Below, piece after piece: positions 1-64,000 of a stretch of 64,000 nucleotides of DNA. A program made the position numbers and the translations under genes. How positions within the stretch are numbered: the stretch's first letter is position 1; each line of letters opens with the position of its first letter. Below the pieces are notes generated by a model. The model did not search any database. It was not told where the DNA came from and saw nothing but the letters and a program-made list of their open reading frames with translations. This DNA is from Thiospirochaeta perfilievii (GTDB lineage: Bacteria > Spirochaetota > Spirochaetia > DSM-2461): NCBI RefSeq assembly GCF_008329945.1, contig NZ_CP035807.1:2046001-2110000 (forward strand), written 5' to 3'.

Positions 1-1728
1 ATTAACTCCTGTTTTGTCCAGAGGGATGATTAGTTTTATTATTGTAGATTCATCTAAAATACTTAATATTTTTAAATCTGCACTGTCTCCATAAAACAGT
101 TTTAATCTTTGGTAAACATTTTTTAAACCAACACTTGTCTGCCTGTCTGCGCCCTCTAGCATAGAGTATATCTCTGATATTCTCTCTTCTGTAATCCCAT
201 AACCACTGTTTTCAACTTCAAAATAGAGATATTTCTCATCTTTATAGGATCTTATAGATATTAACTCCATATCATCTCCTACTCCATGGTATATTGCGTT
301 CTCTACAATAGGTTGAAGTATTAGTTTCATTACATATAGATCCTCAACGTCATTTGAAACATCCATAGTGTACTTAAATTTATCAATATATCTAATTTTC
401 TGTATTTTTAGGTAGTTCTCAACATGGGATATCTCATCTTTTACTAAAATTTGTGTAGCTCCACTTGAAATACTAATTCTGAAAAATCGTGCTAGGGCTA
501 CTACAGTTGTAATAACATCCTTAGACCGGTGATTCTCGGCTAGCCAAACTATTGAGTCTAAGGTGTTATATAAAAAGTGGGGATTTATCTGGTTTTGTAA
601 GGCTCGTAACTCATTTTTCCTTGTCTCTGTCTGTTCTGCTACAACCTTATCCATTAAAGTACGGATCTCTTCTATCATACTATTAAATGATTTAGAGAGC
701 CTTACTACCTCTTTTTGCCCATTTACTTCAACTTTTGAATCAAAGTTTCCTTCCTCAAGTTTTAACATACTATCTTTTAAGGTATTTAAAGGCCTAGTAA
801 TTCTTTTAGATATAAAAATAGAGATTATTGCTGTTAAAAATAAGCTTATAAAGAATATGAAAAATAGTATTAAAATCATCTCTTTTCTAGCTAGTGCAAT
901 ATCATTAACATTATTAACAGTTACTATTCTCCACCTTGTGTGCACCAGTGTGTTTATATTTATATAATAATCAATAGAGTTAATTTTTGTCTTTAATCCA
1001 CCAATAAAATTTTCAACAGCTATCTCAAGGCTATCAAGATATGGGATGTTTTCTGAGCTATTAGAGAGATATATTAAGTTATCTTTATCATTTAAAATGA
1101 TTATATGTCCACCATTCCCAAGGTTGGTTTTTGCGGCCATATCAGTTAGGGTTTTAAAATTTAGTTCAATTAGTAGTATTCCAACTTTTTTCTCATTTCT
1201 TTGTACATACTCTACAGAACGGGAAAGAAAAATAACATTTTCATTGCTAGTTAGAGTAAAACTATTTGTATGAGGGGCAGAGAAGTGGGTTATGTTTGTC
1301 TCTTTTTTTGCCTCTTTAAACCAAACTTCTCCTAAAATTGAGTTAAAATACCTATTGTTTAAATCTGTTCCTAATACTTTTTCTCCATTATTGCTAAATA
1401 GAAATATCGATACAACGTCTTTTTTTATAGATGTATTATAATTAAATATATCTTGAAGTTTTTCAAAATTTTTATCTACATCCATACTAAGAGATGAGAA
1501 CTGGATATAGTTAGCTGTCTCAATTACACTATTAATATAGTTTTCGTAGTTTAAAACAATCTGCTTATTAATCTCCCTGGATTGACTCTCAATCAGATCC
1601 TCGGTTCTACTAGAGAAAACGGCATAATAGACCGCACTAGTTAATAGTAAAACCACTATAACAATACTAATAGTAGCTATAAGTATGTTCTGACCAATAG
1701 TTGGGTTATATTTAAATCTCTTCTTCAC
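1..1728 (-). CDS. YesM-type sensor histidine kinase, 3' end outside window
   Basis: Membrane sensor kinase of the YesM/LytS group, expected to phosphorylate the regulator encoded just upstream. Reading the minus strand from a GTG at 1728 gives 576 uninterrupted codons. These show an N-terminal membrane segment, an extracytoplasmic sensor region of about 250 residues, a second membrane segment, a HAMP linker and a His_kinase domain with the motif QINPHFLYNTLDS. An ATPase N-box (QPIVENAIYHG) follows. The frame is still open at base 1 after IIPLDKTGVN, which is where this family usually ends, so only a few residues should be missing. The GTG lies inside the end of the regulator gene (stop 1712-1714), so the two are translationally coupled. 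The sensed ligand cannot be read; the adjacent GH13 and malQ genes suggest an alpha-glucan signal. Confidence 0.9.
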   Translation of the reverse strand, partial: MKKRFKYNPTIGQNILIATISIVIVVLLLTSAVYYAVFSSRTEDLIESQSREINKQIVLNYENYINSVIETANYIQFSSLSMDVDKNFEKLQDIFNYNTSIKKDVVSIFLFSNNGEKVLGTDLNNRYFNSILGEVWFKEAKKETNITHFSAPHTNSFTLTSNENVIFLSRSVEYVQRNEKKVGILLIELNFKTLTDMAAKTNLGNGGHIIILNDKDNLIYLSNSSENIPYLDSLEIAVENFIGGLKTKINSIDYYININTLVHTRWRIVTVNNVNDIALARKEMILILFFIFFISLFLTAIISIFISKRITRPLNTLKDSMLKLEEGNFDSKVEVNGQKEVVRLSKSFNSMIEEIRTLMDKVVAEQTETRKNELRALQNQINPHFLYNTLDSIVWLAENHRSKDVITTVVALARFFRISISSGATQILVKDEISHVENYLKIQKIRYIDKFKYTMDVSNDVEDLYVMKLILQPIVENAIYHGVGDDMELISIRSYKDEKYLYFEVENSGYGITEERISEIYSMLEGADRQTSVGLKNVYQRLKLFYGDSADLKILSILDESTIIKLIIPLDKTGVN

Positions 1729-3313
1729 GGTACTTCTTTGGGGATAGACCAACATACCTTTTAAAGCAGTGACTAAAGTAGTAAACATCCTTGAATCCAC
1801 ACTTTGTAGCTATCTCTACTATCCTATCTCCTTTAAGTCTTAAAAGCTCTTTAGCCTTTTCTATACGCACTTTTGTTAGGTATTTTACAAATGTTGTATC
1901 CTTATTTTTTTTAAATAGAAGACTCATATAGGATATACTTAGTCCTAACTCATCACAAACTGTTTCCATGGATATTTTAGGGTCATAATAATTCGTATCT
2001 ATATACTTTACTGCATTATCTAATAACTTTTGTGAGTTAGTCATCTTTGTTTTAAGGTTTAACTCTCTTAACTTCAATAGGGTAGATAGAAACCAGTCAA
2101 AGATCTGTTCTAAGGAGCTAAACTGCATCATGGTACTTAGAATATCTCCTCCAATAACACTATTTAGATCCGCTTCTATAGAGTCTGCGAAATTTACAAT
2201 TACATTCATAATGTTTATCATATACTGGTGATAGTTTGTTATGGACTTACTATCCCTAAGGGCTACTAACTTTATGGACTCTATAACATTTCTTACTTCG
2301 GATTCAGTTCCGAACTTAATATTATACTCTATATTCTTAATATCTGTTTCGCTAAGACTCAATACCTTTGGTTTATTTTCTTCTAGTTGATTAATGTAGA
2401 TAATACGACCAGCATTTAGAAATTTACTATACTCAATAGCTTTTTCTGCCTCTTCATAAGCCTTAAAAAGACCTGAAAAATTTCTATGTAGGGAGCTTAC
2501 TCCAATATCAATTTTTGCAGAAAGGAACTTCTCTGACATCTTTACCATCTCGTAAAAGACACTGTCTATCTCTTTTAAGAAGTAGTTTGATTTATCCTTA
2601 ATAATTAGAACAATGCCACCATTAAATAAAAATGTGTAATACTCATATTTATATCTATCAAGAATAGATTTAACTGCGGACCTAACTGAGTACTTTGCCT
2701 TTTCAAAATCCATAATATCCCAGGATGTTGCAGACTTCTCAACTTTGATAAAACCTAAAATGTAGTTTGTATCATCTAGGGATATACCGTAACTCTTAAG
2801 GTTTTGTATCTCATCACCCTTTTCTGATCTTGATGATATAAGAAATGAGCTAAAATAGTTATCTATTACAAGAGGAATTGTCTCCTCGTATCTTTTTAAT
2901 AAAGCCTCTCTGTTATACTTTTCTTTAAACTCAGCATCTAGCTCTATTTTAAGTTTCTTTAGAAATTTAGTAATATCGTTTTGAGTTATAGGTTTTGTAA
3001 GATAGCTAATAACATTTAATTCAATAGCTTCTCTTGCATAATCAAATTCATCGTATCCTGTTATAAAGGCGACTCTAGTGGTTGGAAAGTCCCGTTTAAT
3101 AGTTGCTGCTAACTCTATACCATCGATAAATGGCATTTTTATATCAGTTAAGACAACATGGGGGGATAACTTCTCTATTAGATCTAGGGCATCATAACCA
3201 TTACCAGCGGCTCCTACTACAGTAAAGCCGCTTTCTTTGGATATTTTAGAAGAGATCCTTCCCCTAACTTCGTCTTCATCATCTACTAGAATCATTTTAT
3301 AAAATTCTTCCAT
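1712..3313 (-). CDS. YesN-type response regulator with AraC output domain
   Basis: Transcriptional regulator paired with the adjacent YesM-type kinase. Residues 1-125 form a receiver domain with acidic pocket VDDEDE, phospho-acceptor Asp57 (VVLTDIKMP) and Lys107 (YLTKPI). A long middle region of the YesN type follows, and the last 100 residues form two AraC helix-turn-helix units (KISMETVCDELGLSISYMS, then IVEIATKCGFKDVYYFSHCF). Length 533 is usual for this group. Two starts are possible: ATG at 3313 with a weak ribosome site, or the in-frame ATG at 3295, which has GGAAG ten bases upstream and would give the more family-like N-terminus MILVDDE. It follows the GH13 gene by 27 bases, so it is probably the fourth gene of the malQ unit and may regulate it. 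Confidence 0.92.
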   Translation of the reverse strand: MEEFYKMILVDDEDEVRGRISSKISKESGFTVVGAAGNGYDALDLIEKLSPHVVLTDIKMPFIDGIELAATIKRDFPTTRVAFITGYDEFDYAREAIELNVISYLTKPITQNDITKFLKKLKIELDAEFKEKYNREALLKRYEETIPLVIDNYFSSFLISSRSEKGDEIQNLKSYGISLDDTNYILGFIKVEKSATSWDIMDFEKAKYSVRSAVKSILDRYKYEYYTFLFNGGIVLIIKDKSNYFLKEIDSVFYEMVKMSEKFLSAKIDIGVSSLHRNFSGLFKAYEEAEKAIEYSKFLNAGRIIYINQLEENKPKVLSLSETDIKNIEYNIKFGTESEVRNVIESIKLVALRDSKSITNYHQYMINIMNVIVNFADSIEADLNSVIGGDILSTMMQFSSLEQIFDWFLSTLLKLRELNLKTKMTNSQKLLDNAVKYIDTNYYDPKISMETVCDELGLSISYMSLLFKKNKDTTFVKYLTKVRIEKAKELLRLKGDRIVEIATKCGFKDVYYFSHCFKRYVGLSPKKYREEEI

Positions 3314-3340
3314 AACTCTAGATTAGATTTAACTCTCTAA

Positions 3341-6300
3341 TCAGTCAATCTTTAATTTTTTAACGTTTTTCTTAATAGATGGCTTTTTTACCTCTTCCTT
3401 TGGGGTAAATAGTGTTATTAAGTTATTGTATATATACTTAGATTGCTCAATTTTATCTAATATCGTTTTTTTATCTAAAAATTTTGGACCATGAATATTT
3501 AAAATATAGTCAGCCGTTTTAAGGAATTTGTCTCTGTCAAACCATAAAATATCATCATATTCGTGTACACCAATTGATTCTTTCACTACCTCATGTTTTA
3601 AAATCTCAACTATTGATAATTTCTTCTCTTTTTTTAGAATTGTAATCAGATTTAAGTCTGAATAATTATCAAAGAAACTAGAAAATAGCCATTCGTCAAT
3701 TATATCAATCTCTAGGAAAAGACTTATTTCGGTTATAATGCTCTCTTTTAGGGATATACCATCTTCCTTTTCAATTTTATTACTTAACTTCTTAAAGAGA
3801 TTTTCGCACTTTATACTTGTTAGATACTCTTTTAAAAGTTCTGATGTAATTTTAGATCGATTAAAAAACGACTTGGTTAAATAGTAGGTATCTCCTAAGG
3901 CTATTATTCTAATAGATTGGTTTATATTTGTAACACCTTCACCGTTTAGGTCATGGTTTAGTTTTGCATAATAACCCTCTTTTACATCCTTAATCTCTTT
4001 TATATCAAGGAAGACTTGAGACTCATAACCCTTTAATACAAAGAACATTCCATCTTCATAAATCTGCTTACTACTTCTAATATAGGTTAACCCATTTCTT
4101 TGATTTGTTAGTAATAGAAAGTGGTCCCCTGCATTGGTTATGCCTAAAGCCTCTGCTAGAGTAGTTTTTTGCGTATATCTGTTTTCCGAATTCTTTACTA
4201 ATTTCTCTTCTGAGTGATTAATAAAACCACTTGTCATATTAAAACAATTATTGTAAAGAACTAGTGATTGATTCCCTTCAAAGTTATTAGAGTAGGCGAA
4301 TACATTATTGTTTGTCTCTGAACGATGTACTTTAAATGGATAAAAGTTGAAATTTTCAACTTCAGAAAATAGTTCTCTCTTTTTCATTAATGGGAAAATA
4401 AGATGTTTATGTCCATTTACTAAACCTTCATCTACATCCTCATTCCAATAAGCTTTAGAGTACTCCATTCCATACTTCTCTTTATATCCCTCTATTTGAC
4501 CGTGGCCAAACATTGGTAAACCAGGTAGTGTTATCATAAGTGTACAAACACCAAAGTATTTGTCTCCAGATCCAAACTGAGCAAAGGCTGTATCTTCGTC
4601 TGGGTTATTCATAAAGTTTACATATCTTTTTAGTATATCTGGATCAAATATTATTGTATTTATTATAGAGTCCCTATATTTCTGGTTCTCTTCGTTTTTA
4701 AGCATATTCATAAAGGCTGAGTTATAAACTCTGTGCATTCCTAGGGTTCTTACAAAATAGCTCTCTAACATCCAAAAAGCTTCTGCTAACAATAGGGTAT
4801 CTGGTGCTTCTACTGCAATTCTATCAACTACTTCCCGCCAAAACTCAATAGGTAGTAACCTGTCAAACTCCTCCTGGCTAATTGCATAGTCAGATCTACT
4901 TGCAATGTCACCGCCATGACCCGGTTTAGGAAACCACAATCTCTGAATATGTTTTTTGGCTAGAGTCATTGCTGCATCAAAACGTATTATAGGAAAGTTT
5001 TTTGCAACGTGCAGTATATCCTGTATTACAGCCTCTCTAACTTCAGCATTTAAGAAGTTAATCTGGGCTGTATCATTCCATGGCATCATTGTTCCATCAT
5101 TACCATGATAGATATATCTTACATCACCCTTATTAAAATCCACTCTTTTGAATACTACAGAAGCATCCTCTTTAGTGTAGTAGTGGTCTTCTAAATATAT
5201 TCCAATATTTGGATCATCTGATAAATTTTCACTATTAAACGTATAGGTAGGATATGGAGGGTGTGATGTTTGAATAAAGTAGTCGGGTTTTGATCTTACC
5301 CACTGGCTATCTATTCCTGTGTGGTTTGGAACCATGTCACTTGCAAGTCTAATTCCTCTTTTATTACATCGCTCTCTAAGACTTTGAAGACCTTCCCAAC
5401 CACCTAGGCCTTGGCTAATATCGTAGTTATACAGGGAGTATGCAGATGCTTCTGCTTCAGGGTTACCACACCTTTGTTTTATTTTTTTTGAGGCTTCACT
5501 TCTATTCCAAAGGCCAATAAGCCATAAACCATTAAAACCTTCATTAGCTAGTATATCTAGCTCTTCATCTGGGATACTGCATAGAGTCTTAATCTCTCTT
5601 TTATACTTCTTACTAAGCTGGTCTAACCATACCATTGTACTCTTTGCAATTAGAACCACATTAGGCATCCAGTGCTTATCCATTGTAAAGTTTTCAATAT
5701 CTTCTTCCTGACTTTCGTATGTCTGGGTGAAGGTCTCTACTGGGCCATCAAAATCGTAATATACAGGCTTGTGCTCCTCTTTTAAAGAGTCTATAGCCTT
5801 TAGCATTTTTATGTTGAAATCAGAGATAATAACACCCCAACTACCCATTATAAATGATAGTTGATCTGCAATTGAATCTGGGTGAGCTAATGCTGGAGCT
5901 CTTAATAGATCGTATAGGGTTTTAGAATTACTTGAGGAACCCATATCCATTGCAGAGACTGATGAGGTAACTCTTTTACAGCCCTCTATAACTGTTTTAT
6001 ATTTTGTATGGCTGTTAAGTGTTGTCTCATCAAAAAGGTCATTAAAGATATTTAAGGCTGGGTTTAAATTACTTATATGTAGTAATAACATCTCTTCTAG
6101 CAGAATCTCTTTATAACTTACTCCGTGTCTATTTTCTCTATATAATAACTGTTCTGGACTCTCTTCTTTTTTTATTATAGTTGATCCTGGGAACTCTTCA
6201 ATAAACTTTAAAAGAGCTCTATCAAGCTCTTTTTCTCCAATGACACTTGTTACATCAGTTATAATCTCTTTAAAAAGATTTGGTGCAGCTTTTACCCTGT

Positions 6301-6562
6301 GTTCAGCGATAACAAAGTGTAAAATTTCATCCATTAAACCCATTGCAAATACATCAGAAGCTTTAATCCCTTTATTTGATACAGAATTTATTTTTTGGGC
6401 AAAAACCCTTGCACCATATATATTATGAAATACTACATTACCAGTTGTGCTAAAAAGGTTGTTATCAAAGTTATATTTTTTTCTTGCTTTTCCACATATA
6501 TGGAACTCCATAACCCTGTCTCTCTTAGGTAGTACTCTATGTTGCAATTTAAACTCTGTCAT
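3341..6562 (-). CDS. Large GH13 alpha-amylase-family protein
   Basis: Predicted to hydrolyse or rearrange alpha-1,4-glucans in the cytoplasm; no signal peptide is visible. The four conserved GH13 regions are present: DMVPNH (409-414), IRFDAAMT with nucleophile Asp529, LLAEAFW with acid/base Glu594, and MNNPDEDTA (651-659), which replaces the usual NHD. The catalytic barrel spans roughly 330-720. The first 300 residues and the last 240 match nothing I recognise, making the protein about twice the usual length. Start ATG with AGAGGATA upstream. It begins 6 bases after malQ, so the two are cotranscribed and probably act on the same maltodextrin or glycogen pool. Exact specificity (amylase, glucosidase or transferase) cannot be decided from sequence. 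Confidence 0.85.
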   Translation of the reverse strand: MTEFKLQHRVLPKRDRVMEFHICGKARKKYNFDNNLFSTTGNVVFHNIYGARVFAQKINSVSNKGIKASDVFAMGLMDEILHFVIAEHRVKAAPNLFKEIITDVTSVIGEKELDRALLKFIEEFPGSTIIKKEESPEQLLYRENRHGVSYKEILLEEMLLLHISNLNPALNIFNDLFDETTLNSHTKYKTVIEGCKRVTSSVSAMDMGSSSNSKTLYDLLRAPALAHPDSIADQLSFIMGSWGVIISDFNIKMLKAIDSLKEEHKPVYYDFDGPVETFTQTYESQEEDIENFTMDKHWMPNVVLIAKSTMVWLDQLSKKYKREIKTLCSIPDEELDILANEGFNGLWLIGLWNRSEASKKIKQRCGNPEAEASAYSLYNYDISQGLGGWEGLQSLRERCNKRGIRLASDMVPNHTGIDSQWVRSKPDYFIQTSHPPYPTYTFNSENLSDDPNIGIYLEDHYYTKEDASVVFKRVDFNKGDVRYIYHGNDGTMMPWNDTAQINFLNAEVREAVIQDILHVAKNFPIIRFDAAMTLAKKHIQRLWFPKPGHGGDIASRSDYAISQEEFDRLLPIEFWREVVDRIAVEAPDTLLLAEAFWMLESYFVRTLGMHRVYNSAFMNMLKNEENQKYRDSIINTIIFDPDILKRYVNFMNNPDEDTAFAQFGSGDKYFGVCTLMITLPGLPMFGHGQIEGYKEKYGMEYSKAYWNEDVDEGLVNGHKHLIFPLMKKRELFSEVENFNFYPFKVHRSETNNNVFAYSNNFEGNQSLVLYNNCFNMTSGFINHSEEKLVKNSENRYTQKTTLAEALGITNAGDHFLLLTNQRNGLTYIRSSKQIYEDGMFFVLKGYESQVFLDIKEIKDVKEGYYAKLNHDLNGEGVTNINQSIRIIALGDTYYLTKSFFNRSKITSELLKEYLTSIKCENLFKKLSNKIEKEDGISLKESIITEISLFLEIDIIDEWLFSSFFDNYSDLNLITILKKEKKLSIVEILKHEVVKESIGVHEYDDILWFDRDKFLKTADYILNIHGPKFLDKKTILDKIEQSKYIYNNLITLFTPKEEVKKPSIKKNVKKLKID

Positions 6563-6568
6563 ATTTAT

Positions 6569-8515
6569 TTATCCTCTTTTTTTAATCATCTCTTTGAGCT
6601 CGTTATTAAATTCGTCCATCTTAATTAGGTCTTCTAGATTAAAGCTCAATCTGTAACTCCAGTTTACATCATTAGTCGTCCCAGGTACATTAATTCTTTC
6701 AGTTTCTGCATTTTTTGATCTAAGACTTTCGTTAATGGCTAACAGGTCTTGGAACTGGAACATTGCAATTTTAGCAGAAGTTTTAAGTAGGGCTTCATAT
6801 AGCTTTTTAACTTGGTCCGTATCAGGGATAGGACTTAGTTTATTATCTAGATTTAGGGCATTTGAAATCTCGTCATTTGATGACATTTCAGGCCACCACT
6901 GTCTTACTGTTGAAGAGTCGTGAACCGCTGGAGTTGAAACAGACAAGTAGTTATACTCAGAAGGTTTCATAAATGGTTCTCCGTACTCATTATACTTTTT
7001 AGACCATCTAGTAACATGTAACCCTAAAATACCAAGTTCTTCAAGGACTTTTGGAACACAATTTGGAATAGTCCCTAAATCCTCGGCACAAACCAACATA
7101 TCTTCGCTCTCTTTCATGAATTTTAACAATTTAAGACCTTGATTCTCCCATAACCACATAGAGTGTCCACTCTTTGAACTTTGAAGCTGACCAAATTCAT
7201 ATTTTTCATGATCGTTCATGGAAATATAAGCTCTACTATTGTAGTAAAACCAAGTTGTCGCATAATTGTATTCATCTACTTTTATTAGGGTAACATTTCT
7301 ATAGAAATTTACAAGCTCACTTTTTGCTTCATCAGAGAGCTCTTCAACTGCATAGATATCATGTACAGACTTAACTTCATCCTTAAATAGATATAGGTCT
7401 TCTGTATTTATCTGGTCCAAAAGGAGCTTAGTCGCTTCGTTAGATTCAAATCCTAGTTTATCCCTTAGCTCATAACCTGGTATATGGGGTTTTGACATCC
7501 ATGCTAATCGTGGGCCATCAATACCAATTCTTTTTAGATCATCAATATGTAAAAAATCGTTAGGACTGTAATAACCCATGCTTCCACTAATATATTGGGG
7601 AGGAATTGTCCAAATCCTAAAAAACCCTAATACATGGTCAATTCTGTAGGCGTGATAAAACTTAGCTGCTTGTTTTAACCTTGCTTTCCACCAAAAAAAG
7701 TTATCCTCTTCCATTGAGTCCCATGAGTAGGTTGGGAATCCCCAATTTTGTCCCTCTTCGGAGAACATATCCGGTGGTGCTCCAGCCCGGTTTTTTACAT
7801 TAAATATATCCCTGGACTCCCATACATCAGCGCTGTCTATATTCATTAAAATTGGCAGGTCACCTTTTAGGTTGATACCTAGGGAGTCCATATAGAGTGT
7901 TGCCTCTTGTAGTTGTTTTTCCAGATAGTATTGAACCCAAGAGTAAAATAGAGTCTTCTTTCTATTTTTTATATATAGATTCTCTATATCATCTTTAGAT
8001 GGATCTTTAAACTCTTCCCAATCCATCCACTCTAGGTTTTTATTCTTCTCTTTAAGGAATGAGAAGATAGCATAACTTTTAATCCATGGATTATCTTTTT
8101 CCCATTTACTAATACTTCTGCTTTTCTCTATTTTTTCATAATTATCTTTATAGATTTTTTTAAGCAGTTTTAGTTTGTCTTTTAGAACTGAGTTAAAGTG
8201 AACCCGATCTTTTCCTTCCCACTTTTTTGATATTTTTTCCAAATCAGATTTATACTTCTTAGCTTCAGGCATTTTTTTTATACTAATGTATACAGGATGA
8301 AGAGCGAAGGCGCTTAATGCACTGTATGGTGAGCTTTGAAAACCTGTATCATTAACTGGAAGCAGTTGTATTAGATCAAGGCCTACACTCTTGCACCAAT
8401 CTGCAAATAGCTTTAAATCAAGGAATTCCCCAATCCCAATACTATCTTCTGTTTTAAGAGCTGATACAGGAATTACTGTACCAGTTATAAATCTTTTTTC
8501 TAGGGAGTATTTCAC
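6569..8515 (-). CDS. malQ: 4-alpha-glucanotransferase (amylomaltase)
   Basis: Disproportionating enzyme that moves glucan segments between maltodextrins and releases glucose; a cytoplasmic GH77 enzyme. The N-terminal region GIGEFLDLKLFADWCKSVG and QLLPVNDTG is typical of GH77. The catalytic nucleophile lies in YRIDHVLGFFRIW (Asp293), the acid/base in CAEDLGTIPN, and a third acidic site in AVHDSSTVRQWW. Length 648 is normal for the family forms with an insertion. The start is GTG at 8515, supported by AGGAG eight bases upstream. It lies 21 bases after a diguanylate cyclase gene and 6 bases before the GH13 gene, all on the minus strand. Confidence 0.95.
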   Translation of the reverse strand: MKYSLEKRFITGTVIPVSALKTEDSIGIGEFLDLKLFADWCKSVGLDLIQLLPVNDTGFQSSPYSALSAFALHPVYISIKKMPEAKKYKSDLEKISKKWEGKDRVHFNSVLKDKLKLLKKIYKDNYEKIEKSRSISKWEKDNPWIKSYAIFSFLKEKNKNLEWMDWEEFKDPSKDDIENLYIKNRKKTLFYSWVQYYLEKQLQEATLYMDSLGINLKGDLPILMNIDSADVWESRDIFNVKNRAGAPPDMFSEEGQNWGFPTYSWDSMEEDNFFWWKARLKQAAKFYHAYRIDHVLGFFRIWTIPPQYISGSMGYYSPNDFLHIDDLKRIGIDGPRLAWMSKPHIPGYELRDKLGFESNEATKLLLDQINTEDLYLFKDEVKSVHDIYAVEELSDEAKSELVNFYRNVTLIKVDEYNYATTWFYYNSRAYISMNDHEKYEFGQLQSSKSGHSMWLWENQGLKLLKFMKESEDMLVCAEDLGTIPNCVPKVLEELGILGLHVTRWSKKYNEYGEPFMKPSEYNYLSVSTPAVHDSSTVRQWWPEMSSNDEISNALNLDNKLSPIPDTDQVKKLYEALLKTSAKIAMFQFQDLLAINESLRSKNAETERINVPGTTNDVNWSYRLSFNLEDLIKMDEFNNELKEMIKKRG

Positions 8516-8536
8516 TTTATTATCTCCTATTGTCTT

Positions 8537-9547
8537 TTATGCTGTTGTTACTCTGTTCTTCCCAGTTTTTTTTGATATATAGAGGGCCCCATCAGCTCTG
8601 GAAATTACATCTTCAGGAGTTTTATCTAAATCAATATCGAATTCTGCAAGGCCAATTGAAACCGTTACATTTATCTCATCCTTATTGCTTATAACTTTTA
8701 AGCCCTCAACACCCTCTCTTATTCTCTCTGCAACTACAACGGCATCGTCTAAAGCTGCATCTCTTAGCATTATAACAAATTCCTCTCCACCAAATCTTGA
8801 TGCAATGTCATTTGTTCTAATTGCTTTTTTTAATATGGTTGAGACTCCAATAATTGTGTCATCACCAGTTTGGTGGCCGTAGGTATCATTCACTCTTTTA
8901 AAATCATCAATATCAATCATTATTATGACAAAGTTATGATCTCCAGAAATTATACACTCATCAATGAACTTGGTTGTGTAGTGACGAACCTTTAATTCTG
9001 TCATCATATCCATTGTGGCCATATCAAATAATATGGAGTTTTGTATGGCAATGGAAGCATAAAACCCGATTTCAGACAAAAATTCTTTTTCTGACTTCTG
9101 AATAGGTTCACTATCAATACGACCTCCAAGTAGTACAAGGCCTGCGATTTTTTCATTAATTACCAGGGGAATGATTATCTCTATCTGTTCAATTATATAT
9201 CTATTAATTTCTTCTACATCGAAATATGCAAGTTTATCAACTTCCTCGTTGGTAAGACACTTTCTACTTCGTGCGAACTCTTCCATCTTAGGTGTTTTAC
9301 AGTTTAGCTGTATAGGGACGTGGGGTGTGATTTCAAATCCCATGTAATTTCTTTGAAGTGTTATTGTGTCTGGTTCGATCTCTTTACCAATATATAGGGC
9401 AGCTTTTACACACCTTGCCTGGGCCATAAAGGAGAATAAAATTGTATCAACAAGCTTCTTGAAGTGTAGTGTTGAGTTTAACACCTTAGTCACCTCAAGA
9501 AGTTGTCTTAATTCATATATTGTTTTTTCATAATCTTCTATTTCCAT
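8537..9547 (-). CDS. GAF-like domain diguanylate cyclase
   Basis: Predicted to make cyclic-di-GMP from two GTP. The first 170 residues resemble a GAF sensory domain. The C-terminal half is a GGDEF domain with IDIDDFKRVNDTYGHQTGD and the active-site motif FGGEEF. An inhibitory I-site RTND sits exactly five residues before GGEEF, so product feedback is expected. No membrane segment is seen. It is the first gene of the malQ-GH13-regulator-kinase unit, 21 bases before malQ, which places a second-messenger enzyme at the head of a glucan operon. A promoter with its -10 box 8 bases before the ATG suggests an almost leaderless message; no ribosome site is visible. Confidence 0.93.
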   Translation of the reverse strand: MEIEDYEKTIYELRQLLEVTKVLNSTLHFKKLVDTILFSFMAQARCVKAALYIGKEIEPDTITLQRNYMGFEITPHVPIQLNCKTPKMEEFARSRKCLTNEEVDKLAYFDVEEINRYIIEQIEIIIPLVINEKIAGLVLLGGRIDSEPIQKSEKEFLSEIGFYASIAIQNSILFDMATMDMMTELKVRHYTTKFIDECIISGDHNFVIIMIDIDDFKRVNDTYGHQTGDDTIIGVSTILKKAIRTNDIASRFGGEEFVIMLRDAALDDAVVVAERIREGVEGLKVISNKDEINVTVSIGLAEFDIDLDKTPEDVISRADGALYISKKTGKNRVTTA

Positions 9548-9555
9548 CTTTAATA

Positions 9556-9584
9556 AACATACTCTTTGAATTGTTTGTTTTCAA
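9556..9584 (-). promoter_or_regulatory. Sigma70-type promoter for the diguanylate cyclase-malQ unit
   Basis: On the minus strand TTGAAA (9579-9584) and TATGTT (9556-9561) are separated by exactly 17 bases. The -10 box ends 8 bases before the ATG at 9547, so transcription should begin at or next to the start codon. Confidence 0.5.
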
Positions 9585-9608
9585 GAAATAAAAAAATATT
9601 TTGATAAA

Positions 9609-12600
9609 TTACTTAAAGTAGTTAACTCCTGCTTTAAAAATGGCTTGATCCTTGTTTCCGTAAATGTTTTTACAAACATTAGATCCCACCCTCTCTGAGT
9701 GTCCCATTTTTCCAAAAACTCGTCCATCTGGGCTTGTTATTCCCTCTATTGCCATTACGGAACCATTAGGGTTTTTACCCTTATATTGAGTAGCTATTTG
9801 GCCATTATCTATAAGCTTCTTAGCAAGCGTTTCGTCGATAATGAATCTACCTTCTCCATGGGAAAGTGCTATCTGGTGACGATCACCAACTGAACACTGG
9901 CTTAGCCATGGGGATAGGTTTGAAACTACTTCAGTTTCTGCCATCATAGAGATATGTCTTCCTATTGTATTGTAGGTTAAAGTTGGGTCATGTTCATCAA
10001 TATCTCTAATTTCCCCATATGGAACCAGACCCAGTTTAACAAGTGCCTGAAACCCGTTACATATTCCCATCATTAACCCGTCTCTCTGGTGTAATAACCT
10101 ATGTACAGCGTCTTTAATTTCTGGGTTTCTAAAGAAAGCAGCAATAAACTTAGCAGAACCTTCTGGTTCATCTCCGGCACTAAATCCACCAGGAATCATA
10201 ATTATTTGGCTATTATCAATCTTCTCTACCATTTGGGATATAGACTCTTTTATATGGTCCTCTGATAGATTATTTATTACAAATGTCTCAGCAATTGCTC
10301 CTGCATCTGTAAAGGCTTTAGCTGTATCGTACTCACAGTTAGTCCCAGGAAAAACTGGAATTATAACTCTAGGGTTTTCAACTTTTACCCTAGGTTTAAT
10401 AGTTTTATCCACCATATAACTAACCTTAACCTCTTTTTGTCTATCTTCTACTCTAATAGGGTAAACATCCTGTAGGGTTTTCTCCCATGTGGTAATCATT
10501 TTATCAAGTTTTATGCTCTCTCCTAAGACTTTGATTACAGGCTCTGAAATTGTTGTTCCGATTACTTGGTAATCAATATCTATTAACTCATCCTCATTTT
10601 TTACCTCTACAATAAAGGATGACAAGTTAGTTTTTAGTAGTTCTTCAATATTTAGAGTGTTATTTAACTCTACACCTATTTGATTACCAAATGCCATTTT
10701 ACTTATGGCTGATGCAATTCCACCCTTCCGAACTGTTTGAGCAGATAGTATAACTTCAGATTTTATTAAGTTTGTTATGTTATTAAATAATTTTTCTACC
10801 ATTGGGTAGTTTGGTATATCAAACTCATCCTTAGGTAGAGGTATATATACAACACTGTTTCCAGAAGATTTAAACTCTGGGCTAATAACGTGGTTTACAT
10901 CTACAGGGGCTACCGCAAAGGATACTAGAGTTGGTGGAACGTGTAACTCTTCAAACGTTCCGCTCATAGAGTCTTTACCACCAATTGCTCCAATTTTAAG
11001 TTCTGTTTGGGCTTTATATGCTCCTAGAAGCGCATTAAATGGTTTCCCCCACTTAACAGGGTCTGTTCCTAACCTTTCAAAATACTCCTGAAAAGTTAAC
11101 CTTATCTCTGATAGTTCTCCACCAGCTGCAACTATTTTTGCCGCTGACTCTACTACTGCATAAGCTGCTCCATGGAATGGAGACCAGGATGAGAGGTCAG
11201 GGTCAAAACCAAAACTCATAAGTGTTCCGTTTGAAGTATCCCCTTTAAGAACTGGAATCTTTGCACACATAACATCAGTAGGAGTCTGCTGGGTTTTTCC
11301 TCCAAATGGAAGTAGGACAGAGGATGCACCAATTGTACTATCAAATGTCTCAATTAAACCCTTTTGAGAGCAGACATTAAGATCGGATAAATTATTTAAC
11401 CAATCCTTTTTTATACTCCCGGTTGATTTTACAACAGCGCTGTTTTTAAACCAGCTGTTATTCTCATTTGGAGATTTAGATTCAATATCCATATCCTGTA
11501 AAACACCGTTGGTATTTATAAAGGATCTAGCCATAGATACAATCTCTTTTCCTCTCCAGTTTATTTTAACTCTAGGCTCTTTAGTTACTACTGCAACTTC
11601 TACCGCTTCAAGGTTCTCTTCTTCACATAAATCTATAAATCTTTTAACATCTTTTGGATCTAAAACTACAGCCATTCTCTCTTGAGATTCAGATATAGTT
11701 AGTTCTGTTCCATCTAGTCCATTATACTTTTTTGGAACTACATCTAGGTCAATTATTAAACCATCTGCTAACTCGGCAATAGCTACAGATATTCCACCAG
11801 CACCAAAGTCATTACAGATTTTTATCATTTTAGAAGCCTCAGGGTTTCTAAAAAGTCTCTGTATTTTTCTCTCTACAGGAGGGTTTCCTTTTTGTACTTC
11901 AGCTCCACTTGTTTCAATAGACTCTTCCGTATGCTCTTTTGAAGAACCTGTAGCTCCTCCACAACCGTCTCGACCAGTTTTACCCCCGGTTAAAACAATA
12001 ATATCTCCTGGAGCTGCAGAGTCCCTAGTTACGTTTGACCTTGGTGCTGCTGCTATAACTGCTCCTATCTCCATTCTCTTGGCTGTATAACCTTCGTGGT
12101 ATATCTCTGTTACATTACCGGTAGCTAGGCCTATTTGATTCCCATAGGAACTGTAACCATGGGCTGCTTCTGTACAGATTTTTCTTTGGGGAAGTTTTCC
12201 TGGTATTGTATCTTCAATAGCTGTTAAAGGTGAACCTGCACCTGTTACCCTCATTGCTTGGTACACATAGGATCTTCCTGATAGAGGGTCTCTAATACAC
12301 CCTCCTAAACATGTTGCTGCCCCACCAAATGGTTCAATCTCTGTTGGGTGGTTATGGGTTTCATTTTTAAATTGAATCAGCCACTCTTCTTCTACTCCAT
12401 CGATAACTGCTGGAACAATTATTGAACAGGCATTAACTTCCTCAGACTCCTCAAGGTTTTCCATTAACCCTCGACTTCTTAGGTCTTTTGCTGCTAAAAC
12501 AGCCATATCCATTAGGGAGATATCTTTATCTTTACCTACATATAGTCTCTCTCTAGTTTTTAAGTATAGGTCGTAGGACTCTTTTATTGGTTTAGAATAT

Positions 12601-13346
12601 TTACCATCATCAAAAGTAATATTTTTAAGTCTAGTCATAAATGTTGTATGACGGCAGTGGTCAGACCAGTAGGTATCTAACATTTTTATCTCTGTAATGC
12701 TAGGGTCTCGCTTCTCTTCGTCTCTAAAATATTTTTGACAATGTAGTAGGTCTAAATCACTCATTGCAAGACCAAGAGTCTTTCTAAGTTCTTTGATCTC
12801 ACTTTCTGATTTTCTTATAAAGTTATTAAAATAGACTACATCCGCTGGTATTACTTCAACCTCGTGTAGTGTTTCTGGTTTTTCTAATTTTGCTTCCCTG
12901 GAATCAACAGGGTTTATTAAGTATTTCTTTATTTTATCTAAATCATTGTCGGTTATCTCACCAGAAAAAACATATTGCATTGCTGTTTTAATTGATGGGT
13001 TTTCTCCTGGGGCCATAATTTGTATACACTGTTCTGCTGAATCGGCCCTTTGATCATACTGTCCTGGTAGGTACTCTACAGCAAAGCTTTTCTCATTTGT
13101 CAAATCTATATTTTCTTGGTAAAAGTTATCTACTGGAGGTTCTGAAAATACTGTTGTTAATGCTTCTTTGTAAACTCTATCCGATATATCTTCTATATCG
13201 TATCTTATGATAACTCTTACACCTGTTAATCCTGTGAGGCTCAGGTGGCTTTTTAAATCTTGCAGAAGGTGGTCTGCGGCAACACTAAAATCTCTCTTTT
13301 TTTCTACATATACTCGTTTAATTATAGCCATATCAATTTTTATCAA
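9609..13346 (-). CDS. purL: Phosphoribosylformylglycinamidine synthase, single-chain form
   Basis: Fourth step of de novo purine synthesis: converts FGAR, glutamine and ATP to FGAM. One chain carries the synthase core (ETHNHPTEIEPFGGAATCLGG, TGGKTGRDGCGGATGSS, SFGFDPDLSSWSPFHGAAYA) and a C-terminal glutaminase (FPGTNCEYDTA, catalytic Cys in MGICNGFQALVKLG, later His-Glu in LSHGEGRF). Length 1245 matches the long form common in Clostridia and Bacteroidetes, so no separate purQ or purS is needed. The open frame can start at TTG 13346, but the in-frame ATG at 13331 gives MAIIKRVYVEKK and is the better-looking start; neither has a clear ribosome site. No other purine genes lie in the window. Confidence 0.96.
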   Translation of the reverse strand: MIKIDMAIIKRVYVEKKRDFSVAADHLLQDLKSHLSLTGLTGVRVIIRYDIEDISDRVYKEALTTVFSEPPVDNFYQENIDLTNEKSFAVEYLPGQYDQRADSAEQCIQIMAPGENPSIKTAMQYVFSGEITDNDLDKIKKYLINPVDSREAKLEKPETLHEVEVIPADVVYFNNFIRKSESEIKELRKTLGLAMSDLDLLHCQKYFRDEEKRDPSITEIKMLDTYWSDHCRHTTFMTRLKNITFDDGKYSKPIKESYDLYLKTRERLYVGKDKDISLMDMAVLAAKDLRSRGLMENLEESEEVNACSIIVPAVIDGVEEEWLIQFKNETHNHPTEIEPFGGAATCLGGCIRDPLSGRSYVYQAMRVTGAGSPLTAIEDTIPGKLPQRKICTEAAHGYSSYGNQIGLATGNVTEIYHEGYTAKRMEIGAVIAAAPRSNVTRDSAAPGDIIVLTGGKTGRDGCGGATGSSKEHTEESIETSGAEVQKGNPPVERKIQRLFRNPEASKMIKICNDFGAGGISVAIAELADGLIIDLDVVPKKYNGLDGTELTISESQERMAVVLDPKDVKRFIDLCEEENLEAVEVAVVTKEPRVKINWRGKEIVSMARSFINTNGVLQDMDIESKSPNENNSWFKNSAVVKSTGSIKKDWLNNLSDLNVCSQKGLIETFDSTIGASSVLLPFGGKTQQTPTDVMCAKIPVLKGDTSNGTLMSFGFDPDLSSWSPFHGAAYAVVESAAKIVAAGGELSEIRLTFQEYFERLGTDPVKWGKPFNALLGAYKAQTELKIGAIGGKDSMSGTFEELHVPPTLVSFAVAPVDVNHVISPEFKSSGNSVVYIPLPKDEFDIPNYPMVEKLFNNITNLIKSEVILSAQTVRKGGIASAISKMAFGNQIGVELNNTLNIEELLKTNLSSFIVEVKNEDELIDIDYQVIGTTISEPVIKVLGESIKLDKMITTWEKTLQDVYPIRVEDRQKEVKVSYMVDKTIKPRVKVENPRVIIPVFPGTNCEYDTAKAFTDAGAIAETFVINNLSEDHIKESISQMVEKIDNSQIIMIPGGFSAGDEPEGSAKFIAAFFRNPEIKDAVHRLLHQRDGLMMGICNGFQALVKLGLVPYGEIRDIDEHDPTLTYNTIGRHISMMAETEVVSNLSPWLSQCSVGDRHQIALSHGEGRFIIDETLAKKLIDNGQIATQYKGKNPNGSVMAIEGITSPDGRVFGKMGHSERVGSNVCKNIYGNKDQAIFKAGVNYFK

Positions 13347-13393
13347 ATTTAAGGCTATTAATCTATATCTTTGTTATTGTTGTTGGCCTCTCC

Positions 13394-13570
13394 ATGGTAA
13401 ATAGTTTATAGGCTACAGATAATTATATAAAACAGATAGAGAAGGAAGTAATTTGGTATAATCATTTAATTAGTGGATTTAATATTTCAAAATTTAGAAA
13501 AGAGGGACAAATAGAAGAGTATTGGGATGAAGGGTATGATCTTCCCCAGTTGCTGTGGCATCTATTCTAA
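13394..13570 (+). pseudogene. Orphan open stretch, possible gene remnant or non-ATG small gene
   Basis: An ATG at 13394 is followed after five codons by TAG (13409-13411). The same frame is then open for 52 codons to TAA at 13568-13570 with a protein-like composition (three Trp, five Tyr), for example EKEVIWYNHLISGF and EGQIEEYWDEGYDLPQLLWH. The frame before the ATG is hydrophobic (LLIYIFVIVVGLS), as in a signal or membrane segment. No ATG, GTG or TTG lies after the TAG; an ATT at 13451 has AAGGA four bases upstream. It may be a decayed gene with an in-frame stop or a small gene with an unusual start. I recognise no family. Confidence 0.3.
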
Positions 13571-13604
13571 ACTAATATTATTTTTAAAATGGTTAGTTTT
13601 GTTA

Positions 13605-13610
13605 TATAAT
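13605..13610 (+). promoter_or_regulatory. -10 box for the M23 peptidase gene
   Basis: A perfect TATAAT ends 6 bases before the ATG at 13617; no good -35 box is seen at 17 bases. The message would start on the ATG, and no ribosome site precedes it. Confidence 0.4.
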
Positions 13611-13616
13611 TCAGAT

Positions 13617-14795
13617 ATGAAAAAGTTTTTAGCTATAAGTATTTTTATATTTTTAATAATAAATATATCCTTTAGTAAGGAGTTCTTATCAGAAGATAGT
13701 GAAACCTTAGATGTCTACTTTGAAAAAATTGAAGAAGGCGGATATCTTTTTTATGGTGATAATAACCATTTTATTCCCCAATTTATCAGTTTGGGATTTA
13801 CAAAATTGACAAATTTAAAAATGGATAGGGCGAACCCCTCTCAGGTCGTATTAGAACCTGGAGATAAAGGTGTTTTACTTGCAACATTAACCCCATTGGA
13901 TAAAAATAGATCATACAGTTTTAGGAGTCGACTCTCCTATACTCCAGGAAATCCATTAACTGTAGAGCCTGATGAGTTTGTATATCTATTCCCGTTTGAA
14001 CACGGTAGCAAGTTTAAGTTAGATCAAGGTTTTGGAGGGCAATTTTCCCATCAAAAAGAGAACTATTACGCCTTAGACTTCTCTATGGATATAGGAACCC
14101 CTATTGTCGCTGCTAGGGCAGGGATTGTTGTTGAAGTCAAGGAAGATTCAAATAGGGGAGGGGCTAGTTCGTCCTATGCCTCCTATGGCAACTTTATCTC
14201 CATCTACCATGATGATGGGACATTTGCTAGTTATGTTCACCTTAAGAAAAATGGAGCTATTGTAGAGGTAGGTGATAGTGTCTCTATGGGGGATACTATT
14301 GGTTATAGTGGCAATACGGGTCTATCAACAGGTCCTCATCTTCATTTTTCTGTTAATGTTCCTACAGTTACGGGGAGTAGGCAGTCCATCCCTATAAAAC
14401 TATTAGGTTTAGATGGGGAAGCTATAGATCCTGTTGTCGGGGAGTATTATTACTCTAAGCACCCAGGAGGAGAGAGTTTTGATCCTGTTTTTGGCAAAGA
14501 CCTTAAAGATTCTGACTTTAGTGGTACTTTAACTCCAATAAAGCAGACAGATAAACTTAGTTTTAGGGATGAATCTATAGATAGTACAACCGTTGTATAT
14601 TGCAGAAATGGGTTTAATAGTGTTGTTGAGGGGACTATTACATTTAAATTTCAGAATAGTTTTAGTAGCCAAGGGGGATCCATACCCATAAAGATTCCGC
14701 CACTGTCCGAGAGCTATGTTGCCCTTGTAAAACCAAAAGATACAACAAAGTCCTTTGCCTTTTCTTACTCTATTTCGTATAGAGTTTTAGAATAA
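13617..14795 (+). CDS. Exported M23 (LytM-type) metallopeptidase
   Basis: Predicted periplasmic zinc endopeptidase or peptidoglycan-binding factor. The true start is ATG 13617: it gives a signal peptide [18 protein letters not shown] ending near FSKEF, whereas an upstream in-frame start would add an unlikely 30-residue leader. The peptidase domain spans roughly residues 140-260. It has the zinc ligands His and Asp in [20 protein letters not shown], typical [11 protein letters not shown], then YVHLKKNGA and the final HLHF. The C-terminal 120 residues look like an extra beta domain ([21 protein letters not shown]). It ends 19 bases before metA. Peptidoglycan remodelling is the likely role; the precise substrate is unknown. 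Confidence 0.88.
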
Positions 14796-14802
14796 GTTAT
14801 GT

Positions 14803-14808
14803 TATATT
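14803..14808 (+). promoter_or_regulatory. Possible -10 box for metA
   Basis: TATATT ends 6 bases before the metA ATG and there is no ribosome site between them. The -35 region is weak, so metA could also be cotranscribed with the peptidase gene. Confidence 0.25.
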
Positions 14809-14814
14809 ATTGCC

Positions 14815-15729
14815 ATGCCAATTAAGATAAAAGATAAATTACCAGCAATTGAAATATTAAATAGCGAAAATATATTTGTAATGACAGAGACAAGGGCTGT
14901 CTCCCAGGATATTAGGCCTCTTAAAATAGCAATTTTAAACTTGATGCCAAAAAAAGTTACAACAGAGACCCACTTATTAAGACTTCTATCTAACACTCCT
15001 TTACAGTTAGAAGTGGATCTCCTACATCCTAAAAGCCATAAATCTAAAAATACTGACCACAGGCACTTAGAGTATTTTTATAAAACTTTTCAAGATATTA
15101 AGGGTAAAAATTATGATGGACTAATTATTACTGGTGCACCAGTTGAGACCTTGGAATTTGAAAAGGTAGATTATTGGGAAGAGTTAAAAGAGATAATGGA
15201 TTGGTCTAAGGATCATGTAACTTCAACACTTCATATATGCTGGGGTGCATTAGCAGGACTCTATTATCACTTTGGTGTGGATAAATATCAAACACCTGAG
15301 AAGATTTCTGGAATCTATAAGCATAGCGTAGAAAATAAATTTAGTCCTATAGCTAGAGGTTTTGACGATAACTTTCTTGCTCCCCATTCAAGACATACAG
15401 AAATTCTAAGAAAAGAGGTTGAGAAAGTTTCAGCTCTTGAAATAGTCTCAGAGTCTGAAGAGGCTGGTATTTATATCGTTACATCCAACGATGGTAAGCA
15501 GATTTTTGTTACAGGACACTCTGAGTACGATCCTTTAACCTTAAAGGAGGAGTATGAGAGGGATATTAAGGTAGACCCAGAAAAAACGGTTATCCCTAAA
15601 AATTACTTTCCAGATGATGATCCTAATAAAACACCTGTTGTAAACTGGAGGGGTCATGCGAACCTTCTTTTTTTAAACTGGCTTAACTACTATGTCTACC
15701 AGATGACTCCTTATGAACTAAATAAATAA
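14815..15729 (+). CDS. metA: Homoserine O-acyltransferase, probably acetyl-CoA specific
   Basis: First committed step of methionine synthesis: acylation of homoserine. The full-length family is recognisable from [20 protein letters not shown], catalytic Cys142 in HICWGA, and [14 protein letters not shown] carrying the catalytic Glu. The residue that decides acyl donor in this family, position 111, is Glu here ([10 protein letters not shown]) rather than the Gly of the E. coli succinyltransferase. By the published MetA structure-function work that predicts acetyl-CoA use, so the product should be O-acetylhomoserine. No other methionine genes are nearby. Start ATG at 14815 gives [11 protein letters not shown], the usual N-terminus. 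Confidence 0.95.
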
Positions 15730-15754
15730 CTACACCCTAAAAGAGTTTTCATGT

Positions 15755-15760
15755 TAAAAT
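15755..15760 (+). promoter_or_regulatory. Possible -10 box for the second YesM gene
   Basis: TAAAAT ends 6 bases before the ATG at 15767 with no ribosome site between. No convincing -35 box; an activator could compensate. Confidence 0.3.
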
Positions 15761-15766
15761 GAAATT

Positions 15767-17518
15767 ATGGGTAGAAGTTTTAGGCAGAGAATTTTAAATA
15801 TAAACATTAGTCGTAGGATATTTCTCTTTTTTACTGGTCTACTGCTAATGTCACTACTGTTTAGTGGCATTCTCTATAAGAGGATCTACTCATCTTTAAT
15901 GCTAGATGAGGTGAATAAAATATCTATGCAAAATTTACGTTCAATAAGCTCTAACATTAGAATTATTCTTAAAAATGTTAATAACTCATCTAAGGTTATT
16001 CTATCAAATAGTGGCGTACAACAACTTCTTAACTCTGAGAATGGCTACTCTGAATTAGAGTTAAAAGATGGTGTTAATAGAACTATCTCATCGATGATGA
16101 GTAATTATGATGAAATTCTATCAATATATGTATTAGATACAAAGGGGCATAGGTATTACGCGGACTACGATGTTAAAAATGTTTTTTTATTCAACAGTAG
16201 TTTTCACGACAAAATATGGGCAAGGGCAAGAGAATTAAGGGGTGAGTCCTATTTTGTTCAGAATGGGGGAGAGATTTTTAATGGTTTAACAACTAAGGAT
16301 TTTGTCTCTAATATTAGAATCATTAATGATCTAACAACCCAAAAACCAATAGGTGGAGTAGTTATAAATGTTTCTAAAGATGAATTGAAGTCATCTTATA
16401 ACAGTATAGTGAAAAAAGATGGTACTAAGATATATCTGTTTGACGAGAATGCCTCTTTAATTCTTTCCTCCTACGATTATTCAAGGGATATTAAAAACTT
16501 TACATTGGATAATTGGAATAATAACCATGGCTCCTATGTAGATAAAAAAAATAGCATATTGTACTCATATTTGAATATTTTAGAATATAATTGGAGGATT
16601 GTAACTGTTATTCCTATATCAGATGACTCAACAATATATACTTTGACTCTTACATCCCTCTCTCTCTTTTTTTTACTTACTATCCTTGTCCTAATTGGTT
16701 CTGTAATAATTGCTAGGGTAATTACAAAACCTATTAATATAATGGTTAACTCCATGGTTGATATTGGTCGTGGTGACTTAAATGAGCTCTATTTTGAAAC
16801 ATCTATAACTGAGTTTAACTCTCTTAGGGATGGATATAATCTAATGACCATGGAGATTAAGAGTCTACTAAAAAAGATTGTAATTGATGAGAAAAGAAAA
16901 AGACGTACTGAATTAGAGACTCTACAAGCTCAGATAAAACCCCATTTTTTATACAATACCTTCGACTCTATTAGCTCTCTTGCCTTAATGGGGGAGAATA
17001 AGAAGGTATATAAAATGGTAACTTCTCTTGGAAAGTTTTATAGGATAAATCTTAGTAAAGGCAGGGAGGTCATATCCTTTAAACAGGAGATCGAGGCCCT
17101 TAAAAGTTACTTAAATATTCTCTCCTTAAGGTATGATAATTTTATAACAAATTTCTATATTGAAGATGAGACCTCTAATGTTAAGGTTTTAAAACTTATA
17201 CTTCAGCCTTTCTTAGAAAATTCAATTTATCATGGGATAAAACCAAAGGGAGAGCCTGGAATTATAAATATCTATGGAACTATAGACTCAGATTTTCTCT
17301 CCATCAAAATTGAAGATAATGGAATAGGAATGGAAGAAGACATAATTAAAACAATCTTCTCCTCAAAAAGCAGCTTTGGAGTAAGAGGAACAATAGAGAG
17401 AATTAATCTGTTTTATGAAGGGGATGACTTAGTGATTATTAAAAGTAAAAAGGGGGTAGGAACAACAGTTATAATAAAAATACCCCTAGGGGAGAGGGTT
17501 TTATATGGGAATCTATAA
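15767..17518 (+). CDS. YesM-type sensor histidine kinase
   Basis: Membrane kinase expected to sense a sugar and phosphorylate the next gene's regulator. Membrane segments at about 17-38 and 295-318 enclose a 250-residue extracytoplasmic sensor. A HAMP linker follows, then the kinase domain with phospho-acceptor His393 in QAQIKPHFLYNTFDS, N-box QPFLENSIYHGI and G-box DNGIGM. Length 583 is typical. It overlaps the regulator gene by 14 bases, and the unit continues into a sugar ABC importer, so the importer's genes are the likely target. Confidence 0.94.
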   Translation: MGRSFRQRILNINISRRIFLFFTGLLLMSLLFSGILYKRIYSSLMLDEVNKISMQNLRSISSNIRIILKNVNNSSKVILSNSGVQQLLNSENGYSELELKDGVNRTISSMMSNYDEILSIYVLDTKGHRYYADYDVKNVFLFNSSFHDKIWARARELRGESYFVQNGGEIFNGLTTKDFVSNIRIINDLTTQKPIGGVVINVSKDELKSSYNSIVKKDGTKIYLFDENASLILSSYDYSRDIKNFTLDNWNNNHGSYVDKKNSILYSYLNILEYNWRIVTVIPISDDSTIYTLTLTSLSLFFLLTILVLIGSVIIARVITKPINIMVNSMVDIGRGDLNELYFETSITEFNSLRDGYNLMTMEIKSLLKKIVIDEKRKRRTELETLQAQIKPHFLYNTFDSISSLALMGENKKVYKMVTSLGKFYRINLSKGREVISFKQEIEALKSYLNILSLRYDNFITNFYIEDETSNVKVLKLILQPFLENSIYHGIKPKGEPGIINIYGTIDSDFLSIKIEDNGIGMEEDIIKTIFSSKSSFGVRGTIERINLFYEGDDLVIIKSKKGVGTTVIIKIPLGERVLYGNL

Positions 17519-19058
17519 AGTTCTAATTGTTGATGATGAATACCTTGTTAGGGAGCTTATTAAAAGGTCAATAAAATGGGAAGAGTTAGGGTTAGCCTTG
17601 GTGGGTGAGGCATCAGGAGGAATGGAGGCAATTGATTTAGTTGAAGATCTAAATCCTGAAATTATTATTACAGATATTAATATGCCTGTAATGGATGGAA
17701 TAAAGTTAAGTGAAAATATTCTGGCTAAGTATCCCCAAATTAAAATTATTATCCTTAGTGGATATGACGATTTTGAATATGCTAAAAAATCTATATCGGT
17801 AGGGGTTAGAGAGTATATTTTAAAACCTATAGACTCTACTGAGTTAACAAACTCACTGTTAACACAGGTAAATGATATAGATAAAGAGGAAGAACTAAGA
17901 GATAAAATGAATTTTATGGAGCCCTATTTGAAAGAGAGAATTTTAAATGATCTTCTCTTCTCTAGTGTAGAAAAAGATGAACTATATAAATATGGACTCT
18001 CTTTTAAAAGTAATATGTTTAGATTAGCTCTATGCAGAGTCGATAGAGGTCTTGGTGGAATTTATAAAAGCAGACAATATGTAATTGATACAATTAATAA
18101 CTACTTTATAGATAAAAGTGATTCTTACTGCTTTTGGGCTAGTGGGGGTTATATCGTCCTACTATTCCACAATAAACACTCTGAATTAGAAAACCTCTGC
18201 CAACGAGTAATTAATAACATTAATAGACGGTTTAATATCTCTTTAACCATAGGTATAAGTCAGACTCTTATTGGAATAGATAATATTAGTTCCCTTTATA
18301 AGCAGTCTAAACGAGGTTTAGAATCTCGAATTATTGGGGATAAAAATAGTGTCATTTTATACGATGATACAGTAGCTCTATGGGGGTATGATCCTATTAA
18401 GAGTAACACCCTTCTTAAGGAGTTTTCATTAAGTCTTAAATCAGGACTTCTTGAAAACTGCAAAAAACAGATAGAAGATCTTTTTAATTTACAAATTATG
18501 GGTGTTGGTGGAGATTTAAACTCCCTAAGGATCCTAAGTTCAAATATTATCTTTATAGTCCTGCAAGTTATTAGTGATCATGGTATTGAGATAGAGTCAA
18601 TCTTTGGTCAAAATAAGCAGCCATATCACAATTTATATAGACTGAATAACATTGGGGATATCAATGAATACCTGTTCTCTCTTTGCCGCAAAATAACCTA
18701 TGAAATTAAGGATAAAAACTGTAAGAGTTGTAATTTATTAATATCTAATGTTAAGAAATTTATAAAGGAAAATATGCGAAATCCAGACCTGCAGCTAACA
18801 ATAGTTGCTGAGAACTTTCATATTAATCCAAGCTATTTAAGTAGAAAATTTAAGAGTGAGTGTGGTATTAGCTTTATTGATTTTTTAGCCCGTCTTAGGT
18901 TAGAGAAGGCAATTGAGTTAGTACAAAATAGTGATAAAAGAAGTTACGAAATAGCAGAGGAGATTGGCATAAGTGACCCCCATTATTTTAGTATATTTTT
19001 TAAAAAAAAGATGAATATGTCTCTAAGTGAATATAAAAAAACCTTAAAGGTCAAATAA
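17505..19058 (+). CDS. YesN-type response regulator with AraC output domain
   Basis: Partner of the overlapping YesM-type kinase. The receiver domain has VDDEYLV, phospho-acceptor Asp57 (IIITDINMP) and Lys107 (YILKPID). The C-terminal AraC unit shows LTIVAENFHINPSYLSRKF and YEIAEEIGISDPHYFSIFFK. Start ATG 17505 lies within the kinase end and has AGGGGAGAGG upstream as ribosome site. The importer genes begin 86 bases downstream on the same strand; activation of that importer in response to the sensed sugar is the likely role, as in other YesMN-linked CUT1 systems. Confidence 0.94.
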   Translation: MGIYKVLIVDDEYLVRELIKRSIKWEELGLALVGEASGGMEAIDLVEDLNPEIIITDINMPVMDGIKLSENILAKYPQIKIIILSGYDDFEYAKKSISVGVREYILKPIDSTELTNSLLTQVNDIDKEEELRDKMNFMEPYLKERILNDLLFSSVEKDELYKYGLSFKSNMFRLALCRVDRGLGGIYKSRQYVIDTINNYFIDKSDSYCFWASGGYIVLLFHNKHSELENLCQRVINNINRRFNISLTIGISQTLIGIDNISSLYKQSKRGLESRIIGDKNSVILYDDTVALWGYDPIKSNTLLKEFSLSLKSGLLENCKKQIEDLFNLQIMGVGGDLNSLRILSSNIIFIVLQVISDHGIEIESIFGQNKQPYHNLYRLNNIGDINEYLFSLCRKITYEIKDKNCKSCNLLISNVKKFIKENMRNPDLQLTIVAENFHINPSYLSRKFKSECGISFIDFLARLRLEKAIELVQNSDKRSYEIAEEIGISDPHYFSIFFKKKMNMSLSEYKKTLKVK

Positions 19059-19084
19059 CTTACATTTTTAGTAAAATCTGTGAA

Positions 19085-19113
19085 TTGTTTTATATGAGAA
19101 ACAGGTGTACTTT
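19085..19113 (+). promoter_or_regulatory. Weak promoter candidate before the sugar importer
   Basis: TTGTTT (19085-19090) and TACTTT (19108-19113) are 17 bases apart. The boxes are poor, as expected for a promoter needing an AraC-type activator. This is one reading of an 86-base gap. Confidence 0.25.
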
Positions 19114-19144
19114 TGATTAGTTTTACGTAAAAAGGAGAAATTTA

Positions 19145-20410
19145 ATGAAAAAATTATTATTAGTTAGTTGTTTGATTTTATCTACAGTTGTTTTGTTTTC
19201 TAAAAACAGTGCAGAGGCTAAAAATTTTGATGATGGAGTAATAACCCTAAACTTATGGGATATTATGGTTACAGATGATGAAGCTAGGGTTATTAAACCA
19301 ACAATTGATAAGTGGAATAAGAACAATCCAGGGGTACAGATCGTAAGGGACTCCTTAGATGATGACTCATATAAAACAAAGATAAAAACAGCTATTGCTG
19401 CTAACGAAGCTCCGGACCTATTTTTTACATGGGGTGGTGGTTTTTCTGCTCCTTTTGTTGATTCTGGGAAGGTTTTAAACCTTGATTCCTATATATCTAA
19501 AGAGTTTAAATCTAAGGCTTTAGAAGGTTCTCTGTCCTACTGTACATATAACGATAATCTATATGGTCTTCCATATGGTATGTGGGTTGGAGTTTTATAC
19601 TGTAACCAAGAGATGTTTGATAATTTAGGCTTAGAAATTCCTGAAACATTTGAAGAACTTTTAGATGTTGCTAAGGTTTTTAAAGATAATGGTGTTGGTG
19701 CTATTGGTGTTGGAGCTGCAGAGAAGTGGGTTGGAATGTTTTACCACAATATTATTGCAGAACGTACTGCAGGGGCGAAATTAACTAACCTTGCTTTAAG
19801 TGGTTTAGCCCCATATGACTCCCCTGAATTTGTGGAAGCAGCAGAGAAATTAGAAGCGTTGGTTAATGCGGATGTTTTTAATAACGGATATATGGGAATG
19901 GATTATGAGGGTGCGCAAAATATGTTTCTACAGGGAGAAATACCTATGTTTTTCCAAGGAGATTGGGTCTCTGGAGATTGTGAATTAGATGACTCTCCTG
20001 TAAAGGGTAAAATTGTTGTTAAACACTTTCCATATATAAAAGGACACGAAGAGTTCAAGTATGACTTCTTAGGTGGTTCTGTAGATAGTTTTATGATTAG
20101 TGCAAATACTAAGTATCCAAAAGAAGCTACAGAGTTTCTCCAGTTTTTAGTTGAAGAGCTTTCCACTGAGGGTGCAAAAGAGGGTATTAATCTCCCTGTT
20201 TACAAAGCTGATATTGATCTTACTTCAGTAAATAGAGTGACCAGACAGATAATCGATCTAACAAAGGACGCTACGGGGTTTACCCTTGCTTGGGATACTT
20301 TTTTAGTAGGTGAAGATGCTGAACTACACCTAGACCTAGTACAAGAGATGTTTGCAGGAATGATAACTCCAGAAGAGTTTAGTTCAAAAATGCAGACTAT
20401 AAATCAATAA
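19145..20410 (+). CDS. Sugar ABC importer substrate-binding protein (CUT1)
   Basis: Extracytoplasmic solute-binding protein of family 1, delivering an oligosaccharide to the permeases encoded next. Signal peptide MKKLLLVSCLILSTVVLF is followed by a mature region starting around ITLNLWDIMVTDDEAR, the typical strand-1 and first helix. Family features include PDLFFTWGGGF, YGLPYGMWVGVLYCN and AMFFQGDW-like MFFQGDWVSGD. The signal region lacks a clear lipobox. Ribosome site AAAGGAG lies 7 bases before ATG. Aromatic residues suggest a sugar ligand, but which sugar cannot be read. Confidence 0.94.
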   Translation: MKKLLLVSCLILSTVVLFSKNSAEAKNFDDGVITLNLWDIMVTDDEARVIKPTIDKWNKNNPGVQIVRDSLDDDSYKTKIKTAIAANEAPDLFFTWGGGFSAPFVDSGKVLNLDSYISKEFKSKALEGSLSYCTYNDNLYGLPYGMWVGVLYCNQEMFDNLGLEIPETFEELLDVAKVFKDNGVGAIGVGAAEKWVGMFYHNIIAERTAGAKLTNLALSGLAPYDSPEFVEAAEKLEALVNADVFNNGYMGMDYEGAQNMFLQGEIPMFFQGDWVSGDCELDDSPVKGKIVVKHFPYIKGHEEFKYDFLGGSVDSFMISANTKYPKEATEFLQFLVEELSTEGAKEGINLPVYKADIDLTSVNRVTRQIIDLTKDATGFTLAWDTFLVGEDAELHLDLVQEMFAGMITPEEFSSKMQTINQ

Positions 20411-20430
20411 CTTTTTTTTATGGAGGTTCT

Positions 20431-21315
20431 ATGGACAAGGTACTAAGGGATAAAAGAGCAATTTTATTATTCGTATTACCCGGTTTAACTCTTTTTTTAT
20501 TGGTAGTTATTATTCCTATGTTTACATCTATCTACTACAGTTTATTGGATTGGAACGGGTTTGGAGATAGAACCTTCATTGGTTTAAAGAACTACTATGA
20601 GTTATTCTCAGGAAAAGTTTTTAGTTTTAATAAATCCATAATAAATGGTTTTTACCTTACATTTTTGACTCTACTATTTCAATTTCCTATGGCTTTAGTA
20701 TTAGCATTAATACTATCTAGTGAGATTAAGGGAGAGGGATTTTTTAGGACAGTATATTTTATTCCAGTTATGTTATCAGCTGTAGTTATTGCAATGTTAT
20801 TTCAAAGGATTTATGACCCCAATTACGGTCTTCTGCACATGGTTTTGTTAAAATTAGGCCTCCAGTCATGGGCGGAAGTCACACTACTTGGAAACCCAAA
20901 AACAGCAATGACTGCAGCTAGTTTTCCTATTTTATGGCAGTGGGTTGGTTACCACATGTTACTGTTATATGCCGGAGCTAAATCTGTTCCTACCGAACTT
21001 AGGGAGGCGGCTAAAATTGATGGAGCTGGGCCAGTAACAACAGTTTTTAGAATAGTTCTTCCCCTAATGCTTCCTGTTATTAAGGTATGTATTGTTATGT
21101 TAATTATAGGTTCTATAAAGGAGTTTGATGTTATATTTACAATGACAAAAGGAGGGCCTGTAAACTCTAGTCAGATGCCTAGCTTAGTTATGATAGAGAC
21201 AATTTTTAGAAGGTATAAGTATGGGATGGGCAGTGCAATGGCCATGTGTATTGTTCTTCTCTGTCTGCTTATAACAGCCCTTCTACAAAAAATATTTGAT
21301 AGGAAGGATCCATGA
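20431..21315 (+). CDS. Sugar ABC importer permease, MalF-like
   Basis: Inner-membrane channel subunit of the CUT1 importer. About six membrane segments; the ATPase-contact EAA loop reads ELREAAKIDGAGPVTTVFR followed by IVLPLMLPV. Ribosome site GGAGG lies upstream of ATG 20431, 20 bases after the binding-protein gene. It overlaps the next permease by 4 bases. It pairs with that MalG-like protein. Confidence 0.95.
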   Translation: MDKVLRDKRAILLFVLPGLTLFLLVVIIPMFTSIYYSLLDWNGFGDRTFIGLKNYYELFSGKVFSFNKSIINGFYLTFLTLLFQFPMALVLALILSSEIKGEGFFRTVYFIPVMLSAVVIAMLFQRIYDPNYGLLHMVLLKLGLQSWAEVTLLGNPKTAMTAASFPILWQWVGYHMLLLYAGAKSVPTELREAAKIDGAGPVTTVFRIVLPLMLPVIKVCIVMLIIGSIKEFDVIFTMTKGGPVNSSQMPSLVMIETIFRRYKYGMGSAMAMCIVLLCLLITALLQKIFDRKDP

Positions 21316-22142
21316 AAAAGTTTAATATAAAAAATACTCCACTTTATAGTTTTTTAATAGTTGTTGCCCTAATTCAAATTTATCCTCTAATATATCTATT
21401 TTTCTTCTCTCTAAAGAGTAATTCAGAGATCTTTGGTGGAAACGTTGCAGGACTCCCTACAAACTGGTTGTGGAGTAATTATAAATCTATTTTTAGTAAT
21501 AGTGATATGCCTACTTATTTTTTTAATAGTACAGTTGTTACTGTTATAAGTATATTACTGGTAATCTTCCTAGGGGGAACTGTAGGATATGCTATAGAGA
21601 GGATGAGGTGGAGATATAGTAAGCTAGTTTTAACAATTTTTTTACTAGGAATAATGATTCCTGCCCAATCTAGTCTACTACCACTTTTTATGAATCTATC
21701 CCACTTTAATATAACAGATTCCTACCAAGCATTAATACTTCCCTATGTATCCTTTGGTCTACCTATATCGATCTACATTTTTACTGGTTTCTATGAATCT
21801 ATTCCCTATGAAATGGAGGAGTCAGGCTGCCTTGAGGGCTGTTCTATCTTCCAGATCTACTCCTATATTATTATGCCTATGGTTAAACCAGCAATAGCAA
21901 CAATTGCAATTTTTACATATAGAAATGTTTGGAATGAGTTACTTTTTGCTGTTACATTTATTACTAAAAAAGCATATAAAACAGTTCCCGTTGGACTAAT
22001 GTCATTAAGGGGGAGATACTCTACAAAGTGGGGGCCTATTGGGGCTGCCCTGCTAATAGCTGTTTTACCAAGTTTAATACTCTACTTTATATTAAGCAAA
22101 CAAGTGCAAGAGAGTATGACTTCTGGAGCTATAAAGGGGTAG
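21312..22142 (+). CDS. Sugar ABC importer permease, MalG-like
   Basis: Second channel subunit of the CUT1 importer. Six predicted membrane segments; EAA loop EMEESGCLEGCSIFQIYSYI then IMPMVKPAIA. Length 276 is typical. Ribosome site AGGAAGGATCC precedes the overlapping ATG. No ATPase gene follows: the next gene is ygiQ with its own promoter, so the importer probably uses a shared MsmX/MsmK-type ATPase encoded elsewhere. Confidence 0.95.
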   Translation: MKKFNIKNTPLYSFLIVVALIQIYPLIYLFFFSLKSNSEIFGGNVAGLPTNWLWSNYKSIFSNSDMPTYFFNSTVVTVISILLVIFLGGTVGYAIERMRWRYSKLVLTIFLLGIMIPAQSSLLPLFMNLSHFNITDSYQALILPYVSFGLPISIYIFTGFYESIPYEMEESGCLEGCSIFQIYSYIIMPMVKPAIATIAIFTYRNVWNELLFAVTFITKKAYKTVPVGLMSLRGRYSTKWGPIGAALLIAVLPSLILYFILSKQVQESMTSGAIKG

Positions 22143-22148
22143 TTACTA

Positions 22149-22177
22149 TTGATTAATAGGCCTCCATCCCATATCTT
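22149..22177 (+). promoter_or_regulatory. Sigma70-type promoter for ygiQ
   Basis: TTGATT (22149-22154) and TATCTT (22172-22177) with a 17-base spacer. The -10 box ends exactly 6 bases before the ATG at 22184, predicting a leaderless message; no ribosome site exists in the gap. Confidence 0.5.
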
Positions 22178-22183
22178 ACTTTT

Positions 22184-24004
22184 ATGAATAGTGATTTTTT
22201 ACCAATTAATAGATTCGAGATGGAAAAACTTGGCTGGGATAGGCCAGATTTTGTAGTTGTTACTGGGGCTACCTATGTGGACCATCCCTCTTTTGGAACT
22301 GCAATTATTAGTCGAATTCTAGAAAATATGGGGTTTAAAGTTGCAATTTTAGCACTTCCTGACTGGAAGAGTTTAGATAGTTTTAAGGAGTTTGGGAAAC
22401 CCCGTTTTGCATTTTTAATAAATGGTGGAAATATGGACTCTATGGTAAGTAACTATACCGCATCTAAAAAACCAAGAAAAACCGATGTTTATGCCCCTGG
22501 AAATGTTCCAGGGTTAAGACCTGATCGTGCGTCTATTGTCTACTCCGCAGCCATAAAGCAGGTATATAAAAAGGTTCCAATTATTTTAGGTGGAATTGAA
22601 GCCTCCCTTAGAAGAATGGCCCATTACGACTACTGGAGTAATAAGGTTAGGCGATCCATAATATTAGACTCAAAGGCTGATCTTGTTATATATGGTATGG
22701 GGGAGCGGCAAATTCTAGAGATTGGAAAAAGGTTTAAAGAGGGGATGTCAATTAAACAGATGAAAGATATCCCAGGAACACTCTATAGAACCCATAGTAA
22801 ACCGGAATTTAATGCTATATATCTTCCAACCTTTAAAGAGATAATTGATAGTAAAAAAAAGTTTGCAGAGTCGTTTAAAATACAGCATACAAATACTGAC
22901 CCATTTAATGGAAGTCCTTTAGTTGAGGGATATCCAGGAGAGTGGGTTGTACAAAATATCCCTAGTAAACCCCTGTTAGAAGAGGAGTTAGACTGGGTTC
23001 ATGAGTTACCTTATAAAAGGGATTACCACCCATCCTACAAGAGTCGGGGAGGTATAAAAGCAATTGAAGAGGTTAAGTTTAGCTTAATAAGTAATCGAGG
23101 TTGTTATGGTGGTTGTAGTTTTTGTGCGCTAACCTTTCACCAAGGTCGTATTGTTAGGTCAAGAAGCCACGAATCTATAATTAAAGAAGCTATAGAGATT
23201 ACAAAACAACCTGATTTTAAAGGGTATATCCATGATGTTGGAGGACCTACAGCTAACTTTACTAAAAGAGCATGTTTTAAACAGGAGAGTAGAGGAGCCT
23301 GTCCAACAAAGCAGTGTCTTGCACCTGAACCCTGTAAGTTATTAGAAGTTGATCATTCAGACTATTTAAAGTTGTTACGGGAATTAAGATCCCTTGATGG
23401 CGTAAAAAAAGTCTTTATTAGATCTGGTATTCGTTTTGACTATTTAATGTTAGATAAGGATGAGACATTTTTTAAGGAGTTAGTTGAACACCATATTAGT
23501 GGACAATTAAAAGTAGCTCCTGAACATATCTCTGATAACGTATTAAGACTTATGGGTAAACCGGGAAATAGGGTTTTTTCAAACTTTTCAAAAAGATATA
23601 AGGAGATTAATGAGGAGTTGGGGAAAGACCAGTATCTAGTTCCATATTTTATCTCTTCCCATCCTGGGTCAACCCTAAAAGATGCCATAGAGCTTGCAGA
23701 GTATTTAAGAGATACAGGTTTAAGATCGGACCAAGTACAGGACTTTATACCAACCCCTGGAACCCTTTCTACTGCTATGTACTATTCAGGATATGATCCT
23801 GTTACAATGAAACCTGTAAAAAGTGAAATGAGTCCCCATGAAAAAGCGATGCAAAGGGCTCTGTTACAGTATAAAAAACCTCAAAATAGAGAGTTAGTTC
23901 GAGAGGCTTTAATCCTTTGTAAGAGGGAAGACTTAATAGGTAGAGGGGAAAAATGTCTGATACCTTTAGCGAGTAAAGGTAGTAAGAAAAAGTTTAGGCG
24001 TTAA
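22184..24004 (+). CDS. ygiQ: YgiQ-family radical SAM protein
   Basis: Radical S-adenosylmethionine enzyme of unknown reaction (UPF0313). The N-terminal region PDFVVVTGATYVDHPSFGTA is diagnostic. The 4Fe-4S cluster cysteines are Cys307, Cys311 and Cys314 in SNRGCYGGCSFCAL. The downstream segment RACFKQESRGACPTKQCLAP adds four conserved Cys, and VAPEHISD and FIPTPGTLSTAMYY are family hallmarks. Length 606 is normal. Start ATG 22184 gives MNSDFLPINRFEM; its promoter predicts a leaderless message. The 3' end overlaps convergently with cheX by 11 bases. Confidence 0.94.
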   Translation: MNSDFLPINRFEMEKLGWDRPDFVVVTGATYVDHPSFGTAIISRILENMGFKVAILALPDWKSLDSFKEFGKPRFAFLINGGNMDSMVSNYTASKKPRKTDVYAPGNVPGLRPDRASIVYSAAIKQVYKKVPIILGGIEASLRRMAHYDYWSNKVRRSIILDSKADLVIYGMGERQILEIGKRFKEGMSIKQMKDIPGTLYRTHSKPEFNAIYLPTFKEIIDSKKKFAESFKIQHTNTDPFNGSPLVEGYPGEWVVQNIPSKPLLEEELDWVHELPYKRDYHPSYKSRGGIKAIEEVKFSLISNRGCYGGCSFCALTFHQGRIVRSRSHESIIKEAIEITKQPDFKGYIHDVGGPTANFTKRACFKQESRGACPTKQCLAPEPCKLLEVDHSDYLKLLRELRSLDGVKKVFIRSGIRFDYLMLDKDETFFKELVEHHISGQLKVAPEHISDNVLRLMGKPGNRVFSNFSKRYKEINEELGKDQYLVPYFISSHPGSTLKDAIELAEYLRDTGLRSDQVQDFIPTPGTLSTAMYYSGYDPVTMKPVKSEMSPHEKAMQRALLQYKKPQNRELVREALILCKREDLIGRGEKCLIPLASKGSKKKFRR

Positions 24005-24461
24005 TGTTTATTTGAAGTTCAAACTCTCCATGGGGTGTATTAAATGGTATAGCTATAATATCCCCCTTGGCTGGCCAAACTATTGTATGGTTTGTTCCCT
24101 GTATAGTAAATGGTACAGTAACATCAATTTTTCCTAGATCTTTGATTAGGTTTAGGGCATTTCCACATATTATATTGGCGAACTCACCAACCATACCTGT
24201 AATCATGTTTGTTATTTCCGATGAATTACTACCAACCATCTTCGATTCATTAAGTAGTTTAAATGCTAGGGTTCTCTTTAGACGTATTACAAAAATACCT
24301 TCAAGTCCGCCCATTATACCAACTACAGCGGATATTTCCCATTTATGGAGCTCTAAATCCTTAACTATATAGGCCTTTCCATAGGATGGTGTGAAGTTAA
24401 ACATATCTCTAAACATGTTAATAGTATATAAAACAAATGGCTTTATCATATTTGCTGTCAT
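23994..24461 (-). CDS. cheX: CheX-type chemotaxis phosphatase
   Basis: CheX dephosphorylates CheY-P; it is the main CheY phosphatase in spirochaetes. The protein has the single-domain CheX fold length (155) and the catalytic signature ExxN: Glu93 and Asn96 in GEFANIICGNALN, preceded by SSEITNMITGMV. No CheA, CheW or CheY is adjacent, so it is orphaned from the main chemotaxis operon. It begins 23 bases after a GNAT gene and may be cotranscribed from polB; a TATACT box 7 bases before its ATG could be an internal promoter. Confidence 0.85.
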   Translation of the reverse strand: MTANMIKPFVLYTINMFRDMFNFTPSYGKAYIVKDLELHKWEISAVVGIMGGLEGIFVIRLKRTLAFKLLNESKMVGSNSSEITNMITGMVGEFANIICGNALNLIKDLGKIDVTVPFTIQGTNHTIVWPAKGDIIAIPFNTPHGEFELQININA

Positions 24462-24484
24462 TGGACTAAGTATAATATATAAAA

Positions 24485-25249
24485 TTATATTCTGCCATAC
24501 ATAGTACAGCTGTTGTATTCTGAATATTTATAAAATCCCCTTCTCTGGTAGTAGTCTGCAACCCAACTATATTTATCCGTGGTTAAGTAGAGGACTTTGC
24601 AACCTCTGCTCTTTGCAATGGATACTGCAGATTTCATTATAGCCTCTCCTACTCTTTTAGTTCTAAACTCTTTTAATACTTCAAAATCTTCAAGCTTAAC
24701 AACATTATCCTTAAAAAAAAGTTCACAGCTACCAAGAAATGCTCCATTTTTACTATATACAACAGTCTCTATCTCCCTTGTATAGAACTTTATCTTAATC
24801 CATCTTTTTATATATCTGTAACTAAACTTAATACCAATATTCTGTTTTTTATGAAGCTTATAAAGCCGCTTTTTATCCTGTGGGGTCACAGGAAAGCAGT
24901 GGCTATCTGCAAATTCACTTTTACATAGGCTTAAATCTAAAATAAATAGGGAGTGGGTATTAAAGTTGAAGTCTGACAATTCTGGAATCTCTCCAGAGTT
25001 CGCTGACTCTGGATCAAAAACAAAACGAAGTAGTCTTCGCTTTTCATTTAAAAATTTATCCCTCTCTTTTAGAACAATGTTTTTTACCCTATCTATTTGT
25101 ACACCTTTTTTTATAAAAATGTAGTTTTGTTGGGGAATGTCCGGGGTAATATTATCAATATATTTTGTATAGTATCTATATTTTTCAATATTTGAAGTTA
25201 GTTTAGTATACTCATCCTCAATATTTTTAATTCTATCTAATAATTCCAT
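24485..25249 (-). CDS. GNAT-family N-acetyltransferase
   Basis: Predicted acyl-CoA-dependent acetyltransferase; substrate unknown. The C-terminal half carries the acetyl-CoA-binding pattern LKEFRTKRVGEAIMKSA (the R-x-x-x-V-G loop) and the last-strand motif VADYYQRRGFYKYSEY. The N-terminal 130 residues, starting with a likely coiled segment ELLDRIKNIEDEY, match nothing I recognise. It follows polB by 15 bases on the same strand and is followed by cheX, so it is probably part of the yitT-polB transcription unit. Confidence 0.82.
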   Translation of the reverse strand: MELLDRIKNIEDEYTKLTSNIEKYRYYTKYIDNITPDIPQQNYIFIKKGVQIDRVKNIVLKERDKFLNEKRRLLRFVFDPESANSGEIPELSDFNFNTHSLFILDLSLCKSEFADSHCFPVTPQDKKRLYKLHKKQNIGIKFSYRYIKRWIKIKFYTREIETVVYSKNGAFLGSCELFFKDNVVKLEDFEVLKEFRTKRVGEAIMKSAVSIAKSRGCKVLYLTTDKYSWVADYYQRRGFYKYSEYNSCTMYGRI

Positions 25250-25264
25250 ACATATAATTGTAAT

Positions 25265-27568
25265 CTAAAAAAGCTCTGGCTGCTTATTAAAAGCAACTGT
25301 TTCAAAATCTTTCTCTATAAATGGGAGTATACTATCGGCTATAGGCTTTAATTGTTTATCAATATAGTGATCATAATCTAGGTTGGTAGTTTTCATGGAG
25401 AGAGGAGTTGGTCCATCAACACTTATGACATACTCAATATCTCTTATATGTTTTCCCTCATCACCTAACTTTAGAGCTGCTTTTACCTGGGGTGGAATAA
25501 TCTTTGTATATTCAGATACTGGTTTTGTTAACTTTTTTTTATATACTAGCTTGTTATCTAGTTTTCCACTTTTTAGGTTGTTAATGGTTTCCTTTATAAA
25601 AGAATCAACTTCTAACTCCTGAAAAATTAGACTAAAAAGTGTGTATTGGAACTCCTTTGCAAGTTCTGTCCAGTCGGATCTAACAAACTCTAGGCCTGTA
25701 AAAGATAGTTTTTCTCCATTTGCTGTGTTTAATAGTCCAGCATATCTCTTTTTTGCTCCAGCCTTACTTCCCCTTAAGCCTGGTAGGAAAAACTTACTAA
25801 AATACTTCTCATACTCGATTTCTAACTTAGAGTCTACTCTAAACTCTCTCTCTAGGTATTTAGAAATATAACTATTTATATCGTTGGTAATACTCTCTGC
25901 AACGCTATTATACCTGGCTTTTTCCACCTCTTTTAACTGGAGAAAAATAGAGTCTGTATCCCCGTATATAACTAGATATCCCTTTTTTTCAAGATACTCC
26001 CTTGTAAGATTTAGCAACCACTGTCCACTTCCTGTTATTCCTAGGGATAGGTCTGGATTGTAGAACCTTGAAAGAGGTGTTCCCATTACTCCATAGAAGC
26101 TGTTCATTAATATTTTAATTGATTGGGCAAGATGGGGATTTCCATCTTTTTTTGCAGATGCCCTTTTTTCCATTAAATCTTTTATATAGAGGGGAAGAAT
26201 GTGTTGTGTTCTAGAAAATTCAATATTTACAGGAGTATTTACTGGGTCTATTGTAGATAAAATTCGGGATAGGGGGTCTATAAAAAATGTCCTAATTAGG
26301 GAGGGATAGAGGCTTTTAAAATCTAATACAATAATTGAGTCATAAAAACCTGGGGTACTATTAAAAACTAAACCTCCACTACCAGGAGGTGTTCCCTCAT
26401 CCTCTTTTGTATCAGGTGCAACAAAACCTTTTCTGTGTATAAGGGGAAGTAGTAGAAAGTCAAAGGCTGCAACTGAAAGTCCAACTCTATCCATTGTTAA
26501 CCCTGAAGTCAAAGCTCTAGTATGGGTTAAATCTATTATGTCTAATTTCTTGAATATATCTGAAACCAGGGTACAATCCAATAGATTATAATGGGCAAGA
26601 GCTTTTTTATCCTCTCTAAACCTTCGCTCTATTTCATCTACCTTTCCAGACCCGGTTATATCCTTTCCTACTCCTAAAACTTCCTTGGCAACTGTTTCTA
26701 ATTTATAGTTATCAAAGGTATAAAAAGCACCTCTAAGGGTTGGAGGTCCATCAATAACAACTCTACCATTTATAAAACAGTTCCAGTTATTATTTTGATT
26801 CTTCCTTATGGTTGGAGGTGTGTTATCCCTACCAATACTGAATTTTATATTAAAATAATTTGTTCTTCTCTCTATAAAGTCCAGGTCAAATCCAATTACA
26901 TGCCATCCGATTATTATATCTGGATCATAGGATTTAAAACGAGAAATAAAGGTTCTTAGTAAACTCTCTTCATCTTCTATATATGTAATATAACTATCTT
27001 GCTCCCCATTTTTTTTTGTAGAATCCCGCATTAGAACTTCTTTAATCTCTCCATTTATAGATGTTCCATGTAGGCCGATGGAGTAGATTGTTCCATCCCT
27101 TCCTGTTTCGATATCAAAAGATAGTATTTTAAAGTTAGGGGTATATAAGGCTTTGCTAATTCTTGGGTTTTTAAACTCAAAAAGATCTTCTTTTTTAGTA
27201 GAGAGTCCATCTATTTGCACACTACCGTATATAAAACGCTCCATAAGGTATCTCTCTTCAGGGAGAACATCGCTTTCGTAGCAGTTAAAGCCTCTATCTT
27301 TAAGAATCTTTTTACCATTAAATAGATCGTTGTAGTTATTAAAGTATAGGGCATCTACATCTAGGAAATTGAAGGATTTAAGGTTTACCTCTTTTCTTTG
27401 GCTATATAGAACGTCCTTTGGCAGTTTTGTAAATCTATCAATAAAAAATAGACTAGGGCTGTTATCAACAATAATAGTAAAAGAACCCTCTTCACCTACA
27501 CCAGTATAAATTAGTGTGGTTAAACCATTTATGTTCCTTCTTTGTCTAGTTAAAATATATCCTAAAAT
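25265..27568 (-). CDS. polB: DNA polymerase II (family B), apparent ATT start
   Basis: Replicative-fold repair polymerase with proofreading. Exonuclease motifs: ILSFDIETGRDG, GFDLDFIERR and YNLLDCTLV. Polymerase motifs: DFKSLYPS (A), KILMNSFYG (B), YGDTDSIF (C). The first in-frame ATG (27244) would remove the whole N-terminal domain. The frame stays open upstream, encoding family-like sequence (ILTRQRRN, then YESDVLPEERYLMERF, like the E. coli YEADVRPPERYLMERF), up to the TAG of yitT. The only sensible start there is ATT at 27568, with AAAAGGA exactly 7 bases upstream, giving MLGYILTRQ and 767 residues against 783 in E. coli. It lies 3 bases after the yitT stop, in the same frame. Confidence 0.88.
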   Translation of the reverse strand: MLGYILTRQRRNINGLTTLIYTGVGEEGSFTIIVDNSPSLFFIDRFTKLPKDVLYSQRKEVNLKSFNFLDVDALYFNNYNDLFNGKKILKDRGFNCYESDVLPEERYLMERFIYGSVQIDGLSTKKEDLFEFKNPRISKALYTPNFKILSFDIETGRDGTIYSIGLHGTSINGEIKEVLMRDSTKKNGEQDSYITYIEDEESLLRTFISRFKSYDPDIIIGWHVIGFDLDFIERRTNYFNIKFSIGRDNTPPTIRKNQNNNWNCFINGRVVIDGPPTLRGAFYTFDNYKLETVAKEVLGVGKDITGSGKVDEIERRFREDKKALAHYNLLDCTLVSDIFKKLDIIDLTHTRALTSGLTMDRVGLSVAAFDFLLLPLIHRKGFVAPDTKEDEGTPPGSGGLVFNSTPGFYDSIIVLDFKSLYPSLIRTFFIDPLSRILSTIDPVNTPVNIEFSRTQHILPLYIKDLMEKRASAKKDGNPHLAQSIKILMNSFYGVMGTPLSRFYNPDLSLGITGSGQWLLNLTREYLEKKGYLVIYGDTDSIFLQLKEVEKARYNSVAESITNDINSYISKYLEREFRVDSKLEIEYEKYFSKFFLPGLRGSKAGAKKRYAGLLNTANGEKLSFTGLEFVRSDWTELAKEFQYTLFSLIFQELEVDSFIKETINNLKSGKLDNKLVYKKKLTKPVSEYTKIIPPQVKAALKLGDEGKHIRDIEYVISVDGPTPLSMKTTNLDYDHYIDKQLKPIADSILPFIEKDFETVAFNKQPELF

Positions 27569-27571
27569 ATC

Positions 27572-28450
27572 CTAGTCCTTTTGGTAAACCCTTCTATGCC
27601 TTTGGTTCCAATGTCCCATTATCTCTGTTGTACTAGTAACACTTACAAATGAGTTCATATCAACACTGTAAATGAAGTCTTTAAGTTTTGCTAGACGAAT
27701 AGCAGGGATTACTGTGTATATAACAGGGGTTGGATCTCTATAGTATGAGCCTTCTCCATGTAGTAGTGTTGCTCCACGATTCTGACTATGTAGATACTCT
27801 ACTATCTCTTCGTGTTCTGTTGAAACAATCATAACAGATAGTCTATTTTCAAATCCAGCAATTACTTTTTCCGCAACACCGGAACTGATAAACATCCCAA
27901 TTAGGGAGTACATTCCCTTGTAAGGCTCGAAAATAATAGAAGCAAAGCCCACTATGACTACATTAATTAAAAATAGTGTTGTTCCTAGGTTTATTGATAT
28001 TTTCCTCTTAATTACTGCACTTATAATATCTGTACCACCAAAGCTTGCTCTATTTTTAAATACAATACCTAAACCAACCCCTGTGAAAAGCCCCCCATAG
28101 ACAGCGGCTAGAATTTCATGGGGAATATAGAGGCAACCTACTAACCCAGAGGTAAGGTGAATAAAAAATGAGAATGATGTCATTCCTACTAAACTAGAAA
28201 TTATAAAGTGTTTATCTAGGTTTCTGTATCCCATAATGAATATTGGAATATTGATTATTACAATTAAAATAGCAGGGGTTATATCAAAAAAATGAGTTAG
28301 AATGAAGGCTATTCCACCAACACCTCCCCCAAGAAAATCGTTTGGAATAAAAAAAACATTAAATCCTAGAGCATAAATTAAGCCACCAATGATAATGTTT
28401 ATCATTCTTAAAAGGTAGAGTCTTAAACTTGGTATATCTTTTAAAATCAT
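27572..28450 (-). CDS. YitT-family membrane protein
   Basis: Inner-membrane protein of the YitT (DUF161 plus DUF2179) family, of unknown transport or regulatory role. About five or six membrane segments in residues 10-195, with the glycine-rich motif PNDFLGGGVGGIAF and KNRASFGGTDI. A cytosolic C-terminal DUF2179 domain follows (VIAGFENRLSVMIVS, RGATLLHGEGSYY, VYTVIP-like VIYTVIPAIRLA). Length 292 is typical. Its TAG stop is the in-frame boundary with polB, so both are on one message. The start at ATG 28450 coincides with the predicted transcription start. Confidence 0.9.
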   Translation of the reverse strand: MILKDIPSLRLYLLRMINIIIGGLIYALGFNVFFIPNDFLGGGVGGIAFILTHFFDITPAILIVIINIPIFIMGYRNLDKHFIISSLVGMTSFSFFIHLTSGLVGCLYIPHEILAAVYGGLFTGVGLGIVFKNRASFGGTDIISAVIKRKISINLGTTLFLINVVIVGFASIIFEPYKGMYSLIGMFISSGVAEKVIAGFENRLSVMIVSTEHEEIVEYLHSQNRGATLLHGEGSYYRDPTPVIYTVIPAIRLAKLKDFIYSVDMNSFVSVTSTTEIMGHWNQRHRRVYQKD

Positions 28451-28457
28451 AAATTGT

Positions 28458-28486
28458 AGGATAGGGGTAATTCAACTATTTGTAAA
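28458..28486 (-). promoter_or_regulatory. Sigma70-type promoter for yitT-polB
   Basis: Minus strand: TTTACA (28481-28486), 17-base spacer, TATCCT (28458-28463), then 7 bases to the ATG at 28450. Predicts a leaderless message for yitT. Confidence 0.5.
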
Positions 28487-28490
28487 CTAA

Positions 28491-30107
28491 TTACAATCTA
28501 ATATAGTCATCTTTAATTACCTTATCAATTTGATTTGGTTCTAAAAATTTTCTTGCATAATCCATATATAACTCTTGGTTTACAAAAATATCAAAGAGGT
28601 CGGGATCTATGTGGTTTTTATCCCTCATTGATGCCAAAATCCTCATTGCTTCACTAAGAGATTTTCCTTTTTTATATGGCCTGTCATAGGCAGTTAAAGC
28701 TTCAAAAATATCTGCAATAGCCATCATTCTTGCTCCAAGGGACATCTCATCCCTTTTTAACCCGTTAGGATAACCTGTTCCATCCATTTTTTCATGGTGG
28801 CCTCCAGCAATTTCAGGTACATTTTTAAGGTTTTTAGGGTAGGGTAGCTCTTTTAACATCTCAATTGTTACAGATACATGACTATTTATTACATCCCTCT
28901 CTTCTTTAGTTAGAGTTCCGTGGGTTATTGTTAAGTTTTTTACTTCATCATCTGTTAATAGAGGTTGCTCCTGGCCATTGTGTATCCACTTCATTTGGCT
29001 AATTTTAACGACTCTGTCTATTAGATCCTGTGACATAAATTCACTTCCAATATTTGTCTTTTTTAAGAAAGTTATATCATCATCTATCTTTCTTATTTTT
29101 TCCTCAAAAGCTTTTTTATCGCTATTACTCTGTTTAGATTTTAAAAATGTTATCTCAGCATCCCTTTTCAATACTTCAAACCTATACTCTACTTGAGTAA
29201 TCCGGTCATGTATTGTTTCTAGTTTAGTTGCTTTATCTACAACGTATTCAGGTATAGTTACCTTTCCGGCATCGTGTAGCCATGAAGCAATGTGCAGTTC
29301 ATAGAGTTCTTCGTTGTTAAGGTTTATATCCTTATAAATTCCATTGTCTGTTTTATTAACAGCATCAGCAATTGCCATTGTTAACACAGGGACTCTTTGG
29401 CAGTGTCCCCCTGTATAGGGAGACTTTTTATCAATTGCTCCCGCTATAACCTTTATGAAGGATTCAAATAGTGTTCTTAAATCTTGTACTAGATTTTTAT
29501 TTGTAAGTGTTATTGCTGCCTGGCTCGCCAATGCAGAGACGATACTCTCTGAATGGGGGTTAAAAGGAATAATTTCGTTACTAATGTCATCCCTTGCATT
29601 TATTAACTGTAGTACTCCAATAATTTCATCTTCGTGGTTTCTTAAAGGGAGTGTTAAAAAAGATTTTGACCTATAGTTTGTCATTTTATCAAAGGCCCTA
29701 GTTCCACTAAAATCAAATCCTTCTGCTTTATATGCATCTGGTATATTTATTATCTCTCCTGTTAAGGCTACATAGGGGGCAATTTGTGTTATATTGGGGT
29801 TTCCGTTATCATCATGTAGTTTTAGGTTTGGAAAAGTAACCTTCTCCTTAGAAGAACCTCCCATATGAATGTTTAAGGAGTCTGTCATAACAATCTCAAA
29901 ACTAATCTCGTTGTTATTTTCCTTCATATAAAGGGTTCCCCCATCAGCATTTGATAGGGTCTTTGCCTCGATCAATATCATCTCTAATAGTTTGTTTCTA
30001 TCTTTTTCCTTTGATAGTGCAATACTTATATTTGTAAGTTTTCTTATATCTTTCTCAAGAGTTTTTATATGCAGTGTCTGAGATTGAGCTTCTAAATCCC
30101 TATTCAT
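28491..30107 (-). CDS. GAF-domain HD-GYP phosphodiesterase
   Basis: Predicted cyclic-di-GMP hydrolase. Residues 20-200 form a GAF domain (DGGTLYMKENNNEISFE, RSKSFLTLPLRNHEDEIIGV). The HD-GYP domain shows HCQRVPVLTMAIADA, the metal motif WLHDAGKVTIPEYV and HHEKMDGTGYPNGL, then ARMMAIADIFEALTAYDRPYK. An insertion of about 90 residues rich in Lys and Asp (around 295-370) sits between the HDAGK helix and the GYP motif and looks helical. No membrane segment is seen. It runs divergently from the ABC exporter; both have promoters positioned for leaderless messages. Confidence 0.93.
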   Translation of the reverse strand: MNRDLEAQSQTLHIKTLEKDIRKLTNISIALSKEKDRNKLLEMILIEAKTLSNADGGTLYMKENNNEISFEIVMTDSLNIHMGGSSKEKVTFPNLKLHDDNGNPNITQIAPYVALTGEIINIPDAYKAEGFDFSGTRAFDKMTNYRSKSFLTLPLRNHEDEIIGVLQLINARDDISNEIIPFNPHSESIVSALASQAAITLTNKNLVQDLRTLFESFIKVIAGAIDKKSPYTGGHCQRVPVLTMAIADAVNKTDNGIYKDINLNNEELYELHIASWLHDAGKVTIPEYVVDKATKLETIHDRITQVEYRFEVLKRDAEITFLKSKQSNSDKKAFEEKIRKIDDDITFLKKTNIGSEFMSQDLIDRVVKISQMKWIHNGQEQPLLTDDEVKNLTITHGTLTKEERDVINSHVSVTIEMLKELPYPKNLKNVPEIAGGHHEKMDGTGYPNGLKRDEMSLGARMMAIADIFEALTAYDRPYKKGKSLSEAMRILASMRDKNHIDPDLFDIFVNQELYMDYARKFLEPNQIDKVIKDDYIRL

Positions 30108-30114
30108 ATTTTAA

Positions 30115-30143
30115 ATATTAGTTCTATACAAGACCTTGGTCAA
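30115..30143 (-). promoter_or_regulatory. Sigma70-type promoter for the HD-GYP gene
   Basis: Minus strand: TTGACC (30138-30143), 17-base spacer, TAATAT (30115-30120), 7 bases to the ATG at 30107. No ribosome site. Confidence 0.55.
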
Positions 30144-30165
30144 TGATTATAAGCCCTGTTAATCA

Positions 30166-30194
30166 TTGTCTTTAATAGTATTTATTATTATTAT
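30166..30194 (+). promoter_or_regulatory. Sigma70-type promoter for the ABC exporter
   Basis: TTGTCT (30166-30171), 17-base spacer, TATTAT (30189-30194), 7 bases to the ATG at 30202. Back-to-back with the HD-GYP promoter. Confidence 0.55.
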
Positions 30195-30201
30195 TTAGGC
30201 C

Positions 30202-31944
30202 ATGGGGATATTTAAACATGTAAAAGAGTTTCTTAGGCAAAACAGGCTTAGGTATTTAATTGGGGTTATTTTATTAGTAGGTGTAGACCTATTACAGCTT
30301 ATAACACCATTAATTACAGGTAGTTTTGTAGATGCCATTGGATCTGGAAATTTAACAAAAAAATCAATAATAATATATATGGCTTCTGTTATTCTTGTAA
30401 CTCTGGGTGTTGCCTTAGGGCGTTTTGGATGGAGAATGACAATTATTGGGGTAGCAAAGAAGCTGGAGTATAAACTTAGGGAGATGGTTTTTCATAAGTT
30501 AACAGATCTGGATCAAATATATTATAATTCCCATAAAACAGGGGATATTATGGCTAGATGTACCAATGATATTTCAACTGTTCGTCAGGCCTTTGGGCAA
30601 GGAACTATTTTAGTTGTAGACTCATTTTTTATGGCAATAATGGCTATAACAATAATGGTAACAAGGGTAAGTCCAACCCTTACTATAATTGCTTTAATTC
30701 CCCTACCAATTGTAGCAATAGTTATGACTATTATTACAAAAACAATCGGTAAAAAATTTAAGAGGGTTCAGGAGGCTTTTTCCAATATAAGTGATAGAGC
30801 CCAGGAGTCCTTTTCTGGTATTAGAATAATTAAGTCCTTTGTTCAAGAGAAGATTAACCTTCACTTTTTTAATGAGGCTAATAAAGAGAATTTAAACAGA
30901 TCCTTGGATTTGGTTAAGGTTCAAGGTGTTTTACATCCCTTTGTTGCAACTATAGCTTCGGTATCACTTATAGTAACAATTTTTTATGGTGGGAATTTAG
31001 TAATAGATCAGGTTATCACTCTTGGTGAGTTGGTTAGCTTTATTGCTCTAATAGGTATGATGACCTGGCCTATGATGGCATTGGGCTTTATGTTTACACT
31101 AATTCAGAGAGGTAAAGTTTCTCTTAACAGAATTAATGAGATTTTAGACTCTAAAAGCAGTGTGGATATGGAAGTTGATGGTCTGGATCTGCTTAACTCC
31201 TCATTAGAGGTTAAAAATCTATCATTTAAGTATCCAGGTACAAATAACTATGTTCTTAAGAACATCTCTTTTAAGATAGATTCAGGTTCATCCCTAGCAA
31301 TTGTAGGGCATACGGGAGCCGGTAAATCAACTTTAGTTGAACTCTTATTAAAAACTTATACAGTACCAAATGGAACAATTTTTATTGGAGGGGTGGATAT
31401 TAATTATCTCTCTGTAGATAAATTAAGAAGTCGAATAGGTTATGTGCCCCAAAGTAGTTTTCTTTTTTCAAAATCAATTAAACAAAATATAGGCTTTAAT
31501 ACCCATGATATTAATGAGGAACGAGTTAAAGAGATGTCAAAGGTCTCTATGGTATATGATGAGATTGAATCCCTGGATAAAAAATTTGAGACAGAGTTAG
31601 GGGAGAGGGGGGTAAACCTCTCTGGGGGGCAAAAACAGCGAATAGCAATTGCCCGAGCTTTTTACAAGTCTCCTGGGATTATTATATTAGATGACTCTTT
31701 ATCAGCAGTTGATACAAAGACTGAGGAGAGGATCTTGCATCATGTAAGGGAAGAGTTAATGGATAAGACTGCTGTTTTAATATCCCATAGGATTTCAACT
31801 GTAAAGGATGTCGATCACATTGTGGTTCTTAAGGATGGTTATATTATTGAAGAGGGAAGCCACCAAAAGCTTATTACATTAAATGGTTACTACAACGGTT
31901 TATATGAGAAACAGCAACTAGAAGAGAAGATATTGGAAGAGTAA
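30202..31944 (+). CDS. ABC exporter half-transporter with degenerate catalytic site
   Basis: Type IV ABC half-transporter: six membrane helices (1-300) fused to an ATPase. Walker A GHTGAGKST, Q-loop VPQSSFLF, signature LSGGQKQR, Walker B IIILDDSLSAVD, H-loop ISHRIST. The residue after Walker B is Asp instead of the catalytic Glu, as in YheI/BmrC of Bacillus. The partner gene overlaps by one base (TAATG), so the two form a heterodimer, probably a multidrug or lipid exporter. A cytosolic-first N-terminus and no signal peptide fit export. Substrate unknown. Confidence 0.92.
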   Translation: MGIFKHVKEFLRQNRLRYLIGVILLVGVDLLQLITPLITGSFVDAIGSGNLTKKSIIIYMASVILVTLGVALGRFGWRMTIIGVAKKLEYKLREMVFHKLTDLDQIYYNSHKTGDIMARCTNDISTVRQAFGQGTILVVDSFFMAIMAITIMVTRVSPTLTIIALIPLPIVAIVMTIITKTIGKKFKRVQEAFSNISDRAQESFSGIRIIKSFVQEKINLHFFNEANKENLNRSLDLVKVQGVLHPFVATIASVSLIVTIFYGGNLVIDQVITLGELVSFIALIGMMTWPMMALGFMFTLIQRGKVSLNRINEILDSKSSVDMEVDGLDLLNSSLEVKNLSFKYPGTNNYVLKNISFKIDSGSSLAIVGHTGAGKSTLVELLLKTYTVPNGTIFIGGVDINYLSVDKLRSRIGYVPQSSFLFSKSIKQNIGFNTHDINEERVKEMSKVSMVYDEIESLDKKFETELGERGVNLSGGQKQRIAIARAFYKSPGIIILDDSLSAVDTKTEERILHHVREELMDKTAVLISHRISTVKDVDHIVVLKDGYIIEEGSHQKLITLNGYYNGLYEKQQLEEKILEE

Positions 31945-33881
31945 TGGGAATAAAAAAAGAAGAAAAGATAGAAAGATCTGCAGATATAAACATAATAAAA
32001 AGACTCTACCCCTATATTAAAAAACAAGCACTAGTATTTGTAACATGCCTTTTTCTTATAGGTGCTATTACTGGAATAGACCTACTTGTTCCCTATTTAA
32101 CAAAAGTAGCAATAGATCAGAGTATTGGGGCATTTGACTCCCCAATTGTTAAAGTTGATGGAAGATTTGTAAAACTAGGTCTAGACGAAGAACTTGGAGA
32201 TAGAGAGGTTTATAGGTTAGAAAAAGATGGTGATGGAATTTATTTAGTTTCTAATGAGTATAGGAAAATTCTAGATTTTAAAGAGTATCTTGATTTAAGG
32301 GCTAATGATAAGAGCCAATTAAAAAAGATAGCAGTTATAATGTTTACTCTTTTTATTGTTAACTTTATCTTTAACTTTGCAAATGTCTACTTGCTTAACT
32401 TTGCTAGCCAAAAAATAATATATGTATTAAGGAGTGATCTATATAGTCATATATTAAAACTCTCACTTAGCTTTTTTGATAAAAATCCTGTTGGGCGCCT
32501 GGTAACAAGGGTTACCAGTGATATGGATAACATATCCAAACTATTTACAGATGTTTTAATCTCAGTAATTAAAGATATTTTCCTAATTGTAGGAACAGTT
32601 ATTGTTATGTTAACATTAAATTGGCGTTTAGGATTGGTGGCTATGATCTCCCTTCCTCTAGTTATTTTTATATCCTTCGTTTTTAGGCATTATGCAAGGA
32701 TAATCCAGAGAGAGGTAAAGGTTAAACTAGCTAAAATAAACGCCTACCTTGCCGAGAGTATCAATGGTATGAAGGTTATTCAGATTTTTAATAGGGAAGA
32801 TCTAACAATTAAAGAGTTTGATGAACAAAATGTTGATTATTTTAACTCTTCAATTGATGAAACCCGGGTTTATGCCCTCTTTAGGCCTGGAATACACCTA
32901 ATGTCTGGAATATCCCTAGGTTTTATTCTTTTATATGGTGGATTCTCTTCTTTGGAAGGCAGTCTAGAAATTGGTGTCCTAGTTGCTTTTTTCCAATATA
33001 TTAATCACCTTTTTAGGCCTATATCTAGTCTTGCCGAAAAGTTTAATATTTTCCAATCCTCCATGGCTTCATGTGAAAGAGTTTTTATATTGATGGATGA
33101 GGATATTGAGATTTTAAATAATAAAAAAACTATAAGTCCCTATGATACTAGGGGGGAAATAGTCCTTGAAAATGTCTTTTTCTCATATATTCCTGGGGAA
33201 CCAGTAATAAAGGGTATAAATCTAGATATTAATCCAGGTGATACTGTCGCTTTAGTTGGTGCAACAGGGTCAGGTAAAACCACAATAACTTCTCTAATTA
33301 GTAGGCTCTATGATATAGATTCAGGATCAATAAAGTTAGATGGTGTAGATATTCGCGATATGGATAAACATGAACTTAGAAGAAGAATTGCAGTAGTTTT
33401 ACAGGATGTATTTTTATTTTCTGGAGATATTAAAGGAAACATAAATTTAAATAATAATGAGATAGGTTTCGATCGGGTATTAGAGGCTTCCGAGTATGTA
33501 AATGCCCACAAGTTTGTAAAAAAACTTCCTAAAAAGTATGACCATGAGGTTAGGGAGAGGGGAGCTACATTTTCTTCTGGTGAAAAACAATTAATCTCCT
33601 TTGCTAGAGCCCTTGCTTTCAATCCAGATATTTTAATTCTAGACGAAGCTACTTCTAGCATCGACACAGAAACTGAAGCTCTAATTCAGGATGCAATAGA
33701 GAAGTTAATAAAGGATCGGACTACAATTATAGTTGCCCATAGGCTCTCTACAATTAAACATGCTGATAAGATTGTTGTTTTACATAAGGGTGAAATTAAA
33801 GAGGTTGGTAAGCATGACGAGCTTCTTAGAAAAAAGGGGATGTATTACGACCTATATAAATTACAGGTAGAAGCGCTTTAA
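31944..33881 (+). CDS. ABC exporter half-transporter, partner subunit
   Basis: Second half of the heterodimeric exporter. Compared with its partner it has an insertion of about 65 residues between the first two membrane helices (from IGAFDSPIVKVDGRF to DKSQLKKIAV), as in YheH/BmrD. The ATPase has Walker A GATGSGKTT, Walker B ILILDEATSSID with the catalytic Glu, and H-loop VAHRLST. Its signature motif is FSSGEKQL instead of LSGGQ. Together with the partner's Asp this gives one intact and one degenerate ATP site: intact signature from the first subunit with intact Walker B from this one. Confidence 0.92.
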   Translation: MGIKKEEKIERSADINIIKRLYPYIKKQALVFVTCLFLIGAITGIDLLVPYLTKVAIDQSIGAFDSPIVKVDGRFVKLGLDEELGDREVYRLEKDGDGIYLVSNEYRKILDFKEYLDLRANDKSQLKKIAVIMFTLFIVNFIFNFANVYLLNFASQKIIYVLRSDLYSHILKLSLSFFDKNPVGRLVTRVTSDMDNISKLFTDVLISVIKDIFLIVGTVIVMLTLNWRLGLVAMISLPLVIFISFVFRHYARIIQREVKVKLAKINAYLAESINGMKVIQIFNREDLTIKEFDEQNVDYFNSSIDETRVYALFRPGIHLMSGISLGFILLYGGFSSLEGSLEIGVLVAFFQYINHLFRPISSLAEKFNIFQSSMASCERVFILMDEDIEILNNKKTISPYDTRGEIVLENVFFSYIPGEPVIKGINLDINPGDTVALVGATGSGKTTITSLISRLYDIDSGSIKLDGVDIRDMDKHELRRRIAVVLQDVFLFSGDIKGNINLNNNEIGFDRVLEASEYVNAHKFVKKLPKKYDHEVRERGATFSSGEKQLISFARALAFNPDILILDEATSSIDTETEALIQDAIEKLIKDRTTIIVAHRLSTIKHADKIVVLHKGEIKEVGKHDELLRKKGMYYDLYKLQVEAL

Positions 33882-33933
33882 ATAGCTTCTAATTATTCTG
33901 TTTTTTACTAAGGTTTAACCCTCTCTTTTATTA

Positions 33934-33962
33934 TTGTCTTCTATATAAATACACGATACAAT
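33934..33962 (+). promoter_or_regulatory. Sigma70-type promoter for the hybrid-kinase cassette
   Basis: TTGTCT (33934-33939), 17-base spacer, TACAAT (33957-33962), 6 bases to the ATG at 33969, which would be the first transcribed base. Confidence 0.5.
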
Positions 33963-33968
33963 CATATT

Positions 33969-36900
33969 ATGGCTAAAATTAGGATTCGAACTCAGTTTTT
34001 ATCACTTTTCATGATTATTGGTTTAATACCACTATTTATTATTTCAGCGCTCTTTTTTTGCAAACATCCGATATTCTTCTAGAAAATTCAAAAGAGCACC
34101 TATCTACAATACAGGGGATCAGGATTGATGCCTTAAAGGATGATATTGAACATCGCCTTTCAGAGTTTGATTCTCTGCTCTCAAATAATATAGTAACTGA
34201 CTTTTTCTCTAATAATCTGATAGATGAAGGCGAAGATTTCTCAACTTATGATGAGTACTTTTCTAAATTTCTATTAACAAATAATTTTTACAATGTATAT
34301 ATTATGGGAACAGAGAAAGAGAGTATTTTATACAGTTTTAAAAATGAGAAGGGTTCTTATAAATCATCAGGGCTTAGTAGAGTTTGGAGTGATGCTATTG
34401 GTTCTACAGAGATTGTTATGGAGGATTTTGATAAATTTAATCCTTCTATGGCCATGCAATCCGCTTTTTTAGGAAAGAGTTTTAGGGATGATGATGGTAC
34501 TATTCTAGGAGTTGTTGTTCTACAAATAACTGAGGACTTTATTAATACTATTTTAAAATCAAGGGAGGGTTTAGGAGATACAGGGGAGTCTTATATTATC
34601 TCTTATGATCCTTCAGAGCCTGATAGATATACCTTTAGAAGTAATATGAAAACTATGGGGAATGGAAAGTATGAGATAGGATATACATGGACTCATGCTC
34701 CATTAAACTACTGGATAGACGCATTTTCATCAGGAATTACTGGAGATTTTGGAGAGTATGTTGATAGTGAGGGTAAAAAAGTTCTTGCTATTTACAATAA
34801 AATAGATGTCCCATGGCTAGAGTGGTATTTAATAACAAAGGTTGATAAGTATGAAGTTTTATCAAGTTTAAATAGTGTTTTACTAAGAACTATCCTTGTA
34901 TCGTTTTTTATTCTTATCATAATTGCAATACTATCCATATATTTTTCCGCAAAACTTACTGACCCAATAATTAAGGGGGCGGAGTTTGCAAAGGATATCT
35001 CCCATGGTAATTATAACTCTAATTTAGATGTTCATAGAAGCGATGAAATTGGGGTATTAGCCCGTGCATTAAAGGATATGGGCCGAAAACTAAAAGAACA
35101 GTCCTGGTTAAGGTTAGGGAAAGAGGGATTAGATGATGCCCTACGTGGCGAACACGATGTGCGTAGTATGGGGACAAAATTTATATCATTTATGGTTAAA
35201 CACTTAGATGCCCAACTTGGAGCTCTCTATCTAGTTGATGAGAGCAATGATAAACAGCTTATCCTTAGCTCTTCATACGCCTTTAGTGATAGGAAAGGGA
35301 ATTTTAATAAAATAACAATTGGAGAGGGGTTAGTTGGTCAGGCAGCCTTTGAAAAAAATGAGATAGTATATACCCATGTCCCTACAGATTCACCAGAGTT
35401 TAACTACGGTGTATCTTCTATGATTCCGACCTGTTATATTGCTACTCCTATTGTCTATGAGGATGAGTTACTTGGTGTCTCTTTAATTGGAGTAACAGTT
35501 CCAGTTACAACACTACAGAGAAAGTTTATATCTAATATTAGGGATAGTATTGGAATATTAATAAATAGTGCAAAATCAAGTACAGTAATTCAGGATCTAC
35601 TGTTAGATGCTCAGATAAAACAGGAAGAGCTAAGGGTAAGTAATGAAGAGTTAGAACAACAGACTGAAGCGCTAAAAGAGTCTGAAAAGGATCTTCAAGC
35701 CCAACAAGAGGAGCTAAGGGTTACAAATGAAGAGTTAGAAGAGCGAACTGATGCTCTAGAGAAACAGCGAAAAATAATGAAGGATAAAAATAAAGAACTA
35801 GAAATAATTGGGAGAGACTTAGAGAGTAAAGCTCAGGATCTAGAGAGAGCCAGCCAATATAAATCTGAATTTTTAGCAAATATGTCCCATGAGTTAAGAA
35901 CACCTCTTAATAGTATTCTTATTTTATCCCAACTTATTTCAAATAATAAACAGGGTAATTTAGATGAGAAACAGATAAAGTCTGCAAAGGCTATAAACTC
36001 CTCAGGGGAGGATCTATTAAGGCTGATAAATGAGATCTTAGATCTTAGTAAAGTTGAATCTGGGAAAGTTGATATAAATCCTGAATTAATGACATTAGAG
36101 TCTTTAAAAGAGGATATGGATAGGGTCTATAATCCTACTGCAGAGCAGAAACAGATCTCCTTTAATATTAATATTGATAAAAACCTCCCACAGACAATTA
36201 TAACGGACCCTCATAGATTGCAACAAGTTCTAAAGAATCTATTAACAAATGCTTTTAAGTTTACTGAATCCAATGGAACAGTTTCTTTGAATATGAATAA
36301 AGATGGGGATAACATAGTCTTTTCTGTAACTGATAACGGAATTGGTATACCTGAGGATAAACAAGATGCAGTTTTTGAAGCATTTAAACAAGCTGATGGA
36401 AGTACTAGTCGTAAGTATGGAGGAACAGGATTAGGTCTATCTATATCCAAAGAGTTAGCTAAACTTTTAGGTGGAGATATAACATTAAAAAGCCAGGAGG
36501 GTAAGGGTAGTACTTTTAGTATCACTCTGCCTATTAAAGAGGGCTGTAGCTCTCCAGTTATTGTTGATGAGAAAAAAAACACCTTAGTTGAAATACATAT
36601 AAAAGATGATAGGGAAGGGGTTAACCTAGATACAAAAACTCTTTTAATAATAGAAGATGATGTTAACTTTGCAGCTATATTAAAAGAACAGGCCCATGAT
36701 AGAGGTTTTAAAGTTCTTATCGCTGAGGATGGGGAGACTGGACTACACTTTGCTGATTATTATAGACCCTGTGGAATAATTTTAGATTTAGGTCTCCCTG
36801 GGATCGATGGACTCTCTGTTATGGAGAGATTAAAAAATGATCCAGAATTACGCCACATCCCTGTACATATAATGTCTGGTAATGAAGAGAAAATTCCTGC

Positions 36901-37801
36901 CTTGCAAATGGGGGCTATAGGTTTTATGTTGAAACCTGTAACCATAGATGGTATTGGTGATGCTTTTAAAAAGATTGAAGATACCATTTCAGCGAAGCTT
37001 CATAAACTACTTATTATTGAAGACGATGATATTCAGAGGGATAGTATAAAAGAGTTAATTAGTGGTAGTGATGTTGAGATAACAGGGGTTGGAAGTGGAG
37101 AAGAGGCTTATACAATTTTAAAAAATCAAAAATTTGACTGTGTTGTTCTAGATCTTGGATTACAAGATATGTCAGGGTATGAACTCCTTGATAGGATAAA
37201 TAGGGATAGAGAGATTTCACAAACACCTATTATCATTTATACAGGAAGAGACCTCTCCCCTGAAGAGGAGTTACGATTAAAGAGGTATGCAGAGAGTATT
37301 ATTATTAAAGGTGTTAAATCCCCCGAGAGATTATTAGAAGAGTCTTCCCTCTTTTTACATAGGGTTAACTCCGACCTGCCTGAAGAACAAAAAGAGATTA
37401 TGAATAAAAATAGTAGAAGAGAAGAGGTTTTAACTGGTAAAAATATCCTAATAGTGGATGATGATATGAGAAATATCTTTGCATTATCAAACATCTTAGA
37501 AGATAAGGATATTAATGTAATAGTTGCTCGAGATGGACTTGAAAGTATCGATAAAATAAATGAAAACCCTACTATTGATTTAGTTCTAATGGATATAATG
37601 ATGCCAAAGATGGATGGCTATGAAGCTATTAATAGAATAAGAAAAATTAGAAATAGAGAGACTCTTCCGATAATTGCTTTAACAGCTAATGCTATGAAGG
37701 GGGATAGAAATAAGTGTATAGATGCTGGTGCTAACGATTATTTAGCAAAACCTGTTGATAACGGTAAACTCCTCTCTATGTTAAGGGTGTGGCTATATTA
37801 G
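33969..37801 (+). CDS. Hybrid sensor histidine kinase with three receivers, split by a T7 frameshift
   Basis: ATG 33969 encodes the first membrane helix (RTQFLSLFMIIGLIPLFIIS) and then runs into a tract of seven T (34053-34059) and an early TAG. The rest of the protein continues in the -1 frame from TTG 34058. One extra T, or -1 slippage on TTTTTTTG, would join them as ALFFLQTSDILLEN. The main frame (1247 codons) holds a Cache-like sensor, membrane helix 275-297, HAMP, a GAF domain (about 365-510), a long coiled coil with repeated EELRV(S/T)NEELE, HisKA with His611 (ANMSHELRTPLNS), ATPase (DNGIGIPED, GGTGLGLSI) and three receivers. Without the join the sensor loses its first membrane anchor. 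CheR follows with a 13-base overlap. Confidence 0.85.
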
Positions 37802-38640
37802 TGGAAAGTGATCGAGAGTTAGTTGAAAATGAAGATATTGAAGTTGAGTTAGTTTTAGATGCGTTATTGAAAAAAAGCGATTATGATTATAGAAATTACT
37901 CAAGGTCTCATATAAAAAGAAGATTGAGCCATAGGTTAACTGTTAGTGGTTATAATCGATACTCGGATATGATCCCTGATATTATCTATAATCCCCAATT
38001 CTTAAATAAGTTACTATCCGATCTGTCAATTAATGTTACTGAGATGTTTAGAGATCCCTCCTTTTTCCTTGAGTTAAAGGATAAAATATTTCCATATATT
38101 AAGACTTATCCCTTTGTTAAAATTTGGCATGCAGGGTGTAGTTCTGGTCAAGAAGTATACTCTATGGCTATATTGTTAAGTGAGGATAATCTTTATGAAA
38201 AGTCACAAATTTATGCTACGGACTTTAATAGAGAAATTCTAGATGTTGCAAAGAGAGCCATCTATCCTATTGATACTATAAAAAAATATACAAATAACTA
38301 CCAACAAGGTGGAGGACAAAACTCATTCGCCGATTATTATATAGCCGATTATGACTCTGCAGCAATAATACCCTCTCTTAAAAAAAATGTACTTTTTTCA
38401 TTTCATAATCTTGTTACTGATGGAATATTTGGCGAGATGCATGTTATTGTTTGTAGAAACGTTCTTATTTATTTTGACAAAGAGCTACAAAACAGTGTTT
38501 TAAAACTTTTCTATGAGAGTCTTGTCCCTGGTGGATTTTTATGTCTTGGCTCAAAAGAGTCTATAAGGTTCTCAGAAGTAGAGAAACTATTTGAGGTTGT
38601 CTCTTCATCAGAGAAGATTTTTAGAAAAAGAGTTTGTTAA
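37789..38640 (+). CDS. cheR: CheR-type protein-glutamate methyltransferase
   Basis: S-adenosylmethionine-dependent methylation of receptor glutamates. N-terminal helices include RNYSRSHIKRRLSHRL; the catalytic domain has VTEMFRDPSFF, the SAM-binding WHAGCSSGQEVYSMAI, YATDFNREILDVAKR and VIVCRNVLIYFDKE. Two GTG starts are possible: 37789, inside the kinase end with AAGGG very close, or 37801, just after it. No classical chemotaxis receptor is encoded in this cassette, so the methylated target may be the hybrid kinase or a distant receptor. Followed by CheB after one base. Confidence 0.93.
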   Translation: MAILVESDRELVENEDIEVELVLDALLKKSDYDYRNYSRSHIKRRLSHRLTVSGYNRYSDMIPDIIYNPQFLNKLLSDLSINVTEMFRDPSFFLELKDKIFPYIKTYPFVKIWHAGCSSGQEVYSMAILLSEDNLYEKSQIYATDFNREILDVAKRAIYPIDTIKKYTNNYQQGGGQNSFADYYIADYDSAAIIPSLKKNVLFSFHNLVTDGIFGEMHVIVCRNVLIYFDKELQNSVLKLFYESLVPGGFLCLGSKESIRFSEVEKLFEVVSSSEKIFRKRVC

Positions 38641-38641
38641 A

Positions 38642-39214
38642 ATGGCAAAATATGACGTTATTGTAGTAGGGGCTTCTGCAGGTGGCCTAAGTGCCTTGGA
38701 AAAAATATTAAGTGGTCTAGAAAAGGATTTTTCTATTCCTATTATAATTGTTCAGCATTTAAGTCCAGATAGTGGGGATTCAATTCTTTCACTATTAAAG
38801 AAGTACTCTGTTATAGAGCTATCAGAGCCCTGTGATAAAGAGGTTATATTAAATAACCATGTTTATTTGGCTCCTGCAGATTATCACATTATGGTTGAAA
38901 AGGATAAGACCTTTAGTTTGATTCTAGGACCTAAGGAGAATTATTGTAGACCAGCAATAGATGTGTTATTTGAAACAGCAGCAGAAGTGTTTTTTGATAA
39001 AACATTAGGAATACTATTAACAGGAGCAAATACCGATGGAACAAAGGGTTGTATAGCTATTAAGAAGTTTTCTGGGACGGTTATAGTTCAGGACCCAGAG
39101 GAAGCAACTATGGCGGTTATGCCTCTTGGAGCTATTAATGCTAATGCTGCAGATTTTGTACTTTCGCTAAAAGAGATAGTGGAAAAGCTGAATTTTTATA
39201 TTAAGGAGAGTTAA
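38642..39214 (+). CDS. cheB: CheB-type methylesterase, catalytic domain only
   Basis: Removes methyl groups added by CheR. The protein is 190 residues and lacks the receiver domain of classical CheB. Catalytic triad: Ser12 (VGASAGG), His39 (VQHLS), Asp132 (GANTDGTKG). The start is ATG 38642, one base after the cheR stop; an ATG 51 bases earlier in the same frame would add an unlikely leader overlapping cheR. It overlaps the next gene by one base (TAATG). Receiver-less CheB beside CheR and a hybrid kinase is typical of non-motility signalling clusters. Confidence 0.92.
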   Translation: MAKYDVIVVGASAGGLSALEKILSGLEKDFSIPIIIVQHLSPDSGDSILSLLKKYSVIELSEPCDKEVILNNHVYLAPADYHIMVEKDKTFSLILGPKENYCRPAIDVLFETAAEVFFDKTLGILLTGANTDGTKGCIAIKKFSGTVIVQDPEEATMAVMPLGAINANAADFVLSLKEIVEKLNFYIKES

Positions 39215-40227
39215 TGAATAATCTAAATATTCTAGTTGTTGATGACAAAGAAGAGAATTTATTTACAATGAAACAACTATTGGAATCAGAAGATTTGAAT
39301 GTAAGTGTTATTTTGGCTCAATCTGGTTTAGAAGCATTAGAGAAAACACTAACCATCGACTTTTCATTAATACTTTTAGATGTGCAGATGCCCGAGATGA
39401 ATGGTTATGAGACCGCAGAACTATTAAGAGGAAGTAAAAGGACTAAGTTCATTCCTATCATCTTTGTTACAGCTAATAGTAGGGAAGAGAATAATATTTT
39501 TAAGGGGTATGAGAGTGGTGCGGTAGATTACCTCTTTAAACCAATAAACCCAATTGTATTGCTAAGTAAAATTCGTGTTTTTATAGATCTAGGTCTACAA
39601 AAAATTGAGTTAGAAGATAAAACTAAAATTTTAGATCAAAAAATTAAAGAGTTAGAATCCCTTAAGAGTGAGTTAGAGCATAAGAATATAGCCCTTGAAC
39701 AATTAACTATGGAGGATGGGCTTACATCCCTTGGGAATAGAAGATGTTTAGACCTAACTTTAGATTCAGAGTGGCAAAGAGGATTAAGATCTAAACAACC
39801 ACTATCCCTTGTAATGATAGATATAGACCATTTTAAATTATATAACGATACATATGGACACCAAGAGGGTGATATCTGCCTTAAAAGAGTGGCAAGTGCA
39901 CTAAAATCTACACTTAAAAGGCAGTGTGATATTGTTGCCCGGTATGGAGGTGAAGAGTTTATCGCTGTACTACCGGATACAGACCTGGAGGGTGCTGTTT
40001 TAGTTGCAGAGAGAATGAGGCAGGCTGTAGATAGTTTGGGGATTTCCCATAGTTCTTCCCTCACCCTAGACCATGTAACTGTTAGTCTAGGTGTTTCCAC
40101 TGTTATTCCTGTTGCCACCTCTATGTCAGGTTTTCTAATTAAAGCTGTAGATAAGGCACTATATAAAGCGAAAGAGAGTGGTCGAAACCAGGTCTCAATA
40201 GAGAAGGATGTAACTGTTCTAAGTTAA
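39214..40227 (+). CDS. Response regulator diguanylate cyclase (REC-GGDEF)
   Basis: Output protein of the cassette: the receiver (residues 1-125, phospho-acceptor Asp56 in LILLDVQMP, Lys in LFKPINP) should control cyclic-di-GMP synthesis. A coiled-coil linker (ELESLKSELEHKNIALEQL) leads to the GGDEF domain with IDIDHFKLYNDTYGHQEGD and YGGEEF. An I-site RQCD sits five residues before GGEEF. Ribosome site AAGGAG precedes ATG. It overlaps cheB by one base and znuB convergently by nine. This links the hybrid kinase and methylation enzymes to c-di-GMP. Confidence 0.94.
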   Translation: MNNLNILVVDDKEENLFTMKQLLESEDLNVSVILAQSGLEALEKTLTIDFSLILLDVQMPEMNGYETAELLRGSKRTKFIPIIFVTANSREENNIFKGYESGAVDYLFKPINPIVLLSKIRVFIDLGLQKIELEDKTKILDQKIKELESLKSELEHKNIALEQLTMEDGLTSLGNRRCLDLTLDSEWQRGLRSKQPLSLVMIDIDHFKLYNDTYGHQEGDICLKRVASALKSTLKRQCDIVARYGGEEFIAVLPDTDLEGAVLVAERMRQAVDSLGISHSSSLTLDHVTVSLGVSTVIPVATSMSGFLIKAVDKALYKAKESGRNQVSIEKDVTVLS

Positions 40228-41070
40228 TATCTTCTTTTTTATCATTTTAAACAGTAGAGAGAGTAAATAGGTTGTCCCTGCTATAACAATAATGACTGGT
40301 CCAGATGGTGTATCAGTTAGGTAGCTAACACCAATACCAGTTACAGAAAATATTGTAGTTAATATAATTGTTGTTAAAATAATTGGAGCTAACCTTTTAT
40401 GAAATAGTCCACTAATTGCTGATGGAATTGTTAGTAGTGCAATAACCATAACAATTCCAACAATTGTAGTCATTAAAACCACTGTAATTGCTGTTAGTAT
40501 TAGTATTAAGAAGTAGTAAAAGTTGGGACTTCCCCCTCTAATAGCAGTATACTCTTCATCAAAACTAGATGCCTGTAACTTATTAAAAAATAGAATTCCA
40601 ACAATAATTACAATAATATCCAATATGGATACAAGGTATAGGTCCGTATAGGATACAATTAGAATATTTCCAAATAGATAACTCATAGGATCTGTATAAC
40701 CTGTTGTTTTAGAGATAAAAAGCAGACCCACAGCCATTCCTACAGCCCAAATTGCACCAATAACCGAGTCTTCTCTCTCATTTGCATATATCTTTACTAG
40801 GCCAATAATTATAGCTGAGATTATTGCTGCAATAAAGGCACCAAGGGTTGGGTGTAACCAATGCCATGAGTATACCTCCTGGGCATATAAGGCGAATCCT
40901 ATTCCTGCTAGAACCGAGTGACTAATTGCACCTGCTATATAACTTATTTTACGTATAACAACAAATGTTCCAATTACACCAAAGGAGATGCTTGATAGTA
41001 CCCCTATTATTAATGCATTTCGCAAAAATGGTAGGGATGGGTTTAAAAGTGCATATATTAATTCAGTCAT
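40219..41070 (-). CDS. znuB: Metal ABC importer permease (ZnuB/MntB type)
   Basis: Inner-membrane channel for Zn2+ or Mn2+ of the ABC-3 family. About eight hydrophobic segments; typical motifs are FVVIRKISYIAGAISHSVLAG and VGIVMVIALLTIPSAISG. Length 283 is normal. It overlaps the ATPase gene by 8 bases. Metal identity (Zn or Mn) is not decidable from the permease alone. Confidence 0.92.
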   Translation of the reverse strand: MTELIYALLNPSLPFLRNALIIGVLSSISFGVIGTFVVIRKISYIAGAISHSVLAGIGFALYAQEVYSWHWLHPTLGAFIAAIISAIIIGLVKIYANEREDSVIGAIWAVGMAVGLLFISKTTGYTDPMSYLFGNILIVSYTDLYLVSILDIIVIIVGILFFNKLQASSFDEEYTAIRGGSPNFYYFLILILTAITVVLMTTIVGIVMVIALLTIPSAISGLFHKRLAPIILTTIILTTIFSVTGIGVSYLTDTPSGPVIIVIAGTTYLLSLLFKMIKKKILT

Positions 41071-41818
41071 GTATTTCCTCTACTTTTGTTTGGTGTTTTA
41101 CTACTTTTACAGCTCTTCCAAAAAGGCTCTCTATGGAGTTTAGTTCTAAATTACCTGTAGGGTGAATTTTAACTTCTTTGTTAACACATATTACCTTTTT
41201 AACGTTATCTGAAACAAATGTAAGGTCATGGCTGATTAGAATAATTGTCTTGGTCTTATTTAACTTAAATAGAAGTTCGTATAGCCTATTCTCTGTAGCT
41301 GTATCTATATTAGATGTTGGCTCATCTAAAATTAGTACTTTAGGATTAGAAATAATAGCCCTAGCTATTAACACCCTTTGTCTCTGTCCCCCAGATAGTT
41401 CTGAGAAGTGTCTGTTTTCGAAGCCCTCTAGCTCAACACTTTTTAGTGCTTCTAGTGCAGCTTTTCTATGTTTGGGTTTGTAAAATAACATTCCTGCTGT
41501 TAAAACACCCATTAATACTACATCCATAACGTTTATAGGAAAGTCTAGGTCAAAGTTAGAGTATTGTGGAACATAACCAACGCTTCCCCTGGCCTTTACT
41601 GGTGTTTCTCCAAATATTGTTATATATCCCTCTGTTGGTTTTAACAGACCTAAAATAAGTTTAGCCAGGGTTGATTTTCCACCACCATTTGGTCCTACAA
41701 AACATGTAAAACTGCCCTTTTCTATATGGAAATGGGCATTCTCTAATACTAGGTCGTTTTTATATTTAAAACTTACGTTTTCTACACGTATTTCATTATT
41801 TGCTTTACTGTTACTCAA
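41063..41818 (-). CDS. znuC: Metal ABC importer ATPase (ZnuC/MntA type)
   Basis: Cytosolic ATPase energising the ZnuB-like permease. Walker A GPNGGGKST, Q-loop VGYVPQYSNFD typical for ABC-3 transporters, signature LSGGQRQR, Walker B VLILDEPTSNID, H-loop ISHD. Start TTG 41818 with AAGGA seven bases upstream. No substrate-binding protein gene lies before or after it, which is unusual for this family; the binding protein must be encoded elsewhere. No metal-regulator box was identified in the 50-base upstream gap. Confidence 0.92.
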   Translation of the reverse strand: MSNSKANNEIRVENVSFKYKNDLVLENAHFHIEKGSFTCFVGPNGGGKSTLAKLILGLLKPTEGYITIFGETPVKARGSVGYVPQYSNFDLDFPINVMDVVLMGVLTAGMLFYKPKHRKAALEALKSVELEGFENRHFSELSGGQRQRVLIARAIISNPKVLILDEPTSNIDTATENRLYELLFKLNKTKTIILISHDLTFVSDNVKKVICVNKEVKIHPTGNLELNSIESLFGRAVKVVKHQTKVEEIHD

Positions 41819-41868
41819 TTTTTATTCCTTTATTATAACTTTAATATAAGACTATTCAGCAGAAAAGG

Positions 41869-43227
41869 CTATAATGCAAAAGTAAATTGTAAGGAGAATG
41901 AAAGTCCACCTCTTATGTAGTTCTCTGCTGATGAACCAGTAATTTCATTTGCTATATTATTTATAGAATCTCTGGAGAAGTCAAAAAATGGAAGAATCTG
42001 GTTTAAGTTAGTTTCGATTTCAATATTGTTTTTAAGTTTAATATTATGGGATATTGAAATATTTACTATGTTTAAATGATTATAATTAAAATCATAAGTA
42101 GTTAAAGGTGATATATAGAGTGTTTTGGGAAATAGGGAAAAGGACATATTTTTATAAAAATAGTTGAAACCTTTGAAGTTTGTATACAACCTGTTATATT
42201 TAAAACTAAAATCAAAGTTACCAATTTTTGTCTGTTTTATGTATTTTGATTTAAAACCACTATTATACAGTGTTATATTAGGTAGATAGGCAAAGATACG
42301 TCTATAATATAAAAAACTAGTTTTTTTAATTAGATGTTCTGTACTCATAAATAAATTAACACTATCAAGAGTATAAAAATCCTGGGTTATTCCTAAACTA
42401 AGGTTTTTAATACTAGATTCTAACCCTATCTTTGATATGGATATTTTAGAGTCTGTTGTTGTGCCTCCAAAGATCTCTCTATCCATAAAAATATTCTGCT
42501 TTTTTATACCAAAGCTATAACTTTCTTGAGTTGCCGACAGGGATAACTTAGTTCTATTAAAATTCAATTGGGTTTTTAATTTTAAAGAATAATCTGAAGT
42601 GAGGTTAATGTTAAAACCAATCTCATTGTTACTCTTTTCTGGTTTAAGGATAAGATCCTTTTTTGAAAAGGATAGATTAAAATCAATTTTTTTACCTCTA
42701 GTTTTAAAAAAGAATGAAAAACCACTCCATTCAGGGTTAATTAATAAAGTATAACTATCAAAAAGTGAGATCGAATTATTCATTTTACTGTTAATCAAAC
42801 TTGAGCCAATAGAAATGATATTATTAATTGGGATGTCGATTAAAAATGATAAATCTACTCCCTCGGAATATGACAGACTTATCCATGAATCAAGAAACCT
42901 TGCTGTCACCTTTGGTGTTAATTTATTAAATTTAGCCTCTATTGTATCACTATTAATAGTAAAATAATCGAGTTTCTCCACATCCATATTATTAATCTTT
43001 CCATTAAAATTATCTTGGAATAGTGTTAGTGACAGTTCAAAGTCTTTATCAATATAATTTGTTGTAGCACTAATAGAGTTCTTGTATATATCTGCCTCAA
43101 AATCACTATTTTTTAAAGATAGAATATAGTTGAAATCCTCTTTTAGGGATATAGAACTATCAAATGAGAACACCTTTATAATAAAAATAAAAAAAAATGG
43201 AATAATTAAAGATTTTCTGTATAACAT
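41869..43227 (-). CDS. Putative outer-membrane beta-barrel protein
   Basis: I do not recognise the family. An N-terminal signal peptide (LIIPFFFIFIIKVFSF, cleavage near FSFDSS) precedes about 430 residues of alternating polar and hydrophobic residues with frequent aromatic ends, such as LELSLTLFQDNF-like strands and YNRLYTNFKGFNYFY. The chain ends in GGLSFSLQFTFAL, resembling an amphipathic last strand. This pattern fits a barrel of 16 or more strands, but that is inference. Length 452. It is transcribed divergently from the 931-residue lipoprotein across 51 bases, which suggests a joint envelope role. Confidence 0.6.
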   Translation of the reverse strand: MLYRKSLIIPFFFIFIIKVFSFDSSISLKEDFNYILSLKNSDFEADIYKNSISATTNYIDKDFELSLTLFQDNFNGKINNMDVEKLDYFTINSDTIEAKFNKLTPKVTARFLDSWISLSYSEGVDLSFLIDIPINNIISIGSSLINSKMNNSISLFDSYTLLINPEWSGFSFFFKTRGKKIDFNLSFSKKDLILKPEKSNNEIGFNINLTSDYSLKLKTQLNFNRTKLSLSATQESYSFGIKKQNIFMDREIFGGTTTDSKISISKIGLESSIKNLSLGITQDFYTLDSVNLFMSTEHLIKKTSFLYYRRIFAYLPNITLYNSGFKSKYIKQTKIGNFDFSFKYNRLYTNFKGFNYFYKNMSFSLFPKTLYISPLTTYDFNYNHLNIVNISISHNIKLKNNIEIETNLNQILPFFDFSRDSINNIANEITGSSAENYIRGGLSFSLQFTFAL

Positions 43228-43235
43228 CTGCTAAT

Positions 43236-43241
43236 ATTATA
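43236..43241 (-). promoter_or_regulatory. Extended -10 box for the barrel-like protein
   Basis: Minus strand TGGTATAAT, an extended -10 element, ends 8 bases before the ATG at 43227; no -35 box at 17 bases. Confidence 0.35.
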
Positions 43242-43278
43242 CCATACCGAAATTAAAATATATTCAAAAGGAAGTGTA

Positions 43279-46074
43279 ATGAAAAATTTATTGAAAGTGT
43301 TTTGTTTATTGGTTTTCACTGCTATTTTTGTAAGCTGTGAAGATCCTCTAGGTAGTCAAGCTACAAATGACTATTCAACAGAGATCGTTGATGAGTTTAT
43401 TTCTGAAATAACCGGAAATCGGGCTTTGACAGGTCTTAATATTGCTGATATGAAAGCGGCAATAATTGCAGAGTTAGAGAGTAAGGGCTTAGATACGTCT
43501 CAGAATTTAGGTGAGTTAATTCCAGTTATTGCTTCATCAGCCCAAGTTTCCTTAAAAACTGTAGGAACTGAGGAAGATAGAATTATCTATATTAAAAATA
43601 TCTCAAAATCATCAATTACTGTTATTGGGAAAAAAGCTTCATCCTCAATTTCGGTTACAGATAAAACTAAGATGGTCTCAAATGTTTCTATAGCTATGGT
43701 TGAAAAGATATCAGATTCGGGAATTAGTGCAGAAAAGATTGAAGAAACTACAAAGGCAACCATATCCAGTGTTGTAAGCTCTTTAGGTAGTGTTGAACTA
43801 GATAATGTTGGTGCATTAACAGCTATCTCTTTAATCACAAAAGGGTCTTCTGTTGCTCTATCAAAGAACTCAGGAATTACTGATGAAATACTTCAAAATA
43901 CTTTATCAAATATTCCATCAACTGCTACAACTGCTTCAAAATCCATTGAAAATATTGCTCTAAACCCAAAGGATGTTTTAAAAGGATCTTTTAGTTCTGT
44001 TACGGAGTCTGTTAAAGAAATTAAAGATAGTGGAAAAACAATAGATGTAGCTGTTACCCTACAAAAGGTCTTAGAGGTTACAACAACATCTTATGCTTCA
44101 GATGACTCCATCTCGTTTGACAACATTAAAGATGATTTACTAAAAGATACAATAGCAGCAGCTAAAGAAGATGGTGCGTCTGAAGTTTTAGAAGAGCTTA
44201 AAACAGGTTTGACAGAGTCTACAGTAGTTGAAGTTTCTAAAGAGGATATCACTGGAGCTGAAGAGGCTATAGAAGATGACGAGGTAACTGAAAATCCTGA
44301 TGCAACAACAGCCGAGCTAGAAGTAGCAGGATTTAACCAACTTAAAGCAGGCTCTTTAGATATGGCTTTAGTTAGTTTTGAGAAAGCCAAAAATAGTACA
44401 GGTGGTCTATCTGATAAGGGTAAAATGTGGTGGTCAATGTTAACATTAGCTAGTATGAGTATAGATTCAAATGTTACAGATGTAGTTGAAAATCTAGGTA
44501 TTAATGCATATCCAACCACAATGGAAGGTGTAATAGCTGGTGATATGATAGTTAGTGGCGAATATGAGATTACCAATGACAATTATCATGGCTATGACTA
44601 TTATTCGATGTTAAGAAAGGTCGATAATGAAGAATTATTTTATTCTATGTTTCAAGTAACTGATAGTGATAAGCGTTCTGTATCTGAGGCTCAGTTTGTC
44701 GCTATGTTGTATAATCTAAAAAATAGCTATCCTAATGGTTTAAACAGTATTGTTGACTCACTCATAGCCGCTACATCAAAATTTGATGATGTTGTAGCTA
44801 TGATGGATACAATAGAGGATGATGCAGCTTTTACTTATACTTATGATATGTTCAATGATGAAGCTTTTGAGGAAGGAAACAGTGAGTGGCCAAGTTATAC
44901 TAATGATTCAAATGCGCTAGTACCCTTCGATATAACAGCAGGTAAGGCTGAAGTTTATGCTTTAATGTCTACAATTGAACTTATTAAATCTGTAGCCCTT
45001 ATGGGACAATCTATATCATTAAGTGCCGATCTTGACGGATATTGGGATGTTTTTAACCCACTAGATGGTAACTTATGGGTTATAGCAGATGGTAAAATTA
45101 CAGGAATTAGTGAGGATTTCGATTTAACAACTTTAAGGAATCCTTTAAGTGACGGTTTCTTACAATCTAGAGAAAATGCTACAACTATTTTAGCAGAGGC
45201 TAAAACTCACTTTGTTAACTTTTTTACCTATGTTAAGGGTGCAAGTGACTTAGTGGCAGGTAGGGATGCTAATTCTCCATTCTTCCTATCTCCTGCTACG
45301 GCACAATTTACAGAATCATGGACTATGGTTTCTACTATCCAAAAGTTTACATCATTAGTTACTGGAAAAATAATAGACTCCTTAGAAAATAAAACCCCTA
45401 TCCTGCTTCCTGGGTCAATAATGGGTATAACTTCACCTGATGACTTAAATAACTTAGTTTGGCCTACAGAAGATGCTGATGGAGTAATGTCATTAAATCT
45501 TAATGCTCTATTTGCTAAACCAATATTTGCACTAGACTCTCTATTAGATATGACAGGTACAGGTGAATTTGTAATTTATGAAGCTGGTGATACTACGTAT
45601 CAAGTTGCAACAGCGTTTGATCAAGATAAACAGTACTATGTTAAATTTAATGATTTAACATTTGGTGGTTTAGCCTCTGGTGTTCAAGATATGATCTTGG
45701 ATTTTGTACCAATGGAGTTAGTATTAGAGGATGATGACTCGATATTTGTACCTCTTCCTCCTATGACCTTAGAAGCTGTAGGACACTCTTTAACAGCAGC
45801 TGGTAGCACTTTTACATTAGGTGAGACTTCAATAAAATCAACAGGTTCATTTTTCTACTACCTTGCAGATATGGGTCTTGGTATTATAGGTAGTGAGATT
45901 GCAGCTTCTGTTGCTTGGGAAGAAGGATATGAACAAGGATATACTAAAGGAAGTAGTGATAACGCAAGTGACGCGAATTTCAATAATGATACTCTAAGTG
46001 ATGATGACGACTACATTGAAGGTTATGAAGTAGGTTATTACGATGGTTATTGGGGGGGCCCTAAAATTATCTGA
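43279..46074 (+). CDS. Large lipoprotein with Gly-Tyr-rich C-terminus
   Basis: No known family recognised. The signal peptide MKNLLKVFCLLVFTAIFVSC ends in a lipobox with Cys20. Residues 30-330 are rich in Ser, Thr, Ile and Val with helix-like repeats (KIEETTKATISSVVSSLGS). Around 350-400 a single TPR-like unit appears (AGFNQLKAGSLDMALVSFEKA). The middle is acidic. The end carries GYEQGYTKGSSDN and, after an acidic spacer, YIEGYEVGYYDGYWGGP, a repeated G-Y-x-x-G-Y pattern. Ribosome site AAAGGAAG precedes ATG. Likely surface or periplasmic and envelope-anchored; function unknown. Confidence 0.7.
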   Translation: MKNLLKVFCLLVFTAIFVSCEDPLGSQATNDYSTEIVDEFISEITGNRALTGLNIADMKAAIIAELESKGLDTSQNLGELIPVIASSAQVSLKTVGTEEDRIIYIKNISKSSITVIGKKASSSISVTDKTKMVSNVSIAMVEKISDSGISAEKIEETTKATISSVVSSLGSVELDNVGALTAISLITKGSSVALSKNSGITDEILQNTLSNIPSTATTASKSIENIALNPKDVLKGSFSSVTESVKEIKDSGKTIDVAVTLQKVLEVTTTSYASDDSISFDNIKDDLLKDTIAAAKEDGASEVLEELKTGLTESTVVEVSKEDITGAEEAIEDDEVTENPDATTAELEVAGFNQLKAGSLDMALVSFEKAKNSTGGLSDKGKMWWSMLTLASMSIDSNVTDVVENLGINAYPTTMEGVIAGDMIVSGEYEITNDNYHGYDYYSMLRKVDNEELFYSMFQVTDSDKRSVSEAQFVAMLYNLKNSYPNGLNSIVDSLIAATSKFDDVVAMMDTIEDDAAFTYTYDMFNDEAFEEGNSEWPSYTNDSNALVPFDITAGKAEVYALMSTIELIKSVALMGQSISLSADLDGYWDVFNPLDGNLWVIADGKITGISEDFDLTTLRNPLSDGFLQSRENATTILAEAKTHFVNFFTYVKGASDLVAGRDANSPFFLSPATAQFTESWTMVSTIQKFTSLVTGKIIDSLENKTPILLPGSIMGITSPDDLNNLVWPTEDADGVMSLNLNALFAKPIFALDSLLDMTGTGEFVIYEAGDTTYQVATAFDQDKQYYVKFNDLTFGGLASGVQDMILDFVPMELVLEDDDSIFVPLPPMTLEAVGHSLTAAGSTFTLGETSIKSTGSFFYYLADMGLGIIGSEIAASVAWEEGYEQGYTKGSSDNASDANFNNDTLSDDDDYIEGYEVGYYDGYWGGPKII

Positions 46075-46087
46075 AATAGTATCTAGT

Positions 46088-46834
46088 TTATATAAGATGC
46101 TCTTTTAAGAGGGTCTTATAAATATAACCTGATACGGCTTTGGGGGCACTTTTACCAGGTAGCCCCCTGGCTTTTATTATGTTTAAGCCAAGGGCTTTAG
46201 ATCTTTTTTTATCAATAGTATAATCACCTGGTGATACATCAACTATTAATACATCTCTATTTAGTTTCTCTAGGCTACTATTTATTGGGTTCGCATCCTT
46301 ACTTGTATTTATTATAATATTTGAAGAAGTTATTTCCTTCTCTTTAACTATTTTTCCACCAAGGGATTCAATAAGTATAGTTAGTCTATTTTTTACTCTT
46401 CCTTCTCCATTTATCAGGACGTTAGAATCAAAAAGTGTAAAATCACTCCTATCTATTACTATTTTTATAATCTCTTCACATGTAGGGATAACTGTCTTAT
46501 TTGTAAAATCCCTATTCTTGGTAATATCGTAGAATCTCTTATCATCTATATTAAAAGGGCCTCCAATTATTCTTGCATCCTTATCAGCTTTTAATAGTAG
46601 TTGGTCTATATGGATGTTCTCCCCAGAGTAGGGGGAGTAGAGTTGAAACCCATCTATTGTAAATGGAATAGGAGCAATAATAGTTTTAAAACCTTTCAAA
46701 ACAATAGGTTTATTGTTATTTTTGTTATTAAGAAGATGGTTAAAACCCTCTAGTTTCACATCGAAATTATTTTCTAACAATCTTTTATATAGGTAATAAT
46801 TAGTTAAATCACCTGCCAATACTAAAATACTCAT
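46088..46834 (-). CDS. Dipicolinate synthase subunit A-like protein
   Basis: Resembles SpoVFA/DpaA, the NAD(P)-dependent subunit making dipicolinate in endospore formers. Aligned features recalled from B. subtilis DpaA: the N-terminal LVLAGDLTNYYLYKRLL, IIAPIPFTIDG, VIPTCEEIIKIVI, IIINTS and the near-diagnostic ARGLPGKSAPKAVSGYI. The Rossmann glycine loop is altered (INGEGRVKNRL where the family has GLGRTG), so cofactor binding may be lost or changed. Length 248 is about 50 short of DpaA. No dpaB lies beside it. It has its own promoter 5 bases before the ATG and follows the floA operon. Function here is unknown. Confidence 0.65.
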   Translation of the reverse strand: MSILVLAGDLTNYYLYKRLLENNFDVKLEGFNHLLNNKNNNKPIVLKGFKTIIAPIPFTIDGFQLYSPYSGENIHIDQLLLKADKDARIIGGPFNIDDKRFYDITKNRDFTNKTVIPTCEEIIKIVIDRSDFTLFDSNVLINGEGRVKNRLTILIESLGGKIVKEKEITSSNIIINTSKDANPINSSLEKLNRDVLIVDVSPGDYTIDKKRSKALGLNIIKARGLPGKSAPKAVSGYIYKTLLKEHLI

Positions 46835-46839
46835 GGCTT

Positions 46840-46868
46840 ATATTAAGTAATTAGCTAACAGGTATCAA
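46840..46868 (-). promoter_or_regulatory. Sigma70-type promoter for the DpaA-like gene
   Basis: Minus strand: TTGATA (46863-46868), 17-base spacer, TAATAT (46840-46845), 5 bases to the ATG at 46834; near-leaderless. Confidence 0.45.
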
Positions 46869-46872
46869 TAGC

Positions 46873-47178
46873 TTATCTCATTGTTACTGGTTTATCCAAA
46901 ATTTCAGACCAGATTACAGCTCTTTTTAATAGTGGTAACTTCTCTATCTTATCTATAGAAGTGGTTATAACTTCTTCCTCATCTCTGCTCTTAAGGGTTA
47001 AACCACCGCTTAAATCACTGTTTTTATTAAAAACACTATGCTCTGTCTCTTCTTCGAATACAATTGGGGACTCTTCTTTTATATGGTAAATCTTTTTCTT
47101 TTTTTCTGACTCCTTTTTTTTAACAAACCACATAAAAACAATCCCTATAAAAAAGAGGATAGATGTTAAAAACTCCAC
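46873..47178 (-). CDS. Small membrane protein at the end of the floA operon
   Basis: A 101-residue protein without a recognised family. Residues 1-16 form one membrane segment (LTSILFFIGIVFMWFV) followed at once by KKKESEKKKK, so the rest is probably cytosolic. The tail is acidic (EESPIVFEEETEH) and ends in LPLLKRAVIWSEILDKPVTMR. The gene starts 4 bases after floA and is the last of four on the minus strand. Its position suggests a partner of the flotillin/NfeD membrane-domain system. Confidence 0.7.
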   Translation of the reverse strand: MEFLTSILFFIGIVFMWFVKKKESEKKKKIYHIKEESPIVFEEETEHSVFNKNSDLSGGLTLKSRDEEEVITTSIDKIEKLPLLKRAVIWSEILDKPVTMR

Positions 47179-47182
47179 CTGA

Positions 47183-48166
47183 CTACTCCTTCATATCCTT
47201 GCTTATACTATCCCTCATAGATGTATCGGACTGAATATTTTTAAGTCTATAATAATCCATAATTCCTATATTTCCTGATCTAAATGATTCAGCTATTGCT
47301 AAAGGTATTTCAGCCTCTGCTAAAACAACCTTTGCACGATTCTCTACTACTAAGGCACTCATCTCCTGCTCCCTAGCTCTAGCTGCAGCCCTTCTCTGCT
47401 CTGCAACAGCTTGGAACCTTCTCTTATCCGCTTCTGCCTGATCCGCCTGTAACTTAGCTCCAATATTAGATCCTACATCCACATCTGCTATATCAATGGA
47501 GAGAATTTCAAAGGCAGTTCCCGCATCTAAACCCTTTCCTAATACTGTTCTAGAGATATTATCTGGGTTTTCTAAAACATCTTTATATGTAGGGGCAGAA
47601 CCAATTGTTGTAACAATACCTTCTCCAACCCTTGCAATAATAGTCTCTTCTGTGGCACCACCTACAAGTCGCTCTATATTTGCTCTTACAGTTACTCTAG
47701 CCTTTGCTTTTAGTTGGATCCCATCCTTAGCAACTGCGTCTATTGTTGTTCTGCCATGGGCAGGATTGGGGCAGTCGATAACCTTAGGATATACACTAGT
47801 TTTTACAGCATCTAAAACGTTTCTTCCTGCTAAATCTATAGCCGCAGCCTGTTTAAAAACCAGGGGAATGTTAGCCTTATTTGCCGCTATTAAAGCCTTG
47901 CTTACTTTAATAATATCCCCACCAGCTAAGTAGTGGGTTTCTAGGTCATCAGAGTCTAAAACTAACCCGGCCTTAGTAAGCATAATGTGACTATCTACTA
48001 TTGTTGTTGCTTTAACTCTACGTATCCACATACCAATCAATCGACTCATTTTTATATGGGCCCCTGAGAGTAGAGCTCTAAACCAAAGGTTAAAAAACTT
48101 GAGAAAAAAAGCGACAATTATTAGGGCTAGTATCCCTAAAATAATATACGAAATAAATAAAATCAT
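47183..48166 (-). CDS. floA: Flotillin-like protein FloA
   Basis: Membrane-domain scaffold of the UPF0365/FloA family. An N-terminal hydrophobic hairpin (residues 2-30) anchors the protein. The SPFH region follows ([20 protein letters not shown]-like segment, [20 protein letters not shown]), then a charged helix [20 protein letters not shown]. Length 327 is typical. Ribosome site AGAGGAG precedes the ATG, which overlaps the short nfeD gene by 4 bases. The nfeD-floA pairing is conserved in many bacteria. Confidence 0.94.
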
Positions 48167-48654
48167 AAGATCTCCTCTAGGGCTACAACAACTGTCTTAC
48201 CCTTAATACTAATTACTTTTATATAACTATTTTTATTTATATATTCACCCTGGGTTGTAACATTATATTTCTTGTTATCTAATTGTGCCTCGCCAATTGG
48301 CCTAAGATTAGTTAATGCCCTACCAGTTAATCCAAGTAAATTTGAATCCTCTTCTACTGTTGGTATATAACCTTTAGATTTTGAAAAGTTATTATGGAGA
48401 ATAAGTTTTTTACCAATAGATGATTTAGGGAATAGTTTAAAGTAAAGATAAAAAAGTATAGGCCCAATAACTAGAGAGGAGAATAGAAAAATTGTCCCAG
48501 TAATAATACCATAAGTTAAAAATGACCTAACAATACCGGTAACAACTAAACCAAAACCGATAACACCAATTAAACCTGCCGAGGGTACAAAAAACTCAAT
48601 AATTATTATTAAAAATCCAAGTATAACAAATATAATATTATATAGAAGTATCAT
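48163..48654 (-). CDS. NfeD-family membrane protein, short form
   Basis: Three or four membrane segments (residues 3-80, including [19 protein letters not shown]) and a C-terminal OB-fold domain ([35 protein letters not shown]), the arrangement of short NfeD proteins that partner flotillins. Ribosome site GGAG lies 7 bases before ATG. It overlaps the long NfeD gene by 17 bases and floA by 4. Confidence 0.9.
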
Positions 48655-50062
48655 TAGATATCTCCTCTACGACGACTCTGTTTCCAGTATGGGATATAAC
48701 TCTTATAGCTCTGCCTTTCTCTATTAAAGAACCATCACTTTTGGCTTCTAGAATAGTATCATCTATCTTAATTTTACCTATTGGTCTTAATTGAGTTACT
48801 GTAATACCCTCTCTGTTCGTAATGTTTAATAAAGGTGTAGGTTCTCCCTTATCAATTTGGGGAGAGAGTATTAATTTCCTAAAGAGAGAGAGTTTTGGAA
48901 ACAGAACCATAAGTAGTGATATTATAATAATCGATATTATAAAGCTTATAAATATTGTAAATGAATTACTGTTAAACTCTTCCCACTGCCATTCCCATTT
49001 AGGAATTATAAACTCCTGTCTACTTAACAGTATTGATACAGCAATTAATAATAATCCAGAGACCCCTGTAAGGCCAAATCCAGGAATAATAAAAACTTCA
49101 ATTATTAAAAGTGTTATGCCAATTATAAATAGGAGTAACTCAATAGAACTTAGTGTTCCAAGAAGTTGCCCCCCTGCAAAAATTATGGAGAATGATATTA
49201 GCCCAATGGCTCCTAATAAACCAAACCCTGGACTTGTAATTTCCATATATAGAGTAATTAAGCCTAAAACTAATAAAAGAGCCAACACAGAGGAACTTGT
49301 AATCAGATCAATTACCAAGTCAGGAATAGTTTTTATTATTTTAGTAACGTTTTTTTTATTTTTTCCTAATCTATTAAGAAGATCATCTAAGTCTTTAACT
49401 GTTCCCTTTGATATATTATATAACTCCATCTGTTTAGCTGTTAAAGTTAAAAGTTTATCTTTTTTAAGAAACTCTTTACCTTCTTTAAGTTCATCTTCTG
49501 AAAGATCCTCTTTAAGTTTTAAGCTTGGGATCCCGTCTATATCTACTTCGTATAGCTCTATATCCTTATCCACCATTGCAAGGGCAACTTCTGCTGGGTA
49601 ACCATTTTTTTCTGCAATTGAGGCCATCTGAACCCTTAGGGCACTTATAGTTTTCTCTCCTGCATCTTCACTACCCTCTGAAGTTAAATAGATAGGAGAT
49701 GCAGCACCTATACTTGTCCCTTCTGACATATAAATTTGACTACAAGAGAAGGTTATTAAAGCTCCTGCAGACCAACTAACACCAAGACTCTCTGGATTTG
49801 AGGGGATGTAGGCTATTGTTCTGTTTCCTTTAATTGAACCTATTAGTGTTGTTATTTTAAGGGCTGAATCGACTCTGCCTCCAAAAGTATCTATTTCGAA
49901 TATTATGGTGGACTGATCATCTTTAACTTTCTCTAGACTCTGTCGTATAAAAACAGCTAATGATGGCTCAATATCCCCTTGAATTGGTATTATATAAACT
50001 TCTTCTTGGGGATATAGATAGGATGATAATAATAGAAATATAAAAGATAAAATTCTTTTCAT
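48638..50062 (-). CDS. NfeD-family membrane serine protease, long form
   Basis: Signal peptide (ILSFIFLLLSSYLYPQ), then a ClpP-like protease domain with the nucleophile in GVSWSAGALITFSCSQIYM and GTSIGAASPIY. Four membrane segments follow (about 245-390) and a C-terminal OB domain (TNREGITVTQLRPIGKIKI, RVVEEIS-like end). Length 474 matches long NfeD (1b type, STOPP proteases). It is the first gene of the four-gene floA unit; ribosome site GAGG precedes the ATG. Probably degrades membrane or stomatin-like substrates. Confidence 0.92.
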   Translation of the reverse strand: MKRILSFIFLLLSSYLYPQEEVYIIPIQGDIEPSLAVFIRQSLEKVKDDQSTIIFEIDTFGGRVDSALKITTLIGSIKGNRTIAYIPSNPESLGVSWSAGALITFSCSQIYMSEGTSIGAASPIYLTSEGSEDAGEKTISALRVQMASIAEKNGYPAEVALAMVDKDIELYEVDIDGIPSLKLKEDLSEDELKEGKEFLKKDKLLTLTAKQMELYNISKGTVKDLDDLLNRLGKNKKNVTKIIKTIPDLVIDLITSSSVLALLLVLGLITLYMEITSPGFGLLGAIGLISFSIIFAGGQLLGTLSSIELLLFIIGITLLIIEVFIIPGFGLTGVSGLLLIAVSILLSRQEFIIPKWEWQWEEFNSNSFTIFISFIISIIIISLLMVLFPKLSLFRKLILSPQIDKGEPTPLLNITNREGITVTQLRPIGKIKIDDTILEAKSDGSLIEKGRAIRVISHTGNRVVVEEISNDTSI

Positions 50063-50118
50063 TCCGTGCCTCTATCTAAAGAGTAGTCTTTAGGGAGTGA
50101 AAGTCAAGAATATCTTAA

Positions 50119-50622
50119 TTAAATGTAATCTGGGTCTATTTGTAAAACAATATCCTTCATAGGAGGTAGTTGGGTGTAGGTTACATTAGCGTTGTCTAAC
50201 ATCAGTTTTGATGCTTTAAAAATATCACTATCCCTATATTTATCTGATAGGTAGAAGATCTCCTTAATACCACTCTGGATAATAGCTTTTGCACACTCAT
50301 TACAAGGGAAGAGTCCCACATATATTTTTGACCCTTTTAGATCACTTTTTATGGAGTTCAAAATAGCATTTAACTCTGCATGGACAATAAATGGATATTT
50401 AGTATTTAAAAAATCACCCTCTTTATCCCACGGAAACGAATCATCGGAACACCCTCTTGGAAGGCCATTATATCCCATACCGATAATCTTGTTATCCTTA
50501 ACAATGCATGCACCAACTTGTGTATTAGGGTCCTTACTTCTCTTGCTAGATAGTATTGCAATCCCCATAAAATATTCATCCCAAGAAATATAGTTTTCTC
50601 TTTTTTTTGTTAAATTTTCCAT
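50119..50622 (-). CDS. Deoxycytidylate (dCMP) deaminase
   Basis: Zinc deaminase converting dCMP to dUMP for thymidylate synthesis. Zinc ligands and catalytic base: His81 and Glu83 (FIVHAELNAI), Cys107 and Cys110 (FPCNECAKAII). The N-terminal SKDPNTQVGACIV and YNGLPRGCSDD are typical of the ComEB/dCMP deaminase group. Length 167. Ribosome site GGAGG precedes ATG. It is divergent from the following kinase gene across 51 bases. Confidence 0.93.
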   Translation of the reverse strand: MENLTKKRENYISWDEYFMGIAILSSKRSKDPNTQVGACIVKDNKIIGMGYNGLPRGCSDDSFPWDKEGDFLNTKYPFIVHAELNAILNSIKSDLKGSKIYVGLFPCNECAKAIIQSGIKEIFYLSDKYRDSDIFKASKLMLDNANVTYTQLPPMKDIVLQIDPDYI

Positions 50623-50673
50623 TGATCCTCCAAATAATAAAAGTATAACCTAAGAGTTAAAGGTAGGGAAGTA

Positions 50674-52332
50674 TTGAGACATTGGGAAGAGTTATCAGCT
50701 CTTAGTGATTTAACTGAAGACGAACTGAAACAGATACCTTCAGATAATGTAATATCTTTTCACTCGGCAATTAGTTTTTACAAAAAAAATGGCTGGGATG
50801 TAAACCTATTACTTAAAAATACAGACTTAACAGTTAATGATTTTGAAGAGATCTCAAAATGGATAAATCCGATAGAGGGAGAGACTATTGTCAAAAACTT
50901 TTTTGCCAATGCACCCTGCTTTTTATCCCATAAAATGACTTTTTTTTGGGGCTTTGATAGGGATAAGAAGATAAAGTTTAGAAATATTTTTAGGTATACC
51001 CCTTTTAAAGATATAATGGCCAATGCGGAAAGAACTTCTAGGAAGGTTGAAAATTCCTATAATTTTGAAATAGTTCAAACAGGTAGTTTTTCCTACGGTA
51101 TGAAAATTATACCAAAAAAGTTTAAATATTCTAGATTAGTTGGGTATGAGTTCTATATCGCTAAAGGTTATTTAAAGAAAATTCATAGTATTAAAAAAGT
51201 TAAGATGATAGATGATAAAAACATCTGTTTTTCTGCAGACCTAAGGAAAATAATTAATTTTTTCTATTTTGATCACGGTTTTGTTTTTGAAGGTGATTTC
51301 ATTCTACATAATAGTAAGATTTTTTCTAAAATGGTTAAAGCTAAGGTTCTACCAAGTTTAGATGGGTTACATCCCTGGTCCGATGATGACCTTGTATATA
51401 TTATCCTGGAAGACTACATCTATAATGATGAAGTAATATTTAGTAAAGGAGAGGTTTATAACACTCCTTTTTGCTACTTAACATGGAGTGTCAAACCTAT
51501 AAGTGCTCTTTTGGAGAGAATTAAAAATATCTTTTATATCTATATTAAAAAGAGTATTCCAGAGCTAGAGTTACAATTTGATCAGAATAACTTAAAAGCT
51601 AAGGAGATGTTACAAATCTCAGCCCTTTTAAAACAGGAAAAACAGAAAAAAGAGTTACTAATGGCGAATATTGTTCATGAAATAAAATCTCCCTTAGCTA
51701 GTATTGTTATGTTATTAGACTCAATAAAGGGTAATGTTGTTAAAGAGTCAGACTTTGTAAAAGAGAGTTTCTCCCATCTAAGTGATAAGAGTAGTAAGTT
51801 GATTAACTTTGTGGATAATGTTATGAGTTATTTTAGTTTGGATACAAATAATTTTAACCTTAACTTCGAGATTATTGATATTGCATTTTTAATGAATGAT
51901 GTTTTAGATAATTTTTCTCACCTATCCCTTAAGAGTGGTAAGGTCTACATTTACAGTAACATTACCCCAGATCAATATATTGTTCGAGGGGATTATTATA
52001 GGCTGTTACAGCTTTTTTTAAATATAATAAATAATAGTGTTAAATTTACTTCTGAAGGTATAATTAAAATAGAGTCTTATATTGAAGATAAGAGCGTAGT
52101 TGTTTGTGTAAAGGATACCGGTATAGGAATTAAAAAAGAACAATTAGAGTTGATTTTTAATAAATTCAAACTGGTTCAAGATAACCCTTGTAGTAATTAT
52201 AACGGTTTAGGTCTTGGGTTGTATATCGCACAAAATATTGTAAATAGTCATAATGGTAAGATATTAGTAGAATCTGTTTATGGTGAGGGTTCGGAGTTTA
52301 AGGTTGTTCTACCCCTCTATGTTTATGAGTAG
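50674..52332 (+). CDS. Soluble histidine kinase with unrecognised N-terminal sensor
   Basis: Classical kinase core: HisKA with His335 (MANIVHEIKSPLASI), N-box FLNIINNSVKFTSEG, G-boxes DTGIGIKKEQLE and GLGLGLYIAQN. The first 290 residues have no membrane segment and match no sensor domain I can name; the opening (HSAISFYKKNGWDVNLLLK, then LTVNDFEEISKWI) recalls the N-terminal ligand region of some AraC regulators only in pattern. A short coiled coil (300-330) joins it to HisKA. Start TTG 50674 with TAGGGAAG upstream. No response regulator gene is adjacent. It converges with the hydrolase gene, overlapping by ten bases. Confidence 0.88.
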   Translation: MRHWEELSALSDLTEDELKQIPSDNVISFHSAISFYKKNGWDVNLLLKNTDLTVNDFEEISKWINPIEGETIVKNFFANAPCFLSHKMTFFWGFDRDKKIKFRNIFRYTPFKDIMANAERTSRKVENSYNFEIVQTGSFSYGMKIIPKKFKYSRLVGYEFYIAKGYLKKIHSIKKVKMIDDKNICFSADLRKIINFFYFDHGFVFEGDFILHNSKIFSKMVKAKVLPSLDGLHPWSDDDLVYIILEDYIYNDEVIFSKGEVYNTPFCYLTWSVKPISALLERIKNIFYIYIKKSIPELELQFDQNNLKAKEMLQISALLKQEKQKKELLMANIVHEIKSPLASIVMLLDSIKGNVVKESDFVKESFSHLSDKSSKLINFVDNVMSYFSLDTNNFNLNFEIIDIAFLMNDVLDNFSHLSLKSGKVYIYSNITPDQYIVRGDYYRLLQLFLNIINNSVKFTSEGIIKIESYIEDKSVVVCVKDTGIGIKKEQLELIFNKFKLVQDNPCSNYNGLGLGLYIAQNIVNSHNGKILVESVYGEGSEFKVVLPLYVYE

Positions 52333-52919
52333 ATAAAGTCACAAGCTTTATGTATCCAGCTCTCTGTTATATTACTCTTTTCAGTAGACTCTTCAACTAA
52401 GGTGTTTTCTAAGGTATCATCAAAACTATAATAACTCCTATTTGGTGCTAACAATACCCTTTTTTCTAATTTATCTAATTTCAGACCCATAGCTATACTG
52501 CATCCTAGGGAGTATCCTGTAACTGAAAGTTTATTCTTTGTTAGATTCTCATTTTCTAAAATTATAGGTAGAGCACTTTGTACACTAATAATTGTATCTT
52601 CAACTAGTGTCTCTATCTCCCTACTACTTAGGTGAAGAATGTTAAAGTTACTGTCTAATTTCCACTCACCATGTCCATATAGATCAAATGCAATAAAAGC
52701 CGAATTCCTTTTTATTGACTCCTTTAGCAGATTACCAAATTTTAAGACAGAGTTAAAGCAGAGCCAGTCCTCTTTCTCTTGCCCCTCCCCATGAATTGCG
52801 ATATTTACTATTTGATCAGTTCTATGGGGGGAGTAGTATAGGTATGGGATATTTCCAACCTCTGTTTCTAATACACCTTTTTTTAGTTCAAAACCGTTCC
52901 ATAAAATACTTGTTTTCAT
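52323..52919 (-). CDS. Alpha/beta-hydrolase-like protein
   Basis: Likely serine hydrolase of unknown substrate. Fold cues: NIAIHGEGQEKEDW (oxyanion-loop strand), SAFIAFDLYGHGEW, and the nucleophile elbow VTGYSLGCSIAMG. A final His is plausible in SWIHKACDF at the end. The start is ATG 52919 (MKTSILWNGFELKKG), which has AGGA six bases upstream; an in-frame start 57 bases earlier would begin upstream of the predicted transcription start. Length 198. It is divergent from the yfcE-like gene with overlapping promoters. Confidence 0.7.
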   Translation of the reverse strand: MKTSILWNGFELKKGVLETEVGNIPYLYYSPHRTDQIVNIAIHGEGQEKEDWLCFNSVLKFGNLLKESIKRNSAFIAFDLYGHGEWKLDSNFNILHLSSREIETLVEDTIISVQSALPIILENENLTKNKLSVTGYSLGCSIAMGLKLDKLEKRVLLAPNRSYYSFDDTLENTLVEESTEKSNITESWIHKACDFIYS

Positions 52920-52941
52920 TATATTTCCTACTAACTCTCTT

Positions 52942-52968
52942 TTGACAATTGTAGGTGTGATATATAAT
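52942..52968 (+). promoter_or_regulatory. Promoter for the YfcE-like gene
   Basis: TTGACA (52942-52947) and TATAAT (52963-52968) are both perfect but only 15 bases apart, shorter than optimal. It overlaps the opposing promoter at 52948-52976. Confidence 0.4.
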
Positions 52969-52976
52969 GCGGTCAA
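52948..52976 (-). promoter_or_regulatory. Promoter for the hydrolase gene
   Basis: Minus strand TTGACC (52971-52976), 17-base spacer, TACAAT (52948-52953). Transcription would start near 52941, leaving a leader of about 22 bases with the AGGA ribosome site. Confidence 0.5.
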
Positions 52977-53003
52977 ATGATTTTATTCGTAAGGAGTTAA
53001 AAA

Positions 53004-53552
53004 ATGGATTTTTTTGTAATATCCGATATTCATGGTAGTAGTGCCGCTTTAGAAAAAGCGTTAAATATATATAAAAAAGGTAACTTTGAGAGTATTATAA
53101 TATGTGGAGATATTCTTTATCACGGGGCTCGAAACCCACTACCTGAGGGGTATAATCCAAGGGGAGTCATAGATCTATTAAATGAAGTTAAAGGTGAGAT
53201 AATAGCTATTCGAGGTAATTGTGAAAGTGAGGTGGACCAGATGGTTTTAGATTTTCCCATAACAGGGGACTACTCATACCTATATAATGGTTCTAGAAAG
53301 ATATTTATAACCCATGGACATAAATACTCTAAAGAGAGTCTTCCTCCATTAAAAGATGGGTCAATCTTTTTATATGGTCATACTCATATCCCAGATGGCA
53401 GTTGTCTGGATGGGATTTATAGTTTAAATCCAGGTTCCATCACCCTTCCAAAGGGGGATTTTCCTGCAAGTTATGCTATTTTAACTTCCACAAAATGGGA
53501 AGTTCGGAATTTAATGGATTCCAGTTTAATATTATCCTGTATATTTAACTAA
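53004..53552 (+). CDS. yfcE: YfcE-type metallophosphodiesterase
   Basis: Calcineurin-like phosphoesterase of the YfcE/MJ0936 group. Metal motifs: SDIHGS (D-x-H), ICGDILYHG (G-D), RGNCESEVDQ (GN), ITHGHKYS and YGHTHIPDG (GHTH), then LNPGSITLPKG. Length 182 matches E. coli YfcE (184). Ribosome site AAGGAG lies 7 bases before ATG. Natural substrate in this family is uncertain; E. coli YfcE acts on artificial phosphodiesters. Confidence 0.93.
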   Translation: MDFFVISDIHGSSAALEKALNIYKKGNFESIIICGDILYHGARNPLPEGYNPRGVIDLLNEVKGEIIAIRGNCESEVDQMVLDFPITGDYSYLYNGSRKIFITHGHKYSKESLPPLKDGSIFLYGHTHIPDGSCLDGIYSLNPGSITLPKGDFPASYAILTSTKWEVRNLMDSSLILSCIFN

Positions 53553-53576
53553 ATAAAATAAGATTACTGGATTATT

Positions 53577-53604
53577 TTGACATTTACTGATAATCTGTTA
53601 ATAA
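53577..53604 (+). promoter_or_regulatory. Possible promoter for the TetR gene
   Basis: TTGACA (53577-53582) and TAATAA (53599-53604) with a 16-base spacer, 38 bases before the TTG start. Confidence 0.35.
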
Positions 53605-53642
53605 TAAAAATATAATTATTTTCATCAATAGGAGGGGCTGTT

Positions 53643-54236
53643 TTGCCAAAAATAGTAGATCATGAAGAGAGGAAAAGAGACATTATGGAGATGGCTCTAG
53701 CTATCTTTATAGAGGAGGGGTACTCAAATACTAAATTGGCTAATATTGCTGATAAGTGTTGTATTGCGAGAACTACTCTGTATCAATATTTTGGCAATAA
53801 AGATGATATTTTCAAGTATGCTATAAAAACTTTTACAGACTCCCTACAGGTAGATTATAAAACCCTAGGACAGAGAGAGGATATCAATCCTGACGAAAAA
53901 CTAGAGATGATAATTATGGACATTATAGATGTCTGTTTTACAAGAAGAGAACTTCTATTTTTACTTCTTGAGTTTTTAATTCAAGTAAAGAGTGAGGGGC
54001 GGCGGTTTGCCAGAAGTCTAAACAGAAGGACTATTAGAATAAGAAAGTTATTCTCTAGAATTATTAGTGATGGAATAAAAATGGATATGTTTAAGGATTT
54101 ACACATACCGAGTATGACAGATATATTGGTAAGCCAGATAGAGTCTATTGTAGTTCAGTTGTCTCTTACAGAACAATCCACAAGGGAAGAGAATATAATA
54201 CGTATGAAGTGTGTTATAGACTGTTTTAGAAAATAA
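53643..54236 (+). CDS. TetR-family transcriptional regulator
   Basis: N-terminal helix-turn-helix: IMEMALAIFIEEGYSNTKLA, then IADKCCIARTTLYQYFGNKDDIF, which is the TetR signature. The C-terminal ligand domain is unassigned. Start TTG 53643 is supported by AGGAGG just upstream. It is followed after 8 bases by engB, so it may be cotranscribed with engB, the WG lipoprotein, pyrC and nth. Target genes cannot be inferred; autoregulation is common. Confidence 0.93.
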   Translation: MPKIVDHEERKRDIMEMALAIFIEEGYSNTKLANIADKCCIARTTLYQYFGNKDDIFKYAIKTFTDSLQVDYKTLGQREDINPDEKLEMIIMDIIDVCFTRRELLFLLLEFLIQVKSEGRRFARSLNRRTIRIRKLFSRIISDGIKMDMFKDLHIPSMTDILVSQIESIVVQLSLTEQSTREENIIRMKCVIDCFRK

Positions 54237-54244
54237 GGAAAATT

Positions 54245-54838
54245 ATGTTAAATTTTAACAAAGCCAAGTTTACCACTGCTTTTAGTGCAAAATCAAAACC
54301 ACCAGAAGATCGGTTTATAGAGGTTGCATTTGCAGGACGATCAAACGCAGGAAAGTCTAGTTCACTAAATACATTAACTGGGCAGAAGAAGTTAGCTCGA
54401 ACTAGTAGTAAACCAGGAAGAACTCAACAGATAAATTTCTTTGGTATAGACGATAAAAGGTTTCTTGTCGACCTACCAGGATATGGATATGCCGCAGTTT
54501 CAAAGAGTTTAAAACAGGAGTGGCAGGGGTTAATGGAGGGCTTTTTACGAAGTCGTCAAAGTCTAAGAGGTGTAGTTATTATTATGGATATTAGACACCC
54601 CTTAAAAGAGAATGATATTCAGATGATAGAGTGGTGTGATGAAAGAGCACTTCCAATGCATCTAGTCTTAACAAAGGCTGATAAGCTTAAAAAAAATAAG
54701 ATCAATCAGACACTATTTTCGGTTCAAAAATCAGTATCAGATATTAAAACTGATATTTCCGTTCAGGTATTCTCTTCGGAGACCCGTCTTGGACTCCCAG
54801 AATTAAAGTCAAAAATAAGTAATTGGATGAAAGCATAG
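54245..54838 (+). CDS. engB: Ribosome-biogenesis GTPase EngB/YsxC
   Basis: Essential GTPase for 50S assembly. G1 FAGRSNAGKSS, G2 region KPGRTQQINFF, G3 VDLPGYGYA, G4 LTKADK, and G5-like SSETRLG. Length 197 is standard. Start ATG 54245 with AAGGAAAATT upstream. The stop codon is directly followed by the TTG start of the WG-repeat lipoprotein. Confidence 0.97.
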   Translation: MLNFNKAKFTTAFSAKSKPPEDRFIEVAFAGRSNAGKSSSLNTLTGQKKLARTSSKPGRTQQINFFGIDDKRFLVDLPGYGYAAVSKSLKQEWQGLMEGFLRSRQSLRGVVIIMDIRHPLKENDIQMIEWCDERALPMHLVLTKADKLKKNKINQTLFSVQKSVSDIKTDISVQVFSSETRLGLPELKSKISNWMKA

Positions 54839-55813
54839 TTGATAAAGAGAGTTGTAATTATTCTACTTATTTTTTTTACTCTAAGTTGCCAAAAGCAGTT
54901 AATTAGAGTTTCAAATGATAAGGGAATTATTTATATCAACTCTAGTGGTAAAGTCGTAATTGATAAATCCTTTAAAAAGGGTAGTGAGTTTAGTGAGTCC
55001 CTCTGTTCTGTGTCATTAGATGGAGAGAGTTGGGGTTACATTAATAAATTGGGGGAAGAGGTTATTCCGTATAGATATCAAGGTGCTTTGGATTTCTCCC
55101 AGGGGTTAGCTGCAGTACTTTTAGATAATAAATGGGGTTTCATCAATAAAAATGGTGTATTGGTTATACCATATAAGTTCAGAAGTGCAACATCCTTTAA
55201 TAATGGAGTATCTAGGGTTGAGTTATTAGATAAAACCCTTTTTATAGATAAGAGGGGGGAAGTTATATACAGTTCTCCCTACAGCTACATTGGACTCTTT
55301 AAGGAGGATTTAGCTCCCTTTATGTCAGATAATAAATTTGGTTATGTTAATATTTTAGGGGAAGTAATTATAAGTGCTGAATTTAGTTATGCTGGAGATT
55401 TCAGTCAGGGTCTTGCCCCAGTTTTTAAGGGTAAAAGAGCTGGTTATATAGATAAATCAGGAGAGTGGGTAACAGAAGATGTCTATAGCTATGTGACAGG
55501 GTTCTCCAATGGATTAGCCTATGTCGAGGGTAATAGTTTAAAGGGTTATATAAACACTAAAGGGGTTATAGTTATTAAAACCGAGTATGACTACTCCTAC
55601 CCCTTTTTTAATAACCTAGCAAGGGTTGTAGATAATGGTAAGCATGGCTTTATAGATCGATCAGGAAGACTTATAATTAAACCTACCTGGGATTTTGCTA
55701 AAGATTTTTCTTTTGGATTAACAACAGTTTATATAGATAATAGACCCATGGTTATTAATACAAAGGGAGAAGTAATATATAATTTAAGTCATGAAAGAGA
55801 TAACAATAATTAA
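54839..55813 (+). CDS. WG-repeat lipoprotein
   Basis: Signal peptide with lipobox (VVIILLIFFTLSC, Cys17) followed by about seven WG/KWG repeats, each of the form WGYINKLGEEVIPYRY or GYIDKSGEWV, spread over residues 40-320. The start is TTG immediately after the engB stop. WG-repeat proteins often act as cell-surface scaffolds; specific role unknown. It overlaps pyrC by 23 bases, so translation is coupled. Confidence 0.88.
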   Translation: MIKRVVIILLIFFTLSCQKQLIRVSNDKGIIYINSSGKVVIDKSFKKGSEFSESLCSVSLDGESWGYINKLGEEVIPYRYQGALDFSQGLAAVLLDNKWGFINKNGVLVIPYKFRSATSFNNGVSRVELLDKTLFIDKRGEVIYSSPYSYIGLFKEDLAPFMSDNKFGYVNILGEVIISAEFSYAGDFSQGLAPVFKGKRAGYIDKSGEWVTEDVYSYVTGFSNGLAYVEGNSLKGYINTKGVIVIKTEYDYSYPFFNNLARVVDNGKHGFIDRSGRLIIKPTWDFAKDFSFGLTTVYIDNRPMVINTKGEVIYNLSHERDNNN

Positions 55814-56780
55814 ACCAGATGATTTCCATATACATTTACGACAGGGTGAAGATTTAAAAGCCTATTTAAAAGATAGCGCTAAACAGTTTAAAAGAGGGAT
55901 TGTTATGCCAAACACCATACCTCCTGTTGTTTCAGTTAAAGATGTTGAAGATTATAGAGAGTTTATTACAGCCCTAGAGCCAGGGTTTGAACCTCTGATG
56001 ACATTTAAAATACTACCAAATACTAATCCAAATATAATAAAAGAGTTAAAGGATTGTGGGGTTTTGGCAGGAAAATACTACCCTGCTGGTGCTACTACCA
56101 ACTCTGGGGATGGTTTAACAGATTGGACTGTTATGAGACCTGTTCTTAAAGAGATGGAGAGGACCGGGATGATCCTAAGTATTCATGGGGAGGTTCCAGA
56201 CTCATTTATTTTAGATAGAGAGAAGGATTTTCTACCTATTATTAAGGATATAAATAGAGAGTTTCCAGATTTAAAGATAATTTTAGAGCATGTATCTTCA
56301 GAAGCTGGAATTAATTTTATTAAATCCTGCCCCAATAATATAGCTGGTACAATTTCCCTGCACCATCTACTGTTAACAATTGAAGATGTTGTAAATAATA
56401 TTAACAACAAGTGTATGCCTATACCAAAACTACCTCAGGATAGGTTAGCAATTCAGAAGGCTGCATTTTCAGGGGAGAAGAAGTTCTTTTTTGGCTCTGA
56501 CAGTGCCCCACATAAAAGAGTCGATAAAATTACAATCAAGCCTAAAGCTGGAGTATATACTGCCCCTGTTTTACTACCTAAGTTAGTTGAACTATTTAGT
56601 AATAATGGAGTTCTAAACCTTCTAGAAAACTTTACATCAAAATTTGGTGCAGAGTTTTATGGACTACCAATAAACAGTGAGACTATAACTTTAATTAATA
56701 AAAGTATGGAAGTTCCAGAAGACATAAATGGAGTTGTTCCCTTTTTAGCTGGAGAGAAGATATCCTGGAGTTTAAAATAG
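55791..56780 (+). CDS. pyrC: Dihydroorotase
   Basis: Third step of pyrimidine synthesis: cyclises carbamoyl aspartate to dihydroorotate. E. coli-type (class II) enzyme. Zinc-binding HIH in DDFHIHLRQG, the carboxylated lysine in GKYYPAGATTNS, HGEV, LEHVSS, and catalytic Asp in FFGSDSAPH. Length 329. It overlaps the WG lipoprotein and ends one base before nth. No other pyr genes are nearby. Confidence 0.96.
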   Translation: MKEITIIKPDDFHIHLRQGEDLKAYLKDSAKQFKRGIVMPNTIPPVVSVKDVEDYREFITALEPGFEPLMTFKILPNTNPNIIKELKDCGVLAGKYYPAGATTNSGDGLTDWTVMRPVLKEMERTGMILSIHGEVPDSFILDREKDFLPIIKDINREFPDLKIILEHVSSEAGINFIKSCPNNIAGTISLHHLLLTIEDVVNNINNKCMPIPKLPQDRLAIQKAAFSGEKKFFFGSDSAPHKRVDKITIKPKAGVYTAPVLLPKLVELFSNNGVLNLLENFTSKFGAEFYGLPINSETITLINKSMEVPEDINGVVPFLAGEKISWSLK

Positions 56781-56781
56781 C

Positions 56782-57426
56782 GTGTCTAAAATTGATGAAA
56801 TTTTTTCTATATTAGAGATAGAAGTAAAAAAATACCAAGTTCCAGTTGTTGACTTGATTAAAGTTCAAACAGGGTCGGCATTTAAGATTTTAGTGGCAAC
56901 TATACTTTCTGCTCGTACAAATGATAGAACCACTGCAGAAGTATCAAGTAGGCTTTTTAATTTTGTAGATTGTGCCGATGACTTTGATAAATTTAGTCAA
57001 GATGAGATTGCAGATTTAATTTACCCTGTAGGATTTTATAAAAATAAAGCCCAATATCTAAAACAACTACCACGTGCTTTAAATACTAACTTTAATGGGA
57101 TAATCCCTAGAACTATAGATGAACTAATAACTCTACCTGGGGTAGGGCGTAAAACTGCAAATTTAGTTTTAGCCCAAGCTTTTGAGATTCCAGCTATCTG
57201 TGTTGATGTTCATGTACATAGAATACTAAATAGAATTGATTATATAAGAACAAAAACTCCCTTTGAAACAGAGATGAGACTTAGGAAAAAACTTCCAAAG
57301 AAGTATTGGCTTAGGGTTAACACTATTTTTGTAATGTTTGGCCAATACCTCTGCAGGCCTATTAGCCCAAAATGTGAAATTTGCCCAATATCCCATCTTT
57401 GTGCTAGAAGGTCTGTTAAAAAGTAG
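56782..57426 (+). CDS. nth: Endonuclease III
   Basis: Base-excision DNA glycosylase/AP lyase for oxidised pyrimidines. Helix-hairpin-helix LPGVGRKTANLVL with catalytic Lys124, catalytic Asp142 (CVDVHVHRILNR), and the 4Fe-4S cluster Cys191, Cys198, Cys201, Cys207 in the C-x6-C-x2-C-x5-C spacing. Start GTG 56782 one base after the pyrC stop. Length 214 is normal. Confidence 0.97.
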   Translation: MSKIDEIFSILEIEVKKYQVPVVDLIKVQTGSAFKILVATILSARTNDRTTAEVSSRLFNFVDCADDFDKFSQDEIADLIYPVGFYKNKAQYLKQLPRALNTNFNGIIPRTIDELITLPGVGRKTANLVLAQAFEIPAICVDVHVHRILNRIDYIRTKTPFETEMRLRKKLPKKYWLRVNTIFVMFGQYLCRPISPKCEICPISHLCARRSVKK

Positions 57427-57428
57427 TG

Positions 57429-59279
57429 CTATTTTTTTGTTTTAAAGTTTTCCACCTCTTTGTTAAGGTCTCTACTAACATAACCAACATCATTTGAAAT
57501 TTTTTCTAATCCTGCTATTGAGTTTTGTATCTCTTGGAAGCCAATATTAACCTCTGCCATTGCATCTGTAACTGTATTGGATATATTTGAGACCTCAACC
57601 ATACTCTCTCTTACAGCCGTTGCACTAGCCTTCACAGATACTGACTGATTATGTACTTCGCTGGAAATATCGCTTAGATTATCCATCGCTTCAAGTATCT
57701 GCTTCCCTCCAATATTTAGCTCGGAGGTACTAGAGGATATCTCTAGTAGAGAGTTACTGGCATCCTTAATGTTTCCATAAATGTTTCCAAATGCTTCCCT
57801 GGTATTTATACCTGAAATTGAAGCTCTTTCGAATTTTTTAATTATATCCTTTAGGTTTTTAGATATATCATTACTACTTAATGTAGATGCTTCAGATAGC
57901 TTTCTAATCTCGTCTGCAACTACTGCAAATCCTTTACCTGCGTCCCCGGCATGGGCGGCCTCTATAGCAGCATTCATAGCCAATAGATTGGTCTGATCTG
58001 AGATATTCTGAATTACCTCAGCCATTGCACCAATATTTTGTACAGATGAGTTTATCTCTTCAATAATATCCGTAGTCTCATTTATCTGTGAGTCTCCCTC
58101 TTTAGCTGTCTCCTGGAGTCTTTGCATAATATCCTGGTTTTTATCTGTTAAATTTGAAACACTGGAAATAGATGCAATCATCTGGGTTATAGAGGCTGTA
58201 GACTCTTCTACCATAGCCATCTGGTCTGAAATATGACTATTTAAGTTGTTTGTAAACTCAGATATCTGGTTAACCTTGTTACTAGATTGAAATATATTGT
58301 TATTTAGTGTGATAATTTGTTTCTCTACAGAGTTTATATTAGCAGAGATCTCCTCGGATGAGGATGAAGTCTCTGTAACTGTATTAATTAGCTCATCCTG
58401 TATAATCTCATTTTTATGGGAATAATCCTTTATCTTATTTATAGAGTCATTTAAACCATCTTGAAAGGTATTCATCTCTTTACTTAGTGTTGATAGTTCA
58501 TCCTTGGATTTAACATATATCTCATTTTGTAGGTCACCAGAAGCCATTATAGAGAGGCTTTTATTTATACTACCAATAGATTTTGATATTTTACCCGCTA
58601 TAAGGGAAGCTATAAAAAAGGAGAAGGCTAAAATAGTAACATAGAGAATAATAGATAGGGTATTCCCTAACCTTTCAAAGGATTTAATCTTACTATCGAT
58701 AATTGCGTATTGATCATCTATTATATTTACAGAAGTTTGATATCCTATTTCTAAGGCGTATAACTCCCTTTTCATTTTGCTTACATAGAATTTTAATTTT
58801 GATATATCTCTTTCTGCAAACCCTCCTGTACTTGTATTGAGTGTATTTAGTACAAATTTATCACTGGATTTCATTATATCTTCTACAACTTTTAATAATT
58901 CATCTGTAGCGTTGTTAAACTTTGTAAGCCCGCCATTTTGGTAGTCCTGAAGATTTTTTATATTATCTATAGCTTGGGATACATTTTTATCAATCTTTGA
59001 GAGTAGCGTAATATTGTTTACCTGTTCGTAGATTTTTTTCTGTTCTTTAAGGGAGTTTTCAAACTCCTCCCTCTGTTCTTTTATCTCGAAAGCATCTAGT
59101 AAAAACCTAAATAACTCGGTATGGGATTTCTTAATGCTGTTTCTATAAAGCTGTAGTATATTTTTTTCTGCATCTATTTTCTTAGTATATAAGTTAAATC
59201 CTGCATAAATTCCAGTTGATATTGATGTTGAAACAATCATAATTACAATTAGTGATAGAAGTTTTGTTCTGATTTTCAT
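57429..59279 (-). CDS. Methyl-accepting chemotaxis protein
   Basis: Transmembrane chemoreceptor. Membrane segments at about 7-29 and 205-230 bracket a helical periplasmic sensor of some 175 residues rich in Asn and Lys, probably a four-helix bundle. HAMP follows, then a signalling domain with the hairpin tip [20 protein letters not shown] and [13 protein letters not shown]. No C-terminal CheR-binding pentapeptide (the chain ends NFKTKK). Ribosome site AAAGGA precedes ATG 59279. Signal sensed unknown. Confidence 0.94.
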
Positions 59280-59368
59280 ATAAGTCCTTTAAACTAGCCT
59301 TGTTAATGTAGTTTGGACTATTAATTTACACCTCCTTAAAGTATAAATCAAGAATGAATTAAGAATCT

Positions 59369-59464
59369 TTACATCATTAATGGTAAAAAAATCATAGTTA
59401 ATAGCGATGCTACTGAAAGTAAACTAATTAGAGATACTACTGTTATTGCTAGATTATTTTTCAT
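59369..59464 (-). CDS. 31-residue hydrophobic membrane peptide
   Basis: A short gene with a strong ribosome site GGAGG five bases before ATG 59464. The peptide starts MKNNLAITVVSLISLLSVAS and ends TMIFLPLMM, a single membrane span with a positively charged N-terminus. It sits alone in the 319-base gap between the chemoreceptor and the lipoprotein gene, on the receptor's strand and 90 bases upstream of it, so it could be the first gene of the receptor message. No family recognised; small single-span peptides often modulate membrane proteins, but that is inference only. Confidence 0.55.
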   Translation of the reverse strand: MKNNLAITVVSLISLLSVASLLTMIFLPLMM

Positions 59465-59546
59465 AAATCCCTCCGTTCTTATCTTATATAAATATATTAG
59501 AATAAGTTTCTGTTACTATCTATGTGCCATTTGGTATATATTCTAT

Positions 59547-59575
59547 TTGACAGTCTAATGTTTTCACGATAAAAT
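59547..59575 (+). promoter_or_regulatory. Sigma70-type promoter for the 299-residue lipoprotein
   Basis: Perfect TTGACA (59547-59552), 17-base spacer, TAAAAT (59570-59575), then 23 bases to ATG with an AAAAGGAG ribosome site. The best promoter in the window and one with a normal leader. Confidence 0.65.
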
Positions 59576-59598
59576 TACTCAATTTAAAAGGAGTTTTT

Positions 59599-60498
59599 AT
59601 GAAAATAAAGTTAATTGTATCCGTTTTTTTACTTTTTATACTTGCAGGCTGTGTCTCCAATGGAAAGACCATCTTTTCTGATAACCAGTCTTTAGCTGTA
59701 ATAACTTGTTATTGGACATTTGATCCAAAAATAGAAGACGAACCAGTTTCTGGTCCCTACACACCAATATTAATTGGGTACAGTGATGACTCTATAAACT
59801 GGGATGATGAGAGTGTTAGCAGGGTTAAAGTTGCAAATATAAATGATAACAATGTGTGGTTTAAAGAGTCTCTCTGGTTAAGATATCAGATGGAGGGGTG
59901 TGGATTTTATGACTCCGACGGTGATGGTATAAATGACTATGTAATTCAGTTAAATGGTACAGATTTTACATATACTGGAGATGATATAAATATAGAGGGA
60001 CCAGAGGGTTCTACTTATACTCTAAAAAAATCCCAAACAGGAGTAACCCTATATGTTGTTATTCCAATTTCCGAGAGTCCCTGGGGTAAGGCATGGGATG
60101 CTCAAAATGAAGTTGAGACAGACTTAGTCCCATGGAACACTATAGCAGTTACAGATAATATTAAAAGTGGTATAGATAGACAGATCTATTTAAAGTTTAT
60201 GGATGGGTATAATTTTTCAGGGGATTACAAACATAATGGAATGTTCACTCCCCATGATTCATCCTGGTCCTTCTCTATGGAAGATATGCTGTATGAAAAG
60301 AATAATGGAGTTGATTATTGGATAGATATCTTTGTAGGAACATATGATAACTATATAGATCTTGAAGAAAACTATGTTATGCCCCTTGTCGAGAGTGGTT
60401 CTAAGGATATTTCTACTAAGATGGTTTATAAAAAGATAGATGGAGAATGGAAGGGATCCGAATTATGGGTTGTTCCTATCTCCGGCTCTGGAATTTGA
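59599..60498 (+). CDS. Lipoprotein with a calcium-loop motif
   Basis: Signal peptide and lipobox LIVSVFLLFILAGC (Cys18). The mature protein is rich in Trp, Tyr and Asp. A DxDxDG loop, YDSDGDGINDYVIQL near residue 115, resembles the calcium-binding loops of dockerin or thrombospondin type-3 repeats. No family recognised. Ribosome site AAAAGGAG and a strong upstream promoter suggest good expression. Probably anchored to a membrane and exposed to periplasm or surface. Confidence 0.75.
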   Translation: MKIKLIVSVFLLFILAGCVSNGKTIFSDNQSLAVITCYWTFDPKIEDEPVSGPYTPILIGYSDDSINWDDESVSRVKVANINDNNVWFKESLWLRYQMEGCGFYDSDGDGINDYVIQLNGTDFTYTGDDINIEGPEGSTYTLKKSQTGVTLYVVIPISESPWGKAWDAQNEVETDLVPWNTIAVTDNIKSGIDRQIYLKFMDGYNFSGDYKHNGMFTPHDSSWSFSMEDMLYEKNNGVDYWIDIFVGTYDNYIDLEENYVMPLVESGSKDISTKMVYKKIDGEWKGSELWVVPISGSGI

Positions 60499-60510
60499 TC
60501 TGATATAACC

Positions 60511-60539
60511 TTGTAAAAAAAGGCTTCTGTGGTTACCAT
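60511..60539 (+). promoter_or_regulatory. Possible promoter for the parvulin gene
   Basis: TTGTAA (60511-60516), 17-base spacer, TACCAT (60534-60539), 39 bases before ATG. Confidence 0.35.
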
Positions 60540-60578
60540 GTATATAGTTAATTAAATTCAAATTAGAGGATTCCAAGA

Positions 60579-61409
60579 ATGATCAAAGTAAATAACCAGG
60601 AACTCAGTAAAAACGAATTTCAAGGTGCATGTTATAATTATATGTCTCACACTAGAAAAAATGAGTTAACTGCAGAAGATAAGTTAATTGTTGCTAATCA
60701 ACTTGTAGATACATTTCTACTTTTAACAGAAGGTAAAAAAGGGGATTTTTTACCAACAGATGAAGAAGTTGAAGATAACTTTAAAAAGTTAATATCCCAA
60801 TTCCCATCAGAAGAGCAGTTTGAAAATACACTTAAAGAGATGGGTGATACAAAGGCCACAGTTAAAGAGAGACTTAGAGATGATATTATTTTAAAATCTT
60901 ACATCGAAGGTGAATTTTATAGTCAAATAAGTGTTTCAGATGAAGATGTTAAAAACTTTTATACAGAAAATGAGGATAAATTTGTTTCACAAGATCAGGT
61001 TAAAGCTTCCCATATTCTTGTAAAAGAAGAGGCTGATATTAATGATATTAGCAATAAGCTTAAATCTGGGGAGTCTTTTGAAGAGATGGCAAAAGAGCAC
61101 TCAGAGTGCCCTAGTGGTCAAAATGGTGGTGACTTAGGTTTCTTTGGTAAAGGTAAGATGGTTCCTGAATTTGAAACAGCTGCTTTTAGTATGAAGTTAG
61201 ATGAGGTTTCTGAACCTTTTAAAACTGACTTTGGTTTTCATATATTAAAAGTTACTGGTAAAAATGATGGGGGAAAACAGTCCTTTGAGGATGTATCTGC
61301 TGGAATAAGAAGACATTTAGAGCAAGTTCAAGCTCAGGCTAAGATCTCAAAAAAGATCACTGAGTTAAGAGCAGGTGCTAAAATCGAAATAGAGAGTGAC
61401 TCTTTATAA
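60579..61409 (+). CDS. Parvulin-type peptidyl-prolyl isomerase, no signal peptide
   Basis: PpiC-like isomerase/chaperone. N-terminal helical region (1-125) resembles the SurA/NifM arm; the parvulin domain (about 135-225) has VKASHILVKEE, GGDLGFFGKGKMVPEFE, AAFSM and TDFGFHILKVTGK. Unlike PrsA or SurA there is no signal peptide: the chain opens MIKVNNQELSKNEFQG, so it is probably cytosolic. Ribosome site GAGGA precedes ATG 60579. A terminator-like hairpin follows its stop. Confidence 0.9.
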   Translation: MIKVNNQELSKNEFQGACYNYMSHTRKNELTAEDKLIVANQLVDTFLLLTEGKKGDFLPTDEEVEDNFKKLISQFPSEEQFENTLKEMGDTKATVKERLRDDIILKSYIEGEFYSQISVSDEDVKNFYTENEDKFVSQDQVKASHILVKEEADINDISNKLKSGESFEEMAKEHSECPSGQNGGDLGFFGKGKMVPEFETAAFSMKLDEVSEPFKTDFGFHILKVTGKNDGGKQSFEDVSAGIRRHLEQVQAQAKISKKITELRAGAKIEIESDSL

Positions 61410-61443
61410 TATATTATAATTTTTTACTGGAAATATTTATAGC

Positions 61444-61476
61444 CCTCCTAATAATTAAGTTAGGAGGATTTTTTTT
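61444..61476 (+). terminator. Terminator-like hairpin whose 3' arm is a ribosome site
   Basis: CCTCCTAA (61444-61451) pairs perfectly with TTAGGAGG (61460-61467) around an 8-base loop, followed by A and eight T (61469-61476). It has the form of a rho-independent terminator for the parvulin gene. The AGGAGG in the 3' arm is also the only Shine-Dalgarno sequence for the ATG at 61477. Confidence 0.75.
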
Positions 61477-61842
61477 ATGCATAAAATTCTTATAATTGAT
61501 GATGATGATGGTGTTAGAAATAGTCTTTTTTATCATTTCGAAGATTGTGGATATAGTGTCTCCCTTGCTATAAGTGGGGAAGAGGCTGTAGAGCTTCTAG
61601 AGAATAATTCATTTGATATTATTATTGTAGACTTAAGGCTCCCAAGATTAAGAGGAGATGATTTTATAAAAAAAGTATATAATAAGACAAATAATACAAA
61701 GTTTATAATGTTTACAGGTAGCGAAGAGTATACTCTTTGTCATGAGCTTAAAGCCCTACCCCGTGTATGTAATGTTGTATATTACAAACCACTAGTTAAT
61801 CTTAACCTGCTAAATCAAGAGATCGAGTCCCTTCTAAAATAA
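61477..61842 (+). CDS. Single-domain response regulator
   Basis: A stand-alone receiver of 121 residues. Acidic pocket IIDDDDGVR, phospho-acceptor in IIIVDLRLPRLRG, Thr in MFTGSEE and Lys in YYKPLVN. No output domain. Its only ribosome site AGGAGG lies in the 3' arm of the upstream hairpin, 9 bases before ATG. Partner kinase unknown. It converges with the DsbD-like gene, 4 bases away. Confidence 0.9.
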   Translation: MHKILIIDDDDGVRNSLFYHFEDCGYSVSLAISGEEAVELLENNSFDIIIVDLRLPRLRGDDFIKKVYNKTNNTKFIMFTGSEEYTLCHELKALPRVCNVVYYKPLVNLNLLNQEIESLLK

Positions 61843-61846
61843 TTTA

Positions 61847-63268
61847 TTATATAAAAAATATCATACTTACAAATAGTAACCCTAATAGTAATTTAATAAT
61901 ATAGAGTCTAGAACTAAACCATGTGGCAATTTTCTTATTATTACTACCCTTATATATAGTTGCAAATACCAATACAAGTGGAATAATAAAACCTAAATTA
62001 TATAAGGTAAGGTAGAAATAGGAAGATAAACTAGCTTCAATTTTTATTATGTAGGATATAATTGGTAGGTAGACTTGTCCTGTACAAGTTAATTCAAAAA
62101 TTGTAACCATTATACCAATTATAATTGTACCTACAACTAAACCTCTATTTCTAGTATTCTTCCTGATTACATTGTGAATCCTTTTTTTTATACCCTTTGG
62201 TAGCTGTAATTTCATCTGGTTTACGCTACCTTTTTTTGCGTTATAAGCATCAAAAAAGCTTAATAAACTTAGTATTAGTAGGGCAATAATTAAGATATAT
62301 TTTATCACTTTTGAAATTATTGGAAAAATAAAGGCGGTTCTTATAACATTAAGTAGACCTAGACCAACTAGGTAGTAGGATAAAAAAATTGTTATAGTGA
62401 ATATAATACCAACTGTTAAAATCTCTTTACGCCCTCTTCCTACATAAAAGAGGGATGATATTAAAAAGAGAAGAGTGGTAAAAGCGCATGGATTTACTCC
62501 ATCTAAAAGACCTGCAAAAAATATAGGAAGGGGCTTTAGGTACTCTAGAGTATTTCTGTATTTTTCATTAAGTGTGGTCTCTTGTTTAAAAGATAATATC
62601 TTCTTAAATTTTTCAATATTTACTTCTCCTCCCTGTAGAACTCTATCTTTATAGATTAATAGGGGAAACTCTTTAAGTCCTATATCTAATAATTTCAACT
62701 TCTTCTCTAGGGAGGTCAGCTCCTCTTTTTCTAAAATATTGTGTTTTTTTATGGTGTATTCAACTCCAGCATCCATAATAAACTCTTCGCATGTAGAGCA
62801 ACCAGGGGAGTAATAGATATCAGCTATAATCCAACTATCTAATATCTTCTTAGCCCTCTCTTGATCCTCTATAGCCTTCTCCTTCTCTCTGCACTCTGGG
62901 CATCCCATAGAGAGGGTCTCTTTAGGAGGATCTGGAAGAGTTACAAATACTTTTGTTGTAGTCTTCTTCCCATTTTTATCAACAAGCATGTGTCTACTCA
63001 TTACACCATAACCTTCAGGTTCTAGGGTAAGGTTAAAAAGAGATCTCTCTCCTGCACTTATTGTTCTAGACTGGGGATCTATAGACAAACAGTCACAAAG
63101 GGAGAGAAAGGTTATTTCTAGATCGGTACTACTACTATTGGTAACGCTAATTTCCTGGGTTATAACCTCCATTGAAAGGGCATTCCCTAGGTTTATTTCC
63201 CCGGTCAGCTCTAAAGAAAAGAGTAGACCGGGTATAGCGGTTAGTATTAAAGTAAGGATGTTTTTAAT
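61847..63268 (-). CDS. DUF1573-thioredoxin-CcdA fusion, DsbD-like, apparent ATT start
   Basis: Envelope electron-transfer protein. Order: DUF1573-like domain (about 33-90, CDC motif), CPEC, a thioredoxin/glutaredoxin-like domain with CSTC (YYSPGCSTCEEF), then a CcdA/DsbD membrane domain whose two redox Cys are in GVNPCAFTTLLF and ELTCTGQVYLP. The first in-frame ATG (63172) would leave an exported protein with no signal peptide. The frame continues upstream to ATT 63268, which has GGAG exactly 7 bases before it, giving a textbook signal peptide: MKNILTLILTAIPGLLFS. That makes 473 residues. The ATT lies 2 bases after the livF stop. Likely passes electrons from cytosolic thioredoxin to the periplasm. 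Confidence 0.82.
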   Translation of the reverse strand: MKNILTLILTAIPGLLFSLELTGEINLGNALSMEVITQEISVTNSSSTDLEITFLSLCDCLSIDPQSRTISAGERSLFNLTLEPEGYGVMSRHMLVDKNGKKTTTKVFVTLPDPPKETLSMGCPECREKEKAIEDQERAKKILDSWIIADIYYSPGCSTCEEFIMDAGVEYTIKKHNILEKEELTSLEKKLKLLDIGLKEFPLLIYKDRVLQGGEVNIEKFKKILSFKQETTLNEKYRNTLEYLKPLPIFFAGLLDGVNPCAFTTLLFLISSLFYVGRGRKEILTVGIIFTITIFLSYYLVGLGLLNVIRTAFIFPIISKVIKYILIIALLILSLLSFFDAYNAKKGSVNQMKLQLPKGIKKRIHNVIRKNTRNRGLVVGTIIIGIMVTIFELTCTGQVYLPIISYIIKIEASLSSYFYLTLYNLGFIIPLVLVFATIYKGSNNKKIATWFSSRLYIIKLLLGLLFVSMIFFI

Positions 63269-63270
63269 GA

Positions 63271-63978
63271 TTAAGCTCCAAGGTAGGCCTTTCGAACTTC
63301 GTCGTTTTTAAGTAGGTTCTCACCTGTATCTGTCATTGTTATTACACCATTTTGCAACACATAACCTCTATCAGATATCTTAAGAGCCTGATTTGCATTT
63401 TGCTCAACTAAGAATACTGTGATGTTATAATCCCGATTTACACGTTTTATTTCCTCAAATATCTGAGCTACAATAATTGGTGCTAAACCTAGGGATGGTT
63501 CGTCTAATAAAAGTAGTTTTGGTTCCATCATAAGTGCCCTGGAGATAGTTAACATCTGTTGCTCCCCACCAGATAGAGTTCCTCCTAATTGGTTTCTTCT
63601 CTCACCTAAAATAGGAAACATTGTATACATAAATTCAATATCTTTCTTAATCTGTTTTTTATCATTTCTAAGAAAGGCTCCTAACTCTAGGTTTTCTAAA
63701 ACTGTAAGTCCTGGAAAAATTCTTCTACCTTCTGGAGCTTGAGTAATACCCAGGCTTACTATTTTATCTGGAGTCATGCCATTTAGTTCTTTTCCGTCAA
63801 ATGTTATAGTACCAGACCGAGGTTGCTCCAATCCTGAAATAGAGAGAAGTGTAGTTGACTTTCCTGCTCCGTTTGCTCCAATTAAAGATATTATCTCACC
63901 CTGTTGTACTTCTAGAGAGATACCCTTTAATGCATGAATGTGACCATAATATGTGTGGATGTTATCAATTTTTAACAT
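63271..63978 (-). CDS. livF: Branched-chain amino-acid ABC importer ATPase
   Basis: ATPase of the HAAT family (LivF type). Walker A IGANGAGKST, Q-loop ITQAPEGRRIFPGLTVLENL (diagnostic for LivF), signature LSGGEQQML, Walker B LLLLDEPSLGLAP, H-loop VEQNA. Length 235 is standard. Ribosome site GGAGAGGAG precedes ATG 63978. The remaining liv genes (livG, permeases, binding protein) should lie just beyond the window. Its stop is 2 bases before the DsbD-like start, so the two are cotranscribed. Confidence 0.95.
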   Translation of the reverse strand: MLKIDNIHTYYGHIHALKGISLEVQQGEIISLIGANGAGKSTTLLSISGLEQPRSGTITFDGKELNGMTPDKIVSLGITQAPEGRRIFPGLTVLENLELGAFLRNDKKQIKKDIEFMYTMFPILGERRNQLGGTLSGGEQQMLTISRALMMEPKLLLLDEPSLGLAPIIVAQIFEEIKRVNRDYNITVFLVEQNANQALKISDRGYVLQNGVITMTDTGENLLKNDEVRKAYLGA

Positions 63979-64000
63979 TAAAACTCCTCTCCTAAATATG

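Follow-up and report, generated by a model that had tools for sequence, protein, structure and literature searches.

According to one report (PMC9024752), DPA formation in B. subtilis needs both subunits of dipicolinate synthase and uses HTPA as the substrate. A second source (PMC3533761) states that not all spore formers have dpaAB and that these genes do not clearly predict sporulation. In the four firmicute plasmid records that we inspected, dpaB is adjacent to dpaA. The structures of the A subunit, DpaA, from B. subtilis (2rir) and B. halodurans (3d4o) have a two-domain fold, and this fold, a full-length alignment and the IPTxE, GxGR and GLPGxxAP motifs are common to them and the protein described here.

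That protein is a 248-aa DpaA-like product encoded on the minus strand (46088..46834, ATG start) of a 64,000-nucleotide stretch of the Thiospirochaeta perfilievii genome, hereafter the window. Of 26 genomes of the family that were searched, the three that belong to the genus each have an orthologue, and none was found in the 23 genomes from five other genera. The other two genus genomes, represented by L007 and L008, are the MAGs SZUA-382 and ZodW_Metabat.93 (Spirochaetales), which are 71 and 81% complete. A literature search, judged by title, returned no paper about a DpaA-like protein in spirochaetes.

Profile and fold comparisons relate the window protein to DpaA

The Pfam DpaA_N model matched the window protein with 46.2 bits (E 5.9e-12), above its cut-off of 29.2. 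The NCBIfam models DpsA (NF006162) and spore_dpaA (TIGR02853) also matched, with E values of 1.5e-28 and 2e-18, and both matches lie under the equivalog cut-offs. On these two DpaA models the window protein scored 66.6 against a required 319.65 bits and 100 against 261 bits, whereas B. velezensis DpaA clears both thresholds. A profile built from the three orthologues spans residues 8–288 of B. subtilis DpaA (2rir) in two stretches (E 6.7e-20). The ORF contains the peptide quoted in the original prediction, ARGLPGKSAPKAVSGYI, whose aligned counterpart in Bacillus DpaA is the GLPGxxAPKTAG segment; the GLPGKSAPK motif conserved with DpaA occupies residues 224–232 (46139..46165, minus strand). The window gene is thus genuinely, if distantly, homologous over its full length to the A subunit of dipicolinate synthase (DpaA/SpoVFA). 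The end-to-end homology that had been claimed is borne out by Pfam, NCBIfam and the three-orthologue profile together, which also completes the SpoVFA/DpaA profile check that had been proposed, and the estimate of about 50 missing residues was right (248 aa compared to ~296 aa). An Rfam search of the window gave no match.

AlphaFold models of the window protein and of the L007 orthologue, both calculated from three-row alignments and of middling confidence (pLDDT 72.9 and 74.0), adopt the overall DpaA fold. The best matches of the window protein model were 3d4o and 2rir (Z 14.5/14.1 over 235 and 240 residues), with an rmsd of about 14 that presumably stems from the orientation of the two domains in the model; the first non-DpaA entry had a Z of 11.8. 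The L007 model gave the same two best matches (Z 16.1/15.9, rmsd 5.7/6.2, 237 and 234 residues), followed by a first non-DpaA entry at Z 12.5.

These data bear on whether a member of another Rossmann family, such as a 2-hydroxyacid dehydrogenase or adenosylhomocysteinase, was mistaken for a DpaA relative. Structures of this kind do appear further down the lists of fold matches, and D-2-hydroxyacid dehydrogenases have a two-domain Rossmann architecture in common with the window protein; however, they score lower Z values than DpaA and have no sequence-profile match to it. At E values up to 1, the Pfam and NCBIfam searches returned no dehydrogenase family except DpaA, and DpaA leads every fold comparison among the families that were listed. 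No other Rossmann family in these searches matched better than DpaA, an outcome that would have overturned the assignment, and we rejected this explanation, already disfavoured, as scarcely credible.

A common deletion shortens the Rossmann domain

Between the first glycine of the loop and the Asn-Thr (or Gly-Ser) motif that follows β4, the spacing is 33, 33 and 35 residues in the three orthologues and 57 in all eight comparators (two Bacilli, two Clostridia, one phage-collection contig and three Alphaproteobacteria). This difference reflects a deletion of 22–24 residues that is common to all three orthologues, lies between β2 and the IINT motif of β4 (residues 161–177; 46304..46354, minus strand) and takes out α2-β3-α3 of the Rossmann domain. 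In keeping with the alignment, both AlphaFold models contain β1, α1, a short β2 and at most a short helix before β4, with α2-β3-α3 absent; the structure prediction that had been proposed as a check for NADP-site loss thus agrees. In Rossmann folds, α2-β3-α3 helps hold the adenosine half of the cofactor.

The glycine loop, which begins with GEG at residues 143–145 (46400..46408, minus strand), reads GEGRVK in the window protein. Its third glycine has become Lys148, and across the three orthologues this position is Lys, Ala or Ser. Loops of the type GxGxxA/S are found in working dehydrogenases. The damage to the loop that had been noted is real as regards the third glycine, and the shared deletion matters more, as Ala or Ser takes this place in the other two orthologues.

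Among 40 columns that are invariant in five DpaA-type proteins, 13 were kept by all three orthologues, and in 17 the residue is absent from all three; L008 is cut by a contig end and its C-terminal columns were scored as gaps, which lowers the count of kept columns. The GDxR arginine (Thr in each orthologue), the third loop glycine, the arginine after β2 and the proline of NTxP are lost from all three, and a further arginine that is invariant among the compared DpaAs is replaced by Asn in each. A complete NADP-type Rossmann domain, with GxGxxG, an arginine after β2 and α2-β3-α3, is absent from the window protein. Because both the GDxR arginine and another DpaA-invariant arginine are gone, the substrate has probably changed too, as judged from the alignment. 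The kept residues comprise IPTxE (VPASE in L008), the first two loop glycines with the arginine that follows (GxGR) and N176-T177; GLPGxxxP is retained in both complete sequences, the C-terminal comparison resting on these two.

The retained residues raise the main rival explanation, that the protein has kept a redox activity and works alone, as a dehydrogenase or reductase, on another cyclic imine or imino/keto acid with NAD(P) held in the shortened site. The cleft motifs (IPTxE, GLPGxxxP), the start of the GxGR loop and N176-T177 would fit such an enzyme. The C-terminal part of the window model also superposes on dehydrogenase NAD domains, for example 7va1_B (Z 11.3, rmsd 2.3, 110 residues), and alphaproteobacterial DpsA genes with no listed dpaB adjoin a gene of the octopine/nopaline dehydrogenase family in what seem to be catabolic clusters. 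However, the adenosine half of the site is gone in all three orthologues, the third loop glycine is Lys, Ala or Ser, the arginine after β2 is missing and the Rossmann part changes faster than the rest of the protein, and we regard continued redox activity as doubtful.

The N-terminal domain is the better conserved half

The N-terminal, DpaA_N-like domain (residues 1–115; 46490..46834, minus strand), which is presumed to form the substrate side, is the better conserved half within the genus. In the three genus pairs its identity was 67.5, 62.3 and 59.6%, compared to 43.2, 43.2 and 42.0% for the hinge plus Rossmann part (Fisher p values of 6e-4, 0.01 and 0.016, with sites treated as independent and the pairs not independent of one another). 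By contrast, among full-length relatives the N-domain excess was not significant in any of 17 control pairs; their odds ratios were below 1 in 12 pairs and above 1 in 5, the largest being 2.07 (p 0.17).

All three orthologues are open frames, from three species, with 50–58% identity and strongly kept N-domain blocks. Among them, dN is 0.37–0.41 and dS is saturated or not computable; dN is well below dS where this could be computed, which points weakly but consistently to purifying selection. The gene changes faster than its neighbours EngB and TetR, and this rate, with the lost motifs, is what a decaying and functionless remnant of a transferred dpaA gene would display. Such a remnant is nonetheless improbable in light of the open frames, the identity and the dN/dS relation just given, and because the orthologues have the same deletion, strongly kept N-domain blocks and a retained place beside the same gene run.

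The genome lacks DpaB and signs of sporulation

DpaB was not found in the T. perfilievii genome with TIGR02852, and the one match to the PF02441 flavoprotein family there is CoaC, encoded inside a panB-panC-coaC-coaB-coaX run (gene names other than coaC were read from ORFs). Within that run, near 1619715-1620173 of G000:C1 (L057), coaC and coaB look like two distinct genes. Both dapA and dapB are present, adjacent to each other elsewhere in the genome, and HTPA is therefore presumably made in the host. Spo0A_C is absent from all three genus genomes. The original prediction had held that the gene has no dpaB neighbour and that the genome has no sign of sporulation; both statements stand, and the genome search that it suggested for dpaB and dapA-type genes is covered by these results. 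Because the window protein falls far under both curated cut-offs, its genome has no DpaB and Spo0A is absent, it is not a DpaA.

It might instead be a dipicolinate synthase that works without DpaB, in a cell that does not sporulate but uses DPA to chelate metals or for protection. The DpaA_N match over the cut-off is compatible with this idea, as is dapA, by which the precursor should exist. Yet the scores far below both equivalog cut-offs, the loss of DpaA-invariant arginines, the reduced NADP site and the missing DpaB, set against the two-subunit requirement in B. subtilis given in PMC9024752, make such an enzyme very improbable.

Distribution and gene neighbourhood

A search of 392 phylum genomes with PF16924, a draw in which only three genomes of the window's family are listed, gave a single match, in the T. 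perfilievii genome itself. The three-orthologue profile matched in 118 of these genomes; the window gene, which is in the profile by construction, scored 326.8 bits and every other match at most 32.1 bits. Nearly all of the weak matches were limited to the Rossmann part, the exceptions being one in G150, which scored 20.7 bits in the N-domain, and one in G136, which covered positions 199–289 and had six stops inside. We read the weak matches as generic dehydrogenase or chance matches. A first scan of the genome contigs gave no match. Phages, plasmids and viral contigs, searched with either the window protein or the profile of three rows, gave none, and neither did a viral-contig scan with four firmicute DpaAs. 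The L007 protein, searched against plasmids at E values up to 5, matched five records, four firmicute dpaA/dpsA genes and one from Curtobacterium (E 3). In a tree in which 3 of 8 inner branches are open, the three orthologues lie on a long branch (1.91) and Bacillus DpaA is the nearest outside sequence by path.

The DpaA-like genes of L007 and L008 directly follow a dCMP deaminase gene, with gaps of 15 and 3 bases. In the window, the ComEB-like dCMP deaminase family gene (50119..50622) is followed on the same, minus strand by genes for an NfeD1b protein (48638..50062), a short NfeD protein (48163..48654), the flotillin-like FloA (47183..48166) and a small protein of 101 aa that has a single apparent membrane segment at the N-terminus (46873..47178), and then by the DpaA-like gene; the successive gaps are 56, -17, -4, 4 and 38 bases. 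FloA was found in one of the three genus genomes, the other two being 71 and 81% complete. The four intervening genes may represent either an insertion in the window lineage or a loss in the other two lineages. On the other side of the DpaA-like gene, positions 43279-46074 encode a 931-aa protein whose N-terminus resembles that of a lipoprotein and for which Pfam gave nothing above the cut-off; it shares 34% identity with a 951-aa protein encoded close to this locus in L007.

The dCMP deaminases share about 76% identity within the genus. Other genomes of the family contain a single deaminase match in 22 of 23 cases, with 32–40% identity to the genus protein; within the plasmid collection, the genus protein is closest to sequences from Fusobacterium (72%) and Firmicutes (61%). 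These affinities suggest, but do not prove, that a foreign dCMP deaminase was acquired by the genus, perhaps together with the DpaA-like gene.

Discussion

With somewhat better than even confidence, we read the window protein as a repurposed, probably NADP-independent derivative of DpaA that was kept for small-ligand binding. The protein would no longer work as a dipicolinate synthase and would have no DpaB partner. Its N-terminal domain and inter-domain cleft would retain the ability to bind a small ligand, and the C-terminal Rossmann domain would be reduced to a lid (β1-α1-β2-β4 and onwards) that lacks the adenosine/2′-phosphate half of the NADP site. Most likely it would then serve a binding role, as a sensor or as a partner of the gene group that contains the dCMP deaminase, or carry out non-redox chemistry, rather than hydride transfer. 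A binding or non-redox role is favoured because of the shortened loop-to-β4 spacing, the lost residues, the missing DpaB, the conservation of the N-domain, retention throughout the genus and adjacency to the deaminase gene; from these we infer that NADP binding was lost, that the ligand changed and that a functional link to the deaminase may exist. The original prediction of a repurposed or non-catalytic protein accords with the lost NADP-site features and the missing dpaB, and its proposed connection to dipicolinate or metal chelation found no support.

Some observations call for caution. The first two loop glycines with their arginine, the IP(T/A)xE-type motif, GLPGxxxP and N176-T177 stay, so that the protein may have a nucleotide site that is smaller or of another kind. 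Moreover, four genes separate the deaminase from the DpaA-like gene in the window, and a functional tie between the two proteins is conjecture. A narrower version, in which a genus-specific, NADP-less DpaA descendant now senses a small molecule or catalyses a non-redox reaction and is linked through the dCMP deaminase to deoxynucleotide metabolism, is put forward only tentatively; it would mean that a spore-specific dehydrogenase was stripped of its cofactor site and retained for its ligand-binding cleft. If the broader reading as a repurposed derivative holds, the protein would be a clear case of a dehydrogenase that lost half its cofactor domain, with its substrate-side domain under stronger constraint.

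Compared to DpaA/SpoVFA, the window protein is about 50 residues shorter, without α2-β3-α3, the GDxR arginine, the third loop glycine and the arginine after β2, and it comes from a host that has no DpaB and is not a spore former. Another comparison is provided by plasmids. A stretch of B. subtilis DpaA matched 17 plasmid records, 14 of which are from Alphaproteobacteria (Aminobacter 10, Shinella 3, Phyllobacterium 1) and annotated as DpsA. At the three loci that we inspected (L036, L037 and L039, from Shinella, Aminobacter and Phyllobacterium) no dpaB is listed beside DpsA in the PLSDB gene table, which is incomplete. The neighbours there are an octopine/nopaline dehydrogenase family gene, amidohydrolases, 2-hydroxymuconate tautomerase and isochorismatase, in apparent catabolic clusters. 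These DpsA proteins are probably mis-named and are candidate opine or N-heterocycle enzymes. Like the window case, they belong to the DpaA family, have no listed dpaB and occur in bacteria not known to sporulate. Unlike the window protein, they have a full-length Rossmann domain (spacing 57) and keep 26 of the 40 invariant columns, among them the GDxR arginine, the third loop glycine, the arginine after β2 and the NTxP proline. The window gene has neither their intact Rossmann domain nor their octopine/nopaline dehydrogenase family neighbour, and the gene beside its orthologues in L007 and L008 encodes a dCMP deaminase. The label dipicolinate synthase outside spore formers, in this spirochaete as on the alphaproteobacterial plasmids, should be taken neither as proof of DPA synthesis nor as a marker of sporulation. 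Alphaproteobacterial annotation already includes DpaA-family proteins for which no dpaB is listed, so that a DpaA relative outside sporulation is not new in itself; what is new is only the truncated form of the protein, which has no match among them.
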